Assembly: GCA_947464275.1 (NCBI GenBank)
Contig: CANHVU010000005.1
Location: forward strand, 62,001 to 126,000
Direction of reading: 5' to 3'
Origin: Bacteroidota bacterium
Lineage (GTDB): Bacteria; Bacteroidota; Bacteroidia; UKL13-3
DNA: 64,000 bases
The position numbers and the translations under genes are program-made. Shown here piece after piece: positions 1 to 64,000 of the stretch. Positions within the stretch are counted from its first letter, which is position 1. The number at the start of each line of letters is the position of its first letter. The notes under the pieces were generated by a model that did not search any database, had not been told where the DNA came from, and saw only the letters and a list, made by a program, of their open reading frames with translations.

Positions 1-885
1 CAAGGTTGTAATAGCCTTATAAACTGCTTCCAAATCATTTTCAGGCTCATCGCCTCCTTGTCGTTCACCACCTTTTTTACGGGTTTCGTCAACATCTTTC
101 TTAAACTTTTTAAAATCCTTGGCTTCAAAACTATAAACCCCTCCTGCTAATCCTACTTTCTTCAATTCATCGGCTAATTCTCCACCATCATTAAATAAAG
201 TATAATACATTACTTTTTCACTTTCATAGTTTTGTTTATACCAAATTAATAATTGACCAATATAAGGAAACATACTTCCTGTCATGTCTACCACAAGCGA
301 TATTTTTTTCCAATTTGGATTTCGTTTAAATGCTCTAAAAATGGTGGAGTCTTTTAATTTATATTCACCAGATAAAAATTTATCAAATTTAATAGTAGTA
401 ACTGCCTCCTTTGTAGGAGCCTCGTATGTAACATATCCTTTTTTATCAAAATGTGCATAAGAACCAATTAATTCACCCTTACCAAAATTACCTTCGGTAA
501 GCATAAAACCAGCCTCATCATAACAACGCTCATACCCATTTTTCAATCCATCTTTATAAACTTCTTCACATTTTGTACTACAGTTTGGAAAAAAAGAAAC
601 GCTTGGACCATCCAAAACCCCATGCTTAAAGGTATTACTCAATTCCATACAATCTTGTGCATCAAAAAATCTAATTTCTATACCTTGCTTTTCGTTATTT
701 TCGTAAAAAACTTCGTACTTCAAATCGTCATTAGGCCAGTAATAGCGCCAAAAACCTTGTTTTTTACCATCAATAGTAACATTGATAGTATCGCCATCAT
801 GTAAAGTAAAACTTTGACTAAAGATGCTTAAATAACAATTACATAAAAAAATTAAAAAGCTAATTTTTAAAAATCTATTTTTCAT
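1..885 (-). CDS. Secreted MORN-repeat / VWA-domain protein (C-terminus cut by the window edge)
   Basis: The reading frame opens at ATG 885 and stays open for 295 codons to base 1, so the C-terminus is missing. Residues 1-24 look like a Sec signal ending at an SQ-type site (CYLSIFSQ). Residues 38-155 carry MORN/YwqK-like repeats (DGKKQGFWRYY, YENNEKQG, FKHGVLDG, YKDGLKNG). A von Willebrand A domain begins near residue 195 with the MIDAS motif DMTGSM (Asp200), a metal-dependent adhesion fold. The protein is probably exported to the periplasm or cell surface. Its function and substrate are unknown. It is co-directional with the phosphatase gene upstream, 20 bp away. Confidence 0.85.
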   Translation of the reverse strand, partial: MKNRFLKISFLIFLCNCYLSIFSQSFTLHDGDTINVTIDGKKQGFWRYYWPNDDLKYEVFYENNEKQGIEIRFFDAQDCMELSNTFKHGVLDGPSVSFFPNCSTKCEEVYKDGLKNGYERCYDEAGFMLTEGNFGKGELIGSYAHFDKKGYVTYEAPTKEAVTTIKFDKFLSGEYKLKDSTIFRAFKRNPNWKKISLVVDMTGSMFPYIGQLLIWYKQNYESEKVMYYTLFNDGGELADELKKVGLAGGVYSFEAKDFKKFKKDVDETRKKGGERQGGDEPENDLEAVYKAITTL

Positions 886-905
886 TTCTTCAAATACTTT
901 TTATT

Positions 906-1397
906 TTAATTATGATCAATTTCTTGATTTATTATGAATGTAAAATCTTGGTTAGGTTCAATTAAATAACCTTTAACTCCTGCACCATTAGCACAAGTTA
1001 CATCGCGTTCTTTATCGCCTATCATAAAACTTTTACTTGGGTCAATATCATATTTTGCAATGGCTTTTTCAACCATTAAACTACCTGGTTTTCTGCAAAG
1101 ACAAGCACTAGTTTCAGGGTGGTGTGGACAGTAATACATTTCAGTAAATTCGAAACCATTTTTTTTGCTTTCTTCTTGCAAAAAATCATGCATTTCTGCT
1201 AAAGTTTTATGGTCATATTGTTGCTTTGCAATGCCTCCTTGGTTGGTAATTACGAATAGTAAATACCCATTTTTATGTAATTTTTTTAAATTTTCATAAA
1301 TATGAGGTAATAACTTAAAATCACTAAATTGTTTTATATAGTCCCCAATTTCAAGGTTTAACACACCATCACGGTCAAAAAAAGCTGCTTTGTTCAA
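906..1397 (-). CDS. gmhB: HAD-superfamily phosphatase, D-glycero-D-manno-heptose-1,7-bisphosphate 7-phosphatase-like
   Basis: The protein has 163 residues, the usual size for GmhB/histidinol-phosphatase HAD enzymes. Motif I is FFDRDGVLN with Asp8 and Asp10, motif II is ITNQGG (50-55), and motif III is GDKERD (127-132). The zinc loop typical of this subfamily is present: C90-P-H92 and C99-L-C101. The expected role is removal of the C7 phosphate in LPS heptose synthesis; a related sugar-phosphate or histidinol-phosphate substrate cannot be excluded. The start is TTG 1397, since no in-frame ATG lies between it and the upstream stop near 1422. It is divergent from the sugar transferase at 1478. 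Confidence 0.85.
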   Translation of the reverse strand: MNKAAFFDRDGVLNLEIGDYIKQFSDFKLLPHIYENLKKLHKNGYLLFVITNQGGIAKQQYDHKTLAEMHDFLQEESKKNGFEFTEMYYCPHHPETSACLCRKPGSLMVEKAIAKYDIDPSKSFMIGDKERDVTCANGAGVKGYLIEPNQDFTFIINQEIDHN

Positions 1398-1477
1398 AAC
1401 TATTTTGTAATAAAATTTGCTTCAATAATAATGTAAATTGTAAAATAATCCGTTTAAGATTATTATTGAAAAAATTT

Positions 1478-2203
1478 ATGAACAACAAAATAGTAATTAT
1501 ACCAACCTATAACGAGATTGATAATGCTGAAAATATCATTAGAAAAGTAATGAGTTTGCAGCCCGAGTTTGATTTACTTATTGTAGATGATAATTCGCCA
1601 GATGGAACTGGTAATGTTGTTATAAATTTGCAAAAAGAGTTTAATAGACTTCATTTGCTTTCGCGCAAAGAAAAAAATGGATTAGGAACTGCTTACATTG
1701 AAGGTTTCAAATGGTGTTTACAACAAAAATACGATTATATTTTTGAGATGGATGCTGATTTTAGCCACAATCCAGATGATTTGATTAGGCTATATAAAGC
1801 ATGTGATGAAGGAGCTGATTTAGCAATAGGTTCAAGGTATATTACGGGTGTTAATGTAGTAAATTGGCCAATGAATAGGGTTTTAATGAGCTACTATGCA
1901 AGTTCTTACGTAAGAATGATTACAGGCATGACCATCAGGGACACCACAGCAGGTTTTGTATGTTACAAACGTAACTTATTAGAAACCATAGAACTTGACC
2001 AAATTAAATTTAGAGGTTATGCATTTCAAATTGAAATGAAATATACTGCATCAAAATATGGTTTTAAAATAGTGGAGGTTCCAATTATTTTTACCGATAG
2101 AACACAAGGTGAATCAAAAATGAGCAAAGGTATTTTTAAAGAAGCCATTTTAGGTGTAATAAGTTTAAAATTAAAAAGCCTTTTTAGAAATTATAAAAGA
2201 TAA
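1478..2203 (+). CDS. Polyprenol monophosphomannose synthase-like glycosyltransferase (GT2)
   Basis: A GT-A fold transferase of 241 residues with no C-terminal membrane segments, like soluble dolichol-phosphate mannose synthases. The N-terminus has the nucleotide-sugar motif IIPTYNE, followed by LLIVDDNSPDGTG and the metal-binding EMDADFSHNP. FRGYAFQIEMKY and the QGESKMSKGIFKEA segment are characteristic of the DPM1 branch. It should move a hexose from GDP-sugar to a polyprenyl phosphate, making a lipid-linked donor for envelope glycosylation. An in-frame TTG at 1466 would add four residues; ATG 1478 places the family N-terminus (MNNKIVIIPTYNE) normally. Confidence 0.9.
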   Translation: MNNKIVIIPTYNEIDNAENIIRKVMSLQPEFDLLIVDDNSPDGTGNVVINLQKEFNRLHLLSRKEKNGLGTAYIEGFKWCLQQKYDYIFEMDADFSHNPDDLIRLYKACDEGADLAIGSRYITGVNVVNWPMNRVLMSYYASSYVRMITGMTIRDTTAGFVCYKRNLLETIELDQIKFRGYAFQIEMKYTASKYGFKIVEVPIIFTDRTQGESKMSKGIFKEAILGVISLKLKSLFRNYKR

Positions 2204-2240
2204 CTAGTAGAAATCTTTTATTTATACAATTAAAATATCC

Positions 2241-3095
2241 ATGAAAAATTTATTACAAAACCCTGATGTGCAAGCATATATTGATATTGCTTTGAGGGAA
2301 GATATTGGCTCAGGCGACCATAGTTCATTGGCTTGTATTAGCTCAGAAAAAGCTGGTAATGCATATTGTGTAGCTAAAGACAATGGTATTATTTGTGGTT
2401 TGCCTTTGGCTGAATATATTTTTAAAAAAGTAGATTCTACCTTAGTTTTTAAACCAAATTTTAATGATGGTGATGAAATAAAAGTGGGCGATATCATTTT
2501 TACAGTTGAAGGTAAATCTATCTCAATTTTAACTGCGGAGCGTTTGGTGTTGAATTTTATGCAGCGCTTAAGCGGTGTGGCTACTCAAAGTAGGTTTATT
2601 AGTAATTTAATTAAAGATTACAAAACCAAAGTTTTAGATACCAGAAAAACCACTCCTGGTATGCGTTTATTTGAAAAATATGCAGTAAAAGTGGGTGGAA
2701 GTTTTAACCATAGAATTGGACTATATGATATGATAATGCTAAAGGATAATCATATTGATTTTGCAGGGGGAATTGCACAAGCCATTGAAAAAACACATCA
2801 GTACCTTAAAGAAAATAACCTTGATTTAAAAATAGAAGTTGAAACACGTAATTTAGACGAAGTGAACCAGGTGTTAAATAAAGGCGGAGTAAACAGAATT
2901 ATGCTTGATAACTTTACCCCTGAACTTCTTAAAGAAGCAATACTTTTAATTGGTGGAAAGTATGAAACCGAAGCCAGTGGAGGAATCACCAAAGAAACCA
3001 TTGCTAATTTTGCTGCTTCAGGTGTTGATTATATTTCAGTTGGAGCGTTAACCCATTCAGCTAAAAGCATTGATTTAAGTTTAAAGGTTTCGTAG
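2241..3095 (+). CDS. nadC: Nicotinate-nucleotide pyrophosphorylase (carboxylating)
   Basis: Quinolinate phosphoribosyltransferase, 284 residues, the usual length. It converts quinolinate and PRPP to nicotinate mononucleotide, CO2 and PPi in de novo NAD synthesis. Diagnostic segments are IALREDIGSGDHS at the N-terminus, the substrate-binding stretch LDTRKTTPGMR, GGSFNHRIGLYDMIMLKDNH, IEVETRNLDE and the C-terminal EASGGI...VDYISVGALTHS. It is preceded by the sugar transferase and followed by xerD 78 bp downstream. No nadA or nadB is in the window. Confidence 0.97.
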   Translation: MKNLLQNPDVQAYIDIALREDIGSGDHSSLACISSEKAGNAYCVAKDNGIICGLPLAEYIFKKVDSTLVFKPNFNDGDEIKVGDIIFTVEGKSISILTAERLVLNFMQRLSGVATQSRFISNLIKDYKTKVLDTRKTTPGMRLFEKYAVKVGGSFNHRIGLYDMIMLKDNHIDFAGGIAQAIEKTHQYLKENNLDLKIEVETRNLDEVNQVLNKGGVNRIMLDNFTPELLKEAILLIGGKYETEASGGITKETIANFAASGVDYISVGALTHSAKSIDLSLKVS

Positions 3096-3173
3096 TTTAA
3101 CTGTTTAAATATTTAATCTAATTTATAAAATTCAAAATCCAAAATCCAAAATTCATAACTCAAAATTTAGAAA

Positions 3174-4076
3174 GTGTGGAACTCATACATAACAGGCTTT
3201 AAGGCTTATTTGCAATTAGAAAAATCGCTAGCAGCTAATAGCATTGAAGCTTATGTTAGAGATGTAGAAAAACTTTGCCAATATTTAAGTATAAAAAATA
3301 TTGAATTACAGCCCAATGAACTTACCATTGCTGTTTTTAGAGATTTCTTAAAATTTATTATTGAATTAGGAATAAATAATACCAGCCAAGCAAGGATAAT
3401 AAGCGGTTTAAAAGCATTTTTTCATTTTTTAGAAATGGAAGATTTAATTAAAAATAATCCCATTACTTTAATTGAAAGCCCAAAAGTTACTCGTAAAATA
3501 CCTGATACTTTAGATGTGTATGAAATAGATTTGATGCTTGCCACATTAGATTTAAGTAAGGATGAAGCCACTCGAAATCATGCCATCATTGAAACCATGT
3601 TTAGTTGTGGTTTGCGTGTAAGTGAAGTAATTAATTTAAAACTTACCGATATTTATGCAGCTGATGAATTTATCAGAGTAATTGGTAAAGGTAATAAAGA
3701 ACGCTTGGTGCCTATTTCTGAAAGAGCTTTGAAAGAAATTGATATTTACACCAATAGTATCAGAAATAAATTAACCATTGATAAGGATTGTACAGATATT
3801 ATTTTTTTAAACCGAAGAGGTAAAAGACTAAGCCGGGTTTATATTTTTTTAATAATAAAAGAAATGGCTGCTATAGCCGGAATTAAGAAAAATATCAGTC
3901 CGCATACTTTGCGTCATTCATTTGCAACCAGTTTGGTAGAGGCAGGTGCCGATTTGCGCTCTGTGCAACAAATGCTTGGCCATGAAAGTATTACTACTAC
4001 CGAAATTTATACGCATATTAGTAAAGAATATTTGCATGAAGTGATTACAAATTTTCATCCACGAGGTAAAGTATAA
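3174..4076 (+). CDS. xerD: Site-specific tyrosine recombinase XerD-like
   Basis: A 300-residue tyrosine recombinase with an N-terminal SAM-like core-binding domain (about 3-90) and a C-terminal catalytic domain. All catalytic residues are in place: Arg148 (SCGLRVSE), Lys172 (GKGNKERLVP), His244 and Arg247 (PHTLRHSF), His270 (MLGHESI) and nucleophile Tyr279 (IYTHIS). Its full length and conserved housekeeping sequence suit chromosome-dimer resolution at dif rather than a phage integrase, and no phage genes or att repeats adjoin it. XerC versus XerD cannot be settled by eye. The start is GTG 3174; the 78 bp before it is low-complexity (AAAATCCAAAATTC-like) spacer. Confidence 0.92.
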   Translation: MWNSYITGFKAYLQLEKSLAANSIEAYVRDVEKLCQYLSIKNIELQPNELTIAVFRDFLKFIIELGINNTSQARIISGLKAFFHFLEMEDLIKNNPITLIESPKVTRKIPDTLDVYEIDLMLATLDLSKDEATRNHAIIETMFSCGLRVSEVINLKLTDIYAADEFIRVIGKGNKERLVPISERALKEIDIYTNSIRNKLTIDKDCTDIIFLNRRGKRLSRVYIFLIIKEMAAIAGIKKNISPHTLRHSFATSLVEAGADLRSVQQMLGHESITTTEIYTHISKEYLHEVITNFHPRGKV

Positions 4077-4106
4077 TTCCTTATTTTTGAAAATCAATTG
4101 TTAAAC

Positions 4107-4772
4107 ATGATAAAACATAATTTTAAAACCATACTTTTTTTTAGTCTTTTATTCATTGCATTTTCTTTTGTTCAAAAGCCAACTATAAAAATAGCTAAAC
4201 TTAAGTACAATGGTGGTGGCGATTGGTATGCCAACAAAACTTCATTGCCTAATTTAATTAAATTTTGTAACGACAATTTGAAAGTGGGTTTGGTAACCGA
4301 AGAAGATATTGTGGAAGTAGGAAGTAAAGATATTTTTAACTATCCATTTATTCATTTAACAGGGCATGGCAATATTGTATTTAATAAGCAAGAGGCTGAA
4401 AATTTGCGCAATTATTTAATGGCTGGTGGTTTTTTACATGCCGATGATAACTATGGTTTAAACTTGTTTTTTAGAAGAGAAATGAAAAAAGTTTTTCCAG
4501 AATTAGAGTTTGTTGAATTGCCGTGGAGTCATCCTATTTACCACCAAAAATTTGATTTTAACAAAGGATTACCTAAAGTTCATGAGCATGATGGTAAAGC
4601 ACCACAAGGTTTTGGATTAATTTATAAAGGTAGAGTAGTGTGTTTTTACACCTACGAATGCGATTTAGGAAACGGTTGGGAAGACCAAGATATTTATTAC
4701 GACCCTGAGTCCGTTAGGCTTCAAGCATTAAAAATGGGTGCAAATTTGTTGCAATACGCTTTTAATCAATAA
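4107..4772 (+). CDS. DUF4159 domain protein, putatively exported
   Basis: A 221-residue protein with an N-terminal hydrophobic segment (about 8-22, TILFFSLLFIAFSF) followed by a DUF4159 domain. Recognisable pieces are the YNGGGDWYANKTSL start, LTGHGNIVFNKQEAENLRNYL, GGFLHADDNYG and the late ELPWSHPIYH. DUF4159 domains adopt a glutamine-amidotransferase-like fold and often accompany aerotolerance (Bat/MoxR) loci, but no Bat genes are next to this copy. The function is unknown. An in-frame TTG at 4098 is possible; ATG 4107 is preferred. Confidence 0.85.
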   Translation: MIKHNFKTILFFSLLFIAFSFVQKPTIKIAKLKYNGGGDWYANKTSLPNLIKFCNDNLKVGLVTEEDIVEVGSKDIFNYPFIHLTGHGNIVFNKQEAENLRNYLMAGGFLHADDNYGLNLFFRREMKKVFPELEFVELPWSHPIYHQKFDFNKGLPKVHEHDGKAPQGFGLIYKGRVVCFYTYECDLGNGWEDQDIYYDPESVRLQALKMGANLLQYAFNQ

Positions 4773-4840
4773 TTTTACAATTCATATTTTGTATTTAAAA
4801 ATATTTTTTTTAACATTGATAAAAATTAAATATCAAAATA

Positions 4841-5680
4841 ATGAAAAACAGATTTTTACAATTATCAACGGTTGCTTTATTAGCTGGCTCGTTATTATTA
4901 ACAAGTTGCAGCAAGGAAGAGTCTTCAACAAACAATTCAGGATCAAACACTCCAAATATCAATTTTACTCAAAGCAATAGAGCATTGATTATTGATATAA
5001 CTGGGACATGGTGTCCTCCATGTGGTGCTTATGGAATTCCCGGATTTAATAATGCAGTTGAAAATGCTAAAGATAAAACTTTGCCATTAGCGTTGCATTC
5101 TGGAGATCCGTTATCTTTAGCTGCTATGGATACTATTATGGTTCTTCCAAAATTCAAAACTACATCTGTACCACGAATTGCTGCTGGTAATGGATTGGTA
5201 TTTCCTGCTGGTGTTTATGCAGATTTCAAAGCTACTGGACAAAAAATTATATCTTCAGTTGATACATTCATTCAAAACAATCCTTTTATTGTTGGGGTTA
5301 AATTAAGTAATTTAAAAGTAGATGCTGTTAATGGTTCAATTACAGTAGATGTTAATGCTAAATTCTTCAAGGAAGTTTCAGGTGATTATTATATCGCTAC
5401 TTATTTTTATGAAGACGGTGTAATTTCTAATCAAAAAATTTCAGGTGGCCCTGATAATGCAAATCAAGCACATAACCACGTTGTTAGAGCCGCTCCAAAA
5501 GGTGCATGGGGTGAGGTTTTATCAATTGGTAATAGCGATTTAAACAAGGTTTATGCTCAATCTTACGCTTACATCTTAGATCCAAAATGGAATCCATCAA
5601 AATTAGCTGCAATGGCTATTGTATGGAAAAAAAATGGCAAAGATTTTTCATACGTAAATGGTAATTTGATAGAACAATAA
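4841..5680 (+). CDS. Omp28-like lipoprotein with thioredoxin-type CxxC
   Basis: A 279-residue lipoprotein: the signal peptide ends in lipobox LLTSC with acylated Cys23, followed by a Ser/Asn-rich linker. A thioredoxin-like Omp28 region starts near 47 and carries TGTWCPPCG with Cys58 and Cys61. The C-terminal half is beta-rich and contains an AHNHVVRA segment shared with the larger Omp28/T9SS protein at 21404-23350 (KHNHALRQ). It is probably anchored in the outer membrane. A redox or folding role is suggested by the CxxC but not shown. A strong terminator follows at 5703. Confidence 0.85.
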   Translation: MKNRFLQLSTVALLAGSLLLTSCSKEESSTNNSGSNTPNINFTQSNRALIIDITGTWCPPCGAYGIPGFNNAVENAKDKTLPLALHSGDPLSLAAMDTIMVLPKFKTTSVPRIAAGNGLVFPAGVYADFKATGQKIISSVDTFIQNNPFIVGVKLSNLKVDAVNGSITVDVNAKFFKEVSGDYYIATYFYEDGVISNQKISGGPDNANQAHNHVVRAAPKGAWGEVLSIGNSDLNKVYAQSYAYILDPKWNPSKLAAMAIVWKKNGKDFSYVNGNLIEQ

Positions 5681-5702
5681 TATTTCAAAGTAATTCACAA
5701 TG

Positions 5703-5737
5703 AAAGAGGCTTTTTGTTAAGAAAAGCCTCTTTTTTT
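5703..5737 (+). terminator. Rho-independent terminator after the Omp28-like lipoprotein
   Basis: The AGAGGCTTTT arm (5705-5714) pairs with AAAAGCCTCT (5722-5731) around a short loop and is followed by a run of T to 5737. It lies 23 bp past the lipoprotein stop. Confidence 0.9.
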
Positions 5738-5924
5738 ATGTCAAAACAATTGGATTATAAAATATACCCCAGATTTAACTAATTGATATTTTATATCAAA
5801 CAATCCTCTTTTAGATAAAAATTGTAATTATACTACATATGTTTAAAAATATTTACTTTTCTCGATTTTTAAACTTTTAGGTTTTTAATTGCAATAAATT
5901 TATGAGGTAATTGGGACGAAAAAA

Positions 5925-6524
5925 CTAAAACAATTCCAACTGCTCTTTTAATAACCTAAATGTTTTTCTATGATAAGGAGTAATGCCATGTTTTTCAATA
6001 GCTGCTCTGTGTTTTAAAGTGCCATAGCCTTTATTTTGATCCCAAGCGTAATTAGGAAATTCCTCATGATATTGAAGCATCAATTCATCTCTATGTGTTT
6101 TGGCTAAAATAGATGCAGCTGCAATGCTTTGAAACTTCGCATCACCTTTTACAATGCAAGTATGTGTTAGGTTAGAATAAGGAATAAACCTATTACCATC
6201 TATAATTAAATGCTGTGGTTTAATAGTTAAATTATCAATGGCTTTGTGCATGCTCAAAAACGAAGCTTTTAAAATATTTACTTCGTCTATTTGTTCGTTG
6301 GTAAAACTTGCTACCGCCCAAGCCAATGCTTTTTCTTCAATTTCAAACCTTAATTCATCTCGTTGAGCGTGAGTTAACTTTTTCGAATCGTCTAAATATT
6401 TAATGCGTTTATGTTTATCTAAAATAACTGCTGCTGCATACACAGGCCCAGCAAGGCAGCCTCGTCCAGCTTCATCGCAACCTGCTTCTAACACATTGGT
6501 TTGGTAAAATTTAGTTAAAGCCAT
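5925..6524 (-). CDS. rnhB: Ribonuclease HII
   Basis: A 199-residue RNase HII that cuts RNA in RNA-DNA hybrids, including single ribonucleotides misincorporated in DNA. The catalytic signature is GCDEAGRGCLAGPV with Asp17 and Glu18, with further active-site Asp109 in LIIDGN. IAAASILAKTHRDELM and KGYGTLKHRAAIEKHG are typical of the family. The ATG overlaps the stop of the upstream TPR gene by one base (TAATG), so the two are translationally coupled. Confidence 0.96.
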   Translation of the reverse strand: MALTKFYQTNVLEAGCDEAGRGCLAGPVYAAAVILDKHKRIKYLDDSKKLTHAQRDELRFEIEEKALAWAVASFTNEQIDEVNILKASFLSMHKAIDNLTIKPQHLIIDGNRFIPYSNLTHTCIVKGDAKFQSIAAASILAKTHRDELMLQYHEEFPNYAWDQNKGYGTLKHRAAIEKHGITPYHRKTFRLLKEQLELF

Positions 6525-6841
6525 TAGTATAAAATTTCGTCAATTAAAGCCCTAAATTCATTGGTAGTTTTTAAATCTTTTTGCTGTTTGGCAATTTCAA
6601 TACCTTTTTCTAGAAATAGAATGGCTTTATCATTTTCATTGCGTTCGCTTAATAAAACCCCTAATTGGTACAGAGTAGCTACATGATTTTCGTCAAGCAG
6701 CAACACCTTATTTAGCTGTTCAATGGTTTTATCAATTAGGCTAAGTCCTTTGTATTCCATAGCCAAAGCGTAATTTAAAAAAATATCGTTGGGTGTTTCT
6801 ACCAACATTTCTTGTAGTTTTAATAATCTGTTATTTTGCAT
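6524..6841 (-). CDS. Small TPR-repeat protein
   Basis: A 105-residue protein made almost entirely of about three tetratricopeptide-like helical pairs: DIFLNYALAMEYKGL, TIEQLNKVLLLDENHVATLYQLGVL and KAILFLEKGIEIAKQ. There is no signal peptide, so it should be cytosolic. TPRs mediate protein-protein contacts; the partner is unknown. It is the first gene of a two-gene unit with rnhB (one-base overlap) and is divergent from etfB. Confidence 0.8.
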   Translation of the reverse strand: MQNNRLLKLQEMLVETPNDIFLNYALAMEYKGLSLIDKTIEQLNKVLLLDENHVATLYQLGVLLSERNENDKAILFLEKGIEIAKQQKDLKTTNEFRALIDEILY

Positions 6842-6902
6842 TAGGCTAAAAACATTTTTTAGATAATTTTGCTGCTCTTTTTAACAACAAAATTATCATT
6901 AT

Positions 6903-7640
6903 ATGAAGATATTAGTTTGTGTTAGCAATGTGCCCGACACCACAACAAAAGTAACTTTTACCGAAAACAATACCCAATTTAATACAGCGGGTGTTCAGTT
7001 TATTATTAATCCTTACGATGAATTGTCGTTAACTCGTGGTTTAGAATTAACTGAAAAATTAGGCGGAACAGTTACAACTATTACTGTAGGATTGGCTGAT
7101 ACAGAGGCTAGTATAAGAAAAGCATTAGCCATTGGAGCAACCGATGCAGTGCGTATTAATGCAGTACCTACCGATGCTTATTTTGTAGCTGAACAAATTG
7201 CAGCTTATGCCAAAGCCGAAAATTTTGATTTAATTTTTACTGGCCGCGAAAGCATTGATTACAATGGCGGACAAGTTTGCGGTTTATTAGCTGAAATGTT
7301 AGGTTTACCTTCGGTAAATGTAATTACAAGTATTGAAATAGATGGAACTACTGCTACTATGGAACGCGATATTGATGGCGGAAAAGAAAAAGTATCTGCC
7401 AATTTACCTTTGGTAGTGAGTGCTCAAAAAGAGTTAACTGAGCCAAGAATTCCTAATATGCGTGGTATTATGGCTGCTAGAACAAAACCATTAAAAGTGG
7501 TAGAACCAACAACCTCTGAATTAACGAGTGCAGCCGTTGGTTTTGAATTACCTGCGCCAAAAGGTTCAGTTAAATTAATTTCGGTTGAAGAAGCAGGTTC
7601 ATTAATCAGCATTTTACATAACGAAGCGAAAATTATCTAA
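6903..7640 (+). CDS. etfB: Electron transfer flavoprotein beta subunit
   Basis: A 245-residue ETF beta subunit. With EtfA it forms the heterodimer that carries electrons from acyl-CoA dehydrogenases to the respiratory chain via ETF:quinone oxidoreductase. Family features are the start MKILVCVSNVPDT, INPYDELSLTRGLEL, ATDAVRI, FTGRESIDYNGGQVCGLLAE, LPLVVSAQKELTEPRIPNMRGIM near residue 180, and KPLKV after it. etfA follows after an 88-bp low-complexity spacer, so the two are probably cotranscribed. Confidence 0.97.
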   Translation: MKILVCVSNVPDTTTKVTFTENNTQFNTAGVQFIINPYDELSLTRGLELTEKLGGTVTTITVGLADTEASIRKALAIGATDAVRINAVPTDAYFVAEQIAAYAKAENFDLIFTGRESIDYNGGQVCGLLAEMLGLPSVNVITSIEIDGTTATMERDIDGGKEKVSANLPLVVSAQKELTEPRIPNMRGIMAARTKPLKVVEPTTSELTSAAVGFELPAPKGSVKLISVEEAGSLISILHNEAKII

Positions 7641-7728
7641 TTAAAATTTTGAATGATCAATTTTGAATTTTGAATGAATTTTAAAATCACTAAATCTTTC
7701 AATCTTCAAATCTTTAAATAAATAAAAA

Positions 7729-8700
7729 ATGAATATATTAGTATTTGCAGAACAAATTGATGGTAGCTTTAAAAAATCGGCTTTTGAAGCCGTAAGTTAT
7801 GCTAGCCAAATTGCACAAGCACATAATGGAACAGTTACCGCAGTAGTGCCAGGTAATGTAGCCGATGATAAATTAGCCGAATTGGCAAAATTTGGCGCTA
7901 ACAAAATAGTTAGCATCAAACATGATAATTTAAATGGATTTAATGCTGAAACCTATGCAAAAGTTATTTGCAATACAGCATCTGCTGAAGGTTCAAGCAT
8001 AGTGGTTATTTCAAACACCTATTCTGGTAAATCAGTCGCTCCTCGTGTTGCTGCGCGTTTAAAAGCGGGTATTGCAAGTGGTGTAATTTCAATGCCAAAT
8101 ACAAATGCTGGTTTTGTAGTTCGTAGAAGTGTATTTTCGGGTAAAGCATTTGCCGATGTAAACTTAACTACAGCTGTAAAAGTATTAGCTATTACACCAA
8201 ATACCTTTAATACATTAGAAAACGCGCAAGCAGCTAATATTGTGAACACAGAGGCAGGTTTGGCTGATGCTGATTTTACAACAAAATCGGTAGAAATAAA
8301 CAGAGTAACAGGTAAAATTCCATTAACTGAAGCAGAAATTGTTATCAGTGGTGGACGTGGTTTAAAAGGTCCTGAAAACTGGCATTTGGTAGAAGATTTG
8401 GCAAATGCTTTAGGTGCTGCTACTGCTTGTAGTAAACCTGTAAGCGATATGCATTGGAGACCACATAGCGAGCACGTTGGTCAAACTGGAATTACCATTA
8501 AACCCAATTTATACATTGCTATTGGTATTTCAGGTGCTATTCAGCATTTAGCTGGTGTTAGTTCAAGTAAAGTTATTGTGGCAATTAATAAAGATGCAGA
8601 AGCACCTTTCTTTAAAGCAGCCGACTACGGTATTGTTGGTGATGCTTTTGAAATAATGCCTAAAATTATAGAAGCAGCTAAAGCGTTTAAAGCTAATTAG
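7729..8700 (+). CDS. etfA: Electron transfer flavoprotein alpha subunit
   Basis: A 323-residue ETF alpha subunit that binds FAD. The N-terminal half is the nucleotide-binding-like domain. The C-terminal FAD domain is clear: SGGRGLKGPENW, the KPVSDMHWRPHSEHVGQTG stretch that contacts the flavin, PNLYIAIGISGAIQHLAG and INKDAEAPFFKAADYGIVGD. It is paired with etfB upstream and ended by a terminator at 8730. It supports fatty acid and amino acid oxidation. Confidence 0.97.
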   Translation: MNILVFAEQIDGSFKKSAFEAVSYASQIAQAHNGTVTAVVPGNVADDKLAELAKFGANKIVSIKHDNLNGFNAETYAKVICNTASAEGSSIVVISNTYSGKSVAPRVAARLKAGIASGVISMPNTNAGFVVRRSVFSGKAFADVNLTTAVKVLAITPNTFNTLENAQAANIVNTEAGLADADFTTKSVEINRVTGKIPLTEAEIVISGGRGLKGPENWHLVEDLANALGAATACSKPVSDMHWRPHSEHVGQTGITIKPNLYIAIGISGAIQHLAGVSSSKVIVAINKDAEAPFFKAADYGIVGDAFEIMPKIIEAAKAFKAN

Positions 8701-8729
8701 AAAATAGTTTATAGTTCTTAGTACTTAGT

Positions 8730-8766
8730 AAAAAAGTTCAATCATTTATTTGGTTGAACTTTTTTT
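8730..8766 (+). terminator. Terminator after etfA
   Basis: AAAAAAGTTCAA (8730-8741) pairs with TTGAACTTTTTT (8754 onward) around a 12-nt loop, ending in a T run to 8766. It lies 29 bp downstream of the etfA stop. Confidence 0.88.
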
Positions 8767-8840
8767 GTAATAAATACCTTTAAAATATTGTTATTTGCGC
8801 ATATTATTTAACTGTAAACTATTCAGCGTTTATCTGCGCG

Positions 8841-8858
8841 TCCCGATAGCTATCGGGA
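8841..8858. repeat. 18-bp perfect palindrome TCCCGATAGCTATCGGGA
   Basis: A GC-rich perfect inverted repeat in an AT-rich spacer, 28 bp before rlmD. There is one copy in this window. From memory, closely similar CCCGATAGCTATCGGG palindromes recur in Bacteroidota spacers, which would make it a dispersed REP-like element; this window alone cannot show that. Confidence 0.75.
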
Positions 8859-8886
8859 TGCGGGAACTAAAAACAAAAATACGAAA

Positions 8887-10296
8887 TTGAGCAAGAGAAA
8901 ATTTAAACCATACGTTTTAGAAAATATTGAAATAATCAGTGCTGGCAGTGAAGGAAAAGCCATTGCAAAGCACGAAGGACAGGTAATTTTTGTTGATTTT
9001 GCTGTTCCTGGTGATATTGTAGATTTATATGTTCATAATAAAAAGAAAAGTTTTTGTTTTGCGCGAATTCATAAAATAGTAAAACCTTCAGATGAACGCA
9101 TTGAGCCTTTTTGTGAGCATTTTGGAACTTGTGGTGGCTGCAAATGGCAACACATGAGTTACCCAATTCAGTTAAAATATAAGCAGCAACAAGTAATTGA
9201 TGCTTTTGAACGCATTGGTAAATTTCCTTTTCCAAATCCTGAAAATATAATTGGTTCTGCTCAAACTCAATATTACAGAAATAAATTAGAGTTTACCTTT
9301 ACAGATAAAAAGTGGTTAGAAACACTAGACAATAAAGATGAATTAAGCGTAGCCGAACATAAAGGTTTAGGTTTTCATATTCCAGGGAAATTTGATAAAA
9401 TATTAGATGTTCAAAAATGTTATTTGATGGACGATTTCCACAATCAAATACGCAATACCATTAAAGAATTTTGTGTAAATCAAGGATTTGATTTCTTCAA
9501 TGCCCGCAGCCAAGAAGGTTTTATGCGTAATATGATTTTGCGTAATACTAGTTTAAATGAATGGATGTTGATAGTTGTTTTTAAACAAAACGATGAGGAG
9601 AAAATCAATATTTTGATGGAATATTTAAAAAACACTTTCCCTCAATTAACATCATTGCTTTATGTGGTAAACGATAAAATGAACGACACCATTCACGATT
9701 TGGATGTGCATGTTTATGCCGGAAAATCGTACATGGTGGAGCAATTAGAAGATTTGAAATTTAATATTCAACCTAAATCGTTTTTTCAAACCAATACTGA
9801 GCAAACATTTAATTTATACAACGAAGCGCGTAAAATGGCCAATATTCAAAGCCATGAAATAGTTTACGATTTATATACTGGTGTGGGTTCAATAGCTAAT
9901 TTTGTAGCTAAACAAGCCTTAACTGTGGTGGGTATAGAGTATGTGGAGCAAGCAATTATTGATGCGAAAGAAAATTCTGCTATCAATCAAATAAATAACA
10001 CACATTTTTATGCAGGTGATATGAAAGATGTGTTGAACGATGAATTGATTTCAAAGCATGGTAAACCTGATGTTATCATTACTGACCCACCGCGTGCAGG
10101 AATGCATCCTGATGTAATCAATAAAATGTTGGAATTACGTGCTCCTAAAATTGTGTATGTAAGTTGTAATCCTGCTAGCCAAGCGCGCGATATAGCTATG
10201 ATGCAAGAAGTTTATAAAGTAACCAAAGTTCAAGCGGTTGATATGTTTCCGCACACGCATCATGTGGAATGTGTTGCTTTGTTAGAATTGATTTAG
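8887..10296 (+). CDS. rlmD: 23S rRNA (uracil-1939-C5)-methyltransferase
   Basis: A 469-residue RumA/RlmD-type enzyme making 5-methyluridine with SAM. An N-terminal TRAM domain (about 10-66) binds RNA. The [4Fe-4S] cysteines are Cys76, Cys82 and Cys85 (FCEHFGTCGGCKWQH) plus Cys178 (VQKCYL). The SAM domain has YDLYTGVGSIANF, the active-site loop TDPPRAGMH and nucleophile Cys427 in YVSCNPAS. The start is TTG 8887 with no better in-frame ATG. Substrate choice (U1939 versus U747 or tRNA U54) is assigned by family resemblance only. Confidence 0.93.
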   Translation: MSKRKFKPYVLENIEIISAGSEGKAIAKHEGQVIFVDFAVPGDIVDLYVHNKKKSFCFARIHKIVKPSDERIEPFCEHFGTCGGCKWQHMSYPIQLKYKQQQVIDAFERIGKFPFPNPENIIGSAQTQYYRNKLEFTFTDKKWLETLDNKDELSVAEHKGLGFHIPGKFDKILDVQKCYLMDDFHNQIRNTIKEFCVNQGFDFFNARSQEGFMRNMILRNTSLNEWMLIVVFKQNDEEKINILMEYLKNTFPQLTSLLYVVNDKMNDTIHDLDVHVYAGKSYMVEQLEDLKFNIQPKSFFQTNTEQTFNLYNEARKMANIQSHEIVYDLYTGVGSIANFVAKQALTVVGIEYVEQAIIDAKENSAINQINNTHFYAGDMKDVLNDELISKHGKPDVIITDPPRAGMHPDVINKMLELRAPKIVYVSCNPASQARDIAMMQEVYKVTKVQAVDMFPHTHHVECVALLELI

Positions 10297-10298
10297 GC

Positions 10299-10335
10299 GA
10301 ATTGTGATTTTTGATGTGTGAATTGTGATTTTTGA
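10299..10335 (+). repeat. Tandem direct repeat GAATTGTGATTTTTGA (two copies)
   Basis: Two identical 16-bp copies (10299-10314 and 10320-10335) lie directly after the rlmD stop. They continue into a low-complexity tract of AATCTT/CAAATC-like units up to folK (10447). Similar loose repeats fill the spacers before xerD (3117-3170) and etfA (7641-7727). Confidence 0.8.
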
Positions 10336-10447
10336 AATGAGTGTTGGGGAGTGTGATAAATGAAAAAATAATTTCCAATCTTCTAATCTTTCCAATTTTT
10401 CAATCAATAAAATCTCCAAATCGAAAATCAAAAAATCTTTAAATAGT

Positions 10448-10927
10448 ATGAACCAAGCTTTTATTTTATTAGGAACTAATTTAGGTGATAAAAGGGCCAA
10501 TTTACAACAAGCTATTTTGTCAATAAGTGCTAATTTAATCTCCATTGTTTCTTACTCTGATATTTATGAAACTGCGGCTTGGGGCAATACCAATCAAGAT
10601 AATTTTTACAACCAAGTAGTTGAAGTAAAAACTGAATTATCGGCTAATGATTTATTACAAAAGCTTTTGCAAATAGAAACCCAAATGGGAAGAGTACGCA
10701 ATCAGAAATGGGAAGCCAGGATAATTGATTTGGATATTTTGTATTTTAACCATGAAATAATTGATAATGAAAATTTAAAAGTTCCTCATCCTTATTTGCA
10801 TGTTCGTAGGTTTACTTTAGCACCATTGGTTCAAATAGCTCCTGAGTTTTTGCATCCAGTTTTCAATAAAACCAATACAGCACTTTTAGAAAATTGCAGT
10901 GACAATAGTGAGGTGAAATTGGTATAA
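10448..10927 (+). CDS. folK: 2-amino-4-hydroxy-6-hydroxymethyldihydropteridine diphosphokinase (HPPK)
   Basis: A 159-residue HPPK that pyrophosphorylates 6-hydroxymethyl-dihydropterin with ATP in folate synthesis. Signature pieces are the N-terminal LLGTNLGDKRANL, SDIYETAAWG, the FYNQVVEVKT strand, the ATP/Mg site RIIDLDILYF and VPHPYLHVRRFTLAPL. It is preceded by a 151-bp repeat-rich spacer. folB and folP are not in the window. Confidence 0.96.
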   Translation: MNQAFILLGTNLGDKRANLQQAILSISANLISIVSYSDIYETAAWGNTNQDNFYNQVVEVKTELSANDLLQKLLQIETQMGRVRNQKWEARIIDLDILYFNHEIIDNENLKVPHPYLHVRRFTLAPLVQIAPEFLHPVFNKTNTALLENCSDNSEVKLV

Positions 10928-10995
10928 ATATTATTAAGTTTACATAATTTATTTAATTTAAAACGTATTTTCGTTACTCAATAAAATAGCTTATT

Positions 10996-11943
10996 ATGAA
11001 ATTGACTTTCCATTTATTGATTATCCTATTTTTAGGTTTTAGCAACGTAAGTGCACAGATTAGACCTTTTCAAGGCATTTATAATTTAGATAGTTGTGAT
11101 TTTGAAAGTAGTGCTTGTCAATATGTTAGTTTTACAAATGATAGCAATAATGTTTGGCAATTAGGTAAGCCCAATAAAGTACTTTTTGATAGTGCTTATA
11201 GTGGAAATAATGCAATAGTTACTGATACAACTAATTCTTATCCAGTAAATAATCATTCATATTTTGATGTAAGAATTGTTTCAAAAAATAATGCCCCTTA
11301 TGGCAATAGAATTATAAGTTTTAAACACAAATTTGATACAGATAGTTTAAAAGATGGCGGTTATATTGAAGTATCTTACGATAATGGAAATACTTGGAAC
11401 AATGTTATCTATCAAAATGGTGATCGTAAACCTGCATTTTTTGCAACAGAAAATATGTATTCAAATAATGATTCTTTAAGCAATGGGAAAGTAGGGTTTT
11501 CTGGAAAATCAAAAGGTTGGATTTATTCTCGTATTCAGTGGGTTTGGGTTTGGGTTATGAAACAATATTCTGATACCATTATTTTACGATTTAATTTTAT
11601 GAGTGATTCAATTCAAACTAATAAAGCAGGTTGGATAATTGATGATTTCATGATTTCGTATGTTGATCAAGGTAGTGGTGTAAATAGCATTTTAAAACGT
11701 TCAACTTATTTAGAAATATCACCCAATCCAATAAATGAAAATACTAAAATCAATTTAATGGGAACTATTGGATCTAATTACAGCATTACTCTTTTAAACA
11801 TCTTAGGGCAAACTGTTAAAAATATTGATGTTATTGATCAACAGGCTATTTTAAACAATCAAAACTTAAAGCAAGGAATTTATTTTGTTCAATTAAAAAA
11901 AGAAGAACAAGTATTAGAAACTAAAAAAATAATAGTAGAATAA
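10996..11943 (+). CDS. Secreted protein with T9SS type A sorting domain
   Basis: A 315-residue secreted protein: a signal peptide about 1-20 (LLIILFLGFSNVSAQ), then a beta-sandwich-like region (about 25-230) resembling MAM/laminin-G or carbohydrate-binding folds (FDVRIVSKNN, YIEVSYDNGNTWNNV, WIIDDFMISY). A T9SS sorting domain follows from about 238: ISPNPINENTKINL, LNILGQTVKNI, LKQGIYFVQL and KKIIVE. It is therefore expected to be exported across the outer membrane by the type IX system and attached to the surface. There is no catalytic motif; the ligand is unknown. Confidence 0.87.
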   Translation: MKLTFHLLIILFLGFSNVSAQIRPFQGIYNLDSCDFESSACQYVSFTNDSNNVWQLGKPNKVLFDSAYSGNNAIVTDTTNSYPVNNHSYFDVRIVSKNNAPYGNRIISFKHKFDTDSLKDGGYIEVSYDNGNTWNNVIYQNGDRKPAFFATENMYSNNDSLSNGKVGFSGKSKGWIYSRIQWVWVWVMKQYSDTIILRFNFMSDSIQTNKAGWIIDDFMISYVDQGSGVNSILKRSTYLEISPNPINENTKINLMGTIGSNYSITLLNILGQTVKNIDVIDQQAILNNQNLKQGIYFVQLKKEEQVLETKKIIVE

Positions 11944-12058
11944 TTTTTGATAATATTTTCTATATAAATACGCTATTCAATTCTAAATCTGAAGGAAATT
12001 TTAAAAACTTTTTCAATTGTAATTAATTAAAGGTTCAAAGAATTATAGCCTGACAGAA

Positions 12059-12643
12059 CTAATCTAAATTGGCAAAAACTTCATCTAAATTTAAAACAAA
12101 ACCAGGCAAAATAGGAGTAACAATTTCATCTCCAAGTGTGAGTAGTTTAGATGGTTGGTATTTTCCATTCACCAAAGTATTAACTTGCATGAATTGACCT
12201 TCTGGTGCCACTATCCAATATTCTTTCACACCTGATTCTTCGTAAACTTCGTATTTATTTTGAAGTTCTTTTTTGTTATTTCCTTTCGATAAAATTTCAA
12301 TTATTAAATCGGGTGCTCCAATGCAGCCTGCATCGTCTAATTTAGTTGGGTCGCAAATTACACAAATATCGGGTTGAACGACTGTAAATATATCTTCGTT
12401 TTTTCTTGATTTTACTGGTAATCTCACATCAAAAGGTGCAGAATAAACTTTACATTTTTGCCCTTCTAAAAGATTAAATATTTTACTACTAATTCTTATT
12501 GAAATAGTTTGATGTACTCTTTTTGGCGCACTTAGTTTATATACACGCCCTTTGATAATTTCAACCATTTCATCCATGGTCCATTTAAGGTAATCGGCAT
12601 ACGAGTGGTTACCATACGATAAGTCAGGCTCATTTACTTCCAT
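12059..12643 (-). CDS. Uma2-family (DUF820) nuclease-like protein
   Basis: A 194-residue Uma2/DUF820 protein with a PD-(D/E)XK-like core. Visible pieces are LKWTMDEMVEIIKGRVYKLSAP (N-terminal E-I-I-x-G-x signature), HQTISIRISSKIF, DVRLP, the putative active-site strands VVQPDICVICD and APDLIIEILS, and NKYEVYEESGVKEYWIV. Most Uma2 proteins are uncharacterised and common in cyanobacteria and Bacteroidota. It lies 44 bp downstream of the photolyase gene on the same strand. TTG 12667 would add eight residues; ATG 12643 is chosen. Confidence 0.85.
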   Translation of the reverse strand: MEVNEPDLSYGNHSYADYLKWTMDEMVEIIKGRVYKLSAPKRVHQTISIRISSKIFNLLEGQKCKVYSAPFDVRLPVKSRKNEDIFTVVQPDICVICDPTKLDDAGCIGAPDLIIEILSKGNNKKELQNKYEVYEESGVKEYWIVAPEGQFMQVNTLVNGKYQPSKLLTLGDEIVTPILPGFVLNLDEVFANLD

Positions 12644-12687
12644 TATTTGATTGATTATTTTATTCAAAAATAGATAAATTTATTGAA

Positions 12688-14280
12688 CTACAAGTTCATT
12701 TTAACTTGTTCAACAACCTTTTTACTTACCTTTTTTGTGGCTTTTTTCTTGCGTTTAAATGTTGATTCTCTATCAACTACACCATCACCAAGTTTTACTT
12801 CTTCTTCCGTATTACGGTGTGATAATTTGTTCAAAATTTCATTTACCTCAACCCTTGAAGCCTTTGATTTTTTGAGTCCCCATAAATTTTCGCTAGCTAT
12901 TTTAGTGCTAGTTTTTAAATCAACTATTGGGGCTGGATAATCTTTACCGATTACACAATTAAATGTTTGTTGCTGTTCCAAATTCATCAACCAAGGTTCG
13001 TGAATAAATTCTGTGGGTACAGTTGCTAATTCAGGTATCCATTGTTTTATAAATTCGCCATTTTCATCGTGGTCGTGCGATTGTTTAATGGGGTTATAGG
13101 TCCTAATTATATGAACGCCCATGGTGGCAGCTTGCATTTGAAACTGCGGATAATGTATTCCGGGTTCAAAATCCAAAAATTGTTTTGCTAAATGGTGCGT
13201 GCCAAAACGCCAATCTTGCCATAAATTATGTGTTAAAAAACTAACCAACATGGCTCGCATTCTAAAGTTTAAATAACCAGTTGCTATAACTGAACGCATA
13301 CAAGCATCAATAAGCGGATAACCTGTATTTCCAGTTTTCCATGCAGATATAAAAGCATCATTTTTTTCAGTTCTAATTGAATTGTAAGCTGAGTTTACAT
13401 TATTAAACTCCATACTACAATCAGTTTCAAATTTTTGAATAAAATGGCAATGCCAATGCAAACGAGCTATAAAAAAATTAATGGCTCTTTTATTAGCAGT
13501 AGGTTTGTTTTTAGTAGCCATTACTGCTTGGTAAACCATGCGCATACTTAGATTTCCCCACGCTAAATAAGGTGAAAGGCGGCTACAACTTTTACGAGCC
13601 AATGCTGGTTTTGAAATATGTTTGGCATAATTGACATGCCTACTTGCAACAAACGATTGTAAGTATTGTAAAGCATAACTTTCGCCACCAGGTTGAAAAT
13701 TTTTATTGTATGTTTTTACTGTTTCATCAATATTATAAAAACGAAGTTCATGGAGTAATCTTTCGTTTGGAATGAGTAAGTTTAGGTCAAAACCAAATTG
13801 TGATGAACTAATGGTTTCTATCCATTTTTTATTCCAATCATTTGGGCGGTATTTTAAACCTCTAATAATGCCATCGCGTTTACATTCGGTCCAAGTAATA
13901 TTGTTTTGCTTAAACCAATTTGCCATTTGCTTATCGCGCGTAAAACTTAAGCTGTTCCCAATTTCTTGATGGCTAAATACATGTTTTACATCAAACTCAT
14001 TGCAAAGCAAACTAAAAACTTCACTAGCCTCTTGGTAAGCAATAAAAATATTGTTTTCCATGCCTGAAAATGTTTGCAGTTTTTTATTCATATCAGTTAA
14101 ACTTTGCCACACAAACTGATGATGACGCGGGCTACTATCGGCATATTGTATTAAGCTAGGTTCAAAAATATACAACAAAATAGTTTCTAATCCATTAGCA
14201 TTGGCAAGGGCTAGTGGTTCATGGTCGCTTAAACGTAAATCACGTTTTAACCAGACTATATTTATTGGTTTTTTGTTCAA
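12688..14280 (-). CDS. Cryptochrome / deoxyribodipyrimidine photolyase family protein
   Basis: A 530-residue blue-light flavoprotein. The N-terminal photolyase alpha/beta domain starts INIVWLKRDLRLSDHEPL and spans about 1-135. The helical FAD-binding domain (about 210-490) has RLSPYLAWGNLSMR, WHCHFIQKFE, TGYPLIDACMRSV, NFRMRAMLVSFL and FEPGIHYPQFQMQA. The Lys/Arg-rich C-terminal tail (about 505-530, KRKKKATKKVSKK) is an unusual extension that could contact DNA. It may repair UV pyrimidine dimers or signal light; the sequence alone does not say which. The start is TTG 14280. It is divergent from the TIGR03643 gene and followed by Uma2. Confidence 0.92.
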   Translation of the reverse strand: MNKKPINIVWLKRDLRLSDHEPLALANANGLETILLYIFEPSLIQYADSSPRHHQFVWQSLTDMNKKLQTFSGMENNIFIAYQEASEVFSLLCNEFDVKHVFSHQEIGNSLSFTRDKQMANWFKQNNITWTECKRDGIIRGLKYRPNDWNKKWIETISSSQFGFDLNLLIPNERLLHELRFYNIDETVKTYNKNFQPGGESYALQYLQSFVASRHVNYAKHISKPALARKSCSRLSPYLAWGNLSMRMVYQAVMATKNKPTANKRAINFFIARLHWHCHFIQKFETDCSMEFNNVNSAYNSIRTEKNDAFISAWKTGNTGYPLIDACMRSVIATGYLNFRMRAMLVSFLTHNLWQDWRFGTHHLAKQFLDFEPGIHYPQFQMQAATMGVHIIRTYNPIKQSHDHDENGEFIKQWIPELATVPTEFIHEPWLMNLEQQQTFNCVIGKDYPAPIVDLKTSTKIASENLWGLKKSKASRVEVNEILNKLSHRNTEEEVKLGDGVVDRESTFKRKKKATKKVSKKVVEQVKMNL

Positions 14281-14338
14281 AAAAAGTTTAATTGTTATTT
14301 TTTAAACAACAACGACTGTTTTGTGTTTCAATAATTGT

Positions 14339-14617
14339 ATGAATAATTTAACTGAAATAGAAATTGACAGAATCATAGAAATGGCTTGGGAAGATAGAAC
14401 ACCTTTTGATGCCATTAAATTTCAGTTTGGTGTAAGCGAAGCTGAGGTAATTAAACTAATGCGCAATCAATTAAAACCAAGCAGTTGGAGACTATGGCGT
14501 AAAAGGGTTAATCAAGGGGTTTCGCAAAAACATGCTAAAAAACGTAATCCTGAAATTGATCGTTTTAAGTGTACCTTACAACGACAAATTACTGGTAATA
14601 AAATGAGCAAACGCTGA
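14339..14617 (+). CDS. TIGR03643 / DUF2805 family small protein
   Basis: A 92-residue protein with a helix-turn-helix-like core (EIEIDRIIEMAWEDRTPFD, FGVSEAEVIKLMR) and a basic tail with SSWRLWRKRV and SQKHAKKR, typical of the TIGR03643/DUF2805 family. The function is unknown; family members are often found beside photolyase/cryptochrome genes, and here it is divergent from one (58 bp between start codons). The basic, HTH-like look suggests DNA binding, which is inference. TTG 14321 is a possible earlier start. Confidence 0.85.
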   Translation: MNNLTEIEIDRIIEMAWEDRTPFDAIKFQFGVSEAEVIKLMRNQLKPSSWRLWRKRVNQGVSQKHAKKRNPEIDRFKCTLQRQITGNKMSKR

Positions 14618-14619
14618 TT

Positions 14620-15507
14620 TTAAATTTGATTATTTAAATTGATGGTTTCATTCAATAACCGAACCTCTTCGTCAAGCTGCTGAGCAGAAACACAAAGAGC
14701 CTCAATAAGTTTGCTCTTAGTTTCTAAGTCGGTTTCTTCTATTAGCAATGGAATAACGGCAAGTATATTGGCCAATGGCCTTCTGAGTTCATGTGAAGTT
14801 TTAAAAGCAAATTTTTCTAATTGATGATTGTACCTTTTTAATTCAAATTCGTTTTTTTTACGAGCATTAATATCACGCGTAATACCCATACAACCAACTA
14901 TTTCATTTTTACCATTAAGAACAGGATTTAAGTTAATTTCAGCATAATCAACCTCATTATCTATCTTTCTTTCATCTTCAAAATGAAGTTTTTTCCCCTC
15001 CAAAACCTGCTCATAAATTGGTTTCCATTTTTTTATGTTATTTTCAGGAACATCTTTAAAAAAACTATCCCCTAGTTGAATATCAGAATTAAATACCCGT
15101 TTTCTTAAATCAAAGAATGCTTTATTGGCAGCAGTTAAAATAAAATTTTTATCAAATGACCAAATAATTTCAAAAGTACTATCAACTAATGCTTTGAATT
15201 GATTGCTGTTATTATCAAACTCAGAAAACCGTTTGACTCTTGAAGTAATATTGTTAATAATGCAAGTACATTCATTTATTCCACCAAGAAGCCGAAAATT
15301 ATAGAATTGCTTACTGGTTTCTACATTTCTAAAGCAGTGATAGTTATTTTCTTGTAAATACTTACTTATTAAATCAGTAAATACAATTGGTAAATTTTGT
15401 TCAGATAAATGCTTATTGACTAAAACGCTTAAGTCCCCTTCAATAAGTTGACTTAAGCATTCAGTAACAATACCTTTTTTATTTATCTTAAAACACAATT
15501 CACTCAT
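14620..15507 (-). CDS. PAS-HisKA protein lacking an ATPase domain
   Basis: A 295-residue soluble sensor. Residues 1-90 form a poorly defined PAS-like domain (RLLGGINECTCIINNIT), and a clear PAS domain spans about 102-213 (FEIIWSFDKNFILTAANKAF, NEIVGCMGITRDI). A coiled linker leads to a HisKA dimerisation helix with H-box SHELRRPL (His239). The protein ends about 55 residues later without the N, G1, F and G2 boxes of a HATPase domain, and the next gene starts within 3 bp, so the ATPase is absent rather than frameshifted. It cannot autophosphorylate alone; it may be a phosphotransfer or dimerisation partner. Confidence 0.85.
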   Translation of the reverse strand: MSELCFKINKKGIVTECLSQLIEGDLSVLVNKHLSEQNLPIVFTDLISKYLQENNYHCFRNVETSKQFYNFRLLGGINECTCIINNITSRVKRFSEFDNNSNQFKALVDSTFEIIWSFDKNFILTAANKAFFDLRKRVFNSDIQLGDSFFKDVPENNIKKWKPIYEQVLEGKKLHFEDERKIDNEVDYAEINLNPVLNGKNEIVGCMGITRDINARKKNEFELKRYNHQLEKFAFKTSHELRRPLANILAVIPLLIEETDLETKSKLIEALCVSAQQLDEEVRLLNETINLNNQI

Positions 15508-15541
15508 TGTATGCTTATTAAAATTCAGTTATGAATTTTGC

Positions 15542-17026
15542 TTATAAATTTTCATCATTAGTATTGTGTAAATTACTATTACGTCTGCTATAAAGAAAAT
15601 AAACTAAAATACCTAAAGTGCCCCAAATCAAGAAAGCAAACCATGTTTCTTTTCTAACATAGCACATCAAAAATAAATTAAAGGCAACACCTAAAGTACC
15701 TACTAAATAAATGGCAGGAGCTTTATATGGCCTTTCAAGTTCAGGTTTTTTATAACGTAACAACATTACAGCTACACAAACCATAGCAAAAGCTAATAAT
15801 GTTCCCATGCTACACATTTCACTGACTTTATCAATAGGAGTAAAAGCTGCAACTACTGAGATAATACCACCTACCAATAAAGTACTTTTATAAGGTGTTT
15901 TAAAGTTAGGATGTAAAGATTTAAAAAATTGTGGCAATAATCCATCTTTAGCCATACCTAAAAAAATACGAGTTTGACCCAACATCATAACAAGCATAAC
16001 GGATGTTAAACCTGCAGTAGCTGCAATAGTGATAATAAATACAGCCCAGGTTAAACCTTTTTCGCTAAAGGCAGAAGCCACAGGCGCAGCCTTATCAAGT
16101 ACATCATATTTAACCATTCCAGTTAAAACCAATGAAACTAAAATATAAAGTACTGTACAAATAACTAATGATGCAATTATAGCAAATGGTACGTCCTTTT
16201 TAGGATTTACAGCCTCACCAGCTTGGGTTGAAACAGCATCAAAACCAATATAGGCAAAGAAAACTATGGTTGCTGCTGTTAGTACACCACCAAAACCAAA
16301 ATTCATTTTTCCAGTTGCTATTCCATCTGCTCCGATTTCGGCTACTTCATTAGGAATAAATGGAAACCAATTTTCAACATTGATGTAAAAAGCCCCAACG
16401 ATAATAACAAATAAAACTACAGAAATTTTAACTATCACTATGATATTATTAGTACTAGCTGCTTCTTTTATTCCCTTTATTAAAACTGAAGTAACTATCC
16501 AAGTAATAATAAAAGCAGGTAAGTTAATTGCAAAACTAGGTACAGAAATTCCTGCTTTTAGGCATTTTTCGGTAGCTGTTGCTAAATCATTACAAAGCCA
16601 TATTGGAAAATCAATATGGAACAAATGCAGAAGTTTTACAAAATAACCACTCCAAGCTACTGCTACTGTTGTGGCACCCATCATATACTCTAAAATTAAA
16701 TTCCAACCAATGAACCAAGCAAATAACTCCCCTACCGTTCCATAAGCATAACTGTAAGCACTTCCCTCTACAGGTAATACAGAAGCAAACTCTGCATAAC
16801 AAAGAGAAGCAAATAAACAACCTATTCCGGCAATAACAAATGATAAAGCCAATGCTGGACCAGCATAATCATGTGCCGCTATTCCTGTTAAAGTGAAAAT
16901 TCCGCCACCAATGATGGCACCTATTCCCAAAGATGTTAATCCCCAACGAGTAAGTACACGGTTCAAACCGCTTTTTTTCATTTCTGCCTCAAAGGCGCTA
17001 ATTGGTTTCTTTCGCCAAACACTCAT
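15542..17026 (-). CDS. APC-superfamily amino acid permease
   Basis: A 494-residue inner-membrane transporter with about 12 membrane helices. The N-terminal GIGAIIGGGIFTLTG is the glycine-rich helix 1 loop of the cationic amino acid transporter (CAT) branch. Further helices are visible as FVIAGIGCLFASLCYAEFA, FFAYIGFDAVSTQAGE (the conserved helix 6 substrate motif) and GQTRIFLGMAKDGLLP. It likely imports amino acids by proton symport or exchange; substrate unknown. It is a single gene with 252 bp upstream before the divergent E1 gene. Confidence 0.93.
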   Translation of the reverse strand: MSVWRKKPISAFEAEMKKSGLNRVLTRWGLTSLGIGAIIGGGIFTLTGIAAHDYAGPALALSFVIAGIGCLFASLCYAEFASVLPVEGSAYSYAYGTVGELFAWFIGWNLILEYMMGATTVAVAWSGYFVKLLHLFHIDFPIWLCNDLATATEKCLKAGISVPSFAINLPAFIITWIVTSVLIKGIKEAASTNNIIVIVKISVVLFVIIVGAFYINVENWFPFIPNEVAEIGADGIATGKMNFGFGGVLTAATIVFFAYIGFDAVSTQAGEAVNPKKDVPFAIIASLVICTVLYILVSLVLTGMVKYDVLDKAAPVASAFSEKGLTWAVFIITIAATAGLTSVMLVMMLGQTRIFLGMAKDGLLPQFFKSLHPNFKTPYKSTLLVGGIISVVAAFTPIDKVSEMCSMGTLLAFAMVCVAVMLLRYKKPELERPYKAPAIYLVGTLGVAFNLFLMCYVRKETWFAFLIWGTLGILVYFLYSRRNSNLHNTNDENL

Positions 17027-17224
17027 AAATATTTATAATAATTTTATTGGGCAATATAATAAGTTTTTACTTATTGCAAATTATTTTAAACAATATAACA
17101 AGGATATCTAGCACTTAAAATTTGAATTAATATCAGTCTTTTAATGTTAATTTATAAAACACATTCAAAACAGATTAAATTAGATAACAGAAAACAAAGT
17201 ATTTATCCCGAATAATTCAACATA

Positions 17225-17256
17225 TTTGATTAAATTGTTAAAAAAAGTTACGTTTG
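17225..17256 (+). promoter_or_regulatory. Bacteroidota-type promoter of the E1 gene
   Basis: TTTG (17225-17228) and TACGTTTG (17249-17256), separated by 20 bp, match the Bacteroidota consensus TTTG / TAnnTTTG. The -7 box ends 22 bp before the ATG at 17279. Confidence 0.6.
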
Positions 17257-17278
17257 AGCATTATAAATTTATTGACTC

Positions 17279-19681
17279 ATGAACAGCATGCAAGCCAACC
17301 TTTCATTTTCAGATTTTAAAGCAGTCGTTTTAGAAGATTATAAAATAGCATTTACAAGTAGAGCAGCAAGTTTGCTTGGACGAAAAGAAGTTTTAACAGG
17401 AAAAGCCAAATTTGGTATTTTTGGAGATGGTAAAGAATTGCCTCAAATAGCTATGGCTAAAGCATTTAAAAATGGCGATTTTAGAAGTGGTTATTACCGT
17501 GATCAAACTTTTATGATGGCAGCAGGTTTACTTACTGTTCAAGAATTTTTTGCCCAATTATATGCTCATACGGATGCTGATGCTGAACCTGCAAGTGCTG
17601 GCCGTATGATGAACGGTCATTACGGAACACGCAGCATTGATGCGGAAGGAAATTGGAAAGATTTAAAAAACTTAAAAAACTCATCTAGCGATATTTCTCC
17701 AACAGCAGGACAAATGATTCGCTTAGTTGGCTTAGCACAAGCCAGCAAATACTACAGAACCCATGCCAACGAAATTGGCCAAAATAATTTTAGTAACAAC
17801 GGAAACGAAGTAGCATGGGGAACAATTGGCAATGCAAGTAGCAGTGAAGGACATTTCTTTGAAGCCATTAATGCGGGTGGTGTTCTACAAATACCAATGG
17901 TGGTTTCTGTTTGGGACGATGGTTATGGAATTTCAGTTCCTGCCAAATACCAAACAACTAAAGAAAACATCAGTGAAATTTTAAAAGGTTTCCAACGCGA
18001 TTCAGAAAATGCAGGTTACCAAATTTTCAATGTAAAAGGTTGGGACTATGTAGCATTATGTAGTGCTTACGAGAAAGCTGCAAACATTGCAAGGCAAGAG
18101 CATGTTCCTTGCTTAATTCATGTAAACGAGCTAACACAACCTCAAGGTCACAGTACAAGTGGTTCGCATGAACGTTATAAATCGAAAGAGCGTTTGGCTT
18201 GGGAAGCAGATTTTGATTGCAACGCACAATTTAAAAAATGGATTATTGAAAATGGTTTAGCTACTGAAGAAGAGTTAAGCACCATTGAAAATGAAGCTCA
18301 AATTCATGTAAACGTGAGCAAAAAAGCTGCTTGGGAAGCGTATTTAAACCCAATAAAAACTGAAATTGCTGAGGCTTCAGAATTATTAACCGATTTAGCC
18401 AATGCCACACAAATAAGTGCGATAACTGATTTAGTTACTGAACTAAAAAGTATTAATGACCCAATTAGAAAGGATATTGCAGTAGCAATAAACAAATCTT
18501 TACGCCTTACTTATAAATTCCAAAATATGGAACGTGAACGTGTAATTAGCTTTAAGAACTTATATTTAAAAAGTAACGAAGAACGTTATAACTCTTACTT
18601 ACATAGCCAATCAAAACAAAATGCTTTGTTGGTAAATGAAGTGCCTGCCGCTTACTCCGATGACTCAAAAGTAGTTGATGGACGCGAAATTATGGTGGCT
18701 TGCTTTGATAATTTACTATCGGCCGATCCACGTGTTTTGGCTTTTGGTGAAGATGTAGGAAAAATAGGTGATGTAAATCAAGGGTTTGCAGGATTACAAG
18801 AAAAACATGGTGAAAGTCGTGTAAGTGATACCGGAATTAGAGAATTAACCATTATTGGCCAAGGGATAGGAACCGCCTTACGTGGTTTACGTCCAATTGC
18901 TGAAATTCAATATTTAGATTATTTATTGTATGGTTTACAACCTTTAAGCGATGATTTAGCCACTTTGCAATACAGAACCAAAGGCGGCCAAAAAGCGCCT
19001 TTAATTGTTCGTACACGAGGCCATAGATTAGAAGGGATTTGGCACTCTGGATCTCCAATTGGAATGATCATAAACTCATTAAGAGGTATGTATGTGTGTG
19101 TTCCTCGTAATATGACACAAGCCGCAGGTATGTACAATACATTAATGAAAAGCGATGAACCTGCATTGGTCATTGAATGTTTAAACGGCTATCGTTTAAA
19201 AGAAAAAATGCCAGATAATTTACCTGAATTTACTGTGGCTTTAGGAAAACCTGAAATATTAATCCAAGGTTCAGATGTAACTATAGTAACTTATGGAAGT
19301 ACTACTCGTGTAGCCGAAGAAGCTATTAAACAATTAGCCGAAATTGGAATAAGTGTGGAACTAATTGATGTTCAAACTTTATTACCATTTGATATTAACC
19401 ATAGTATTGTTGAATCAATTAAGAAAACCAATAAAGTAATTTTCTTAGATGAAGATGTGCCAGGAGGAGCAACTGCCTATATGATGCAGCAAGTTTTAGA
19501 AAATCAAGGTGCTTACCAATACCTAGATTATAAACCTATAACCATTTCTGCTAAAGCACACCGCCCTCCTTATGGAACCGATGGCGACTACTGGAGTAAA
19601 CCAAATGCAGAAGAAATATTTGAAGTAGTTTGCAATATGATGAGCGATTACGAGCCAGGCTATTTCCCTAAATTTTTATAA
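17279..19681 (+). CDS. Fused 2-oxoacid dehydrogenase E1 (alpha-beta fusion)
   Basis: An 800-residue single-chain E1 of a branched-chain 2-oxoacid or pyruvate dehydrogenase complex. The alpha-like part (about 10-420) carries SGYYRDQTFMMAAGLL, the thiamine-diphosphate region WGTIGNASSSEGHFFEAIN and WDDGYGISVPAKYQT. The beta-like part (about 455-800) has VACFDNLLSADPRVLAFGED, RVSDTGIRELTIIGQGIG, RGHRLEGIWHSGSPIG and the C-terminal transketolase segment VTIVTYGSTTRVAEE...VELIDVQTLLPFD. It decarboxylates a 2-oxoacid onto E2 lipoyl groups. Fused E1 chains are common in Bacteroidota. E2 and E3 genes are not nearby. Confidence 0.93.
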   Translation: MNSMQANLSFSDFKAVVLEDYKIAFTSRAASLLGRKEVLTGKAKFGIFGDGKELPQIAMAKAFKNGDFRSGYYRDQTFMMAAGLLTVQEFFAQLYAHTDADAEPASAGRMMNGHYGTRSIDAEGNWKDLKNLKNSSSDISPTAGQMIRLVGLAQASKYYRTHANEIGQNNFSNNGNEVAWGTIGNASSSEGHFFEAINAGGVLQIPMVVSVWDDGYGISVPAKYQTTKENISEILKGFQRDSENAGYQIFNVKGWDYVALCSAYEKAANIARQEHVPCLIHVNELTQPQGHSTSGSHERYKSKERLAWEADFDCNAQFKKWIIENGLATEEELSTIENEAQIHVNVSKKAAWEAYLNPIKTEIAEASELLTDLANATQISAITDLVTELKSINDPIRKDIAVAINKSLRLTYKFQNMERERVISFKNLYLKSNEERYNSYLHSQSKQNALLVNEVPAAYSDDSKVVDGREIMVACFDNLLSADPRVLAFGEDVGKIGDVNQGFAGLQEKHGESRVSDTGIRELTIIGQGIGTALRGLRPIAEIQYLDYLLYGLQPLSDDLATLQYRTKGGQKAPLIVRTRGHRLEGIWHSGSPIGMIINSLRGMYVCVPRNMTQAAGMYNTLMKSDEPALVIECLNGYRLKEKMPDNLPEFTVALGKPEILIQGSDVTIVTYGSTTRVAEEAIKQLAEIGISVELIDVQTLLPFDINHSIVESIKKTNKVIFLDEDVPGGATAYMMQQVLENQGAYQYLDYKPITISAKAHRPPYGTDGDYWSKPNAEEIFEVVCNMMSDYEPGYFPKFL

Positions 19682-19706
19682 TTAATACTTACAGAAAAAT
19701 AAATAA

Positions 19707-20399
19707 ATGAAAAAAACAATTTTAGCATTTTGCACAATTGCAGCTTTAACATCGTGTAACAACAAAAGTGGCTCCAATGGGAATTTAGATAACTATAAAA
19801 AGTTATTTGATAAAAGCATGAATAGTAAGGATTTTAATACTGCTATTGTTGCAGCACAATTAATTCTGACTGAAGATAGTTCTTTAACCTTATATGGAGA
19901 TACATTACCAGAACTTTATGCTGCAACAAGTAATATTATGGCTTGCGATGATGCAGTAACAACTGCACTAAAGCGTAATCCAAAAAGTGAACGATTCTTA
20001 TTATTGAAAGCACTTTGTGCTGAACAATTAGGAAAAGTAGATGAACAAATGAGTTTATACAATCAACTTTATGCTATAAATAAAAAGCCTGAGTATTTGT
20101 ATAGAATCACTGCTGCTGAATTTGGAACTGGAAATTTTAAAGCAGTTGAAAATAATTTAAAAGAACTAGACCAATTAGCTTTAACAACTAAAGATAGTAT
20201 TGATTTTATGCTAAGTGAAACCGAAAAACAAAAAGTTCCTTTAAAAGCTGCCTTATTAAATATGCGTGCAATAATGGCCGCACAAAAGGATAGAGATATG
20301 CTAAGCGCAAAAAAATATTTTGAAGCTGCAATTCGCGAATTCCCTGATTTTATTGTGGCTAAAGAATATTATAAACGCCTAATGACTGGTGGAAAATAG
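19707..20399 (+). CDS. Putative lipoprotein with TPR-like helices
   Basis: A 230-residue lipoprotein with signal MKKTILAFCTIAALTSC and lipid-modified Cys17. The rest is helical and TPR-like: FNTAIVAAQLILTED, SERFLLLKALCAEQLGKVDEQMSLYNQLY, EYLYRITAAEFGTGNFKAVENN, and a final AKKYFEAAIREFPDF. It starts 25 bp after the E1 stop and may be read from the same message. The cellular role is unknown. Confidence 0.8.
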   Translation: MKKTILAFCTIAALTSCNNKSGSNGNLDNYKKLFDKSMNSKDFNTAIVAAQLILTEDSSLTLYGDTLPELYAATSNIMACDDAVTTALKRNPKSERFLLLKALCAEQLGKVDEQMSLYNQLYAINKKPEYLYRITAAEFGTGNFKAVENNLKELDQLALTTKDSIDFMLSETEKQKVPLKAALLNMRAIMAAQKDRDMLSAKKYFEAAIREFPDFIVAKEYYKRLMTGGK

Positions 20400-20480
20400 T
20401 CATTAATAAAATAAAATTTGACTTTAATCATTTAAAATGTTTAATTGTAAATGTATTTCTGAATTTAAATTAATAAACTT

Positions 20481-21266
20481 ATGAAACTCTCTATTTCAAA
20501 TATTACTGTAACCTGTGGTAACTCTACAAATTTTGATTCAATCATTAAATTGAGCGCTTCAATGGCGAATAAATTTAATGCCAAATTGCATTTTTTATTT
20601 TATGATATGCCTGAAGTTGATTTGTCATCTAAATTAGCAGGTATAAGTTTCGAAACAGAGTACAGAAATAATGCAAGTCCAAAGGATTTGGCATCAAGAC
20701 TGAACAATCTTTTGCCTGATTTACTTATATTAAGTAACAAAACTAAAGATAGTAATGAGGGCTTATTTTCAGTAAATGATTCTTGCAAGATTATTGAACA
20801 CGCTGACAAACCTGTTTTAACAATTCCTGGAAATTATCATTTTGAGCAGTTTAGCAAAATATTAATTCCAATTGATACAAGTTTTGAAACTCGTCAAAAA
20901 GGACCTGCAACCATTGTAATGGCTCAAAAATATGATGCTTACGTAAATATTTTAGGTGTAAGTACAGATAAAAGTAAGGATAGCGAGGTAACAGTTTCTA
21001 ATTACTGCAGACAAGTAAGTAATAAGGTAGCAGAAAATGGAATTGATAATGAAATTGAAATACGATTAGGAGGCAATATTACAGAACAAACACTTAGTTA
21101 TGCTAATGAAATTGCTGCAGACTTGGTAGTTATTATGACAGAACAAGAGGTTAACTTTAAATCTTTTTTTACAGGCAAATTCTCAGAACAATTTATTAAA
21201 TTAGCTAATTTCCCTGTACTTAGTGTTAATACAAAAGATCTAATAGTTAGTGAAGCTAGATTATAA
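20481..21266 (+). CDS. Tandem universal stress protein
   Basis: A 261-residue protein with two Usp-type alpha/beta domains (about 1-118 and 125-261). Each begins with a strand like ISNITVTCGNST or FSKILIPIDTSFE, and the second ends in ADLVVIMTEQEVNFKSFFTGKFSEQFIKLANFPVLSV. The ATP-binding G-x2-G-x9-G(S/T) motif is not convincing, so it may be a non-ATP-binding Usp. It likely acts in stress survival. It is closed by a bidirectional terminator at 21287. Confidence 0.85.
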   Translation: MKLSISNITVTCGNSTNFDSIIKLSASMANKFNAKLHFLFYDMPEVDLSSKLAGISFETEYRNNASPKDLASRLNNLLPDLLILSNKTKDSNEGLFSVNDSCKIIEHADKPVLTIPGNYHFEQFSKILIPIDTSFETRQKGPATIVMAQKYDAYVNILGVSTDKSKDSEVTVSNYCRQVSNKVAENGIDNEIEIRLGGNITEQTLSYANEIAADLVVIMTEQEVNFKSFFTGKFSEQFIKLANFPVLSVNTKDLIVSEARL

Positions 21267-21286
21267 TAGTTCTAATTATAGTAAAT

Positions 21287-21326
21287 AAAAAAGACCCATT
21301 GGAAAATTTTCTAATGGGTCTTTTTT
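21287..21326. terminator. Bidirectional terminator between the Usp gene and the Omp28/T9SS gene
   Basis: AAAAAAGACCCATT (21287-21300) pairs with AATGGGTCTTTTTT (21313-21326) around a 12-nt loop, with A and T runs that serve both strands. Confidence 0.9.
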
Positions 21327-21349
21327 ATATACTATTCATTATATTACAT

Positions 21350-21380
21350 AAAAAAAAACCGCACCATTTAAGTGCAGTTT
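21350..21380 (-). terminator. Terminator of the Omp28/T9SS gene
   Basis: On the minus strand AAACTGCAC (21380-21372) pairs with GTGCGGTTT (21364-21356; one C-A mismatch), followed by a T run. It is a second hairpin about 30 bp from the shared one. Confidence 0.75.
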
Positions 21381-21403
21381 ATTTTTATAGAATTTAATAA
21401 ATA

Positions 21404-23350
21404 TTACTTAGCAATATTTAATTTTTTGCTAGAAACAATACCATTTGCTTCAATTTCAACAATGTATAAACCATTGTTTAAAGATGAACAATCAATAGTA
21501 GATTCAGTTGTTCTGATAACTTCTTTACCTGTTAAATCTTTAACACTAATAGATAAATTCTTTACATTAGTTGGTGTAACTATAGTAAAATTATTAGTAG
21601 CAGGATTAGGGAAAATTTCAAAAGAAACTTCTTTTGAATTCTCTTCAACAGCTAATTTAGTATAAGAATTTACATTGATTTCATCAATGAATAATGAATT
21701 ACCATGAGTACCAGATGTTGCAGTAAGTTTAACTAAAACTTTTTTGTTTTTGTATTCACTTAAAGAAACTCTAACATATTTGTATTCTCCACCTTTAGGA
21801 TCGTAAAAGGTATTTGCAGTAGTAGGTTGACCAGTTTCAACACAATTAACAGTGTTAACTTTAGTCCAAGTTGCTCCACAATCAATTGATACATATAAAT
21901 CAATTGTAGGTGCAGTTCCACCCAATTCACCATCAGAATAAGCGTAATAATAAGAAACGCCAGGATCAGTGTTAGCTGAATAATCTACTTCACCAAATAT
22001 AATACTAGCTGGTTTATTTGCTGTATTCCAAGAGTTATGAAGTTTTAAAACTACTGCACTTGCTGAACCAAATTGACCATATTTTGTGGTTGAACCAGTT
22101 AAAATTTGCATATTAGGATTTTCGCTTAAATCAAAAGCCATATTAGCAGGAATACCTGATTCGAAGCCAGCCTTGAACGTTGTAAATGCAGCTTGTTTAA
22201 ATCCAAATGTAGAAGTACTGGCTAAATCATTACTATTATCTGTATCAAACAAATTATTTGCATTGATATTTTTAAAGCCTGCAAACGCTAATTTAAACGT
22301 ACCAGTATTATTTACATTAATTGTTCCCCAATCAACTATTGTTTTTGCTCCTTTAGCAAGTGAACCAGTAAATGTTTTAGTAGTTGCAGTGCCATTTACA
22401 GTAGCAGTAACATCAAAAGAAGTAACTTCTGCATCTAAATTATTTGTAACTTCAACTTTGGGATTAATTGAACTAAAACAATAGCCTGAAGGCATTACTG
22501 TGATATCTTTTAATGCTAAATCTGTTTTTAAAGTTGGATCAAAATCTACTTTTGCTCCTGAACCTGATAATATTTTTGAACCACCAGCTGACTCAGTTAC
22601 AAAAGCAACAACATTTAATTTGTTTAAAACTGCTTCAATATTATTATAGCTTGCAGGAATGGTAGTAGTAATTTTTTTATACATGTAATAGTCTTTCGTG
22701 GTGGTGTCAATTGCCTCACCAAAATTTCCAGATGTTAATAATTGGCGTAAAGCATGATTATGCTTGTATTGTCCATTAACGAAATTTGATGGATTAGCAT
22801 TACTACCATCTATTTGAGATCCTAATATACCATCTTGAGTTAAGGCAACAGTTAGGTAATTTTTAGGTTGTGAACTAGCGCTTGTATAATATACTTCAAC
22901 TTCAGTAGTTAAAACTCTTGTTTTAAAATCAACAAACGCTTTAACATAAACATTTACTGGAGACGACTCATTTAAAATTGCTGATGCTTGCGATGACCAT
23001 AAATTTCTACCTTGTCCCCAAGGTGATGTATTTCTATTTACTGAACCACTTGGGTATCCTGTAATACCTGCTGCTGCGTCAATTGCATTACCAGCAGGTG
23101 TTCTCAAATCAAGCTGACCAGCAGAAGGTGCTGCAAATGAACCAGAGTGAATGTTAATTAAAAAAACTTTTCCAGGGTTAGATGCTTCAATTTGATTAGC
23201 AATAACATGTCCAGCAGGACACCAAGTACAGTTAATACCAGTAAACTCCTCTAAAACTACATTTCTTTTCTGTGGAGTTGTAGCAACCCACTGTTGTGCT
23301 GACGCGTGAATTGCGGCAAAGCATAAACCTGCAAGTAATAATTTTTTCAT
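21404..23350 (-). CDS. Large Omp28-like secreted protein with T9SS sorting domain
   Basis: A 648-residue exported protein: signal peptide about 1-19 (HASAQ), then an Omp28/thioredoxin-like domain with CTWC (Cys41, Cys44) in EEFTGINCTWCPAGH, followed by INIHSGSFAAP and GYPSGSVNR. Middle regions are beta-rich adhesion-type modules (about 260-560, e.g. DWGTINVNNTGTFKLAF and SLFIDEINVNSYT). The C-terminus (about 573-648) is a T9SS type A domain: FEIFPNPATNNF, VKDLTGKEVIRT, LNNGLYIVEIE. It is predicted to be surface-displayed. It shares its N-terminal domain with the lipoprotein at 4841-5680. Confidence 0.88.
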   Translation of the reverse strand: MKKLLLAGLCFAAIHASAQQWVATTPQKRNVVLEEFTGINCTWCPAGHVIANQIEASNPGKVFLINIHSGSFAAPSAGQLDLRTPAGNAIDAAAGITGYPSGSVNRNTSPWGQGRNLWSSQASAILNESSPVNVYVKAFVDFKTRVLTTEVEVYYTSASSQPKNYLTVALTQDGILGSQIDGSNANPSNFVNGQYKHNHALRQLLTSGNFGEAIDTTTKDYYMYKKITTTIPASYNNIEAVLNKLNVVAFVTESAGGSKILSGSGAKVDFDPTLKTDLALKDITVMPSGYCFSSINPKVEVTNNLDAEVTSFDVTATVNGTATTKTFTGSLAKGAKTIVDWGTINVNNTGTFKLAFAGFKNINANNLFDTDNSNDLASTSTFGFKQAAFTTFKAGFESGIPANMAFDLSENPNMQILTGSTTKYGQFGSASAVVLKLHNSWNTANKPASIIFGEVDYSANTDPGVSYYYAYSDGELGGTAPTIDLYVSIDCGATWTKVNTVNCVETGQPTTANTFYDPKGGEYKYVRVSLSEYKNKKVLVKLTATSGTHGNSLFIDEINVNSYTKLAVEENSKEVSFEIFPNPATNNFTIVTPTNVKNLSISVKDLTGKEVIRTTESTIDCSSLNNGLYIVEIEANGIVSSKKLNIAK

Positions 23351-23477
23351 ATAATTAATTTGTATTTTAAAATATCAATATTAAGGTTTTTTTTAGAAAT
23401 TTTACTTGCTTTTTGTCACTTTTTAGCGAAAATAAAAAATAGCAATATTTTCAATTTCAACTTACTTTTGAAAACCA

Positions 23478-24581
23478 ATGCTTTTAAACTTAAATACAAT
23501 AAGACTTTACAATTTTAAAAACTACAAAACCATAAATTTTGATTTTTGTAATCAGATTAATTGTTTTACGGGATTAAATGGAAGTGGTAAAACAAATGTT
23601 TTAGATGCAATTTATTATTTATGTTTTACAAAAAGCTATTTTCAAAACCAAGATTTTATTAACATAAATCAAGGTGAAGTAGAAATGAGTATTTCTGGTG
23701 TTTTTAATAAGAATAGCAACATAGAGAATGTTCAATTGATTGTTAAAAAAGGAAGTAAAAAGTTTAAGTTAAACAATAACGAATACCCAAAACTATCTGA
23801 TCACATAGGGATTTATCCACTTGTTATCATTGCACCAAACGATATATACTTAATTCATGAAGGAAGTGAAGAAAGACGTAAATTCATAGATTCTTTTATA
23901 TCACAATTTGATAAAGAATATTTGTTTCAACTAATACAATACAATAAAACACTAGAGCAAAGAAATGCGCTATTAAAAAGCTTTTTTGATAATCAAAATT
24001 TTAATGATAGTTTGATTGAAACATACAATTTAAAATTAACACTAACAGGCAATATCATTTTTGAAAAACGAAAATTATTTATGCTTGATTTTGAAGTTTT
24101 ATTTACAAAATACTACAACCTCATTAGTAATGAAAGTGATGAAATTGCTATAAAGTACGAAAGTCAATTATTCAATAATAACCTCGATAACTTACTTACC
24201 GATTCAATTGCAATAGACCGAGCTTCACAAAGAACCACAAAAGGCATTCATAAAGATGATGTTTTATTTGAAATCAATCATTTCCCCTTAAAAAAAATGG
24301 GGAGTCAAGGTCAGCAAAAGTCATACATAATAGCTTTAAAACTGGCTCAATATGAATACTTATTGTTAAAAACTGGTATTAAACCAATTCTGTTACTTGA
24401 CGATATTTTTGAAAAATTGGATAATAATAGACTGGCTATTATTCTTTCAATGATTGCCAACGATAATTTTGGGCAAATATTTATTAGTGACACTGACAAA
24501 AAAAGGCTTGAAGAAATGTTTAAAGATCTTCAAGCCAATATTAAATATTTTGAAATTGATAAAGGAAATTTAATTATCTAA
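23478..24581 (+). CDS. recF: DNA replication and repair protein RecF
   Basis: A 367-residue SMC-like ATPase that helps RecA load at gapped DNA with RecO/RecR. Walker A is GLNGSGKT (32-39). The RecF-specific segments are APNDIYLIHEGSEERRKFID, RTTKGIHKDDVLF, the ABC signature GSQGQQKSYIIALKLAQ and Walker B ILLLDDIFEKLD. TACTTTTG at 23463-23470 fits the -7 promoter box, only seven bases before the ATG, so transcripts could have a very short leader. Its stop overlaps the stop of the convergent response regulator by four bases. Confidence 0.96.
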   Translation: MLLNLNTIRLYNFKNYKTINFDFCNQINCFTGLNGSGKTNVLDAIYYLCFTKSYFQNQDFININQGEVEMSISGVFNKNSNIENVQLIVKKGSKKFKLNNNEYPKLSDHIGIYPLVIIAPNDIYLIHEGSEERRKFIDSFISQFDKEYLFQLIQYNKTLEQRNALLKSFFDNQNFNDSLIETYNLKLTLTGNIIFEKRKLFMLDFEVLFTKYYNLISNESDEIAIKYESQLFNNNLDNLLTDSIAIDRASQRTTKGIHKDDVLFEINHFPLKKMGSQGQQKSYIIALKLAQYEYLLLKTGIKPILLLDDIFEKLDNNRLAIILSMIANDNFGQIFISDTDKKRLEEMFKDLQANIKYFEIDKGNLII

Positions 24582-24946
24582 CTCTTTGCATTTAAAGCCA
24601 AATCAATAGCTAATTCTACCATTTGAGATGTAATTGGTTTTGATAAAAAACCATGACTATTTGCTTCGCTAATTCGTTTAAAAGTTTCGCTTTCTTTATG
24701 ACTTGATGTAAAAATAACCTTGGTCTTATCCCCTACTATTTTGGCTGTATCTACTCCATCAAGCTTGTTATTTAACTCAATATCCATGATACAAATATCT
24801 ATTGTTTCGCGCCTAATAATATCTATGGCTTCAAAACCATTTGTGCAAGAAATAATATTCTTATAATTTAAACCAGTAAGTGTTTTACGTAAAACTTCTC
24901 TAGTTAACTCATCATCTTCTACTATTAAGAATGTTGTATTTTTCAT
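24578..24946 (-). CDS. Single-domain response regulator
   Basis: A 122-residue receiver domain with no output domain. The acidic pocket is Glu10-Asp11-Asp12, phospho-acceptor Asp55 sits in ICIMDIEL, the switch residue is Thr80 (VIFTSSH) and the conserved lysine is Lys103 (LSKPI). CheY/Spo0F-like single receivers act by protein contact or as phosphorelay intermediates. No histidine kinase gene is adjacent; the HisKA-only protein at 14620 is the only related gene here. ATG 24946 is chosen over TTG 24967. Confidence 0.92.
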   Translation of the reverse strand: MKNTTFLIVEDDELTREVLRKTLTGLNYKNIISCTNGFEAIDIIRRETIDICIMDIELNNKLDGVDTAKIVGDKTKVIFTSSHKESETFKRISEANSHGFLSKPITSQMVELAIDLALNAKS

Positions 24947-25159
24947 GTATTTAAGTTTTTTCAACAAATGTGGTAATTATTTCAAATAAATTACCATTAA
25001 ATAATTTAATTTATTAGCACATTCATGTGTTTTTAATAAACAAATAGACAAACCATACAGCATATTTTTTAAAACTAACAAAACAAATTTTAAAAATTGA
25101 CGTATAAACAATAATAACTTATAATTGCAAATTATTCAAACTTGGAATTAAATAGACAA

Positions 25160-26113
25160 ATGAAAGTAACAGATATAATCAAAAATGCAAAAGACACCTT
25201 ATTTTCTATTGAAATTTTACCCCCATTAAAAGGCAAGGATATTAAATCTGTTTATAGTGGAATTGATCCTTTGATTGAATTTAAACCAGCATTCATAGAT
25301 GTAACCTATCATCGTGAAGAATTTGTTTTGCGTAAACGTAATGATGGAGGCTTTGATAAAGTTTATACCCGTAAACGTCCGGGTACGGTGGCTATTTGTG
25401 CTGCTTTAATGAATCACTACAAAATTGATACTGTACCTCATTTAATTTGTGGTGGATTTAGTAAAGAGGAAACCGAAAATGCGCTAATAGAATTAAATTT
25501 TTTAGGGGTAGATAATGTACTTGTTTTGCGAGGCGACAATGTTAAAAACGAGTCGAATTTTATTCCTGAACATGATGGAAACAAAGATTCTTTAGAACTT
25601 TTGAAACAAGTTAAAAATATGAACAACGGCATTTATCTTGACCCAGACCTAGAAAATGCTACACCTTCAAATTTTTGTATTTCAGTTTCAGGATATCCAG
25701 AAAAACACTATGAGGCTCCAAATATGAATAGCGATCTAAAATGGTTAAAAGCCAAAATAGATGCAGGTGCTGAATATATCGTTACCCAAATGTTTTTTGA
25801 TAATCAAAAATTTTTGAATTTTGTTAAAACCGTTAAGGATATGGGCATTGATGTGCCTATTATTCCTGGTATAAAACCTATTACTACAAAAAAACAACTT
25901 AGTATCCTTCCTAAAATATTTCATATTGATATTCCTGTGGAGTTAACCAATGAAATTGAAAAATGTAAAGACGATAAAGCTGTAAAGCAAGTTGGAATAG
26001 AATGGGCTATACAGCAATCAATTGAACTTAAAAAAGCTGGAACTCCTGTGCTTCATTATTACACCATGGGATTAGCAGAAACAACCAAACAAATAGCTAG
26101 TAAAGTTTTTTAA
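25160..26113 (+). CDS. metF: Methylenetetrahydrofolate reductase
   Basis: A 317-residue MTHFR (FAD-dependent TIM barrel) reducing 5,10-methylene-THF to 5-methyl-THF for methionine synthesis. Family pieces are [75 protein letters not shown] and [14 protein letters not shown] 25160 gives the normal N-terminus ([11 protein letters not shown]); TTG 25142 would add six residues. The DUF2256 mini-gene follows after 7 bp. Confidence 0.95.
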
Positions 26114-26120
26114 CTGTAAT

Positions 26121-26255
26121 ATGAAAGGGGTAAAAAAAGAAAACCTACCCACCAAAATATGTTTGGTTTGTAATAAACCTTTTGTTTGGCGCAAAAAATG
26201 GGAAAAAGTATGGGCAGAGGTTAAATATTGTAGTAATAGGTGTAAAGGAAAATAG
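26121..26255 (+). CDS. DUF2256 zinc-ribbon-like mini-protein
   Basis: A 44-residue protein starting seven bases after metF. Four cysteines are spaced as two pairs, C14-x2-C17 and C37-x3-C41, with a Trp-rich basic stretch between ([11 protein letters not shown]). This is the DUF2256 pattern ([10 protein letters not shown]...VKYCSNRCK), a probable zinc knuckle. DUF2256 proteins are often encoded near photolyase/cryptochrome genes; here the photolyase is 12 kb away. The function is unknown. Confidence 0.85.
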
Positions 26256-26265
26256 TTTAATATGA

Positions 26266-26730
26266 TTACATATAAAACAAGACTTCTTCGTTATTTACAA
26301 TTTTAATATTATCAATCAAATTATTTTCTAAAACGTTTGCCCATGTCTCAAGGTATAAAGCTACGTCTTCCCTATTATTATTTTTTAATGTTGGTGTGTT
26401 TTTAGGTAAATTAGATAAAATTAATGGGTCTGAAAGGTATTCTAAATGCTTTAAATCGTAAGTGCTCAATCCTTTTTCTAGCAAGCCAAAAATCATTTTA
26501 TCCATTTGCATGCCACTTGTTGGGCAATAATCATTAACTTGTTCTGACCAATCACCAACACCAACCATTGCATATTCATGGATAGTTTTTTTATCAATAT
26601 TCAATAAAGTTTGGGCTAAGTTTCCACAATTGCAATTTCCCATATGTCCCCATTCGTATGGTTTGCCATTTCGCAAGTTTTTAGCTGTAATTCTAAATGC
26701 TTCAATTAACAATAAATTTACCTTTGCCAT
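26266..26730 (-). CDS. Conserved hypothetical protein with GHMGNCNCGNLAQ motif
   Basis: A 154-residue cytosolic protein, helical, without a signal peptide. A striking central motif is WGHMGNCNCGNLAQTL (Cys33, Cys35), followed by HEYAMVGVGDWSEQVNDYC and YDLKHLEYLSDP and a late DVALYLETWANVLE. I recall related uncharacterised proteins with the same GHMG-CNCGHLAQ core, and cannot name a function. The Cys/His cluster suggests a metal or redox site. It is convergent with the DUF2256 gene (10 bp) and downstream of queE. Confidence 0.75.
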   Translation of the reverse strand: MAKVNLLLIEAFRITAKNLRNGKPYEWGHMGNCNCGNLAQTLLNIDKKTIHEYAMVGVGDWSEQVNDYCPTSGMQMDKMIFGLLEKGLSTYDLKHLEYLSDPLILSNLPKNTPTLKNNNREDVALYLETWANVLENNLIDNIKIVNNEEVLFYM

Positions 26731-26796
26731 AATGATTTCTATTTATATAATATATAAAAAAATAATTTCGAAATTGTTTTATTAAATTAGGAATGT

Positions 26797-27402
26797 TTAA
26801 GGAATTTGCAAAAACTTATGAGTTTGCAAGCTAATTTTCCATTTAGGATTTTGTTTTACATAATTAATAATTTGCGGAAGCATTTGGTTTGACTTGTCCC
26901 ACTCGGGTTGTAAGTAAAGCTTGCAATTAGGGTTTACTAAAGCTGCATATTTTTCTGCCCATTCAAAATCCGATTTATTAAAAACTACTATTTTTAGTTC
27001 GTTGGCTTTTTCAATTACTTCTAATAAAGGTTCTTTAAATTTTTTTGGCGAAAGACAAATCCAATCCCAACTGCCACTTAACTGGCTTGAACCGCTGGTT
27101 TCAATATTGGTTTCAATATGATTTGATTGTAGTAATTCAGTTAGTTCATTTAGGTTATGTAAAAGTGGTTCACCACCAGTTATTACAGCCATTTCGGCTT
27201 TAGCTTCTTGTATATATTGAAGCATGGTGCTAATATCTACTTTAGGATGACTATTAGCATCCCAACTTTCTTTTACATCGCACCAAACACAGCCTACATC
27301 GCACCCGCCCAAACGTAAAAAATAGGCAGCCCTTCCAGTATGAAAACCTTCACCTTGCAGTGTATAAAAATGTTCCATTAATGGAAGTGTGGTGTTACTC
27401 AT
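26797..27402 (-). CDS. queE: 7-carboxy-7-deazaguanine synthase
   Basis: A 201-residue radical-SAM enzyme that contracts 6-carboxy-tetrahydropterin to CDG in queuosine/7-deazaguanine synthesis. The cluster motif C-x3-C-x2-C is Cys34, Cys38, Cys41 in LGGCDVGCVWCD. It also has HFYTLQGEGFHTGRAA at the N-terminus, AVITGGEPLLH and ETSGSSQLSGSWDWICLSPKK. queC, queD and queF are absent from the window. No preQ1 riboswitch is recognisable in the 51 bp before it. Confidence 0.93.
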   Translation of the reverse strand: MSNTTLPLMEHFYTLQGEGFHTGRAAYFLRLGGCDVGCVWCDVKESWDANSHPKVDISTMLQYIQEAKAEMAVITGGEPLLHNLNELTELLQSNHIETNIETSGSSQLSGSWDWICLSPKKFKEPLLEVIEKANELKIVVFNKSDFEWAEKYAALVNPNCKLYLQPEWDKSNQMLPQIINYVKQNPKWKISLQTHKFLQIP

Positions 27403-27453
27403 AATATATTTTTTTATTGCAAAGAAAACGGAAAGATTGGTAAAACGAAAGTA

Positions 27454-27684
27454 TTAAGCAGTTTCTATTTCCTTTGTATAAAGTACCTTATCGTTATGTT
27501 GGTACAAAACCACATTTTCAGGATTAATAACTACGGGGTTATCCTTTAAGAAAAATAAAATGAACAATGATACAATAGGTAAAAATATACCAATAGTAAA
27601 CCACAACCAAAAGCTGCGTCCTTTACAAATGGCTAAATAACCCATAATAGGAGCATAAAAAACTAATAAAATTAACGCTTCCAT
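27454..27684 (-). CDS. Small two-helix membrane protein
   Basis: A 76-residue protein with two hydrophobic helices (about 2-18 and 25-47; LWFTIGIFLPIVSLFILFFL) joined by the short loop CKGRSF, then a polar tail. It resembles the small inner-membrane proteins with a K-G-R-S-F/W-x-W-x2-G turn common in Bacteroidota. Function unknown. It lies upstream of queE on the same strand. Confidence 0.65.
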   Translation of the reverse strand: MEALILLVFYAPIMGYLAICKGRSFWLWFTIGIFLPIVSLFILFFLKDNPVVINPENVVLYQHNDKVLYTKEIETA

Positions 27685-27783
27685 TTATTATTTATTTGTA
27701 TAGCAAATGTACTTTTAAACAAAAATTTAAAAAGATGATTTTATATTGTTCCAATAAAAATCAAAATTAGCCGTTATATCCAA

Positions 27784-28515
27784 ATGAAAAAATTTGCTTT
27801 AATAGTCTTTATAATGGCGGTTAACCAAATAAAAGCCCAAAGTAAATGGAGCATTGGTGGTAGTGCATCTGTTGATTATAGCTACAGATTTAATGAAAAT
27901 GGTGGTAATATCTATTTTTGGGAGGGTAAAACCTTAAATTATTACGAATATGGTCAAGTAGGTTTTACAGTAGTATTAAAAGCTAAATACCAATTAGCTA
28001 AAAGGTTCTCCATAATTAGTGGCTTAGGTTTTTGGCAAAATAATTACCGCACTCGAAACATTAGTACAGCCAATTTAACTCCTATTGACCCTAACGACCC
28101 AATCGCAGCTCTTACAGATTATGATTTTGGGTATAGTAGAGAATATTTTCAAATTCCTGTTTTAGTATCATTTTATTGGGGAAACAAATTAAAGCTTGGC
28201 TTCTCTGCTGGCACAGCCATAAACTTTGCTACTTCTCAACAAATGACAAGCAATTTTTATTTTAAAGATAAGCCATCGGTAACTCAAAGTAAAAATTTGT
28301 TGGACAAGAGTGGGTCAGATTTACTTTTTATGTCGGGAATTATTGCTGCAGGAGCTGCATATAATTACAATAACCTAGAGTTTAGGCTAGAACCTACATT
28401 CAATTGTAAATTTTATGATATTAGTCCAAAATCACCCATTTCTCTTTGGAATGCAGGTTTAAATTTGAGTGTTTTTTATAAGCTTAAAAAAAGCTTACAA
28501 AAAACCCAATTGTAA
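27784..28515 (+). CDS. Outer-membrane beta-barrel protein
   Basis: A 243-residue protein with signal peptide MKKFALIVFIMAVNQIKAQ followed by alternating-hydrophobicity strands typical of small 8-10-strand barrels: WSIGGSASVDYSYRF, VGFTVVLKAKYQLAKRFSIISGLGFW, YFQIPVLVSFYWG, KLGFSAGTAINFA and NAGLNLSVFYKLKK. Probably a PorT/OmpA-like barrel of unknown role. Its last 21 bp overlap the convergent DUF59 gene. Confidence 0.8.
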   Translation: MKKFALIVFIMAVNQIKAQSKWSIGGSASVDYSYRFNENGGNIYFWEGKTLNYYEYGQVGFTVVLKAKYQLAKRFSIISGLGFWQNNYRTRNISTANLTPIDPNDPIAALTDYDFGYSREYFQIPVLVSFYWGNKLKLGFSAGTAINFATSQQMTSNFYFKDKPSVTQSKNLLDKSGSDLLFMSGIIAAGAAYNYNNLEFRLEPTFNCKFYDISPKSPISLWNAGLNLSVFYKLKKSLQKTQL

Positions 28516-28836
28516 TTTGGCGGCTTCACTCATTAAGTCCTGGCTCCATTGTGGTTCAAATGTTACACGCACTTCTACCTCTTTTACACCTTCTATTGCG
28601 CTTAACTTTTCTTTTATTTCTGCAGGCATACTTTGCGCTGCTGGGCAAAATGGCGAGGTTAAACTCATTACAATTTCAATGTTTAGTTCATTAGAAACAT
28701 TTACTTCGTAAATTAACCCCAATTCATAAATATTTACAGGAATCTCAGGGTCATACACTGTTTGAATAACTTGTATAGCTTCGTTTTGTACATCTACAAA
28801 AGTGCGAAGTGGTTTATTTTCTGTTGTTTCTGTCAT
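28495..28836 (-). CDS. DUF59 (MIP18/PaaD-like) SUF-associated Fe-S assembly protein
   Basis: A 113-residue single-domain DUF59 protein, the last gene of the SUF operon. The signature IQTVYDPEIPVNIYELGLIYE and LTSPFCPAAQSMPAEIKEKL are typical, with the conserved cysteine in the PFCP loop. Homologues (SufT-like) help mature Fe-S proteins. ATG 28836 fits the family. A 35-bp leader almost identical to the one before sufD lies directly upstream. The end overlaps the convergent barrel gene. Confidence 0.92.
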   Translation of the reverse strand: MTETTENKPLRTFVDVQNEAIQVIQTVYDPEIPVNIYELGLIYEVNVSNELNIEIVMSLTSPFCPAAQSMPAEIKEKLSAIEGVKEVEVRVTFEPQWSQDLMSEAAKLQLGFL

Positions 28837-28838
28837 TG

Positions 28839-28873
28839 CTATAAATTCTAAATTCAAATATCGAAATTCGAAA
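28839..28873 (-). repeat. 35-bp leader repeat before the DUF59 gene (copy 1)
   Basis: The copy matches 32097-32131 at 33 of 35 bases and sits two bases before the DUF59 ATG, in the same orientation as the copy before sufD. It is rich in AATTCGAA-type steps. Confidence 0.85.
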
Positions 28874-28914
28874 GAAGGTATTCCTTTTCGAATTTCGTAT
28901 TTAATTATTCGTGC

Positions 28915-29343
28915 TTAGTTATTTGTACTTTTATACGCTAACGCATACATTTTTATTTGTTTAATCATGTTAGAAAATCCATTACTTCGTTGGCTACCAA
29001 TCATGCGGCTCATACCTATTTTTTCAATAAAAAACAATTCACTGTTTAATATTTCATTGGGTGTTTGATTGCTCCAAACTTGAACCAATAAACTTACCAA
29101 ACCTTTTGTAATTTCGGTATTGCTATCTGCTTCAAAAATTACTTTACCATCCATAAAACTTGGATAAACCCAAACCTTACTTTGGCAACCTTTTACTATA
29201 AAATCTTCTGTTTTATGTGCTTCAGGCATGGCAGGTAACTTTTTACCTAAATCCATTAAGTAAAACAATATGCTTTCCATATCGCCATCAAACAACTCAA
29301 AGTTTTCGATGATTTCGTTTTGTATGTCTGTTATATTTTTCAA
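28915..29343 (-). CDS. sufE: SufE cysteine desulfuration protein
   Basis: A 142-residue SufE that takes persulfide sulfur from SufS and passes it to SufBCD. The acceptor cysteine is Cys53 in FIVKGCQSKVWV. Other family pieces are the N-terminal IQNEIIENFELF, DMESILFYLMDLGKKLP and the C-terminal QRSNGFSNMIKQIK. The start is TTG 29343; no in-frame ATG gives a complete family N-terminus. An AGTACTTAGT-type repeat tract separates it from sufS. Confidence 0.93.
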   Translation of the reverse strand: MKNITDIQNEIIENFELFDGDMESILFYLMDLGKKLPAMPEAHKTEDFIVKGCQSKVWVYPSFMDGKVIFEADSNTEITKGLVSLLVQVWSNQTPNEILNSELFFIEKIGMSRMIGSQRSNGFSNMIKQIKMYALAYKSTNN

Positions 29344-29419
29344 ATAGTTCTTGGTTTTTAGTACCTAGTACTTAGTTTTATTTCATTTTGCTTCTGGCAA
29401 CTGGCTTCTTGCTATGAGT
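29344..29419. repeat. AGTACTTAG-type repeat tract in the sufS-sufE spacer
   Basis: TTTTTAGTACCTAGTACTTAG lies at about 29355-29376 and is a member of the loose heptamer family (TTAGTAC/TTAGTTT) found in most SUF spacers. No promoter or terminator is apparent. Confidence 0.7.
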
Positions 29420-30682
29420 TTATTTGTTTGATAATTTTACTAATCTCTGCACTGCTTCCAAAAATACATCAACTTCTTCCAAAGTATTGTAAACCGAAAA
29501 CGAAGCACGAATGGTTCCATCTAATCCCAATCGGTTCATTAAGGGTTGTGTGCAATGATGACCAGTTCTTACCGCAATTCCTTTTGCATCCAACATCATT
29601 CCTGCATCAAAATGGTGCATGCCGTTAATTACAAATGACTGTACTGAAACTTTTTGTTTAGCAGTTCCAATTAGGGTTATTGGTTTATCTTGTAGAGACG
29701 TTGCATGCAACGTCTTTACGTTAATTGCATCCAATCCATCAACGCATTGTTTCAATAATGCATTCTCGTGGGCGGATATATTCTCTTTACCAATTTCATT
29801 CACAAAATCTAACGCATATTTAAAGGCAATTACATCGCCAATATTGGGTGTTCCTGCTTCAAACTTGTATGGAATTTCGTTGTAAGTAGTTTTTTCAAAA
29901 CTTACTTCTTTTATCATTTCTCCACCACCTTGATAAGGCGGCATGGCTTCTAATAATTCACGTTTTCCATATAATACACCAACACCAGTTGGGCCATATA
30001 ATTTATGCGATGAAACAGCTAAAAAATCACAATCTAAATCTTGTACATCAACGGCTAAATGTGAGCAAGCTTGTGCCCCATCTAACAAAACTATTGCACC
30101 AAAAGCATGTGCTTTTTGTATAATTTCCTTAACAGGATTGATAGTTCCTAATGCGTTACTAACCCATACGCAAGCCACCATTTTGGTTTTTGATGAGAGC
30201 AATTTATCATAATCATCCATCAATAATTCACCAGCTTCGTTTATTGGAATTACCTTTAAAATAGCACCTTTTTCTTCACAAATCATTTGCCAAGGAACAA
30301 TATTGCTGTGATGTTCCATGGTTGTAATGATTACTTCATCGCCAGCTTGCAAAAATTTTCTTCCCCAAGTTTGAGCGACTAAATTAATACTTTCTGTTAC
30401 TCCTTTTGTAAAAATACATTCTTCCACTTCCTTGGCATTGATAAATGCTTGGATGGTTTTGCGTGTATCTTCAAACATATCAGTAGAACGAGCAGCTAAT
30501 GTGTGCGCAGCTCTGTGAATGTTTGCATTATCGGTATTGTAATATTTTACCAAAGCATCAATTACAGCTTGTGGTTTTTGCGTGGTTGCAGCATTGTCAA
30601 AATAAACCAATGGCTTTCCATTTACTTCTTGATGAAGTATTGGAAACTGATTTCTTATTGATATAATATCTAATTTCGACAT
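29420..30682 (-). CDS. sufS: SufS cysteine desulfurase
   Basis: A 420-residue PLP enzyme that removes sulfur from cysteine for Fe-S assembly. The PLP lysine is Lys227 (AVSSHKLYGPTG), with the DGAQACSHLAVDV loop before it, and the persulfide Cys377 is in RTGHHCTQPLM. GVTESINLVAQ, TMEHHSNIVPWQ and EAGTPNIGDVIAF are also diagnostic. Residues 322-331 (VKTLHATSLQ) are encoded by a 28-nt palindromic repeat (29692-29719) also present three times just upstream of this gene, so a dispersed repeat has become coding in frame. Confidence 0.96.
   Translation of the reverse strand: MSKLDIISIRNQFPILHQEVNGKPLVYFDNAATTQKPQAVIDALVKYYNTDNANIHRAAHTLAARSTDMFEDTRKTIQAFINAKEVEECIFTKGVTESINLVAQTWGRKFLQAGDEVIITTMEHHSNIVPWQMICEEKGAILKVIPINEAGELLMDDYDKLLSSKTKMVACVWVSNALGTINPVKEIIQKAHAFGAIVLLDGAQACSHLAVDVQDLDCDFLAVSSHKLYGPTGVGVLYGKRELLEAMPPYQGGGEMIKEVSFEKTTYNEIPYKFEAGTPNIGDVIAFKYALDFVNEIGKENISAHENALLKQCVDGLDAINVKTLHATSLQDKPITLIGTAKQKVSVQSFVINGMHHFDAGMMLDAKGIAVRTGHHCTQPLMNRLGLDGTIRASFSVYNTLEEVDVFLEAVQRLVKLSNK
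29692..29719. repeat. 28-nt palindromic repeat inside the sufS coding region
   Basis: The half-site GTAGAGACGTTGCA is followed by its complement with one mismatch. It is read in frame in sufS as residues 322-331 and belongs to the same family as 30743-30770 and 30773-30800. Confidence 0.92.
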
Positions 30683-30696
30683 GTTTATTTTTATTG

Positions 30697-30724
30697 GTAA
30701 AGACGTTTAATTAAACGTCTTTAC
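30697..30724. repeat. 28-nt perfect palindrome in the sufD-sufS spacer (AT-rich core variant)
   Basis: Half-site GTAAAGACGTTTAA plus its exact complement. The ends (GTAAAGACGTT) match the family; the core is TTAATTAA instead of TGCATGCA. It lies 15 bp before the sufS ATG. Confidence 0.9.
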
Positions 30725-30742
30725 AATTTCAATTATGTTTTT

Positions 30743-30770
30743 GTAGAGACGTTGCACGCAACGTCTAAAT
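30743..30770. repeat. 28-nt palindromic repeat in the sufD-sufS spacer (degenerate copy)
   Basis: GTAGAGACGTTGCA followed by CGCAACGTCTAAAT; the last bases depart from the palindrome. It is adjacent to the next copy, two bases apart. Confidence 0.9.
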
Positions 30771-30772
30771 GT

Positions 30773-30800
30773 TAAAAGACGTTGCATGCAACGTCTCTAC
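30773..30800. repeat. 28-nt palindromic repeat in the sufD-sufS spacer (third spacer copy)
   Basis: TAAAAGACGTTGCA followed by TGCAACGTCTCTAC. It ends two bases before the sufD stop at 30803. The three spacer copies fill most of the 120-bp gap. Confidence 0.9.
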
Positions 30801-30802
30801 TA

Positions 30803-32089
30803 TTATATCTTTTTCTCTATTTCTTGTTCTAGCAATTCAACCAATTCAGGAATTTTAATTCTTTCAGCTATGTCATCGGCAAATGCGTTTAATAACATTT
30901 TTCGGGCTACATCTCCAGGAATTCCTCTGCTTCGTAAATAAAACATGGGTTCTTCATCTAACTGACCAATGGTAGCGCCATGTGTACATTTTACATCATC
31001 AGCAAAAATTTCTAACTGTGGTTTGGTGTTTACAGTGGCTTCATTGCTCAATAAAATGTTTTGATTGCGTTGGTAAGCATTGGTTTTTTGTGCATCTAAA
31101 TGCACCATAATTTTTCCATTAAATACCGCCACCGATTTATCCATCATAATTCCTTTGTATAACTCATCGCTATGGCAATTTGGAAATGCATGGTCAACAC
31201 GCGTGTGATTATCAACCAACTCATTTCCATGCGGCATATACAAACCGTATAACAAACTATTGCAGTTTTGTCCGTTCATGAAAAAATGCAAATTGTTACG
31301 CACCAAAGCTCCACTTAATGTTAAAGTTACGTGGTTAATATTGGTATTTGCTTCTTGAAAAATTTGGGTGAAATTATTGTGGTAACTTTCGCCTTCTTGG
31401 TTTTGAATTTTATAATGTTCAATATGCGCATTTTCATTGGCATAAACTTCATTAACTGCATTGGTAAACGAAGGATTATTGCCAACTGCATAAAAAGTTT
31501 CAACTAAAGTAAGTGAAGCGCTTTTTTCTACAATTATTAAATTGCGAGGTTGACACAATACATTCACATCAGTTGAATCAGCAATATTAACAATGATAAC
31601 AGGATTGGTAACTGTTTTTTTATTAGGTACATAAACAAATGCACCATCGCTTAATAAAGCAGTATTCATGGCATTTAAACCTTGTCCTTCAATGGGAGCA
31701 TATTTGCCAAAATGTTTGTTAAACAATTCGCTATGAGCTGTTTTGGCTTTTGCTAAAGTAGAAATAACAATGCTTTCGTTAGTTTCAATAATGGTAGATA
31801 GTTCCGAGCGGAATGTGCCATTTACAAAAACCAATTTATTAGCAGTAAGGTCTTTTAAAAATGCGTGCGATAGCATCAATTCTGTTTCAATGGTGCTTTC
31901 GCAAGTTGATTGAAACGATTGATTGGTAATGTTTTTAAGGTTGGTGTATTTCCATTCCTCGTTTTTGGTGGTAGGAAAACCAACTTTTTCAAATTCAGCA
32001 AAAGCTTGCTCACGCTTCAAAAAGAAATCACTTTTCTCCGCTTGATTTTTGTATAAATTAAACTCTGCTTTTATATTTTCTACTAACAT
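30803..32089 (-). CDS. sufD: SufD Fe-S cluster scaffold subunit
   Basis: A 428-residue SufD, partner of SufB and SufC in the scaffold. It has the N-terminal helical part (EKVGFPTTKNEEWKYTNL, typical of SufD), then the beta-helix core: FVNGTFRSELS, ENAHIEHYKIQN, DHAFPNCHSDELYKGIM, FNGKIMVHLDAQKTNAYQ, the conserved ADDVKCTHGATIGQLDEEPMF region with Cys and His, and YLRSRGIP. ATG 32089 is chosen; the longer frame from 32134 would translate the 35-bp leader repeat. It is the third intact gene of the operon. Confidence 0.95.
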   Translation of the reverse strand: MLVENIKAEFNLYKNQAEKSDFFLKREQAFAEFEKVGFPTTKNEEWKYTNLKNITNQSFQSTCESTIETELMLSHAFLKDLTANKLVFVNGTFRSELSTIIETNESIVISTLAKAKTAHSELFNKHFGKYAPIEGQGLNAMNTALLSDGAFVYVPNKKTVTNPVIIVNIADSTDVNVLCQPRNLIIVEKSASLTLVETFYAVGNNPSFTNAVNEVYANENAHIEHYKIQNQEGESYHNNFTQIFQEANTNINHVTLTLSGALVRNNLHFFMNGQNCNSLLYGLYMPHGNELVDNHTRVDHAFPNCHSDELYKGIMMDKSVAVFNGKIMVHLDAQKTNAYQRNQNILLSNEATVNTKPQLEIFADDVKCTHGATIGQLDEEPMFYLRSRGIPGDVARKMLLNAFADDIAERIKIPELVELLEQEIEKKI

Positions 32090-32096
32090 TATTTCT

Positions 32097-32131
32097 CTAT
32101 AAATTCTAAATTCGAATAACGAAATTCGAAA
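32097..32131 (-). repeat. 35-bp leader repeat before sufD (copy 2)
   Basis: It differs from the copy at 28839-28873 at two positions only and lies seven bases before the sufD ATG. The rest of the sufC-sufD spacer (to 32218) contains further TTCGAATTT-type steps. Confidence 0.85.
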
Positions 32132-32218
32132 CATTTTAAATAAATTTTTGACTTAAAATTCTATACTCAACTTAATATTAAAAAATATTTCGTGCTTCGA
32201 ATTTTAAATTTCGAATTT

Positions 32219-32977
32219 TTATGAATTAGCTTCTACTTCTTGTTTAATCCAGTCGTAGCCTTTTTCTTCTAATTCTTTAGCTAAGCTTGCATCGCCACTT
32301 TTTACAATGCGGCCTTTGTATAATACATGCACAAAATCAGGAACTATATAATCTAACAAGCGTTGGTAATGCGTAATTACAATAAACGAACGTTCTTTGT
32401 TGCGCAATTTATTTACACCTTCTGATACCAAACGCAAAGCATCAATATCTAATCCTGAATCGGTTTCATCTAAAATACCTAATTTTGGTTCAAGCATAGC
32501 CATTTGAAAAATTTCGTTACGTTTTTTCTCTCCACCACTAAAACCTTCGTTTAGCGAACGACTTGTTAACGATTTATCCATTTCAACCAATTCCATTTTT
32601 TCGCGCATCATTTTCAAAAAGTCGGTAGCTTCCATTGGCTCTAAACCTTGGTATTTACGCTTTTCATTTATGGCTGTTTTTAGGAAATTGGTATTGCTTA
32701 CACCTGGAATTTCAATTGGATATTGAAAAGCTAAAAACACACCTTCACGTGCTCTATCTTCTGGGCTTAATTCTAATAAATCTTTGCCATCAAAGTCAAC
32801 AGTTCCTTCGGTTACTTCGTAATCAGCTCTACCTGCCAATACAGCCGATAAAGTGCTTTTACCAGCACCATTTGGTCCCATGATTGCATGCACTTCGCCT
32901 GCTTTTACTTCAAGGTTTAATCCGTTTAGAATTTTTTTACCTTCTATTTCTGCTTTTAGATTTTTTATTGATAACAT
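32219..32977 (-). CDS. sufC: SufC Fe-S assembly ATPase
   Basis: A 252-residue ABC ATPase that energises the SufBD scaffold. Walker A is GPNGAGKST (34-42), the Q-loop is in FLAFQYPIEIPGV, the ABC signature is LNEGFSGGEKKRNEI, Walker B is LGILDETDSGLD and the switch His is in VITHYQRLL. ETDSGLD with an extra residue is characteristic of SufC. It follows the broken four-helix-bundle gene and precedes sufD. Confidence 0.97.
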   Translation of the reverse strand: MLSIKNLKAEIEGKKILNGLNLEVKAGEVHAIMGPNGAGKSTLSAVLAGRADYEVTEGTVDFDGKDLLELSPEDRAREGVFLAFQYPIEIPGVSNTNFLKTAINEKRKYQGLEPMEATDFLKMMREKMELVEMDKSLTSRSLNEGFSGGEKKRNEIFQMAMLEPKLGILDETDSGLDIDALRLVSEGVNKLRNKERSFIVITHYQRLLDYIVPDFVHVLYKGRIVKSGDASLAKELEEKGYDWIKQEVEANS

Positions 32978-32979
32978 CT

Positions 32980-33014
32980 TTAGTTTTTAGTACCAAGTTT
33001 TTAGTACTTAGTTT
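32980..33014. repeat. AGTACTTAG-type repeat tract before sufC
   Basis: The stretch is TTTAGTTTTTAGTACC then AAGTTTTTAGTACTTAG, filling the gap between sufC and the broken four-helix-bundle gene. It belongs to the same family as 33416-33512. Confidence 0.75.
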
Positions 33015-33015
33015 G

Positions 33016-33412
33016 TTAAATTGTTTTATATTTTATTCCTTTAATATCAGAGTTTGATAAATAATTCATGAACGAAGTTAACATTTTGCCTACTTCATCA
33101 ATTTCATTTGAAATTTTTGTAAATATTTCATCATCTAAATATCCTATTTCATTTGCTATTACCAATTGCGTTTTTAGTTCATATAGTGAGCCTTTTGCAA
33201 TTGATAAAAACTGAAGGAATTCTTTATTTCCTCCTCTTCCAAATTCCTTCGGCAATATTTGAAGGTATTGAAACTGCGGCTCTTCTTATTTGATCTCTTA
33301 ATCCAAAATCTTTTGCAAAACTGCCATGATTGGAAGCTTTGTAAATATTAATAGTTAGACTTTTAGCTTTTTGCCAAACTATTATATCTTCGATTTTTTC
33401 AATTTTACTCAT
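33016..33412 (-). pseudogene. Four-helix-bundle (23S rRNA IVP-type) protein gene, frameshifted
   Basis: Two overlapping frames add up to one protein of the four-helix bundle / 23S rRNA intervening-sequence family. Frame one (from ATG 33412) reads [13 protein letters not shown] ... [14 protein letters not shown], and frame two continues [19 protein letters not shown] ... YLSNSDIKGIKYKTI. One extra base at 33244/33245 breaks the reading after GGA; removing it restores about 131 residues, the family size. Members have no known enzymatic role. It sits between sufB and sufC, flanked on both sides by AGTACTTAG tracts, as if inserted into the operon. A sequencing indel is the alternative. Confidence 0.88.
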
Positions 33413-33415
33413 TTT

Positions 33416-33512
33416 TATTTAGTACTTAGTTTTTAGTTTCATGGTACTTAGTTTTTATAACCTCATTCCAATACATATTTTTCAACTAAGTACTAATAAC
33501 TAGCAAACTAAG
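33416..33512. repeat. AGTACTTAG-type repeat tract between sufB and the broken gene
   Basis: It contains AGTACTTAGTTTTTAGTTTC, a second GGTACTTAGTTTTT, and then an opposite-strand copy (AACTAAGTACTAATAACTAG, about 33484-33503), so the family occurs in both orientations here. Confidence 0.8.
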
Positions 33513-33521
33513 AAACTATTT

Positions 33522-34973
33522 TTATCCAACACTTCCTTCCAAACTTACCGCTAAAAGCTTTTGTGCTTCTACTGCAAATTCCATCGGTAATTGATTTAGA
33601 ACTTCTTTACAGAAACCGTTTACAATTAATCCAATTGCTTCTTCTGTCCCTATGCCACGTTGGTTGCAATAGAAAATTTGATCTTCACCAATTTTGCTAG
33701 TACTAGCTTCGTGTTCTACAATGGCAGTATTATTGCTAATTTCTAGGTAAGGAAAAGTATGTGCTCCACTGCGACTGCCAATTAACATACTATCGCATTG
33801 GGTATGATTACGAGCATTTTCAGCTTTTTTATTTACTTTTACTAAACCTCTATAAGTGTTATGCGATTTTCCGGCTGAAATTCCTTTTGATACAATTCTG
33901 CTTTTGGTATTTTTACCAATGTGTATCATTTTGGTTCCAGTATCGGCTTGTTGCATATTATTGGTAACTGCCACTGAGAAAAACTCTCCGTTTGAGTAAT
34001 CACCTTTTAAAATACAACTTGGGTATTTCCAAGTAATGGCACTTCCAGTTTCTACTTGTGTCCAGCTAATTTTAGAATATGCACCTTCGCAACTTCCGCG
34101 TTTGGTTACAAAATTATAAATACCACCTTTTCCATCTTTATCGCCAGGATACCAATTTTGAACAGTTGAGTATTTAATTTCAGCTTTTTCCATTGCAATT
34201 AATTCCACAACAGCTGCGTGCAATTGGTTTTCATCACGCATTGGCGCGGTACAACCTTCTAAATAACTCACATAACTGTTATCGTCTGCAATGATTAAAG
34301 TACGCTCAAACTGACCTGTATTTTCAGCATTGATACGGAAATAAGTAGACAATTCCATTGGGCAACGAACGCCTTTTGGAATATACACAAAGCTTCCATC
34401 GCTGAATACTGCTGCGTTTAAAGCTGAAAAATAATTATCGGTATAAGGAACCACTGAGCCAATGTATTTTTTTACCAATTCAGGATGCTCGTGTAAAGCT
34501 TCGCTGATGGCACAAAAAATTACACCTTTTTCGGCTAGTTGGTCTTTAAAAGTAGTAGCAATTGATACAGAATCAAATACAGCATCTACTGCTACACCTG
34601 TTAAACGTTTTTGTTCGCCAAGGCTAATTCCTAGTTTTTCAAAAGTTTTTAATAATTCAGGGTCAACTTGATCTAAACTATCTAATTTTATTTTTTCTTT
34701 AGGAGCAGCGTAATAAATAATGTCTTGGTAATTAATTGGCTTTAAATTAAAATTTTGCCAATTAGGTTCTTCTAAAGTTAACCAATAGCGATAAGCTTTT
34801 AATCGCCACTCAAGCATCCATTCTGGCTCATTTTTTTTAGCCGAAATAAATCTTACAATGTCTTCGCTTAAACCCATTGGGGCCGAATCCATTTCTATAT
34901 CGGTAGTAAATCCGTATTTATATTCTTGACTAACTACTTGGTCAATTATATCAACTTCTTGTGTATCAGACAT
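33522..34973 (-). CDS. sufB: SufB Fe-S cluster scaffold subunit
   Basis: A 483-residue SufB, first gene of the operon and the main site of cluster assembly. Family pieces are [63 protein letters not shown], the [32 protein letters not shown] segment, then [21 protein letters not shown] with conserved residues of the SufB-SufD interface. An operator-like palindrome overlies its promoter region (35003-35047). Confidence 0.97.
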
Positions 34974-35002
34974 TTTCTAACTTTTGTTTAAGTTTAGGGT
35001 GG

Positions 35003-35047
35003 CAAATTTAAACTAAATATTTAAACTATTTATATTTAGTCTAAATA
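35003..35047 (-). promoter_or_regulatory. Putative sufB promoter with operator-like palindromes
   Basis: On the minus strand TAAATTTG (35010-35003) fits the -7 box, but no TTTG lies 18-21 bp upstream. In its place is a perfect 15-bp palindrome, TATTTAGTCTAAATA (35033-35047), and a wider ACTAAATAT-N11-ATATTTAGT inverted repeat (35012-35040). This is where a repressor or activator would bind. An Rrf2/IscR-type Fe-S sensor is a reasonable guess from operon content only. Confidence 0.5.
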
Positions 35048-35103
35048 GAAATACAAAAAAAGTGCTCAAGTGTTTTATAAACTGATTAAGTTTTGCGATT
35101 AAG

Positions 35104-35143
35104 TTCGAAGTACTTAGTTTTAGTTCTTAGTTTTTAGTTCGAA
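35104..35143. repeat. AGTACTTAG-type repeat tract upstream of the SUF promoter
   Basis: The tract reads TTCGAAGTACTTAGTTTTAG then TTCTTAGTTTTTAGTTCGAA and is bounded by TTCGAA at both ends. It is a member of the same heptamer-like family. Confidence 0.75.
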
Positions 35144-35204
35144 GTTTATTGGTTGCAAGTTTTTTATTAATAGTATTTATTTTTATACTTCATAGTTCAT
35201 ACTT

Positions 35205-35375
35205 CTCTCACGCTTTGCGTGATAAAAATTGCGTAAGGGATAGCAGCGGAAATCCTTTTTTGTTTTGGCTTTGTGCGTTTGGTAAAAAAGATTGGAGCGA
35301 ATAGCCCGACCCATTTTGGCTGGTAATGGCCTTAGAATTGGGACAAATGGGTTACGCCCAAAAATAAATTTTAAA
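35205..35375. repeat. Structured GC-rich intergenic element (candidate ncRNA or dispersed repeat)
   Basis: It lies in the 496-bp gene-free gap between sufB and psd. It has a small hairpin TCACGC-TTT-GCGTGA (about 35217-35231), then GGGATAGCAGCGGAAATCC, a bulged hairpin pairing AATCCTTTTTT with AAAAAAGATT, then GGAGCGAATAGCCCGACCCA, and a CCCATTT...AAATGGG pairing that ends in GGGTTACGCCC. Base composition is well above the surroundings. From memory, similar blocks recur in many Bacteroidota genomes; copy number and transcription cannot be judged here. Confidence 0.55.
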
Positions 35376-35469
35376 ATTGAGGTAAGTGACTAATATGTAT
35401 ATAAATAAAAAAACGGTAGGCAATTTAGTAGCTTTATTTATATTTGCCGATTAATTAAAAACATAAAAC

Positions 35470-36120
35470 ATGCTACATAAAGAAGGAAAAGCTACCATAT
35501 TAATTACGCTATTAGGATTATTTGCCTTAAATTTTGCCATTAGTTTTACAGAAATTAACTGGTTAATCAACACCATTTTAGGTTTATCGGTAGTATTTTT
35601 GATAATTATTCTTCAATTTTTTAGAAATCCAACTGTTACTGTTACTCAAAACGAAAACCATGTTATTTGCCCTGCCGATGGAAAAGTGGTGGTGATTGAG
35701 GAAGTAATGGAAACTGAATATTACAACGAAAAAAGATTACAAGTTTCGGTATTTATGAGCCCATTTAATGTGCATGTAAACCGCAATCCAATTGGTGGTT
35801 TGGTAAAATATTTTAAATACCATCCTGGTTTATATTTAGTGGCTTGGCATCCAAAATCGTCAACCGAAAATGAACGTACTACCACTGTAATTGAAAAACC
35901 TAACGGTGTTTCGGTATTGTTCCGTCAAATTGCGGGTGCATTGGCTAAACGCATAGTTTGGTATGTAAAAGAAGGTCAACAAGCTGAGCAAGGTGCTGAA
36001 ATGGGTTTTATTAAATTTGGTTCAAGGGTTGATTTGTATTTGCCTTTAGATGCTAAAATAAATGTTACCTTAAATCAAGTGGTTAAAGGCGGTAAAACCG
36101 TAATTGCTGAGATTAAATAA
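35470..36120 (+). CDS. psd: Phosphatidylserine decarboxylase proenzyme (short bacterial form)
   Basis: A 216-residue proenzyme of the short Psd class that makes phosphatidylethanolamine. It has two N-terminal membrane helices (about 8-50), ICPADGKVVVIEE, FMSPFNVHVNRNPIGG, the active-site histidine in KYHPG and the self-cleavage site FGSR (Gly184/Ser185) giving the pyruvoyl group in GFIKFGSRVDLYLP. pssA is not adjacent. TATATTTG at 35439-35446 is a possible -7 promoter box 23 bp before the ATG. Confidence 0.95.
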   Translation: MLHKEGKATILITLLGLFALNFAISFTEINWLINTILGLSVVFLIIILQFFRNPTVTVTQNENHVICPADGKVVVIEEVMETEYYNEKRLQVSVFMSPFNVHVNRNPIGGLVKYFKYHPGLYLVAWHPKSSTENERTTTVIEKPNGVSVLFRQIAGALAKRIVWYVKEGQQAEQGAEMGFIKFGSRVDLYLPLDAKINVTLNQVVKGGKTVIAEIK

Positions 36121-36246
36121 GGTTTAGGTTATATATTACATATCAAATTTACAAGATTTACAAAATGGTTAAATGGTTTGTTCAATAACAAAAATTAACT
36201 AAAAAAGGAGCTAAATATCCCAAAGTAAAAACATAAATTTACGAAT

Positions 36247-36831
36247 ATGGATGACAAAAAATTATACATAATTGCAGGATGTAATGGTGCTGGAAAAACG
36301 ACAGCATCGTTTACTATTTTACCTGAAATTTTGGATTGTAAAGAGTTTGTAAATGCAGATGAAATAGCAAAAGGACTTTCACCTTTTCAACCTGAAAAAG
36401 TTTCAATTGAAGCTGGTAGGATAATGCTGAAAAGAATAAATGAATTGCTTTCTGAAAACGAAATATTTGCTTTTGAAACCACATTGTCAACTAAAAGCTA
36501 TAAAAATAAAATTACTGAAGCTAAAGATAAAGGATATCGAGTTACATTACTTTTCTTTTGGTTGCAAAGTATTGAATTAGCTAATGAACGTGTAAAAACA
36601 AGAGTTTTAGAAGGTGGACATAATATAGCATTTGAAATTGTTGAGAGAAGATATAAAAAAGGTATTAAAAACTTATTTGATATTTACCTTCCAATTGTTG
36701 ATGGAGCATTGATTTTTGATAATTCAGAAGGTAAACATGAACTTTTAGCTGACAAACAAATAGATGGTTTTCTTAATATTGTAAATCCTGAGAAGTTTAA
36801 TATTTTAAAAAATTACTATGACAACAATTGA
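36247..36831 (+). CDS. Zeta-toxin-like P-loop kinase
   Basis: A 194-residue zeta-toxin family protein. Walker A is GCNGAGKTT (11-19), then FVNADEIAKGLSPFQPE with the catalytic-type Asp, AGRIMLKRINEL, FAFETTLSTKSY and ERVKTRVLEGGHN. Zeta toxins phosphorylate UDP-N-acetylglucosamine or related sugars; many chromosomal relatives are unverified kinases. The next small gene overlaps its end by 14 bp, suggesting an operon pair. There is no epsilon-type antitoxin upstream. Confidence 0.85.
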   Translation: MDDKKLYIIAGCNGAGKTTASFTILPEILDCKEFVNADEIAKGLSPFQPEKVSIEAGRIMLKRINELLSENEIFAFETTLSTKSYKNKITEAKDKGYRVTLLFFWLQSIELANERVKTRVLEGGHNIAFEIVERRYKKGIKNLFDIYLPIVDGALIFDNSEGKHELLADKQIDGFLNIVNPEKFNILKNYYDNN

Positions 36832-36967
36832 AATTCAAATAGAAGAGAAAAATAAAATTATTAAAGGTCTTGAAAAAGTTTATGAAAGACTTTTAGAATT
36901 TAAAAAATTAAAAAACTCTGAGCTTGTAGTACTACGTGACAATAAAATAGTGAAATTAAAACCTTAA
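36818..36967 (+). CDS. 49-residue protein overlapping the zeta-like kinase gene (possible partner/antitoxin)
   Basis: The ATG at 36818 lies within the last codons of the kinase gene (14-bp overlap) and the frame runs to TAA 36967. The product is mostly one amphipathic charged helix (IEEKNKIIKGLEKVYERLLEF), then KKLKNSELVVLRDNKIVKLK. Overlap and size fit a toxin-antitoxin pair in reversed order, but there is no homology to epsilon antitoxins that I can see. It could also be a small accessory protein. Confidence 0.65.
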   Translation: MTTIEIQIEEKNKIIKGLEKVYERLLEFKKLKNSELVVLRDNKIVKLKP

Positions 36968-37053
36968 ATTTTGGTAAAATTATTAACTGAATTTGATAGA
37001 ATTGAATATTTAAATTTAGTTAGCAATAATCGACTTATCATAATATAAAAATT

Positions 37054-38112
37054 TTGAACAAAATAGATATACGCGAACTTACGCTTGACGAATTAAAAGA
37101 CATTTTTGTAAAAAAAGGTCAGCCTGCTTTTAGGGGTAAGCAAGTGTATGAATGGCTATGGAAAAAGTCGGCTACTAGTTTTGATGAAATGAGTAATCTT
37201 TCCATCGAGCTGCGTAATTTGCTGAACGAAGAGTTTTGTATCAATCATATAAAAGTTCAAGATAAACAAGTTAGTGAAGATAGAACGATAAAAAGTAGTT
37301 TCAGGCTTCATGACGGATTTTTGGTAGAAGGAGTTTTAATTCCGGCCGAAGATAGAATGACTGCTTGTGTAAGCAGTCAAGTTGGCTGTAGTTTAACATG
37401 TAAATTTTGCGCAACAGGCACCATGAAACGCGAGCGTAATTTAACGCCTGCCGAAATTTACGACCAAGTAGTTCATATAAAAAATTGGGCTCAAAATCAT
37501 TATGGAAAACCATTGACCAATATCGTTTTTATGGGAATGGGTGAGCCGTTGTTAAATTATAGCAATGTAATGGCGGCCATTAAAAAAATTACTTTACCCG
37601 AAGGTTTGGGAATGAGTAATGAGCGCATAACGGTTAGTACGGCTGGTATTGCGAAAATGATTGAAAAGTTAGGCGATGATAATGTGAAATTCCGTTTGGC
37701 ACTATCGCTACATGCTGCAAGCGATGAAAAGCGCAATATGATAATGCCTATAAACGAAAGCAACAGTTTGGAAGCTGTTGGCAAGGCATTGCAACATTTT
37801 TATAATAAAACCAAAAGCCGCATTACCTTTGAATACATAGCATTTAAAGATTTTAACGAAAGTATTGAAGACGCTAAAATGTTGCTTAAATTCTGTAAAA
37901 AAGTTCCTGCAAAAGTAAATATCATTGAATATAACCCTACCGGTGATGGACAATTTATAAAAGCTGATAGTAGTAAAATAGATGCTTTTTGTGCATACCT
38001 TGAAAAAAACGGTGTGAAAGCTACTGTGCGTAGAAGCCGTGGAAAAGACATAGATGCAGCCTGCGGTCAATTGGCCAATAAAAAGCACGATGATGCCTTG
38101 ATGGAAGGGTAA
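37054..38112 (+). CDS. rlmN: Dual-specificity rRNA/tRNA (adenine-C2)-methyltransferase RlmN
   Basis: A 352-residue radical-SAM enzyme that methylates C2 of A2503 in 23S rRNA and A37 in some tRNAs. The cluster motif is Cys112, Cys116, Cys119 (GCSLTCKFCATGTM), with FRGKQVYEWLWKK at the N-terminus, NIVFMGMGEPLLNY, RLALSLHAASDEKR and the methyl-carrying Cys337 (DIDAACGQL). The start is TTG 37054. Confidence 0.96.
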   Translation: MNKIDIRELTLDELKDIFVKKGQPAFRGKQVYEWLWKKSATSFDEMSNLSIELRNLLNEEFCINHIKVQDKQVSEDRTIKSSFRLHDGFLVEGVLIPAEDRMTACVSSQVGCSLTCKFCATGTMKRERNLTPAEIYDQVVHIKNWAQNHYGKPLTNIVFMGMGEPLLNYSNVMAAIKKITLPEGLGMSNERITVSTAGIAKMIEKLGDDNVKFRLALSLHAASDEKRNMIMPINESNSLEAVGKALQHFYNKTKSRITFEYIAFKDFNESIEDAKMLLKFCKKVPAKVNIIEYNPTGDGQFIKADSSKIDAFCAYLEKNGVKATVRRSRGKDIDAACGQLANKKHDDALMEG

Positions 38113-38128
38113 AAGTTCGGAATGTGGA

Positions 38129-38362
38129 ATGACAAAAATGCGGAGTGAAGGATTAAAAAAATACAGATTCATCGTTTATTTACTCCTAATAACAACTAAT
38201 TGTATACCAAGAATAAATGAATTAGATGAAACAATCTATGGATTTCCTAATAGAATTTATTACAGTTTTATGGTAAAGGGAAACCCATATCCAAATCATA
38301 GTTGGTTTGTAAATAATTTGATAAATAATTTTTTATTATTACACTATTTATTATTTCAATAG
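38129..38362 (+). CDS. Hypothetical small membrane protein
   Basis: A 77-residue frame 16 bp after rlmN with an N-terminal hydrophobic segment (RFIVYLLLITTNCI, about 13-26) and a second one near the end (NLINNFLLLHYLLF). The central KGNPYPNHSWFVNNL resembles small uncharacterised Bacteroidota membrane proteins with a G-x-P-Y/F-P motif. It may be shortened at the C-terminus. Coding is likely but not certain. Confidence 0.45.
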   Translation: MTKMRSEGLKKYRFIVYLLLITTNCIPRINELDETIYGFPNRIYYSFMVKGNPYPNHSWFVNNLINNFLLLHYLLFQ

Positions 38363-38439
38363 AATTAATAATTTTTCTTTTATCTAAATATAGAATAATT
38401 TAAAGAATACATTTTATTCAAACGACTCGTTATAAAAGC

Positions 38440-39354
38440 ATGAAGAAACTTATATTTACGATTATTCTTTTTATGAGTTCATTTGCTTATGGCTTTGCTT
38501 GTTTAAATGGCTATACTGTTATTTTAAAAGAAGGTGTTTTTTTAACAATGGAATATAGAAGTGAAGTTCCATCTCAAAAGATTATTGTTTCGAACAAAGA
38601 AATAAAGAAATTAATCATCAAATTTGATAGTTTTTATAAAGCAACTAAAAATTTGGAGTATTTATCCGACAAAGGTATTTTACTCATTTACGATAAACAA
38701 TACAAAGAAGCAATTAATCTATACCTTACTATTGAGAAAACTAAACCAAATAAATATTCTACAGCCTCTAATTTAGGCACAGCTTATGAGTTAATTGGAG
38801 ATAATATTAATGCACTTAAATGGATAAAAAAAGCAGTTGAAATTGATAGTAGTTCACATTATAGATCTGAATGGATTCATATAAATATACTAAAAGCTAA
38901 AATAAAAGGAAACAACTTAATAAATAGTTCTTTTTTAATCAATACAGAGTTTTGCAATGATACTCTGCCAAAATCTAATTTGTCTGAATCTGAATTGATA
39001 ATGTTGCATCTTGCTTTAGGTTATCAATTGGGAGAGCGAATGACTTTTATTGCTCCAAAAGATAAAATTGTAGCAGAATTATTATTTGAATTAGGAAATA
39101 TTATGATGTTAAGAAAATCATATTCTTTTGCTATTCAAAATTATGAACACGCCAAAGAATACGGATTTACCGATTCAATTATTGACATTAGGTTAAAAAA
39201 ATTGATTAATATAACAACCCCTAAAATGTACACTGAAAAGGTTGATGAAAGTAAATGGAGCGGCTTAACTTATTATTTAATTGGTGGGGGAGGTATATTG
39301 ATTTTGTTACTTGGTTATTTTTTTAGGAAAAGATTGCTTAAGCAATTTTATTAG
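38440..39354 (+). CDS. Exported TPR protein with C-terminal membrane anchor
   Basis: A 304-residue protein with signal peptide about 1-19 (ILFMSSFAYGFAC), TPR-like helices between about 60 and 245 (YDKQYKEAINLYLTIEKTK, YSTASNLGTAYELIGDN, KWIKKAVEID, SYSFAIQNYEHAKEYG), and one membrane helix at 277-295 (IGGGGILILLLGYFF) with a basic tail. The soluble part should face the periplasm. It is probably a protein-interaction module; no function is known. Confidence 0.75.
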   Translation: MKKLIFTIILFMSSFAYGFACLNGYTVILKEGVFLTMEYRSEVPSQKIIVSNKEIKKLIIKFDSFYKATKNLEYLSDKGILLIYDKQYKEAINLYLTIEKTKPNKYSTASNLGTAYELIGDNINALKWIKKAVEIDSSSHYRSEWIHINILKAKIKGNNLINSSFLINTEFCNDTLPKSNLSESELIMLHLALGYQLGERMTFIAPKDKIVAELLFELGNIMMLRKSYSFAIQNYEHAKEYGFTDSIIDIRLKKLINITTPKMYTEKVDESKWSGLTYYLIGGGGILILLLGYFFRKRLLKQFY

Positions 39355-39381
39355 CCTAGAAAAGACGCTTCTTCAACAAAC

Positions 39382-39463
39382 GTCATTGCAATCGTAGAGA
39401 AGCAATCTCAAGTGAGCAAATGCCCTTCATAGCTTTAGATTGCTTCGTTCCTCGCAATGACGA
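39382..39463. repeat. Inverted-repeat element with CGTCATTGC / GCAATGACG ends
   Basis: The left arm starts CGTCATTGCAATCGTAGAG with AAGCAATCT (to 39409); the right arm is AGATTGCTTCG followed by TTCCTCGCAATGACG (39438-39463). Arms pair through AAGCAATCT/AGATTGCTT and CGTCATTGC/GCAATGACG. I recall GTCATTGCGAGGAACGAAGC-like units as a dispersed repeat in several phyla. It lies in the 277-bp gap after the TPR gene. Confidence 0.8.
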
Positions 39464-39631
39464 ATTCACCCGCACTTTATAAAATACATTTTCTGCTTAA
39501 GTGAAATTAGCATGAACTACTTTTAATTTTAGAATATCGAACAACAATTATCGGTTTTAGAGCAACATTTAACTAATAAGTGTTAATAAAAATACAATTT
39601 GAAGAAGTTAGTTTCAATACCTTCATTTTCT

Positions 39632-41287
39632 TTAGGATTTTATTAAATACTCTTTAACCAATTTTTGGCTATAATTCCCAAAATTAGTTTTAAATAAAAT
39701 AGTGTAATAGCCATTATTTAAGAATGCTACATCAATCATTAATTCATTGTTTTTGTGAAATTCTGTGTTCTTCAATTTATAAACTTCTTTACCTAAAACA
39801 TCAATTATGGTTAATTCAAATTGGTTTGTTTTAAGTGCATCATAATTGACTACAACCTTATTGTTTGCTGGATTTGGAAATACTTTTAAAAGTTCACTAT
39901 TTGCATCATCCATTCCTAAAGGCCATTGGCCAACCGTTATGTTAATCCCACGAGTAGAATAAGCTTTATTAGGACAATTTCTATCGGTTCCAGTTACTGT
40001 AAAAGCATGAGGTTGGGTTCTGATAGCACTTATAGGTGGTGTCCAACAAAATTTAAAACTATCAGCTTTGGGTCCGTTTATATTTCGTTGTTCTAATATA
40101 TAATTTCGAGTAAAACTTGCGCTTGCCATTGCTAGATCATTTAAACCTGGGTTATTCCATTTTAAATCTGTTGTATCTGCTTCAATTGGTGGATTTGTGG
40201 TGGTATCTGATTGGTCTTCGGCTACTATATCTAAACATATTTGTTTGCCTTGTTGAACATAAAAATTTGTAATTCCTTTATTCCATATTCCATCTTTATA
40301 AATTTTAATTATTGGCACTTTATTGGTTTTACAAGCAATCGTAGTATTAATCTGTAAATCTCTATAAGTAATACCAACAAGTGTTTGTTCATTGCCAATT
40401 TTTCGCCATTGCGAAACTTCCATATTGATATTTGCCACAAAAACTCCCAATGGCCTAAAACTAATATTACCTGTTAATGGATCAATTCTTAAGTCTAGTG
40501 AATTTGGGCTAGGAGGGCTAAAATAGGGAAATGGATATTTTTCTGAATAGGGTGCAACAAAACTAACCGGAACTCCTTTTGCCTTAAAGTTGGGCACCAT
40601 TTTATAGCTTAGTGAATCTCCATCGGGGTCAATGGGGTTTAATTCAAAATTATAATCAATACCAGAACAAATGGTAGCCAAGGCATCATTGGTAAAAGCA
40701 GGAGATGAATTTACAAAACATTTATTAATAATACATTCAGTAAAAAATGCTTCAGGTAAAAAGGTGGTAAGCGATTTATTTCTAGTATTACCACTTATGG
40801 AAAGTGCCACATTACAGCAATTTGATGGCACCGAACTTAAATCAACCAATCCTTCAAAAATATAAACTTCAACTCCTACACTAAAAGTTCCCGGCCTTCG
40901 AGTATTACAGTTGGTACAAATAGATTTATTCTTTTCACAATTTTGAAACTCAACTATGTCATATCCATTAGCAATCCCGGGAACAATATTTAAATTAAAG
41001 GCACCATAATTAATACCCTCAAATCCTTTGTCCATGCCAATAATGGCGGTAGTAAAACCTGCATTATTTAAATTACAGCCATTAGTAGTTCCATTTGGAA
41101 ATGGTATTTCACAACTAGAGCATAATGCTTCAGCCGAACAATCTCTGTATACTTTTACCGTTATCTTAAAAATATTTTTATTAGAAGTAGCTTGGTAGCT
41201 CATATCGCATGCATTGATTTGAGCAGCTTCGCAATTGTTTAATACTAAAAATAAAAGTATAATTAAATTGGTAAAAAGATTTTTCAT
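39632..41287 (-). CDS. Large T9SS-exported surface protein
   Basis: A 551-residue secreted protein with signal peptide about 1-21 (NLIILLFLVLNNCEAA). The ectodomain (about 22-460) is beta-rich with many cysteines (CSAEALCSSC, CEKNKSICTNC) and modules seen in gliding/adhesin-type proteins: DPDGDSLSYKMV, DPLTGNISFRPLGVFVANI, GTDRNCPNKAYST. A T9SS type A domain ends it (LLKVFPNPANNKVVV, TIIDVLGKEVYKL, LNNGYYTILF). It is likely a surface adhesin. A long hairpin directly precedes its ATG. Confidence 0.87.
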   Translation of the reverse strand: MKNLFTNLIILLFLVLNNCEAAQINACDMSYQATSNKNIFKITVKVYRDCSAEALCSSCEIPFPNGTTNGCNLNNAGFTTAIIGMDKGFEGINYGAFNLNIVPGIANGYDIVEFQNCEKNKSICTNCNTRRPGTFSVGVEVYIFEGLVDLSSVPSNCCNVALSISGNTRNKSLTTFLPEAFFTECIINKCFVNSSPAFTNDALATICSGIDYNFELNPIDPDGDSLSYKMVPNFKAKGVPVSFVAPYSEKYPFPYFSPPSPNSLDLRIDPLTGNISFRPLGVFVANINMEVSQWRKIGNEQTLVGITYRDLQINTTIACKTNKVPIIKIYKDGIWNKGITNFYVQQGKQICLDIVAEDQSDTTTNPPIEADTTDLKWNNPGLNDLAMASASFTRNYILEQRNINGPKADSFKFCWTPPISAIRTQPHAFTVTGTDRNCPNKAYSTRGINITVGQWPLGMDDANSELLKVFPNPANNKVVVNYDALKTNQFELTIIDVLGKEVYKLKNTEFHKNNELMIDVAFLNNGYYTILFKTNFGNYSQKLVKEYLIKS

Positions 41288-41332
41288 AATTAAATGAATT
41301 ATTTATACGAACTTAAATAATTCATTTTAATT
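41288..41332 (-). promoter_or_regulatory. 18-bp hairpin abutting the start codon of the T9SS surface protein gene
   Basis: TAAATAATTCATTTAATT (41305-41288 on the minus strand) pairs with the upstream arm 41332-41314 around an 8-nt loop, with one A bulge. The stem ends directly at the ATG (41287). In mRNA it could mask the translation start. Confidence 0.6.
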
Positions 41333-41541
41333 AAATACTTAAAAATAGTTTAACATTTTTTGAGGTTTTAAATACAAATTATGTTTAATGTAAATTGAAA
41401 AAAATACGCTTATTGCAGTTTTTTTGGGTACTAGAAATAATATCTTTTAGCTATAAAACTAGCTTGTTGTTTATTATCAAATTATTTAAAAATTAGTTTA
41501 AAACAAATAAATGGTTTTGGTGCTTATCATCTTAATAATAT

Positions 41542-41910
41542 ATGACACGAACTGACCAATTAATGGCATTACGCCCAATAGTAAAAATTGATACTAGTAA
41601 ATCAAGTTTACATTTAGAAGAATTTCAGAATAATACCTTACGTCCGATTTTAAAGTTTCAAAACGAAATCATCTTAGCCTTGGTTAATAATAGTTTTGGT
41701 AAAGTAATTTTACCTAAAAGTGCAATTGAAAAAAACCTGTTTATTGAAAATTATATCCAGAAAAATCACATTCTAAAAAATCAGTTAATAGGTTTAACAA
41801 TAGCCCTGTTCACTGAGTTTGAAGTAGCCTTTTACCTTGATTATCAAAGCGATATAAATAAGAGAATTAATCAGTTAATAATAAAAAGAGTCTCTGATCA
41901 AATTACTTAA
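41542..41910 (+). CDS. Conserved hypothetical protein
   Basis: A 122-residue cytosolic protein, mixed alpha/beta: MTRTDQLMALRPIVKIDTSK, LEEFQNNTLRPILKFQNEIILAL, ENYIQKNHILKNQLIGLTIALF and a C-terminal helix INKRINQLIIKRVSDQ. I recall similar proteins in Bacteroidota as hypothetical or vaguely as glyoxalase, without support here. A 17-bp perfect hairpin terminator overlaps its stop. Confidence 0.7.
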   Translation: MTRTDQLMALRPIVKIDTSKSSLHLEEFQNNTLRPILKFQNEIILALVNNSFGKVILPKSAIEKNLFIENYIQKNHILKNQLIGLTIALFTEFEVAFYLDYQSDINKRINQLIIKRVSDQIT

Positions 41911-41951
41911 AAAAAGTAATAGTTTTTACCTAATAAACTATTACTTTTTTT
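41909..41951. terminator. Bidirectional terminator, 17-bp perfect stem
   Basis: AAAAAAAGTAATAGTTT (41909-41925) pairs with AAACTATTACTTTTTTT (41935-41951), loop 9 nt. It overlaps the stop of the hypothetical gene (+) and the last codons of the M36 gene (-). Confidence 0.92.
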
Positions 41952-44506
41952 GTTATCAATCCGTGGTTAGATTTAACAGAAAGAAAATAAACGCCAGCAT
42001 CTAAATTACTGATATCAAATTTCATTTCATTGTCATTTGTTTTGTTAAGAATAAAACTTACTTTTTTTCCATTTATATCTGTTAATTGATAAGTGCAATC
42101 AATTAAATCAAATGATGAATTAACAGTGAAATTACCTTTATTCGGATTAGGAAATACTTCAATACTTTGACTGCTCAAAACTTCATTATTTGAAACCGAA
42201 AGTTCAGAAGGTATTTTAAAGCCTGCCGTACCATCAGTTCTAGAACTTGATAAACCTTGTTTTGCATCGGCACCCATTCCTCTTCGTGCAAATGCTTTCC
42301 AAAGTAGTAATTTATTTGCCCCACCATTTAATAAAGAATCAGCTAAAATTAATGCATCGCGTGAATCCATAAAACCTGGATTACATGGTTGAAGCTTTAA
42401 ACCCATAACCACCAATTCCATTGCTTTATTATTGCCTCCTTTACCAGTATAAACATTTTCATCAAAACCATACTTATCAATCATATCTAGGTAAATATCG
42501 TACAAAGCACTGCACCAAACAAAACCTACACCATGTGGAATCGATAATGTTTTGATATTATTATAATTTACAGGATTTACAGCCATATTCCTGCTGTATT
42601 TATAGGGTCTAATACCGATTCCTAAAGTATCTTGACCAATTAAATGAGTACCAATCCCTCTTCCAATAAGCGTTGTTTCGTATGGCTTAGAAGTTAGTGC
42701 CAATCCAAAAAAATCACTCCACCCCTCGCCTGCTTGTTCTTGATTAGATAAGCAAGATGAATTGGCTGCTCCTCCTGTTAATCTAATTGAAATACCATGT
42801 CCATATTCATGAGCAATTACTCCATTGTCAAAATCGCTATCATAAGTTCTATTGGCGGCATTAAATATGGACGAATCATACATGCTTATTTCAACAGTTT
42901 CAGTGGCAATTGCATTTTTAAAAATTGTACCATTTGAAGAACTTATCATAACAGAAGGGATATTTATTCCTGTTCCAGCACCAGTCATTGCGATAGCCGA
43001 ATTTGAGGTATTAATCATTACTACACCAATTGCGCCTGCTTCTTGGGCAAATAGTACTTTTGTTTGATAAGTACAACCTGTTCCACCCCTTGTAATCACT
43101 GCAATGTTCCCCCTAACAGAGTCGGCATTTACCAAAGAGGCACAACCTAAATTACCATTGTTATTGGTGGTTCCATCATTTACTAAAACCATTTTAGCAG
43201 TAATTGGATAAACGGATAATCTAGGACCAAAAGATGCAGTAATTGCTGCATACTTATTAGCTATGGAAGAAGGTTCATTTACTTGTAAAATATTTGTAGC
43301 ACTTGATGCTGTTCCTCCCCATAAATACATTTGCATTCTAGGATTTGTACCATCAACTGGTGCTGCAAAATTAGCATTATCGGTGCCACTTCCATCTTGC
43401 GCTTCAGCATAAACAAAATCTTTTCCTAATCCTAAATTTGAATAATTTTTAGACTGAAAATTGCCACTTTCTTCATCAAAACCATAATGATAAAAAACAT
43501 CGTGCATGGTATTGTTCCAAAAGAATAAATTGGTAATGGCTGCGTTTAAATTAGGTCTGGGACCAGCATCTAATCCATATGGAAAATCAAATAATAAATC
43601 CGTTCCACCATCAGGCGAGTACGCAGTTGTTGTTGAATTATTAGCTAATGTATCTTCTTTTGCCCAAACATTATTTCCTCTTGTAATCGAAAATTCGGGT
43701 CCTTCAACTGCATTGGTATCATGCCATCCGTAAGGAGAGGCACTTAAATCATTGGCATCCGAAACCAATTGTCTATCACCACGAGCAGGACTTTCCATTG
43801 GTATTGGATAAACTTTATAAGTTCCTGTATTAGCTGCTTTGCCTAAATTATTATTATCATCAAATTCAAAAAAATAAGGCTTATTTATTTTTGAAGAAGT
43901 AATATTTTCTGCACTACATTTAGTTGTATAATTGTTTTTTTCGATAACTAAACCTGTGTTTGCATCAATAATTATGTTCAACCAATCAGCAGTTTCATCG
44001 TTTAAAACATCAACTTGCCAAGCTGCTACAAGAGAACCATTTTTTTCGTAATAAATTGGTTTACCTACAATTGCCTCACTAGAAAGACCTTTATCCTCTA
44101 TTTTAAACGCAACGTTATCATTTAACGTAACTTTATTTAACGCTTTTTTTACAATACTTGCGGTATTTAAAGCAATGCTTAAAGCTTCATTAGCACCTAT
44201 TTTTTTACTATTTTCAACCAAATTGGTAGTTTTAATACCAATATTTTGTTTAACTAAATTTCCGTTTTTATCAATATGAACGCTGCTTTGCGAGTTAAAA
44301 ACCTCAACCCCATTTATCATTTGCTTAAAGTAAATGTGGGTAATTCCTGTTTTTTTATCTTTATGAGAACTATTGATTGAAATTTCCTCGGTTTTCAAAT
44401 CATTAAAACCAACTCCGTTTAATAACTGTGTTAACTGTAAATTACTTACTTGAGCGTTTGAAACCACCCAAAAACCTAAAACAATAATTGTAAAAAATCT
44501 CTTCAT
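41930..44506 (-). CDS. M36 (fungalysin) metalloprotease with PA and T9SS domains
   Basis: An 858-residue secreted peptidase with signal peptide about 1-18 (ITVLGFWVVSNAQ-like). A FTP/propeptide region (about 45-195) is followed by the M36 catalytic part, into which a PA domain (about 425-540) is inserted. Zinc site HEYGH is at 566-570, and the glutamate ligand is in GEGWSDFFGLAL. A T9SS sorting domain closes it (IEVFPNPNKGNF, LTDINGKKVSF, LDAGVYFLSV). It probably degrades protein outside the cell. ATG 44506 is the signal-peptide start; the frame from 44527 is longer by seven residues. Confidence 0.93.
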   Translation of the reverse strand: MKRFFTIIVLGFWVVSNAQVSNLQLTQLLNGVGFNDLKTEEISINSSHKDKKTGITHIYFKQMINGVEVFNSQSSVHIDKNGNLVKQNIGIKTTNLVENSKKIGANEALSIALNTASIVKKALNKVTLNDNVAFKIEDKGLSSEAIVGKPIYYEKNGSLVAAWQVDVLNDETADWLNIIIDANTGLVIEKNNYTTKCSAENITSSKINKPYFFEFDDNNNLGKAANTGTYKVYPIPMESPARGDRQLVSDANDLSASPYGWHDTNAVEGPEFSITRGNNVWAKEDTLANNSTTTAYSPDGGTDLLFDFPYGLDAGPRPNLNAAITNLFFWNNTMHDVFYHYGFDEESGNFQSKNYSNLGLGKDFVYAEAQDGSGTDNANFAAPVDGTNPRMQMYLWGGTASSATNILQVNEPSSIANKYAAITASFGPRLSVYPITAKMVLVNDGTTNNNGNLGCASLVNADSVRGNIAVITRGGTGCTYQTKVLFAQEAGAIGVVMINTSNSAIAMTGAGTGINIPSVMISSSNGTIFKNAIATETVEISMYDSSIFNAANRTYDSDFDNGVIAHEYGHGISIRLTGGAANSSCLSNQEQAGEGWSDFFGLALTSKPYETTLIGRGIGTHLIGQDTLGIGIRPYKYSRNMAVNPVNYNNIKTLSIPHGVGFVWCSALYDIYLDMIDKYGFDENVYTGKGGNNKAMELVVMGLKLQPCNPGFMDSRDALILADSLLNGGANKLLLWKAFARRGMGADAKQGLSSSRTDGTAGFKIPSELSVSNNEVLSSQSIEVFPNPNKGNFTVNSSFDLIDCTYQLTDINGKKVSFILNKTNDNEMKFDISNLDAGVYFLSVKSNHGLITKKVIVY

Positions 44507-44524
44507 TTGATAAATATATATAAC

Positions 44525-44553
44525 CAAATATATAATAAGTTTTTAAAAAACAA
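44525..44553 (-). promoter_or_regulatory. Promoter of the M36 metalloprotease gene
   Basis: On the minus strand TTG (44553-44551), an 18-bp gap, then TATATTTG (44532-44525), matching the TAnnTTTG -7 box. It ends 18 bp before the ATG at 44506. Confidence 0.6.
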
Positions 44554-44622
44554 TAGCTTAACTATAATCAATTGTAGATTGCATATTTAAAAGTTAATTT
44601 GCAACACTATTTTTAAATATAA

Positions 44623-45627
44623 ATGACAAAGGAAATTGTAGTAAGCGGAATAAGACCAACAGGTAATTTACATCTTGGAAATTATATGGGTGCTGTAAAA
44701 AATTTTATAAAAATGCAGCACGATTATAATTGCTATTTTTTTATTGCAGATTATCATTCATTAACCACACACCCAAACCCTGTTGATTTACACCAAAATG
44801 TAAAACAAGTTTTAGCCGAATACATTGCCTGCGGAATAGACCCAGAAGCAAGTACCATTTACATTCAAAGCGATTTACCTGAAATAGCTGAATTGTATTT
44901 ACTTTTAAATATGCATGCATACAAAGGGGAATTAGAGCGCGTTACATCGTTTAAAGAAAAAGCAAAATCGCACCCCGATAATATTAATGCTGGCTTGTTA
45001 ACTTACCCTGTTTTAATGGCTGCTGATATATTAATACATAGAGCGGTAAAAGTTCCGGTTGGTAAAGACCAAGAGCAACATTTAGAAATGGCAAGAACTT
45101 TTGGCAACCGCTTTAATAGAATTTATAACAACGCACTTTTTCCTGAACCACAAGCATTTAATTATGGCAATCAATTGGTAAAAGTACCTGGTTTACAAGG
45201 TGGTGGAAAAATGAGTAAAAGCGATGGAGACAGCACCGTTATTAATTTAAACGATGAAGATACAGTAGTTAGAAAAAAAATAATGAAAGCTGTGAGTGAT
45301 GTAGCTCCAACTGAACCAAACTCCACTCCTAGCCAAGCTGTTCAAAATTTATTTGATTTAATGCAATTAGTTTCAACACCTGATGTGATTGCACATTATA
45401 AAAACACCTTTGCCGATTGCAGCATTCGTTATGGCGATATGAAAAAACAATTAGCAGAAGACATGGCCAATTTTATTGCCCCTATAAAACAAAAAATAGA
45501 TGATATAAAAGGCAATGATGAAATGCTTGGAAAAATAGCCAAACTTGGCGCTGAAAAGGCAAGAGAAAGTGCTTCAGCAACTGTAAGCGAAGCTAGAAAA
45601 ATGATTGGTTTTAAACGCTTTTATTAG
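44623..45627 (+). CDS. trpS: Tryptophanyl-tRNA synthetase
   Basis: A 334-residue class I aminoacyl-tRNA synthetase charging tRNA-Trp. The HIGH-like motif is HLGN (17-20), the KMSKS loop is 196-200, and the Trp pocket residues sit in GIRPTGNLHLGNYMGAV and LTYPVLMAADILIH. LQGGGKMSKSDG and VPVGKDQEQHLE are typical TrpS features. ribF starts seven bases after it. Confidence 0.97.
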   Translation: MTKEIVVSGIRPTGNLHLGNYMGAVKNFIKMQHDYNCYFFIADYHSLTTHPNPVDLHQNVKQVLAEYIACGIDPEASTIYIQSDLPEIAELYLLLNMHAYKGELERVTSFKEKAKSHPDNINAGLLTYPVLMAADILIHRAVKVPVGKDQEQHLEMARTFGNRFNRIYNNALFPEPQAFNYGNQLVKVPGLQGGGKMSKSDGDSTVINLNDEDTVVRKKIMKAVSDVAPTEPNSTPSQAVQNLFDLMQLVSTPDVIAHYKNTFADCSIRYGDMKKQLAEDMANFIAPIKQKIDDIKGNDEMLGKIAKLGAEKARESASATVSEARKMIGFKRFY

Positions 45628-45634
45628 TCAAAAT

Positions 45635-46567
45635 ATGCAAGTACATTTTGATATTAATTCACTTCCTGCTATTAAAAATGCCATTGTTAGCCAAGGTACT
45701 TTTGATGGTGTGCATTTGGCCCACAAAAAAATAATTGAACGTTTAAAGCAAATTGCTTCTATAAAAGATGGTGAAACGGTTTTGATTACCTTTGAGCCAC
45801 ATCCGCGCATGGTGCTTTTTCCTGACGACCACGGTTTGCAACTGTTAAGTACCTTAAACGAAAAAATTCATTTATTGGAAAAAGCTGGAATTGACCATTT
45901 GATTATTTTGCCTTTTACAAAAGAATTTTCGCGCCAAACTTCCGAACAATTTATCAGAACCATATTGGTAAATAAAATAAAAACCAATACTTTGGTAATA
46001 GGTTATGACCATCGTTTTGGAAAAAACCGAGAAGGTTCGTTTGAGCATTTAAAAGAATCTTCATCGCTTTATGGTTTTGAGGTGGAAGAAATTCCAGAAC
46101 AAGATATTGATGAAATAGCAGTGAGTTCAACTAAAATACGTAATGCCTTATTGAACAACGATATTCAAACTGCACAAAAATATTTAGGAAACAGTTATAG
46201 CTTAGAAGGAAAAGTAGTAAAAGGCAAACAATTAGGCCGCACTATTGGCTACCCAACTGCCAATATTGAAGTAGAAAATAGTTTTAAATTAATACCTCAA
46301 GATGGAGTTTACGCAGTGTGGGTTTGGTACAATAAAGCAAGATTTGGTGGCATGTTAAATATTGGCAATAACCCAACCGTAGAAGGAAAAGGCCGCAGCA
46401 TTGAAGTTAATATTTTTGATTTTGAAAAGGAAATTTATACCGAAATGCTAAAAATTGAATTTGTAAGCAAGCTGCGCAATGAAGAAAAATTTAATGGATT
46501 AGATGCTTTAAAAGCGCAATTGCATTTAGACAAACAAAATGCTTTGGCAATTTTGAATAAAGCGTAA
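45635..46567 (+). CDS. ribF: Bifunctional riboflavin kinase / FAD synthetase
   Basis: A 310-residue RibF making FMN and FAD. The nucleotidylyltransferase half (about 1-170) has FDGVHLAHKKIIERLK, TFEPHPRMVLFP and LVIGYDHRFGKNREG. The riboflavin kinase half (about 180-310) has GRTIGYPTANI, DGVYAVWVWY, MLNIGNNPTV and VNIFDFEKEIY. ATG 45635 sits seven bases after trpS; the frame from TTG 45605 would add ten residues overlapping trpS. Confidence 0.95.
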   Translation: MQVHFDINSLPAIKNAIVSQGTFDGVHLAHKKIIERLKQIASIKDGETVLITFEPHPRMVLFPDDHGLQLLSTLNEKIHLLEKAGIDHLIILPFTKEFSRQTSEQFIRTILVNKIKTNTLVIGYDHRFGKNREGSFEHLKESSSLYGFEVEEIPEQDIDEIAVSSTKIRNALLNNDIQTAQKYLGNSYSLEGKVVKGKQLGRTIGYPTANIEVENSFKLIPQDGVYAVWVWYNKARFGGMLNIGNNPTVEGKGRSIEVNIFDFEKEIYTEMLKIEFVSKLRNEEKFNGLDALKAQLHLDKQNALAILNKA

Positions 46568-46581
46568 TATAAATAAATTTG
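46552..46581 (+). promoter_or_regulatory. Promoter of pyrR, overlapping the end of ribF
   Basis: TTTG (46552-46555), an 18-bp gap and TAAATTTG (46574-46581) match the Bacteroidota promoter. After it come two small hairpins, GGTAA...TTACC and AAACCA-ATAAAA-TGGTTT (46619-46636), before the pyrR ATG. Confidence 0.55.
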
Positions 46582-46642
46582 TACAGTTTAATCGGTAAAC
46601 AAAATTACCATAAATAAAAACCAATAAAATGGTTTAAAGCCA

Positions 46643-47182
46643 ATGAATAGTAAAACCATACTCGAAAAAAAACAATTTAGTATTGTAATTGATAGGCTTT
46701 GTTATGAGCTTATCGAAAAACATGGCTCGTTTGAAAACACAGCTATTATTGGTCTTCAGCCCAGAGGAACTTATTTGGCACGCAGAATTTTAAAGCGACT
46801 GATTGACATTACACAAAATCAAAATTTGCTTTATGGTGAGTTAGATATTTCATTTTACAGAGATGATTTTAGGCGTGGAAAGGAACAAATAGTTCCCAAT
46901 GCAATGAAAATAAACTTTACCGTTGAAAACAAAAAGGTGGTTTTGATTGACGATGTGCTTTACACAGGGCGCAGTATTCGATCGGCTTTAGATGCTTTGG
47001 TGGATTTTGGGCGACCAGAAAAAGTGGAACTAATGGTGTTAATTGACAGGCGTTTTAGTCGACATTTGCCTATTCAGCCTGATTATACTGGCATTACTGT
47101 AGATACAAGAGCCAACGATAAAGTAAAAGTGGAATGGAAAGAAAATAGTAAAGCCGATATAGCATTGATAGTAAGTAGTTAA
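46643..47182 (+). CDS. pyrR: PyrR regulator / uracil phosphoribosyltransferase
   Basis: A 179-residue PyrR with the PRPP motif VVLIDDVLYTGRSIRSAL and IIGLQPRGTYLARRI, LDISFYRDD and DRRFSRHLPIQPDYTG. In Firmicutes PyrR binds leader RNA to control pyr genes; here it precedes pyrB by 51 bp. I see no classical PyrR-binding loop in the 75-bp leader, so its RNA target is open; UPRT activity is the safer role. Confidence 0.93.
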   Translation: MNSKTILEKKQFSIVIDRLCYELIEKHGSFENTAIIGLQPRGTYLARRILKRLIDITQNQNLLYGELDISFYRDDFRRGKEQIVPNAMKINFTVENKKVVLIDDVLYTGRSIRSALDALVDFGRPEKVELMVLIDRRFSRHLPIQPDYTGITVDTRANDKVKVEWKENSKADIALIVSS

Positions 47183-47233
47183 AAAAACAGTTTTTAAACG
47201 CTGCATTTCAATCCAATTTTAGCAATTAATTAA

Positions 47234-48157
47234 ATGAAAAAATTTACACAAAAACATTTACTAGGTATAAAAGACATTACCCAAGAAGATATAGAACTTA
47301 TTTTTGAAACAGCCGATGGTTTTAAAACCGTTATCAATAGGCCCATTAAAAAAGTTCCTTCCTTGCGCGATGTTACCATTGCCAATATTTTCTTTGAAAA
47401 TTCTACCCGCACACGCATTTCGTTCGAATTAGCACAAAAACGTTTGAGTGCCGATACTGTTAACTTCTCAGCTTCTTCATCATCGGTTTCAAAAGGTGAA
47501 ACTTTGATTGATACGGTTAACAATATTTTAGCCATGAAGGTAGATATGGTGGTAATGCGCCATCCTGCACCAGGAGCTGCCATGTTTTTATCAAAACACA
47601 TCAATGCCAATATTATTAACGCAGGCGATGGAACGCACGAACACCCAACTCAAGCCTTATTAGATGCCTTTTCAATAAGGGAAAAACTAGGAAGCGTAGC
47701 TGGTAAAAAAGTGGTGATAGTGGGAGATATTTTACATTCACGTGTGGCTATTTCAAATATATTTTGCTTAAAAAAATTAGGTGCTGAAGTAATGGTTTGC
47801 GGTCCAAGTACTTTAATTCCAAAACACATAGAAAGCCTTGGCGTAAAAGTTGAAACTAATTTGATGAAAGCCTTAAATTGGTGCGATGTGGCCAATATGC
47901 TACGCATTCAATTAGAACGTCAAGATATAAAATATTTCCCATCATTGCGCGAGTACAGCATGTTGTATGGTTTAGATAAACAACGCCTTGATTCGTTAAA
48001 CAAAGAAATTGTGATTATGCACCCAGGACCAATAAACCGTGGAGTAGAAATAACAAGCGATGTAGCCGATAGCAAACATGCTATTATTTTAGATCAAGTG
48101 GAAAATGGAGTAGCTATTAGAATGGCGGTAATGTATTTATTAGCTAGTGAGCAATAG
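47234..48157 (+). CDS. pyrB: Aspartate carbamoyltransferase catalytic subunit
   Basis: A 307-residue ATCase catalytic chain, the second step of pyrimidine synthesis. The carbamoyl-phosphate motif is ENSTRTRISFELA, with MRHPAPGAAMFLS, GDGTHEHPTQALLDAF and the C-terminal HPGPINRGVEI. No pyrI regulatory gene follows. It is in an apparent operon with pyrR. Confidence 0.97.
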   Translation: MKKFTQKHLLGIKDITQEDIELIFETADGFKTVINRPIKKVPSLRDVTIANIFFENSTRTRISFELAQKRLSADTVNFSASSSSVSKGETLIDTVNNILAMKVDMVVMRHPAPGAAMFLSKHINANIINAGDGTHEHPTQALLDAFSIREKLGSVAGKKVVIVGDILHSRVAISNIFCLKKLGAEVMVCGPSTLIPKHIESLGVKVETNLMKALNWCDVANMLRIQLERQDIKYFPSLREYSMLYGLDKQRLDSLNKEIVIMHPGPINRGVEITSDVADSKHAIILDQVENGVAIRMAVMYLLASEQ

Positions 48158-48185
48158 GTAATTTATTAAAAACTGTTTCGAAATA

Positions 48186-48632
48186 TTATAATTCTTTTGA
48201 TTTAATTTTTTCATTTAAAGCGTCCATTGCCGACTTCCAATTTTTCTGCTTTAAATTTAACAATTGACTTATTAACTCTATTTCACTAAAGTACATGTTA
48301 AATGCTTTAGTTATATCTAAATAGGTTCTGCCATTTCTGACTATAATATCATCAGTTGCAATTGCATCCTCCAATGATAAATTTGAATTCAAATGTTCGC
48401 TTATTGGTTTAACTACTAACATTTCACCCCTACCCAATACAAACCAATCAAGGTTAATTTCACTAAATGCTTTTAGTAAATTTCGCTGAGTACCAGGACC
48501 TACCTTGTTTTCACCTGACTCTATTTTAGAAATCGTAATTTTACTCATGCCAATTCTTTGTGCAAAATCATTTTGTGATAACTGAAAATGGTTCCTAACT
48601 TCTTTAAACCTATCTTCTTTACTTTTTTTCAT
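48186..48632 (-). CDS. XRE-family transcriptional regulator
   Basis: A 148-residue regulator with an N-terminal helix-turn-helix (about 9-65): RNHFQLSQNDFAQRIGMSKITISKIESGE, then INLDWFVLGRGEML, a stretch common to Bacteroidota Xre proteins. The C-terminus ends in a coiled helix (NMYFSEIELISQLLNLKQKN), likely for oligomerisation; there is no protease-type LexA domain. It is convergent with pyrB. A palindrome 23 bp before its start may be its own operator. Confidence 0.9.
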   Translation of the reverse strand: MKKSKEDRFKEVRNHFQLSQNDFAQRIGMSKITISKIESGENKVGPGTQRNLLKAFSEINLDWFVLGRGEMLVVKPISEHLNSNLSLEDAIATDDIIVRNGRTYLDITKAFNMYFSEIELISQLLNLKQKNWKSAMDALNEKIKSKEL

Positions 48633-48654
48633 AATATATATTAATTGATAAAAA

Positions 48655-48671
48655 GAATATTTTAAATATTC
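48655..48671. promoter_or_regulatory. Operator-like inverted repeat GAATATT-TTA-AATATTC
   Basis: A perfect 7-bp inverted repeat with a 3-bp spacer, 23 bp upstream of the XRE regulator ATG. Its position suggests autoregulation. The rest of the 374-bp gap to 49006 is AT-rich with no other clear signal except the open frame of the T9SS remnant. Confidence 0.4.
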
Positions 48672-48956
48672 AAATTAATAAACAATATTATGATTAGATG
48701 TGGTAAAATACAAGGTAATTATAATATTGTATAATTTATATGTTAAATATTATAACTATTTCAAAACGCCAAATAACATAAATACTAGTCAAATCAAATT
48801 AAACCATTTGGTTTCATCAAATTTGAAAGTTTAAGTTCTGTCTTATTAATATCTACTTTTTGTGCCCTATTTGGATTATTTAAATTCTAATATTAAAGTT
48901 TATTGTAATAAATAAAGTTAATAACAGCATCATTCCCAATCCAAGTTTTGGATGTT

Positions 48957-49282
48957 ATGAAACTTCTGTTTTTAACTATTTTATCCAACAAAAACAAAAT
49001 AAACAATTGGTAAATATTTCAACCCATCCTAATCCAATCAACGAAAATGACCTATTAAGTCTTGTAGTTAATATTGAAACAACTAACCCTAAATCAAACT
49101 ATATACTTACATTAACCGATATGATGGGTAAAACATTTTCTTATAAATTATCAAATATCGATGGTACTAATCAGTATAAGCTAAATACAGAAGCACTACA
49201 ATTCATTTCAAGAGGTATATACTTTGGAGTAATTAAACATGAGAATGAAAATATTGGAACAATAAAACTAATGCTTAATTAA
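48957..49282 (+). pseudogene. Orphan T9SS sorting domain, probable gene remnant
   Basis: Residues HPNPINENDLLSL, LTDMMGKTFSY, ISRGIYFGVI and the last KLMLN form a T9SS type A sorting domain with no cargo. The frame is open from 48884 but offers only a TTG start (49007, 91 residues) and no signal peptide. A signal-like start (MKLLFLTILS, ATG 48957) lies just upstream in another frame and stops at TGG-TAA. It is most likely the 3' end of a decayed secreted-protein gene. A terminator follows, so it may still be transcribed. Confidence 0.65.
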
Positions 49283-49294
49283 ATAAATAACAGC

Positions 49295-49332
49295 AAAAAA
49301 GGCCGTTAAACAATTATTTAACGGCCTTTTTT
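49295..49332. terminator. Bidirectional terminator with GGCCGTTAAA stem
   Basis: AAAAAAGGCCGTTAAA (49295-49310) pairs with TTTAACGGCCTTTTTT (49317-49332), a perfect 16-bp stem with a 6-nt loop. It serves both the T9SS remnant (+) and the GT2 gene (-). Confidence 0.93.
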
Positions 49333-49348
49333 ATTACATAGGTATCAA

Positions 49349-50527
49349 CTATTTTTTATCCTTAGCATGATGAGGAGTAGCTATAAATGCCCTATTAGCA
49401 CCTTTAAGTTTAGTTAAGCTTTTTAATAAAGTAACAAACACAATTGGTAATTTTTGAATAGCCGAGAAATACTCAGCTTTATAAAAACGTTTTGGCAAGC
49501 CCAATGATGCAGCTAATATTACAGCTACAAAATTAGCTACACAAATCCCTAAAAGTGACTTATAAAAGAAAAATGACAAAATAGGTAACAAGAATGAAAA
49601 ACCAAGCACCAAAACTTTAGGCATTAATAATAATTGTAATGTTTTATTGAAATAATTTAAATTACTATTGGTAAATAAACTGATAAATGATTTTAATAAA
49701 TTTTTACGTAAGTAAAAAAATTGGGCTGAAAACCAACGTGTGCGCTGTTTATTTAAATCGTCAATATAACGAGTCTTTTCATCATAAACATCAATATCTG
49801 GAGTGTATTTAGTTTTAGTTTTCTTAAGCGCCATAATCAACTCCATTTCCTTATCGTAACCGCCTACTGCTCTAATTTTTAAAACCTCATCTACAAAAAA
49901 GTCTTTGCGTAAAGCAATTCCAGAGCCAATTAATGCAGTTTGCAATCCAATATTTACATGTCCTCTTCTAAAAATAGAATTATTTATTTCTTCACTAAAG
50001 GCATCTAAAATAGCAATTGGTGTATCTAAATTTTTAGCTGTTCTGTGTGTTTGAATTACTTGAACTTCACTGTCAATTTCATTGTTAAGTTTTCGCAAAT
50101 AATCTGCTTCCATTACATTATCAATATCCAATAATACAATAAAATCATAATCACCATTAACTATTAAGTCCTCAGTTTTGCGTACGCTATTTCCTTTAGT
50201 TGAATAAGGCAAATCAAAAGCCAATACCTTTATTGGTAATTTTTCTAATTGACTAACTGTTTCAGGTTGTAAATGATCACCAACTACTATAATATCATGC
50301 CTATCTTTGGGATAAGTTTGATTCAAATTTTCGGCTGCACTTTCTAATATAACATGGTCATTTTTGTAGGCAACTAATAATACTGCAAATTTGTTTTGAT
50401 AAGTATTCTCATTTGTGTTTTTGGCTTTATTAAACACTGAACATATAGCAAAGAATAATAAATAAAATACATTGAAGGCCATAAAGTAAACCAATAACGT
50501 AAATAAAATTTCTAGGGTGTAACTCAT
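49349..50527 (-). CDS. Membrane glycosyltransferase family 2 (paralogue of 61205-62410)
   Basis: A 392-residue GT2 with an N-terminal membrane helix (about 3-30), a GT-A domain (AVLLVAYKNDHVI, LLDIDNVMEADYL as the DxD-type site, QTHRTAKNLDTPIAILDAFSEEINNSIF, IGSGIALRKDFF, NKQRTRWFSAQFFY as the Q/R-x-R-W motif) and C-terminal membrane helices (about 300-365). Probably a polysaccharide synthase-type transferase. It resembles the GT2 at 61205 along its whole length. ATG 50527 is chosen. Confidence 0.9.
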   Translation of the reverse strand: MSYTLEILFTLLVYFMAFNVFYLLFFAICSVFNKAKNTNENTYQNKFAVLLVAYKNDHVILESAAENLNQTYPKDRHDIIVVGDHLQPETVSQLEKLPIKVLAFDLPYSTKGNSVRKTEDLIVNGDYDFIVLLDIDNVMEADYLRKLNNEIDSEVQVIQTHRTAKNLDTPIAILDAFSEEINNSIFRRGHVNIGLQTALIGSGIALRKDFFVDEVLKIRAVGGYDKEMELIMALKKTKTKYTPDIDVYDEKTRYIDDLNKQRTRWFSAQFFYLRKNLLKSFISLFTNSNLNYFNKTLQLLLMPKVLVLGFSFLLPILSFFFYKSLLGICVANFVAVILAASLGLPKRFYKAEYFSAIQKLPIVFVTLLKSLTKLKGANRAFIATPHHAKDKK

Positions 50528-50597
50528 AATTTTATAAATTAATAAATACAAATAAAGTATAATTTTTGACAAATAATAATAACATTATACACATTAT

Positions 50598-51323
50598 TTA
50601 TTGTGTAAAAACAACCGTTAGTGCTAAAAATACACCAACTAAAACAGCATATGTCTTATAAGTAGAAAAACGATGATGCTCAGATGATTCGAATAAAATG
50701 GTGGTTGAAATATGTAAAAAGGTACCTATTACAAATGCCATAAACTGACTAAAAATTTGATCTGATAAGGTATAATTTAAACTGTAGCTTAATATGGCTC
50801 CTGTTGGCGAAGCCAAACAATACACAATCATTAATACCAAAATTAACTTATTGTTTAACTTTAAACCCTTTAAAATTACCGCCAAGGCAAAAGCTGCAGG
50901 AAACTCATGCAGAGCTATCCCAACCAACATGCTATAACTGATGCTGGCATTACTCTGAAAAAAGGCACCCAAAGGTATTCCTTCTAAAAAAGTATGTAAA
51001 CACATACTGGCAATGATACCAAAAGGAATCACATGTTTTTTTACTACATCATGTAAATGAAAATGGCCATGTTCAATGCCTTTAGAATATTTTTCTAATA
51101 ATATTTGAAACCAAAAACCTGCTAAAATAAATACACCGGTGTACTTATTGGCATTTGAATATACTTCGGGCATAAGGCTTATAATGGTTATAGAAAATAA
51201 GTATGCCCCAGCAAATGATAATAATAGCTTTAATTTTTTCTCATCGTATTTGTTGGAGAATATGGCTGCTAGTGAACCCAAGAACGGAGATAAAAATAAA
51301 AGACCTAAGAATAAATAACCCAT
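50598..51323 (-). CDS. ZIP-family metal transporter
   Basis: A 241-residue inner-membrane protein with about eight helices. The metal motifs are HTFLEGIPLGAFF and HEFPAAFALAVIL in the central helices, with a His-rich cytoplasmic loop (HGHFHLHDVVKKH). It likely imports zinc or another divalent metal. It is in a row with PAP2 and the methyltransferase on the minus strand, with short gaps. Confidence 0.92.
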   Translation of the reverse strand: MGYLFLGLLFLSPFLGSLAAIFSNKYDEKKLKLLLSFAGAYLFSITIISLMPEVYSNANKYTGVFILAGFWFQILLEKYSKGIEHGHFHLHDVVKKHVIPFGIIASMCLHTFLEGIPLGAFFQSNASISYSMLVGIALHEFPAAFALAVILKGLKLNNKLILVLMIVYCLASPTGAILSYSLNYTLSDQIFSQFMAFVIGTFLHISTTILFESSEHHRFSTYKTYAVLVGVFLALTVVFTQ

Positions 51324-51337
51324 TTTGAAAATAATAC

Positions 51338-51901
51338 TTAATTAGCAAGTTTAATAAATTTAAGGCTATACCTAGCAAATGCAGCACCAAATAAACTACC
51401 TACCAATGCTCCAAAAAATACATCTAGCGGATAATGAACGCCTACATAAACTTGCGAAAAGGCAATGCTAAAAGCCCAAAATATTGCGACTGGAATAACC
51501 CATTTGCCAATATGTTTAAAATAAAAAATAAAGAATAAGGCCAATGCAAAATGATTGGTAGCGTGGGCCGAAATAAAACTAAAGCCATTACAACTTTTTA
51601 CCAAATGCCTTACTAAACCAGTTAATGAGGGTTCGTTACAAGGCCTCATACGCATAAAAGTATTTTTAACCAAATTAGCACTAAATTGGTCAGAAACTAA
51701 AATCATGGCCGCTATTACCAATAAAATTTTCCAAGTATCAATTTTATAGTTTTTGTAAAAAAAATAAATAATGGCTACATAAAATAAATACCAAGTACTT
51801 TGGTTACGCAAAACGGGACAAAGCCAATCTAAAAAAGGATTTGCAAGCGTATTGTTAACAAACAAAAACCAAATTTTATCGTACTGAATAATTGTTTCCA
51901 T
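51338..51901 (-). CDS. PAP2-family lipid phosphatase
   Basis: A 187-residue membrane phosphatase with the three PAP2 motifs: KNTFMRMRP (K-x6-R-P), SAHATNHFALA (P/S-S-G-H-like, here S-A-H-A) and SQVYVGVHYPLDVFFG (S-R-x5-H-x3-D-like). Candidates for the substrate are undecaprenyl diphosphate or a phosphatidate-type lipid. Its ATG overlaps the stop of the methyltransferase gene by one base. Confidence 0.9.
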   Translation of the reverse strand: METIIQYDKIWFLFVNNTLANPFLDWLCPVLRNQSTWYLFYVAIIYFFYKNYKIDTWKILLVIAAMILVSDQFSANLVKNTFMRMRPCNEPSLTGLVRHLVKSCNGFSFISAHATNHFALALFFIFYFKHIGKWVIPVAIFWAFSIAFSQVYVGVHYPLDVFFGALVGSLFGAAFARYSLKFIKLAN

Positions 51902-52641
51902 TAATTATTTTTTTTCGCTATAAAAATCAATCTATCGCTGGTTCCGGCTTGGTATGGCTCCAAATTATAATTACCAAATACATTCAAAATACTAAAGCCT
52001 GTTTGGGCAAACAAAGTTTCAAAATCGGGTAAGGTAAGTAACTGTACTTCTTCTTGGTAATAATACTCCTTGCCCTCGGCATTAAACTCAATGCGTTTAG
52101 TAACTTTTTTATCATCAATTATTTTATGAAGATGAAAAGTAATGTCATCAATGGTTTTGGTTTCGGAATAACTTTGCATTTTTTTGATTTTTTCTGCATT
52201 GAAAAAATCGAGTAACAAAACACCATCTGGCTTTAAGCAAGCGTTAAAGCTATTCAATACCTGTTGATTTTCTTGGTCTGATTTAAAATAAGCAAAACTG
52301 GTAAACAAATTAAAACCATAATCAAAATGTTGGTTAGTTTTAAAAGTACGCAAATCGGCTACATCAAAGTGTAAGTTTTGGTTTTCAAACTGTTTGGCAT
52401 ACTGAATGCTATTGGCCGACAAATCGACACCAACTACCTCAAAACCAGCTTTATTTAAAAACACCGAATGCCTGCCTTTACCACAAGCTAAATCAATTAC
52501 CGATGAGCCACTGGGCATGTTTAAAAACGAAATGACATTGTTTAAAAACAATTCCGCTTCGGTATAATCGCGGTTTTTGTATAAAATATGATAGTATGGC
52601 GAATCGAACCAATCGGCAAACCACTCTTTATTTGTATCCAT
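51901..52641 (-). CDS. Class I SAM-dependent methyltransferase
   Basis: A 246-residue Rossmann methyltransferase. Motif I is VIDLACGKGRHSVFL, with VVGVDLSANSIQYAK (motif II), FDVADLRTF and GVLLLDFFNAEK following. WFADWFDSPYYHILYKNRDYTEAE is the N-terminal signature of a conserved unnamed subfamily. The substrate is unknown. The frame can be read upstream to 52797 but that part crosses a repeat (52690-52760); ATG 52641 is the natural start. Confidence 0.9.
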   Translation of the reverse strand: MDTNKEWFADWFDSPYYHILYKNRDYTEAELFLNNVISFLNMPSGSSVIDLACGKGRHSVFLNKAGFEVVGVDLSANSIQYAKQFENQNLHFDVADLRTFKTNQHFDYGFNLFTSFAYFKSDQENQQVLNSFNACLKPDGVLLLDFFNAEKIKKMQSYSETKTIDDITFHLHKIIDDKKVTKRIEFNAEGKEYYYQEEVQLLTLPDFETLFAQTGFSILNVFGNYNLEPYQAGTSDRLIFIAKKNN

Positions 52642-52689
52642 AAATTTGAAGGTGCAAATTAAGGTAAATAATTTAAAATATGTTGAAAA

Positions 52690-52760
52690 AGGTGCGGTAG
52701 GGACGACCTTGCACAAATATAAGCCTGTCCACGGTTGGTTTCCCAACCAACCGAATAAGT
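52690..52760. repeat. REP-like stem-loop spacer: GGTAGGGACGACCTTGC block and CGGTTGGTT hairpin
   Basis: CGGTTGGTT (52732-52740) and AACCAACCG (52745-52753) form a perfect 9-bp stem with a TCCC loop. A second GGTAGGGACGACC half-element lies before it at about 52695. It is GC-rich compared with its surroundings. From memory this resembles palindromic repeats seen across Bacteroidota genomes. Confidence 0.7.
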
Positions 52761-52837
52761 TGCAGTAATGACCCTGATTGCATACAAAATCACCCATTAC
52801 AAACCAAAAATCACATAAAATTCGTTTATTTGCCTTA

Positions 52838-55800
52838 ATGCGTACTATTGGGGTAATTGTATTTGTTTGTTTAGCTGTATTGGCAAAAAGTCAAAACAGA
52901 CAAAAAACCTTTATTTTACTTACCGATAGCATCACTTTAGATAGTTCAGTTATTGTACAAAAATCTATTAAAGTAAGTAATGGTAATACCCTTTTTATTG
53001 AAAATATTGATTTCAGGATAAATTATTATGCCCATGCTTTTATCAATTTAAAAATACCTAAAGGCACTCCAATTACTGTAAAATACAGTGCATCTAACTT
53101 TTATTTTAGTAAAATCTACCAAAATAAAAATCCCAACATCATTGACAAAGAAGGTATTGAAACCATAAATCCATTTTTATACAGCATTAACGAAACCGAT
53201 TTTTTAAGTTCTGAAAGTTTTAGCAATGGCTTAAAAATGAACGGAAGTATTTCGCGTGGATTAGGGCTTGGTAATGCGCAAAATGTGGTGGTTAACTCTA
53301 ACTTAAACCTTCAGCTTAGCGGAAAACTGAATAACGATATTGACGTATTGGCAGCCATTAGCGATGATAATAACCCTATTCAACCCGAAGGCAATACCCA
53401 GCAGTTACAAGATTTTGACAAAGTTTTTATTCAGCTAAGTAAAAACAGAACCAAGGTAATTATTGGCGATTTTGAAATGCGTAAACCAACCGATAGTTAT
53501 TTTTTAAACTACAATAAAAAATCGAGAGGTGCGCAGGTGCAAACGGCTTTTAATATGAAACCTATTTTGGGTAATAAAAAAGATTCGGCCTTATTACAAA
53601 TTGGTGCAGATGCTGCCATAAGCCGTGGTAGGTTTGCCAGAAACACGTTAACTTCCATAGAAGGTAACCAAGGCCCATACCGACTTACAGGAGCCAATGG
53701 AGAACTGTTTATTATACTTATTTCGGGTACTGAAGCCATTTATTTAGATGGTGAAAAGCTAAACCGAGGCGAGCAAAACGATTATGTGATAGATTATAAC
53801 AGTGGCGAAATTACTTTTACACCCAAGCGCATTATTACGCAATACAGCAGAATTGTAGCCGAGTTTCAATACAGTGATAGGAACTTTGCAAGGACTGTTT
53901 TTACTACCAATAGCAGTTATAAAACCAAAAACTTTACCATAAGAGGCAGCTATTTTACTGAACAAGATGATAAAGACCAACCTTTTCAGCAAACCTTAAG
54001 CGATAACGACAAATTAGTTTTGGCCAATGCTGGCAATAAACTAAACCAAGCTGTGGTAAGTGGAGCCACTAAAGTAAGTACATTTAGCAATACCAAAATT
54101 TTATACCGTAAAATTGATACTTTAGGTGGTAATGATGTGTATGTTTTTACCAATATAGCTGGATCGGATACTGTTTTTTATGAAGTAAAATTTAGCAATG
54201 TAGGAGTTAATAAAGGTAATTATGTGCAATCGGCTTCATCGGCTAACGGTAGGGTTTTTCAATATGTAGGACCAAATAATGGTAGTTTTGAACCAGTTAT
54301 TTTACTAACTGCTCCCAATAAAATGGAAATGCTAAATGCAGCCATTGATTTTACCGCCCTAAAAAACACTCAGATTACAGTTGAAATAGCGCAAAGTAAT
54401 TTTAATCGAAACTTATTTAGTAATTTAGATAAACAAAGTGATAAAGGTTTAGGTGCTAAAGTTTTTATAAATAATAAAAATAATTTTAGTAAAACATGGC
54501 TATGGCAAAATCAACTTAATTACGAATGGGTAGATGCTAACTTTAGGTATGTAGAGCGCTACAGAAATGTGGAGTTTGATAGGATTTGGAACAGACAATT
54601 AAATAACTCGAGCAGCAGCGATACTGGTTATAACGAACATATTTTATCGGCCAAAACAAGCATTGAAAAACAACAACTCTTTAATGCTTATTATCAAATT
54701 CAATTGTATAACCGTAACCAAAACTATGCTGGTTTAATCAATCAAATTGGAAGTATTTTTACTTATAAAAACAACCAATTTAATGCCAATGCCGAATACT
54801 TAACCATTAGTATAAACAATGCTACTTTGCAGCAAAACCTTAACCAAAACCAAACTTATAAATACAATGCAGGTTATGCCAGAACTCAATTTAAACATCA
54901 AGTTGGGGTAAATTATTTAACCGAAAAAAGTAAGTTTTTTAAAACCAACGATACTTTGCTAACTGGAAGTTTTAGCTATAACCAAAGTAATTATTTTTTC
55001 CAAAATACTGATACTTTAAAACTAAAATACCGCGTTGATTATACCAACCGAAACGATTTCCAAGCTAGGAACACTGATTTTTATTTAGCCAGTATAGCAC
55101 AAAACATCAATGCTTTAACTGTTTTGAAACAAGAAAACGGCAATAGGTTAAACTTAAATTTTACTTACCGAAATTTTGAAATAAACGATACTTCAATCAA
55201 AAACCTAAAGCCCGAAAGAACCATTTTAGCTAGGATTGAATACGATTATGCTTTTTTAAGACGCATGTTTACCGCCAATACTTATTACCAAATAGGAAGC
55301 GGGAACGAGCTCCGCAGAGATTTTAGTTACTTAGAAGTTCCCAAAGGGCAAGGTGTATACGTTTGGAAAGATTTTAACTTAGATAATATTCAGCAATTAA
55401 ACGAATTTGTAATAGCCAGTTTTGTAGATAGAAATATAGCCAATTATATCAGGGTTTATTTGCCTACCAACTCTACCATCAGAACCAATTCGGTGCAGTT
55501 TAACCAAACCTTAAATATTAATCCTGCAAGTGTTTGGCTTAATAAAAAAGGCATTCTTAAGTTTTTGAGTAAGTTCAATAATCAATCGGGTTTGCGAATT
55601 GAACGCAAAATTATAGCCGATAATACTTTTAATTATGTAAACCCGTTTGCCAATTTATTTAACGATACTGCCCTCATCAATGTAAACAGTTTAGCAAGAA
55701 ATACTTTGTTTTTTAACCGAAGCAATGCCACATTTGGCGCAGACTGGAGCGTACAAGATAACCAAACCAAAGTTATATTAACAAATGGGATTGATAGCAG

Positions 55801-56332
55801 ACGAAAACTAGAAAACGGACTGAATATGCGCTGGAATGCCAACGAATTTTGGACCATTAACTTACTTTATAATTTTGGTGAACGCAGTTATATTTCACAA
55901 TTTTTTGTACAACAGAATTACAGTTATAACTTTATAGAATGGAAACCTAAACTGATTTATCAAGCCAATAAAAACTTTAGGACCACTTTAAATGCAGGTT
56001 ATTTTGAAGCCAATAATGCCAAAGAATATGGCAACCAAAAAGGAAAAACTACCGAAATAGGATTAGAAATGCGCTATAATTTTACCCAAATTGGTGCATT
56101 AAGTGCTAAGTATAGTTTGTATGAAGTGGAGTTTAATGGCGAAACAGGAAGCAACTTAGGTTACGACATGTTGCAAGGCTTAACTACTGGTAAAAACCAA
56201 GTTTGGAACTTAAACCTACAACAACGCATTGGTCAAAACATTCAAATTAACTTAAACTACGATGGCCGCACATCTGGCATTAGCGATGCTATTTTGCACA
56301 CAGGCAGAATGGAAGCAAGGTATATATTTTAG
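52838..56332 (+). CDS. Large outer-membrane protein with SprA-like [12 protein letters not shown] repeat unit
   Basis: A 1164-residue protein: signal peptide about 1-19 ([15 protein letters not shown]), a beta-rich N-terminal part with [54 protein letters not shown] and an [32 protein letters not shown] unit like those of SprA, then a long barrel-like region (about 350-1164) of alternating strands ending in the C-terminal Phe of outer-membrane proteins (EARYIF). It is likely an outer-membrane barrel with periplasmic modules. No recognised family can be named for certain. ATG 52838 is chosen over the longer frame from 52778. Confidence 0.8.
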   Translation: [1164 protein letters not shown]

Positions 56333-56354
56333 ATTTTTGATTTTATTGAAGTAA

Positions 56355-56430
56355 TATTAAAAGGTAGGCCGTTAAGGCAAACCGCTGATGCAGACTGTTG
56401 GGGCAGACCTGCATGTCTGTCCTAGCCTGA
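56355..56430. repeat. Stem-loop spacer repeat with GGCAGACCTGCATGTCTGTC hairpin
   Basis: GGCAGAC (56402-56408) pairs with GTCTGTC (56415-56421) around CTGCAT, one G-T pair. AGGTAGGCCGTTAAGGCAAACC precedes it. It lies in the gap between the large outer-membrane gene and the broken patatin gene. Confidence 0.65.
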
Positions 56431-56496
56431 TAAAAACGAATTTACTTCTACAATAAATTATAAATACAATTCGTTATACTTGTTTTATAATAATCA

Positions 56497-57518
56497 ATGA
56501 AAAAACTTATCATATACTTACTTCTTTTTTCAATTTTCACAACAAGCTACGCCCAAAATAAAGTTTATGAAAACTTGGTTTTTGAAGGTGGTGGCGTTAG
56601 AGGCATAGCCTATGCTGGAGTTATTAAACAGTTGGAAGATGCCAAGATTTTACAAAACATAAAAATGTAGGAGGTACATCAGCTGGAGCCATTACGGCTT
56701 TAATGGTTTCTTTGGGTTATAGCTCGCAAGAAATTTATAAAATAATACCTGAAACAAAGTTCGAAAAGTTTAATGATGGCGAATATATTTTTGTAGGAGG
56801 CATTGCTCGCCTTAACAAAAACTATGGTTGGTATAAAGGTGGTGAGTTTAATAAATGGCTCGAAAAAATTATTAAAAACAAAACCAATAATGCCGATATT
56901 ACTTTTGAAGAAATGGCTATAAAAGGCTTTAAAAATTTATGTGTTACTGCTACTTGTATGAACAAACAAAAGCTCATTGTATTTTCAGCTCAAACCTATC
57001 CAAAAATGAAAATTAAAGATGCTGTTCGTATTTCTATGTCAATCCCTCTTTATTTTGAAGCAGTTTTTATTGATAGCCTTGGGCAGGTTTATAACAAACC
57101 AGAAAACCATAAAAACCTCGATATAGTAGTAGATGGAGGCATTATTGGCAATTTCCCAATATTTATGTTTGATAGCACTTATACCGATTTACAAAACAAT
57201 AAAAAACGTATTCCAAACTATAAAACAATTGGTGTAAGAATTGATACCGACCAACAAATTATAAACGACTCATTGAACAAAGAATTGGTGCCTGTTGAAA
57301 TAAAAAAGTTGGAGCATTTTATGGAAGCATTTTATAATATAGTACTCGAAAATTTAAACAGAAACCAATTAATACCCGAAGATTGGGAAAGAACCATATC
57401 TATTTCATCGGCTGGAATTAGTCCTAAAATAAAACGTTTAAGCGTATCTCAAAAGGAAAAATTAGTAGCAAGTGGTGCTGATTATACTAAAAAGTTTTTG
57501 ATGAAAAATGGTTATTGA
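56497..57518 (+). pseudogene. Patatin-like phospholipase, frameshifted
   Basis: Signal peptide MKKLIIYLLLFSIFTTSYAQ and VYENLVFEGGGVRGIAYAGVIKQLEDAKILQNIK (glycine-rich oxyanion start) are read from ATG 56497 but stop at TAG 56668. One base deleted from the A run 56661-56665 would otherwise continue as NVGGTSAGAITALMVSLGYS, whose GxSxG (GTSAG) is the nucleophile elbow. The downstream frame runs to 57518 with the catalytic-dyad Asp in DGGIIGNFPIFMF. It is either a recent pseudogene, an assembly indel, or a slippage-prone A run. Confidence 0.9.
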
Positions 57519-57810
57519 TTAAGCTTTAAAGAATCGAAGTTAAAAAGTCTTTTTATTCTTCTTTCTTTTTCCTTAGATGAAAAAGAAACAAAAAATCAAG
57601 GCAAAAAAATGCTTCCACCCACAAGGCTTGGGCTGGCCCGCTTTTTTGCCGACCCAACGCACATCGCTAATGGAATAATTATTTTTATAATTTACTTTTC
57701 AAGATAGTCAGTATTATTTAAACTAAAGGTTATACATCAAATATCTAACACAAATTTTGACAATACTTTTAATTTAAATGGTGTTTCGAAGTGGTTATTG
57801 ATTAAGCTTT
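57509..57810. repeat. 19-bp direct repeat flanking a hairpin-rich spacer
   Basis: TGGTTATTGATTAAGCTTT occurs at 57509-57527 (over the patatin stop) and at 57792-57810 (over the stop of the membrane protein). Between them lie two hairpins: TTTCTTTTTC/GAAAAAGAAA (57562-57588) and GGCAAAAAA/TTTTTTGCC (57600-57650), then plain AT-rich DNA. It could be an inserted element with duplicated ends or a duplication product. Confidence 0.75.
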
Positions 57811-58569
57811 GAATAATGGCTTTCCGTTTAATGCTTGTATCAAAATAGCGGTGGTAACTAAAAAATACAACACGCCCATGGAAATGGTTATTTTAGCATT
57901 ATTGGTTAAATAATATCCAATCAATGGTAAAATTTGCAAAGCATGCATTCCTAAAAAATGCGCTATGCGCAAATCGCCATTTTGTTTGCTCCAATTGGTT
58001 AGAGGCAAACCCGCTCCACCATCGGGTGCTCCAACAGTGTGACTCAACTTTGCGCCCATTACAAATCCTTCAAAAGCAAAAACAACAAATAATACCAAGC
58101 CCAACCTAATTCCCCACACATAACTATTTGACAAAGCAGGAAAATCTTTAGTAAAAAACACCACAGCAATATAAGCCGTGAACAAAGTAATAATAGTTAT
58201 GGCAATAGCCATTAAACTAAACATGGCCGAATTGAATGAGGTAGAAATATTAAAATGCGACTGTTGACCAATAAAAGCTTTATACGAAATATAAATATTT
58301 TCGAAAGTGAGTGTTACAACTAATGTCCAACTAAAGGCAGCCACCAATTTTGAATCGTTTAAATAATATAAAATCCAAGCCATGGTAAAGGTGTAAATAA
58401 CACTTGATATATAAAATTTCATTGGTTTAATAAACGCGCTGATGCCCAAAACTTGAATATTGCTTGCATAAACTAAAACGAAACAAGCAACAGCCATTAC
58501 TGCATAAACAGCACCAGTATAAAAGAGAAGTTCATTGCGTGTTTTTAAGGCATTTAGTATTTCAATCAT
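57802..58569 (-). CDS. Conserved membrane protein of unknown function
   Basis: A 255-residue inner-membrane protein with about seven helices: LLFYTGAVYAVMAVACFVLV, YISSVIYTFTMAWILYYL, LVVTLTFENIYISY, SLMAIAITIITLFTAYIAVVFF, LGLVLFVVFAFEGFVMG and others. A polar loop with GAPDGGAGLPLTNWSKQNGDLRIAHFLG precedes helix six. I recognise no transporter or enzyme motif. Confidence 0.8.
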   Translation of the reverse strand: MIEILNALKTRNELLFYTGAVYAVMAVACFVLVYASNIQVLGISAFIKPMKFYISSVIYTFTMAWILYYLNDSKLVAAFSWTLVVTLTFENIYISYKAFIGQQSHFNISTSFNSAMFSLMAIAITIITLFTAYIAVVFFTKDFPALSNSYVWGIRLGLVLFVVFAFEGFVMGAKLSHTVGAPDGGAGLPLTNWSKQNGDLRIAHFLGMHALQILPLIGYYLTNNAKITISMGVLYFLVTTAILIQALNGKPLFKA

Positions 58570-58692
58570 AACTACAAAACTTAATTTTTTAATACTTGCA
58601 ATGTATAATTAAACAAAAAACAAATACGAGAAAAAAGATTGAAACAACGAATTAAACACCTGAAATGAAGAATTTTAAAACTGAAGGAAAAG

Positions 58693-58846
58693 CTATTTTA
58701 ATTTTAAAAGCAATACTTCCACCAACACAAATAATTTAGCTGCCAATAAAAACCAACGCCATAAAGGAGTATCATTAAAACTCAATTCAATTATTTTCTG
58801 TTGGCTTGTAAAATTTGCCTATTTATGGTTTGCAAACTATCGTTTT
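58693..58846 (-). pseudogene. Possible remnant of a membrane-anchored protein gene
   Basis: In the 305-bp gap the minus strand encodes IIELSFNDTPLWRWFLLAAK...LLLKLK before a stop at 58693, which looks like the end of a protein with one C-terminal membrane helix (BatA/VWA-type anchor-like). Upstream it is closed by a stop in that frame. A second frame reads DSLQTINRQILQANRK just before it, and one base added in the AGAAAATAA run would join the two. There is no start codon. Weakly supported. Confidence 0.3.
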
Positions 58847-58874
58847 TTAAATGTTACAAAATAGAAATATTCTA

Positions 58875-60035
58875 CTAAGCTCTCTTTGCTCTTTCCCATG
58901 ATACCGACTGTTTTCCTTTCAAAAATCTAAACAATCCTAAATACATACATAAATTCATGATAAAAAAGTAGTATGGTACAAACAATACTTTCACCTTAAT
59001 TCTTTTATTTTCGAAGTACCAGCCTAACAAGGCCAATGCATAAAATCCAATTTGAAGAATTAAAATACTAGTATACAAACTACTTTGAGAAGCCAATAAT
59101 ACATTTGTAATAAGCAAAATTAATAATGATAATGGAGCTAAAGTCCATCTCAAAACTCTATGTGAAATGAATGCAAAAAATAAATTAAAATTATGGAATG
59201 GGTTAAATGCTTTACCTAGTCTAAGCATTGACTGCCAAGCACCTGCACTGATTCTAATTTTCCGTTTCAATTCTTCTTTTACATTGGCACTGGCTGTTTC
59301 TGCAGCCCATGCATTTTTTTCATAAATTACTCTGTATCCATCTATGGCTATTTGCATTGATTGCATCAAATCGTCTAGCAAAGAATCACCAGGTAATTCT
59401 TTATACAATGAGGTTCTATAACTCATTAACTCACCAGCCGCTCCAACAACACTATAAAAATCAGAATCCAATTTTTTTAATAACGATTCATATTTCCAAT
59501 AAATACCTTCACCAGCAGTACTTGCACCTTCTTTATTGGTTGATATAATACGTTTTTCACCAGTAACAGCTCCTACTTTTTCATCTTTATAATGTTTTAC
59601 CAACTCCCTAATAGCTTCTTTATTTAAAGTAGTATTTGCATCGCAAAATGCCACTATTGGAGTTGTAACATAGGTCATAGCTCTATTCATGGCAGCCGCT
59701 TTTCCACTACGCTTATTTTCATGAAGTGCTATTACTGAATCATATTTTTTTATCCTATCAGGGGTGTCATCTGAACTTCCATCACTAATAAAAATTAATT
59801 TCAATTTGTCTTTAGGATAATCTAACTCCAAACTGTTTTTAATTTTCTCTTCAATATAATCTGCTTCATTAAAACAAGGAACTACAAGAGTAACTTCGGG
59901 TTCATATGAATTATCAAACTCAATTTTCTTTTTAATAGAATTCTTAATTTTTACAACAATATAAATGATTATTCCATAGCCTATGTAGCTATAAAAAACA
60001 ATTGCGATACATGTCCAAAATATAATTTCAAGCAT
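58875..60035 (-). CDS. Membrane glycosyltransferase family 2
   Basis: A 386-residue processive-type GT2 with an N-terminal membrane helix (about 4-25), the catalytic GT-A domain (VTLVVPCFNEADYIEEKI, ISDGSSDDTPDRI, AFCDANTTLN, LDDLMQSMQIAIDGYRVIYE) and C-terminal helices (about 290-365, SLLILLITNVLLAS). The KRKIRISAGAWQSM stretch takes the place of the Q-x2-R-W motif. It is part of the polysaccharide cluster. Confidence 0.92.
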   Translation of the reverse strand: MLEIIFWTCIAIVFYSYIGYGIIIYIVVKIKNSIKKKIEFDNSYEPEVTLVVPCFNEADYIEEKIKNSLELDYPKDKLKLIFISDGSSDDTPDRIKKYDSVIALHENKRSGKAAAMNRAMTYVTTPIVAFCDANTTLNKEAIRELVKHYKDEKVGAVTGEKRIISTNKEGASTAGEGIYWKYESLLKKLDSDFYSVVGAAGELMSYRTSLYKELPGDSLLDDLMQSMQIAIDGYRVIYEKNAWAAETASANVKEELKRKIRISAGAWQSMLRLGKAFNPFHNFNLFFAFISHRVLRWTLAPLSLLILLITNVLLASQSSLYTSILILQIGFYALALLGWYFENKRIKVKVLFVPYYFFIMNLCMYLGLFRFLKGKQSVSWERAKRA

Positions 60036-60069
60036 AATTTTTTATTAGTTAAGTATTGCAATTTAAATA

Positions 60070-61200
60070 TTAAACTACAAATTGTTTATAAATATTAAGT
60101 GTTAATTGAGCATTATTATACCAAGTAAATTCCTTAACACGTTCAAAACCTTTAATCTTTAAATCTTCTCTTAATTGCTCATCATTTTGCACTTTTATAA
60201 TTGCATCAGCAATCTCATCAGGATTAAATGGATTTACAAAAACGGCCGAATTTTGTGCTATTTCCGGCATAGAAGAAGTATTTGAGGTAATTAAAGGTGC
60301 ACCACAAGCCATTGCTTCTAGCAAGGGTATTCCAAAACTTTCGCGTAATGATGGATATAGAAATAATTTAGCTTGACTATAAATTGCTGGTAAATCTTTA
60401 TTAGGAACATAGCCGCTAAAAACAATATCATCCATTAATGATTCGTCATTAATTTGCTTCATTAAACCTTGCAAATAATTTCTATTGATATCCAGCATTA
60501 ATAACTTACTTTTTAATAGATTTTTTTTCTTTAAGATAGAAAGTGCTTTTAATACCCCAATAACATTTTTTTTGGGATCAGTGTTACCTAAAAAGAACAT
60601 ATAATCATCAGGTAAATTGTACTGTTTTTTAGCTCGTGCTAATTCAATTTTATCAGTAACAGGAGAAAAGTGATTTCCAACTCCATTATAGGCGGTTGAA
60701 ACCTGATTATTTGTTAAGTTAAAATATGATTTTATTCTATCGTTTTCAAAATTAGAAACCGTTAAAATATGCTTAGCTAACTTAACAGCCTTAGGAACAT
60801 TCCATCGCCTGTATAAGTTTCCAAAAATTTGGTATGTAGTACCCTGAGTGAAATTCCATTTTTCTAAGTAAATGATATCATGCAAGGTTAAAACCAAAGG
60901 AACATTGATAAAAATAGGTGAGGTATTGCTAGTACAATGTAATATTTCTACTCCATATTCTTTAACAGCTTTAGGCAAATAATATTGTTCCCAAATTGGG
61001 TAAGGGGCTGGTTTAACTTTTACTATTTTAAAATTGGAGGCAACTGGTAAAGCATCAATGTCTTCAATATTGTTAACAAAAATAAAGTACTCGTTTATTT
61101 TATCAACTATTTGTAATTGCTTTATTAATTCTAAAGCAACCATATCCATTCCATGCTTTTTTTTCCGGAAAATTCGCTGTGCTTCTATTCCAATTTTCAT
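60070..61200 (-). CDS. Glycosyltransferase family 4
   Basis: A 376-residue GT-B enzyme. The donor-binding half has FFLGNTDPKKNVIGVLKAL, VFSGYVPNKDLPAIYSQAKLFLYPSLRESFGIPLLEAMACGAP (E-x7-E) and TSNTSSMPEIA. The acceptor half has LILHCTSNTSPIFINVP-like strands near 88-110. It probably adds a mannose- or glucose-type sugar to a lipid-linked chain. It starts four bases after the upstream GT2 stops. Confidence 0.92.
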   Translation of the reverse strand: MKIGIEAQRIFRKKKHGMDMVALELIKQLQIVDKINEYFIFVNNIEDIDALPVASNFKIVKVKPAPYPIWEQYYLPKAVKEYGVEILHCTSNTSPIFINVPLVLTLHDIIYLEKWNFTQGTTYQIFGNLYRRWNVPKAVKLAKHILTVSNFENDRIKSYFNLTNNQVSTAYNGVGNHFSPVTDKIELARAKKQYNLPDDYMFFLGNTDPKKNVIGVLKALSILKKKNLLKSKLLMLDINRNYLQGLMKQINDESLMDDIVFSGYVPNKDLPAIYSQAKLFLYPSLRESFGIPLLEAMACGAPLITSNTSSMPEIAQNSAVFVNPFNPDEIADAIIKVQNDEQLREDLKIKGFERVKEFTWYNNAQLTLNIYKQFVV

Positions 61201-61204
61201 TTGC

Positions 61205-62410
61205 TTATTCTCCTTTTTCTAAATCATTACTATTTTCAGCCACAAACTCATGTTTGGTATGTATAAACTTTTTGCTCGCAGCCCCTTTACTTCTTATCAA
61301 AGCTACAATCATTAACAAAATAGCTTTAGGCACTGAAAGTGATGCTTGGATAGTTTTTAGATTATAGTATTTTTTAGGTATACCTAAAATATATGAAGTA
61401 CAACAAAATATAAATAATGTAAAAAATAAATAATTAAAAGTAAAGAAATCGAAAAAAATAGTGAGGGCACTTAAGCCTGAAATAGCAATCAATAAAACCC
61501 TTGGCAACAATACTTTTTGCATTGCTTTGTCAAAAAAATCAAAATTTTTATTTACTAATAATTCTATTATTCCATCAAATAATACTTTATTAAAATCAAA
61601 AAACTGAGATGCTATCCACCTTCTGCGTTGATTCATAAATACGTCTGAAGAGGCAACTTTTTCATCAAATACGTAGGCATCACTTTCATATAAAATTTTA
61701 TGCTTATCGCGTAAAAGTAGTATTTCAAGTTCCTTATCTTCAACAGGACTTTCAATACCAAGCATTATATCCTTACAATACTTATACTGAATAACAAAGC
61801 CACTTCCAATTAGGGCTGATGCAACCCCTAAACCTATATGTCCTTTTCTGAAAATATTATTATTGATTTCTTCACTTATACCATCTAAAACGGCAAAAGA
61901 AGTATTAGCATTTTTAGCAGTCCTATGTGCTTGTAGCACCATTTCATTATTCTGAAGACGAGTATTAATTTTTTGTAAAAATTCATATTCCATGATGTTA
62001 TCAACATCAAGAATGCAGCAATAATCGTAGGTTTCGGGAAGAAGTGCTAAAGCTGTGTTTAATGATTTTGCTTTTGTACTGATTTCAAATTGAACAGGAA
62101 TTAATTTAATATCTAAATCTGCTAGTAGGTCTAATGTTTTTTCTTGTAAACTATCAGCAATTACAACTATATCAAAATACTTTTTATCATAACTTTGCTT
62201 AAGCGATTCTATTGCAGTATTTAATATAATTTCATCACTTTTATAAGCAGGAATAAGTATGGCAAATCTGTTATACTTTCCTACAGCTTTTGTAAAATTT
62301 GTTTTTTTGTATAAAAATGCTCCAAATGAATATATCGTAACATAAAATATATTAAACGACAAATACAGTAAAGCAATTAATTCAAGTATAAAAAATAAAT
62401 ATTTAATCAT
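61205..62410 (-). CDS. Membrane glycosyltransferase family 2 (paralogue of 49349-50527)
   Basis: A 401-residue GT2 with an N-terminal helix (about 4-32), DxD-type CCILDVDNIMEYEFL, AHRTAKNANTSFAVLDGISEEINNNIFRKGH, GSGFVIQYKYC and MNQRRRWIASQFFDF (Q-x2-R-W), then C-terminal helices. It closely matches the GT2 at 49349 throughout, so the two are paralogues from a duplication. The next gene follows after four bases. Confidence 0.92.
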   Translation of the reverse strand: MIKYLFFILELIALLYLSFNIFYVTIYSFGAFLYKKTNFTKAVGKYNRFAILIPAYKSDEIILNTAIESLKQSYDKKYFDIVVIADSLQEKTLDLLADLDIKLIPVQFEISTKAKSLNTALALLPETYDYCCILDVDNIMEYEFLQKINTRLQNNEMVLQAHRTAKNANTSFAVLDGISEEINNNIFRKGHIGLGVASALIGSGFVIQYKYCKDIMLGIESPVEDKELEILLLRDKHKILYESDAYVFDEKVASSDVFMNQRRRWIASQFFDFNKVLFDGIIELLVNKNFDFFDKAMQKVLLPRVLLIAISGLSALTIFFDFFTFNYLFFTLFIFCCTSYILGIPKKYYNLKTIQASLSVPKAILLMIVALIRSKGAASKKFIHTKHEFVAENSNDLEKGE

Positions 62411-62457
62411 AGGTATGGTTTACAATCTCAAAAATTTTAGTTCGTTTCAAATTTAAA

Positions 62458-63390
62458 TTATATTATTTGAAAATCATTATAAATAACTCCTTCATTTAAT
62501 GAAATATTATTTCCTTTAAAATTCCATAACACCCCTCTTAAAAAAGGCCAAATTAGATTAAACTCCTTATTTATCAATAAACTTAATAAACCTTTTGGTG
62601 TAGCAATTAAAATAAAAAATATGATACAAGCCAAGTGTTGAAGGCCTTTGGTATTGCGTTTTGTATAAATTAATCTGTTTCGAGTTAAATAGTACGTTTT
62701 CAATGGGCTAGACTTACCGGTAGTCATGGACTCTTTGTGATAAACAACAGAATTACCACAATACCAAATTTCGAAACCTGCTTGTTTTACCCTTTCACAA
62801 AAATCAATTTCCTCGTAATACAAAAAAAACAATTCAGCCATCAATCCAACTTTTTTTATAGCAGCTTTGCTAATTAACATAGCAGCACCGTGAGCTAGAT
62901 TAGTCCTGTAATTCACATTGAATTTTGCATTGTCTTTCTCCATATAGCCAATACCAAAACCTCTTCCTGTATAAAAATTAATGCCTGTATGGCCAGCATA
63001 TTGAATGGTGGAAGGATTACTAAAATATAATAATTTGGAAGATGCAATACCAATATTTTTGTTTTGCTCCATTAAATCAACAATTGGTTCTAAAAAATTC
63101 TTTTGAACCTCTGTATCATTATTTAACAGAAAAAAATATTCACCCTTAGCCTGGCGCAAAGCTAGATTATTACCTGCTGCAAACCCTACATTTTTAGAAC
63201 TTTTAATTAAATTAATTGATGGGTACTTTTCCTTCAGTATATCGGGCGAAGTTGATGAAGCATTATCTACCACAAAAACTTCAATATTTTTATAGGTAAT
63301 TTCAAAAATGGACTTTAGAAATAAATCAGTGATTTCATTCCCATTGAAATTTACAGTAATTATTGATATGAGCGGTTGATTTTCCAACAT
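62458..63390 (-). CDS. Glycosyltransferase family 2 (rhamnosyltransferase-like)
   Basis: A 310-residue GT2 without many membrane helices: ISIITVNFNGNEITD, VFVVDNASSTSP, FFLLNNDTEVQKNFLEPI (D-x-D-like), AHGAAMLISKAAIKKVG and YYEEIDFCERVKQAGFEIWYCG. The C-terminus has a short hydrophobic region (ACIIFFILIATPKGLLSLL). Typical of O-antigen side-chain rhamnosyl or related transferases. Confidence 0.92.
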   Translation of the reverse strand: MLENQPLISIITVNFNGNEITDLFLKSIFEITYKNIEVFVVDNASSTSPDILKEKYPSINLIKSSKNVGFAAGNNLALRQAKGEYFFLLNNDTEVQKNFLEPIVDLMEQNKNIGIASSKLLYFSNPSTIQYAGHTGINFYTGRGFGIGYMEKDNAKFNVNYRTNLAHGAAMLISKAAIKKVGLMAELFFLYYEEIDFCERVKQAGFEIWYCGNSVVYHKESMTTGKSSPLKTYYLTRNRLIYTKRNTKGLQHLACIIFFILIATPKGLLSLLINKEFNLIWPFLRGVLWNFKGNNISLNEGVIYNDFQII

Positions 63391-63409
63391 TTAAATTATT
63401 AATTCACAA

Positions 63410-64000
63410 TTAATTCTCAGCCAATTTTTTGCTTTCATCTGCCAAAAACTCAACATCTAATTTATTCGATATGGTTAAATACACCATACAAATATACATG
63501 ATAGGTCCCATAGGCGATTGTCCGAAGATGGGATTTGCCAAACTAGCGATAATAATTCCTATAAATCCACCATAAACCGCAATCATTTTATAACGCAAAT
63601 CTGGACTACGAAGTTTATAAATATTTTCAAAACCCACCACCAACACATATGATAAACCAAGTAAATGCAGGAATAAACCAACAATACCACTCTGTGCCCA
63701 AATAGATACGAACCAACTATCAGTAGGTAAACTAGCCAACACAGATCCTGGATAAAAACGAATACCAAAAACATCGGTAGTACCAACCCCAGCACCAAAA
63801 GGTTTATTTGTAAGATAATTACTAATTAATTCCTGATTCTTTAATCGAACCATCAAAGAAGCTTCTTTCGGATCCAGCGCTGTTCTAATCCTAAAAATTT
63901 GATAGTTACTACTACCAATATTTGTAAATTTCAGGAATGAAAATAATATTATACCAATTACTAATCCATAAATTAAAGTTGTAAATCGTTTAATCAAAAT
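63410..64000 (-). CDS. O-antigen ligase-like membrane protein (N-terminus cut by the window edge)
   Basis: A frame open to base 64000, so the N-terminus is missing; 196 residues before the stop are visible. It has FRIRTALDPKEASLMVRLKNQE, a motif near NYLTNKPFGAGVGTT, a VLASLPTDSWFVSIWAQSG loop, and then membrane helices (GIVGLFLHLLGLSYVLVVGF, MIAVYGGFIGIIIASLAN). This fits the WaaL/Wzy type that joins or polymerises polysaccharide chains. The TTG at 63997 is not the real start. Confidence 0.85.
   Translation of the reverse strand: MLIKRFTTLIYGLVIGIILFSFLKFTNIGSSNYQIFRIRTALDPKEASLMVRLKNQELISNYLTNKPFGAGVGTTDVFGIRFYPGSVLASLPTDSWFVSIWAQSGIVGLFLHLLGLSYVLVVGFENIYKLRSPDLRYKMIAVYGGFIGIIIASLANPIFGQSPMGPIMYICMVYLTISNKLDVEFLADESKKLAEN

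Follow-up and report, generated by a model that had tools for sequence, protein, structure and literature searches.

Our survey of Bacteroidota genomes places two widespread families that lack a function, DUF2256 and DUF2805 (TIGR03643), beside a particular set of flavoproteins. Judged from gene neighbourhoods, both belong with the DASH, DPRP/FeS-type, short and window-type (WPHR) photolyases, often in tight or overlapping operons. The window, by which we mean the whole stretch of 64,000 nucleotides analysed here, carries a WPHR gene and one gene of each family, and we lean towards reading it as a scattered part of a light-induced module for nucleic-acid repair in which DUF2256 and DUF2805 are partners of specific photolyases under LitR/CarH control. 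The photolyase-like protein and the two tiny proteins are inherited together and probably switched on together. This suggests a role for the small proteins in how cells cope with sunlight damage. Their likeliest role would be that of nucleic-acid-binding helpers of light-driven repair, and we infer an accessory part for them in repair or sensing; shared light regulation accounts for part of the pattern without direct contact. No printed link of DUF2256 or of TIGR03643/DUF2805 with photolyases was found in the open-access literature. Their place in particular photolyase operons now opens both families to bench experiments.

Organization of the window

The features of the window are listed in Table 1. 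As the earlier note had described, the photolyase gene is followed by a Uma2 gene and faces the TIGR03643 gene, with 58 bp between the divergent start codons, and DUF2256 lies 12 kb away. Family membership is clear for both small proteins: DUF2805 scores 120.7 bits with PF10985 (cut-off 22.5) and 118.3 with TIGR03643 (cut-off 66.55), and DUF2256 scores 74.1 bits (curated cut-off 25). The longest DUF2805 reading frame spans 14321-14617 (TTG at 14321, 98 aa), the ATG at 14339 being the better start.

Table 1. Features of the window and their positions.
Feature	Position	Strand	Details
Uma2-family gene	12059-12667	-	PF05685 6.2e-31; 20 nt after photolyase
Photolyase-family gene (WPHR clade)	12688-14280	-	TTG start, 530 aa; PF03441 FAD_binding_7 1.3e-67, PF00875 2.9e-18
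Divergent promoter region, photolyase and DUF2805	14281-14338		carries inverted repeat AAACA-N15-TGTTT
Inverted repeat	AAACA 14304-14308, N15, TGTTT 14324-14328		preceded by TATTTTTT
DUF2805/TIGR03643 gene	14339-14617	+	92 aa; PF10985 3.4e-35
metF-like gene	25142-26113	+	7 nt upstream of DUF2256
DUF2256 gene	26121-26255	+	44 aa; PF10013 9.5e-21; 7 nt after metF-like gene

The set is dispersed in this genome, with DPRP, DASH and CPD/LitR genes on other contigs and a second DUF2256/DUF2805 pair elsewhere. The 12-kb separation of DUF2256 was not seen in the relatives that have both the divergent layout of the window and DUF2256 (L112, L129). The Uma2 gene, considered as a partner, proved to be a stray: none of 180 other loci with DUF2256, DUF2805 or photolyase genes contains a homologue, and the gene occupies the place that DUF2256 holds in relatives. 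Homologues of metF and of folK, considered as folate-antenna partners, were found in 1 of the 180 other loci each, so neither is a conserved neighbour, and the metF-like gene (presumably a methylenetetrahydrofolate reductase, as recognised from its sequence) is probably an incidental neighbour of DUF2256.

The window photolyase belongs to a separate clade

The window photolyase scores below every NCBIfam photolyase cut-off. It reaches 180 bits against a cut-off of 506 for class I CPD photolyases, 175.9 against 317.05 for DASH cryptochromes (TIGR02765) and 44.6 against 550 for class II CPD photolyases (TIGR00591). A DPRP/FeS-type prokaryotic (6-4) photolyase is rejected by the lack of a PF04244 match; the genome has a PF04244 (DPRP) gene elsewhere (C24). 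In a tree built without PHR2 sequences (a plant photolyase group mentioned in the accessible text of PMC7560933), the window protein and 18 other members form one clade, WPHR, with support of 100/100, and WPHR and DASH stand as separate clades (100/100), although this tree came with a long-branch warning. A profile search finds WPHR in 20 of the 148 genomes of the phylum.

WPHR has the fold, the FAD-binding domain, the W359-type Trp and several Arg in common with class I CPD photolyases and DASH. It differs from them in its family scores below the cut-offs and in the exchanges E274 to R, N341 to F, M345 to A, N378 to H, W382 to F, L or I and W384 to M (in what we take to be E. coli numbering), which are mostly invariant within the clade. 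The lesion-contact residues, presumably E274, N341, M345 and W384 of class I enzymes in the same E. coli numbering, and the proximal Trp have been replaced by other residues. At the four contact positions the window protein has R, F, A and M. The class I members show E, N, M and W there in 9 of 9 cases, which also rules out a class I identity for the window protein. A protein that keeps the fold and has swapped its catalytic residues, mostly for invariant replacements, raises the question of its use of light. One answer, which we regard as unlikely, is that WPHR is a separate class of light-driven flavoprotein with a substrate other than a pyrimidine dimer in duplex DNA (e.g. a signal, or damage to RNA or single-stranded DNA). 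WPHR would then act in a single unit in which DUF2256 serves as the nucleic-acid adaptor and DUF2805 as the partner that binds DNA, and be produced on demand via a B12 photoreceptor also controlling proteorhodopsin in some of the same genomes.

The basic tail claimed for the photolyase is real, as the last 34 residues carry a net charge of +7, and it is peculiar to the window protein; 14 of the 18 other members stop at the conserved core and a comparable basic end is present only in L157.

DUF2256 and DUF2805 are linked to specific photolyases

Across the 148 genomes, 33 of the 49 DUF2256 sites and 17 of the 42 DUF2805 sites have a photolyase-family gene no more than 5 kb away, where random placement in 3.8 Mb would give about 0.4-0.45 and about 0.4, respectively. 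The link proposed in the earlier note between these families and photolyases is therefore far above chance in Bacteroidota, where a lack of co-occurrence would have spoken against it, but it does not extend to photolyases generally: the neighbours of DUF2256 are DASH, DPRP/FeS-type, short and WPHR photolyases, and, among the matches listed, the 64 other photolyases, most of them class I, all lack a DUF2256 gene within 5 kb. Two weak DUF2256 fragments (G011, G082), 6 divergent DUF2805 paralogue matches and 6 short PF03441 matches of 70 remaining had been dropped before counting.

The same selectivity is seen at the level of whole genomes. DUF2256 is present in 46 of 49 genomes with DPRP (missing in 3), 33 of 35 with DASH (missing in 2), 20 of 20 with WPHR and 13 of 13 with the short type, the DASH, short and WPHR profiles having been built from members mostly first found near DUF2256/DUF2805, given cut-offs at gaps in the scores and run on all 148 genomes. 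Conversely, no genome among the 48 with DUF2256 is without a member of the four types, and 3 of 41 DUF2805 genomes have none (G011, G016, G103). Co-occurrence with DPRP, DASH, short and WPHR photolyases persists inside taxonomic families, as tested in the labelled genomes (115 of 148; 116 in the rhodopsin test). Within-family shuffles gave a mean of 35.2 for the DPRP-DUF2256 pairing, observed 46 times, with 0 of 20000 as high; for the other photolyases, among the matches listed, 29 were observed against 28.0, with 5041 of 20000 as high. Rhodopsin co-occurs with DUF2256 too (19 of 48; 27 of 20000 within-family shuffles as high), so a light-exposed lifestyle accounts for part of the co-occurrence.

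Eighty WPHR loci were collected from titled records, and 44 of these have 5 kb on either side: DUF2256 is present in 26, DUF2805 in 20, either in 28 and both in 18. Overlap or a spacing of at most 20 nt is found in 25 of 38 WPHR-DUF2256 pairs, 24 of 33 DUF2256-DPRP pairs and 10 of 13 DUF2805-short pairs, gaps being measured from the stop codon to the first profile-matching residue rather than as exact start-codon distances, and many loci coming from related genomes. Many of the predicted reading frames overlap, an arrangement typical of coupled operons. The photolyase linkage is also seen in some Gammaproteobacteria and Alphaproteobacteria. Among the DUF2256 plasmid regions sampled, 6 of 10 have no annotated photolyase within 5 kb.

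Structural features of the two small proteins

DUF2256 of the window is basic (net +10) and contains a CxxC...CxxxC treble-clef zinc finger whose cysteines C14, C17, C37 and C41 are invariant in 42 sequences, together with a conserved loop rich in Trp and Lys/Arg. Its model is a treble clef near the FCS and YacG fingers, with weak matches (Z only 2.3-2.7). It is assigned, in the accessible part of PMC4047054, to the TRASH clan with DUF329. The Trp- and Lys/Arg-rich loop is DUF2256's own, and YacG is a gyrase inhibitor according to the title of PDB entry 4tma.

The AlphaFold2 model of DUF2805 has helices at residues 12-23, 29-36, 40-50 and 53-65 (numbering of the 98-aa frame), giving a predicted helix-turn-helix core with a basic tail. 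It resembles GcrA with a middling Z of 4.9 (rmsd 2.1, 45 aligned; VIA-align), and Foldseek returned no match below E 0.001. In 4 genomes, a divergent DUF2805 paralogue has an AlkB-type gene close by.

A putative light-responsive operator in flavobacteria

Flavobacterial photolyase/DUF operons have an inverted repeat, TTGTTTAA-N16-TTAAACAA, in common with carotenoid, proteorhodopsin/Blh and LitR/CarH (B12-MerR) genes. TGTTTA-N18-TAAACA gave 36 matches and the N19 form 7, as compared to 0-3 for all other spacings. Only this specific half-site pattern is enriched, unlike perfect 5-bp inverted repeats in general, which show no clear enrichment at any single spacing upstream of genes. Whole-genome searches of 8 genomes found 38 sites, whereas a reversed control gave 4. 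They precede photolyase/DUF operons (10), crt or LitR (5), rhodopsin/Blh (2) and SDR-DUF2867 (1); the remaining 20 of 38 precede fasciclin and other lipoproteins, TonB-type genes, coding sequence or unclear targets. The operator thus stands before the operon in the flavobacterial relatives, as expected of members of a LitR/CarH regulon. LitR combines a MerR domain with B12-binding domains, the first of which was matched in 4 of 4 scanned proteins and both in 2 of 4, and since the operator is placed at LitR and crt genes, LitR probably binds it. On the strength of this common operator, the flavobacterial photolyase/DUF operons and the carotenoid, proteorhodopsin/Blh and LitR/CarH genes would form one light regulon. 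Its operator is defined and its photoreceptor is likely to be a B12 protein; both families fall within it, and UV repair, carotenoids, proteorhodopsin and fasciclins would be united in a single light response.

Membership in such a regulon might be the whole story, with DUF2256 and DUF2805 being light or photo-oxidative-stress proteins made together with photolyases and doing unrelated jobs (e.g. protein or RNA protection). We consider this possible though somewhat doubtful. It would account for the presence of the same operator at LitR, carotenoid, rhodopsin and fasciclin genes, for DUF2256 without photolyase neighbours on the sampled plasmids and for the co-occurrence with rhodopsin. However, it sits poorly with the selectivity of the link, as the other photolyases listed lack DUF2256 nearby even though class I CPD photolyases also carry the operator in some genomes. 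The overlapping reading frames of many pairs speak against it as well, and co-induction alone need not give every DUF2256 genome one of the four photolyase types.

The repeat in the divergent promoter of the window

The flavobacterial form of the operator is absent from the photolyase/DUF2805 promoter of the window, and it is not enriched in this genome (4 sites against 4 in the control; relaxed, 11 against 8). The promoter contains instead the repeat AAACA-N15-TGTTT, which recurs with the same spacing and flanks in the divergent LitR/CarH-CPD photolyase promoter of the same genome (L156:3203), so that the repeat is supported there by two sites. A divergent DUF2805/WPHR arrangement with 40-60 nt between the domains is found in 6 loci besides the window, and four relatives carry a related repeat, AAACC-N15-GGTTT. 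A search for AAAC-N17-GTTT in the CPD, DPRP and DASH loci of two f9 relatives (L323-L328) gave no intergenic match and one coding match only, so AAACC-N15-GGTTT could not be linked to another light gene in those genomes.

This arrangement and the helix-turn-helix predicted by the model are what would be expected if DUF2805 were a local transcription factor that binds the repeat and controls itself and the photolyase. We find this improbable. The same repeat occurs at the LitR promoter with no DUF2805 nearby, so that LitR fits equally well as its regulator. In flavobacteria, moreover, DUF2805 simply opens or closes the operon behind a LitR-type operator, like any other gene, and the repeat is known from few, partly related genomes. 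Chance neighbourhood or hitch-hiking without a functional link, which the distant DUF2256 and the unrelated Uma2 gene of the window might suggest, is hardly credible, being refuted by the adjacency counts and the within-family shuffles, and the linkage recurs in another phylum.

Proposed mechanism and comparison with known systems

For the light-induced repair module that we favour, we envisage that a LitR/CarH repressor that depends on B12 would occupy the operator, which overlaps the -7 box, as long as the cells are in darkness. Light would release LitR/CarH, the whole gene set would be expressed and the flavoproteins would then carry out light-driven chemistry. DUF2256, as a small, basic, Trp-rich zinc finger, may assist the non-class-I photolyases as a partner that binds nucleic acid, probably single strands, and DUF2805, a small predicted helix-turn-helix protein with a basic tail, may be a DNA-binding partner. 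In the genome of the window the operon is broken up, and the DUF2805/photolyase promoter carries a repeat in common with the genome's own LitR promoter.

Light regulation of this kind has precedents. Carotenoids are light-induced in one flavobacterium, by a mechanism that the accessible text of PMC7064467 calls unknown. In Vibrio cholerae, blue light acting through ChrR/sigmaE and MerR strongly induces operons of DASH cryptochrome and photolyase, and many of the induced genes are hypothetical, as described in the sections of PMC5241685 at hand; the DASH/photolyase operons are alike and the regulators partly different, and those sections do not mention the small proteins by name. A plasmid of another Vibrio species carries DUF2256, SDR, DPRP and DASH together. 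According to the available portion of PMC9758184, the LitR/CarH regulons of Pseudomonas (PplR, PmlR) comprise light-inducible operons of photolyase, cryptochrome-like, SDR and folE genes under MerR-type LitR control, with overlapping start and stop codons and some member genes without known function. These regulons, as far as that source describes them, resemble our proposal in their light-linked photolyase operons with overlapping codons and in their LitR-type regulator. They differ in that the Pseudomonas class II LitR acts with LOV proteins, whereas the regulator deduced here has a B12 domain and an operator of its own, and the set described here adds DUF2256, DUF2805, WPHR, proteorhodopsin/Blh and fasciclins.

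Association of DUF2256 and DUF2805 with photolyase-family genes

The photolyase-family protein of the window falls in a clade named here WPHR. The earlier note had linked its gene with Uma2 (PF05685), DUF2805 (TIGR03643, PF10985) and DUF2256 (PF10013), and had proposed accessory roles in light-driven repair or sensing.

Features of the window, of other contigs (C) of its genome (3.4 Mb; the window lies on C5) and of further loci (L)
Feature	Location	Strand	Remarks
Photolyase-family gene (WPHR)	12688-14280	minus	divergent from DUF2805
DUF2805/TIGR03643	ATG 14339 to 14617	plus	divergent from photolyase-family gene
Promoter region between these two	14281-14338		58 bp
Uma2	12059-12667		20 nt after photolyase-family gene
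DUF2256	26121-26255		7 nt after metF-like gene; 12 kb from photolyase-family gene
DPRP (FeS-type, PF04244 domain)	C24
DASH protein (DASH cryptochrome)	C22
Class I CPD photolyase	C25		adjoins LitR/CarH gene
Second DUF2256/DUF2805 pair	C46		convergent, abutting
Proteorhodopsin and dioxygenase-like genes with shared operator	L298:196-1929; L314 around 3045
Short photolyase type	L134, L140, L079, L133, L123, L083, L107, L153, L094, L115, L098, L102, L157
Divergent DUF2805 paralogues	L099:6459-6737; L105:6456-6737; L117:6459-6740; L150:6456-6737; also L076, L081

One set of 148 genomes of the phylum was searched for seven families. The proposed tie is borne out for the two small families: a photolyase-family gene stands at most 5 kb away at 33 of 49 DUF2256 places and at 17 of 42 DUF2805 places, where chance would give about 0.4 in each case. 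Near the other, mostly class I, photolyases listed from these genomes, DUF2256 was found in none of 64 such 5-kb neighbourhoods. Uma2 drops out of the association, no homologue being found in 180 other loci. The divergent layout of the window recurs in L112, L129, L173, L234, L246 and L247, and in the first two DUF2256 directly follows the photolyase gene, in the place held by Uma2 in the window. An N stretch (masked or gap; L071:7151-8005) lies near the second DUF2256/DUF2805 pair of the window's genome.

WPHR loci were sampled as the best 80 of at least 588 from titled public genomes, and among the 44 flanked by 5 kb in each direction, DUF2256 occurs within that distance in 26, DUF2805 in 20, both in 18 and DPRP in 23. 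A usual order in Flavobacterium is DUF2805-WPHR-DUF2256-DPRP-DASH. Successive genes frequently overlap or almost touch, the gap from stop to next domain being at most 20 nt in 25/38 WPHR-DUF2256 and 24/33 DUF2256-DPRP pairs. Outside the phylum, DUF2256 adjoins photolyase-family genes in Vibrio, Salinivibrio and Tritonibacter, convergent TIGR03643 and DUF2256 genes lie beside DPRP pieces on an Acinetobacter plasmid, and a Pseudoalteromonas plasmid carries a DUF2256 and DUF2805 pair; six of ten sampled DUF2256 plasmid regions have no annotated photolyase within 5 kb. In two genomes (G077, L113 near 6100; G139, L148 near 6950) DUF2256 adjoins the remnant of a photolyase domain, interrupted by a stop, as though DUF2256 had outlasted a decaying photolyase gene.

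Across the 148 genomes, DUF2256 occurs in 48 (two weak fragments excluded), each with at least one of DPRP, DASH, WPHR or the short photolyase type. It is present in 46 of the 49 DPRP genomes, 33 of 35 with DASH, all 20 with WPHR and all 13 with the short type, each of which also has DPRP, and in 29 of the 63 with other photolyases, mostly class I. Of 20,000 within-family shuffles, none gave as high a link for DPRP or DASH, 24 did for the short type and 103 for WPHR; for the other photolyases the link disappears (5041 as high). DUF2805 (41 genomes, divergent paralogues excluded) behaves similarly, occurring in 37 of 49 DPRP genomes (0/20,000 shuffles as high). Rhodopsin is found in 19 of the 48 DUF2256 genomes; a light-exposed way of life adds to the co-occurrence, but it accounts for neither adjacency nor selectivity. 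That photolyase-family genes, DUF2256 and DUF2805 belong together is nearly certain.

Small proteins

DUF2256 is a strongly basic protein of 44 residues (median net charge +10 in 42 sequences) with a four-Cys finger and a conserved Trp. Its AlphaFold2 model (pLDDT 84) weakly matches FCS fingers and YacG (Z 2.3-2.7), in agreement with the TRASH clan placement given in a passage of PMC4047054. DUF2805 has a helix-turn-helix core (residues 11-60, pLDDT near 90) and a basic tail; its matches to solved structures have low Z (GcrA 4.9, sigma region 4 domain 4.2), spliceosomal chains scoring equally high (5.2). A divergent paralogue lies near an AlkB-type 2OG-Fe(II) dioxygenase gene in four genomes. 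Folds, basic charge and this neighbour suggest that both proteins may bind nucleic acid. The divergent paralogues lack the WED motif and have a second conserved context of DoxX-like and sterol desaturase-like genes.

A putative LitR/CarH operator

The flavobacterial operator, an inverted repeat before light-related genes, appears in the loci as a TGTTTA...TAAACA half-site pair with spacing 18 (36 times) or 19 (7 times), other spacings occurring 0-3 times. It directly precedes operons beginning with DUF2805, WPHR, short-type, DUF2256 or TetR genes, and its left arm often extends into a TAnnTTTG-like box, which we take to be the Bacteroidota promoter -7 form. A stricter pattern gave 38 sites in eight whole genomes, against 4 for the reversed control, and occurs in seven of them. 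By our own tally, 10 of the 38 precede photolyase, flavin reductase-DPRP, DUF2256 or DUF2805 operons, 5 carotenoid or LitR genes, 1 an SDR-DUF2867 gene, 11 lipoprotein-like genes (of four scanned, three with a fasciclin and one with a CHRD domain), 2 members of a single 139-aa family (the member scanned is DUF2452-like) and 2 large outer-membrane-type genes; 2 lie between proteorhodopsin and beta-carotene dioxygenase genes, 2 within coding sequence and 3 in unclear context. In two genomes, a single TTGTTTAA-N16-TTAAACAA operator lies between divergent genes for proteorhodopsin and a beta-carotene 15,15'-dioxygenase-like protein. Fasciclin-domain or similar lipoproteins stand right behind the operator in L300, L310, L311, L299 and L316, one with two copies; these lipoproteins may be light-induced.

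Since regulators beside or behind the sites combine MerR and B12-binding domains, the make-up of LitR/CarH, the operator is most simply read as a putative LitR/CarH operator, with the DUF genes in its regulon.

This operator is absent from 14281-14338 and is not enriched in the window's genome, where one relaxed copy directly precedes the DPRP gene (C24:34905). The DUF2805/WPHR and LitR/CPD photolyase promoters of this genome share TATTTTTTAAACA-N15-TGTTTC; AAACA-N15-TGTTT has only these two copies in the window and four other own-genome loci scanned, and in four relatives the corresponding position holds AAACC-N15-GGTTT. The two sites would fit either LitR control through an altered operator or control by a separate regulator, for instance DUF2805. 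The window's best operator match (34979-35020) lies a few bases before a presumably SufB-like gene (33522-34973, minus strand).

Proposed module and comparison with known photolyases

In the best account, special photolyases form a light-induced module together with two small helper proteins that would bind nucleic acid; in flavobacteria the module is likely part of a LitR-type light regulon. Our working guess, that DUF2256 and DUF2805 help the flavoproteins directly, is rated somewhat above their mere co-induction with the photolyases.

In a tree for which the program gave a long-branch warning, the WPHR members group together (100/100) at the end of a long stem, separate from class I and DASH. 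The window's protein is under every NCBIfam photolyase cut-off. Alignment columns of 19 WPHR and 9 class I members were matched to what we take to be the E. coli photolyase numbering, with N378 presumably near flavin N5. The standard residues are present in all nine class I members. WPHR instead has Arg at E274, Phe at N341, His at N378 and Met at W384 (each 19/19) and Ala at M345 (17/19); W382, the proximal Trp of the triad, gives way to Phe, Leu or Ile in no fewer than 17 of 19. W277 and W359 are retained. From these residues, WPHR probably binds FAD but would not be expected to work by a standard CPD or (6-4) mechanism. The short type (about 371 aa) has its FAD domain first and a different conserved domain at the end, and resembles the 'short photolyase-like' or reverse-domain Phr6 forms that PMC9649867 and PMC9426592 mention.
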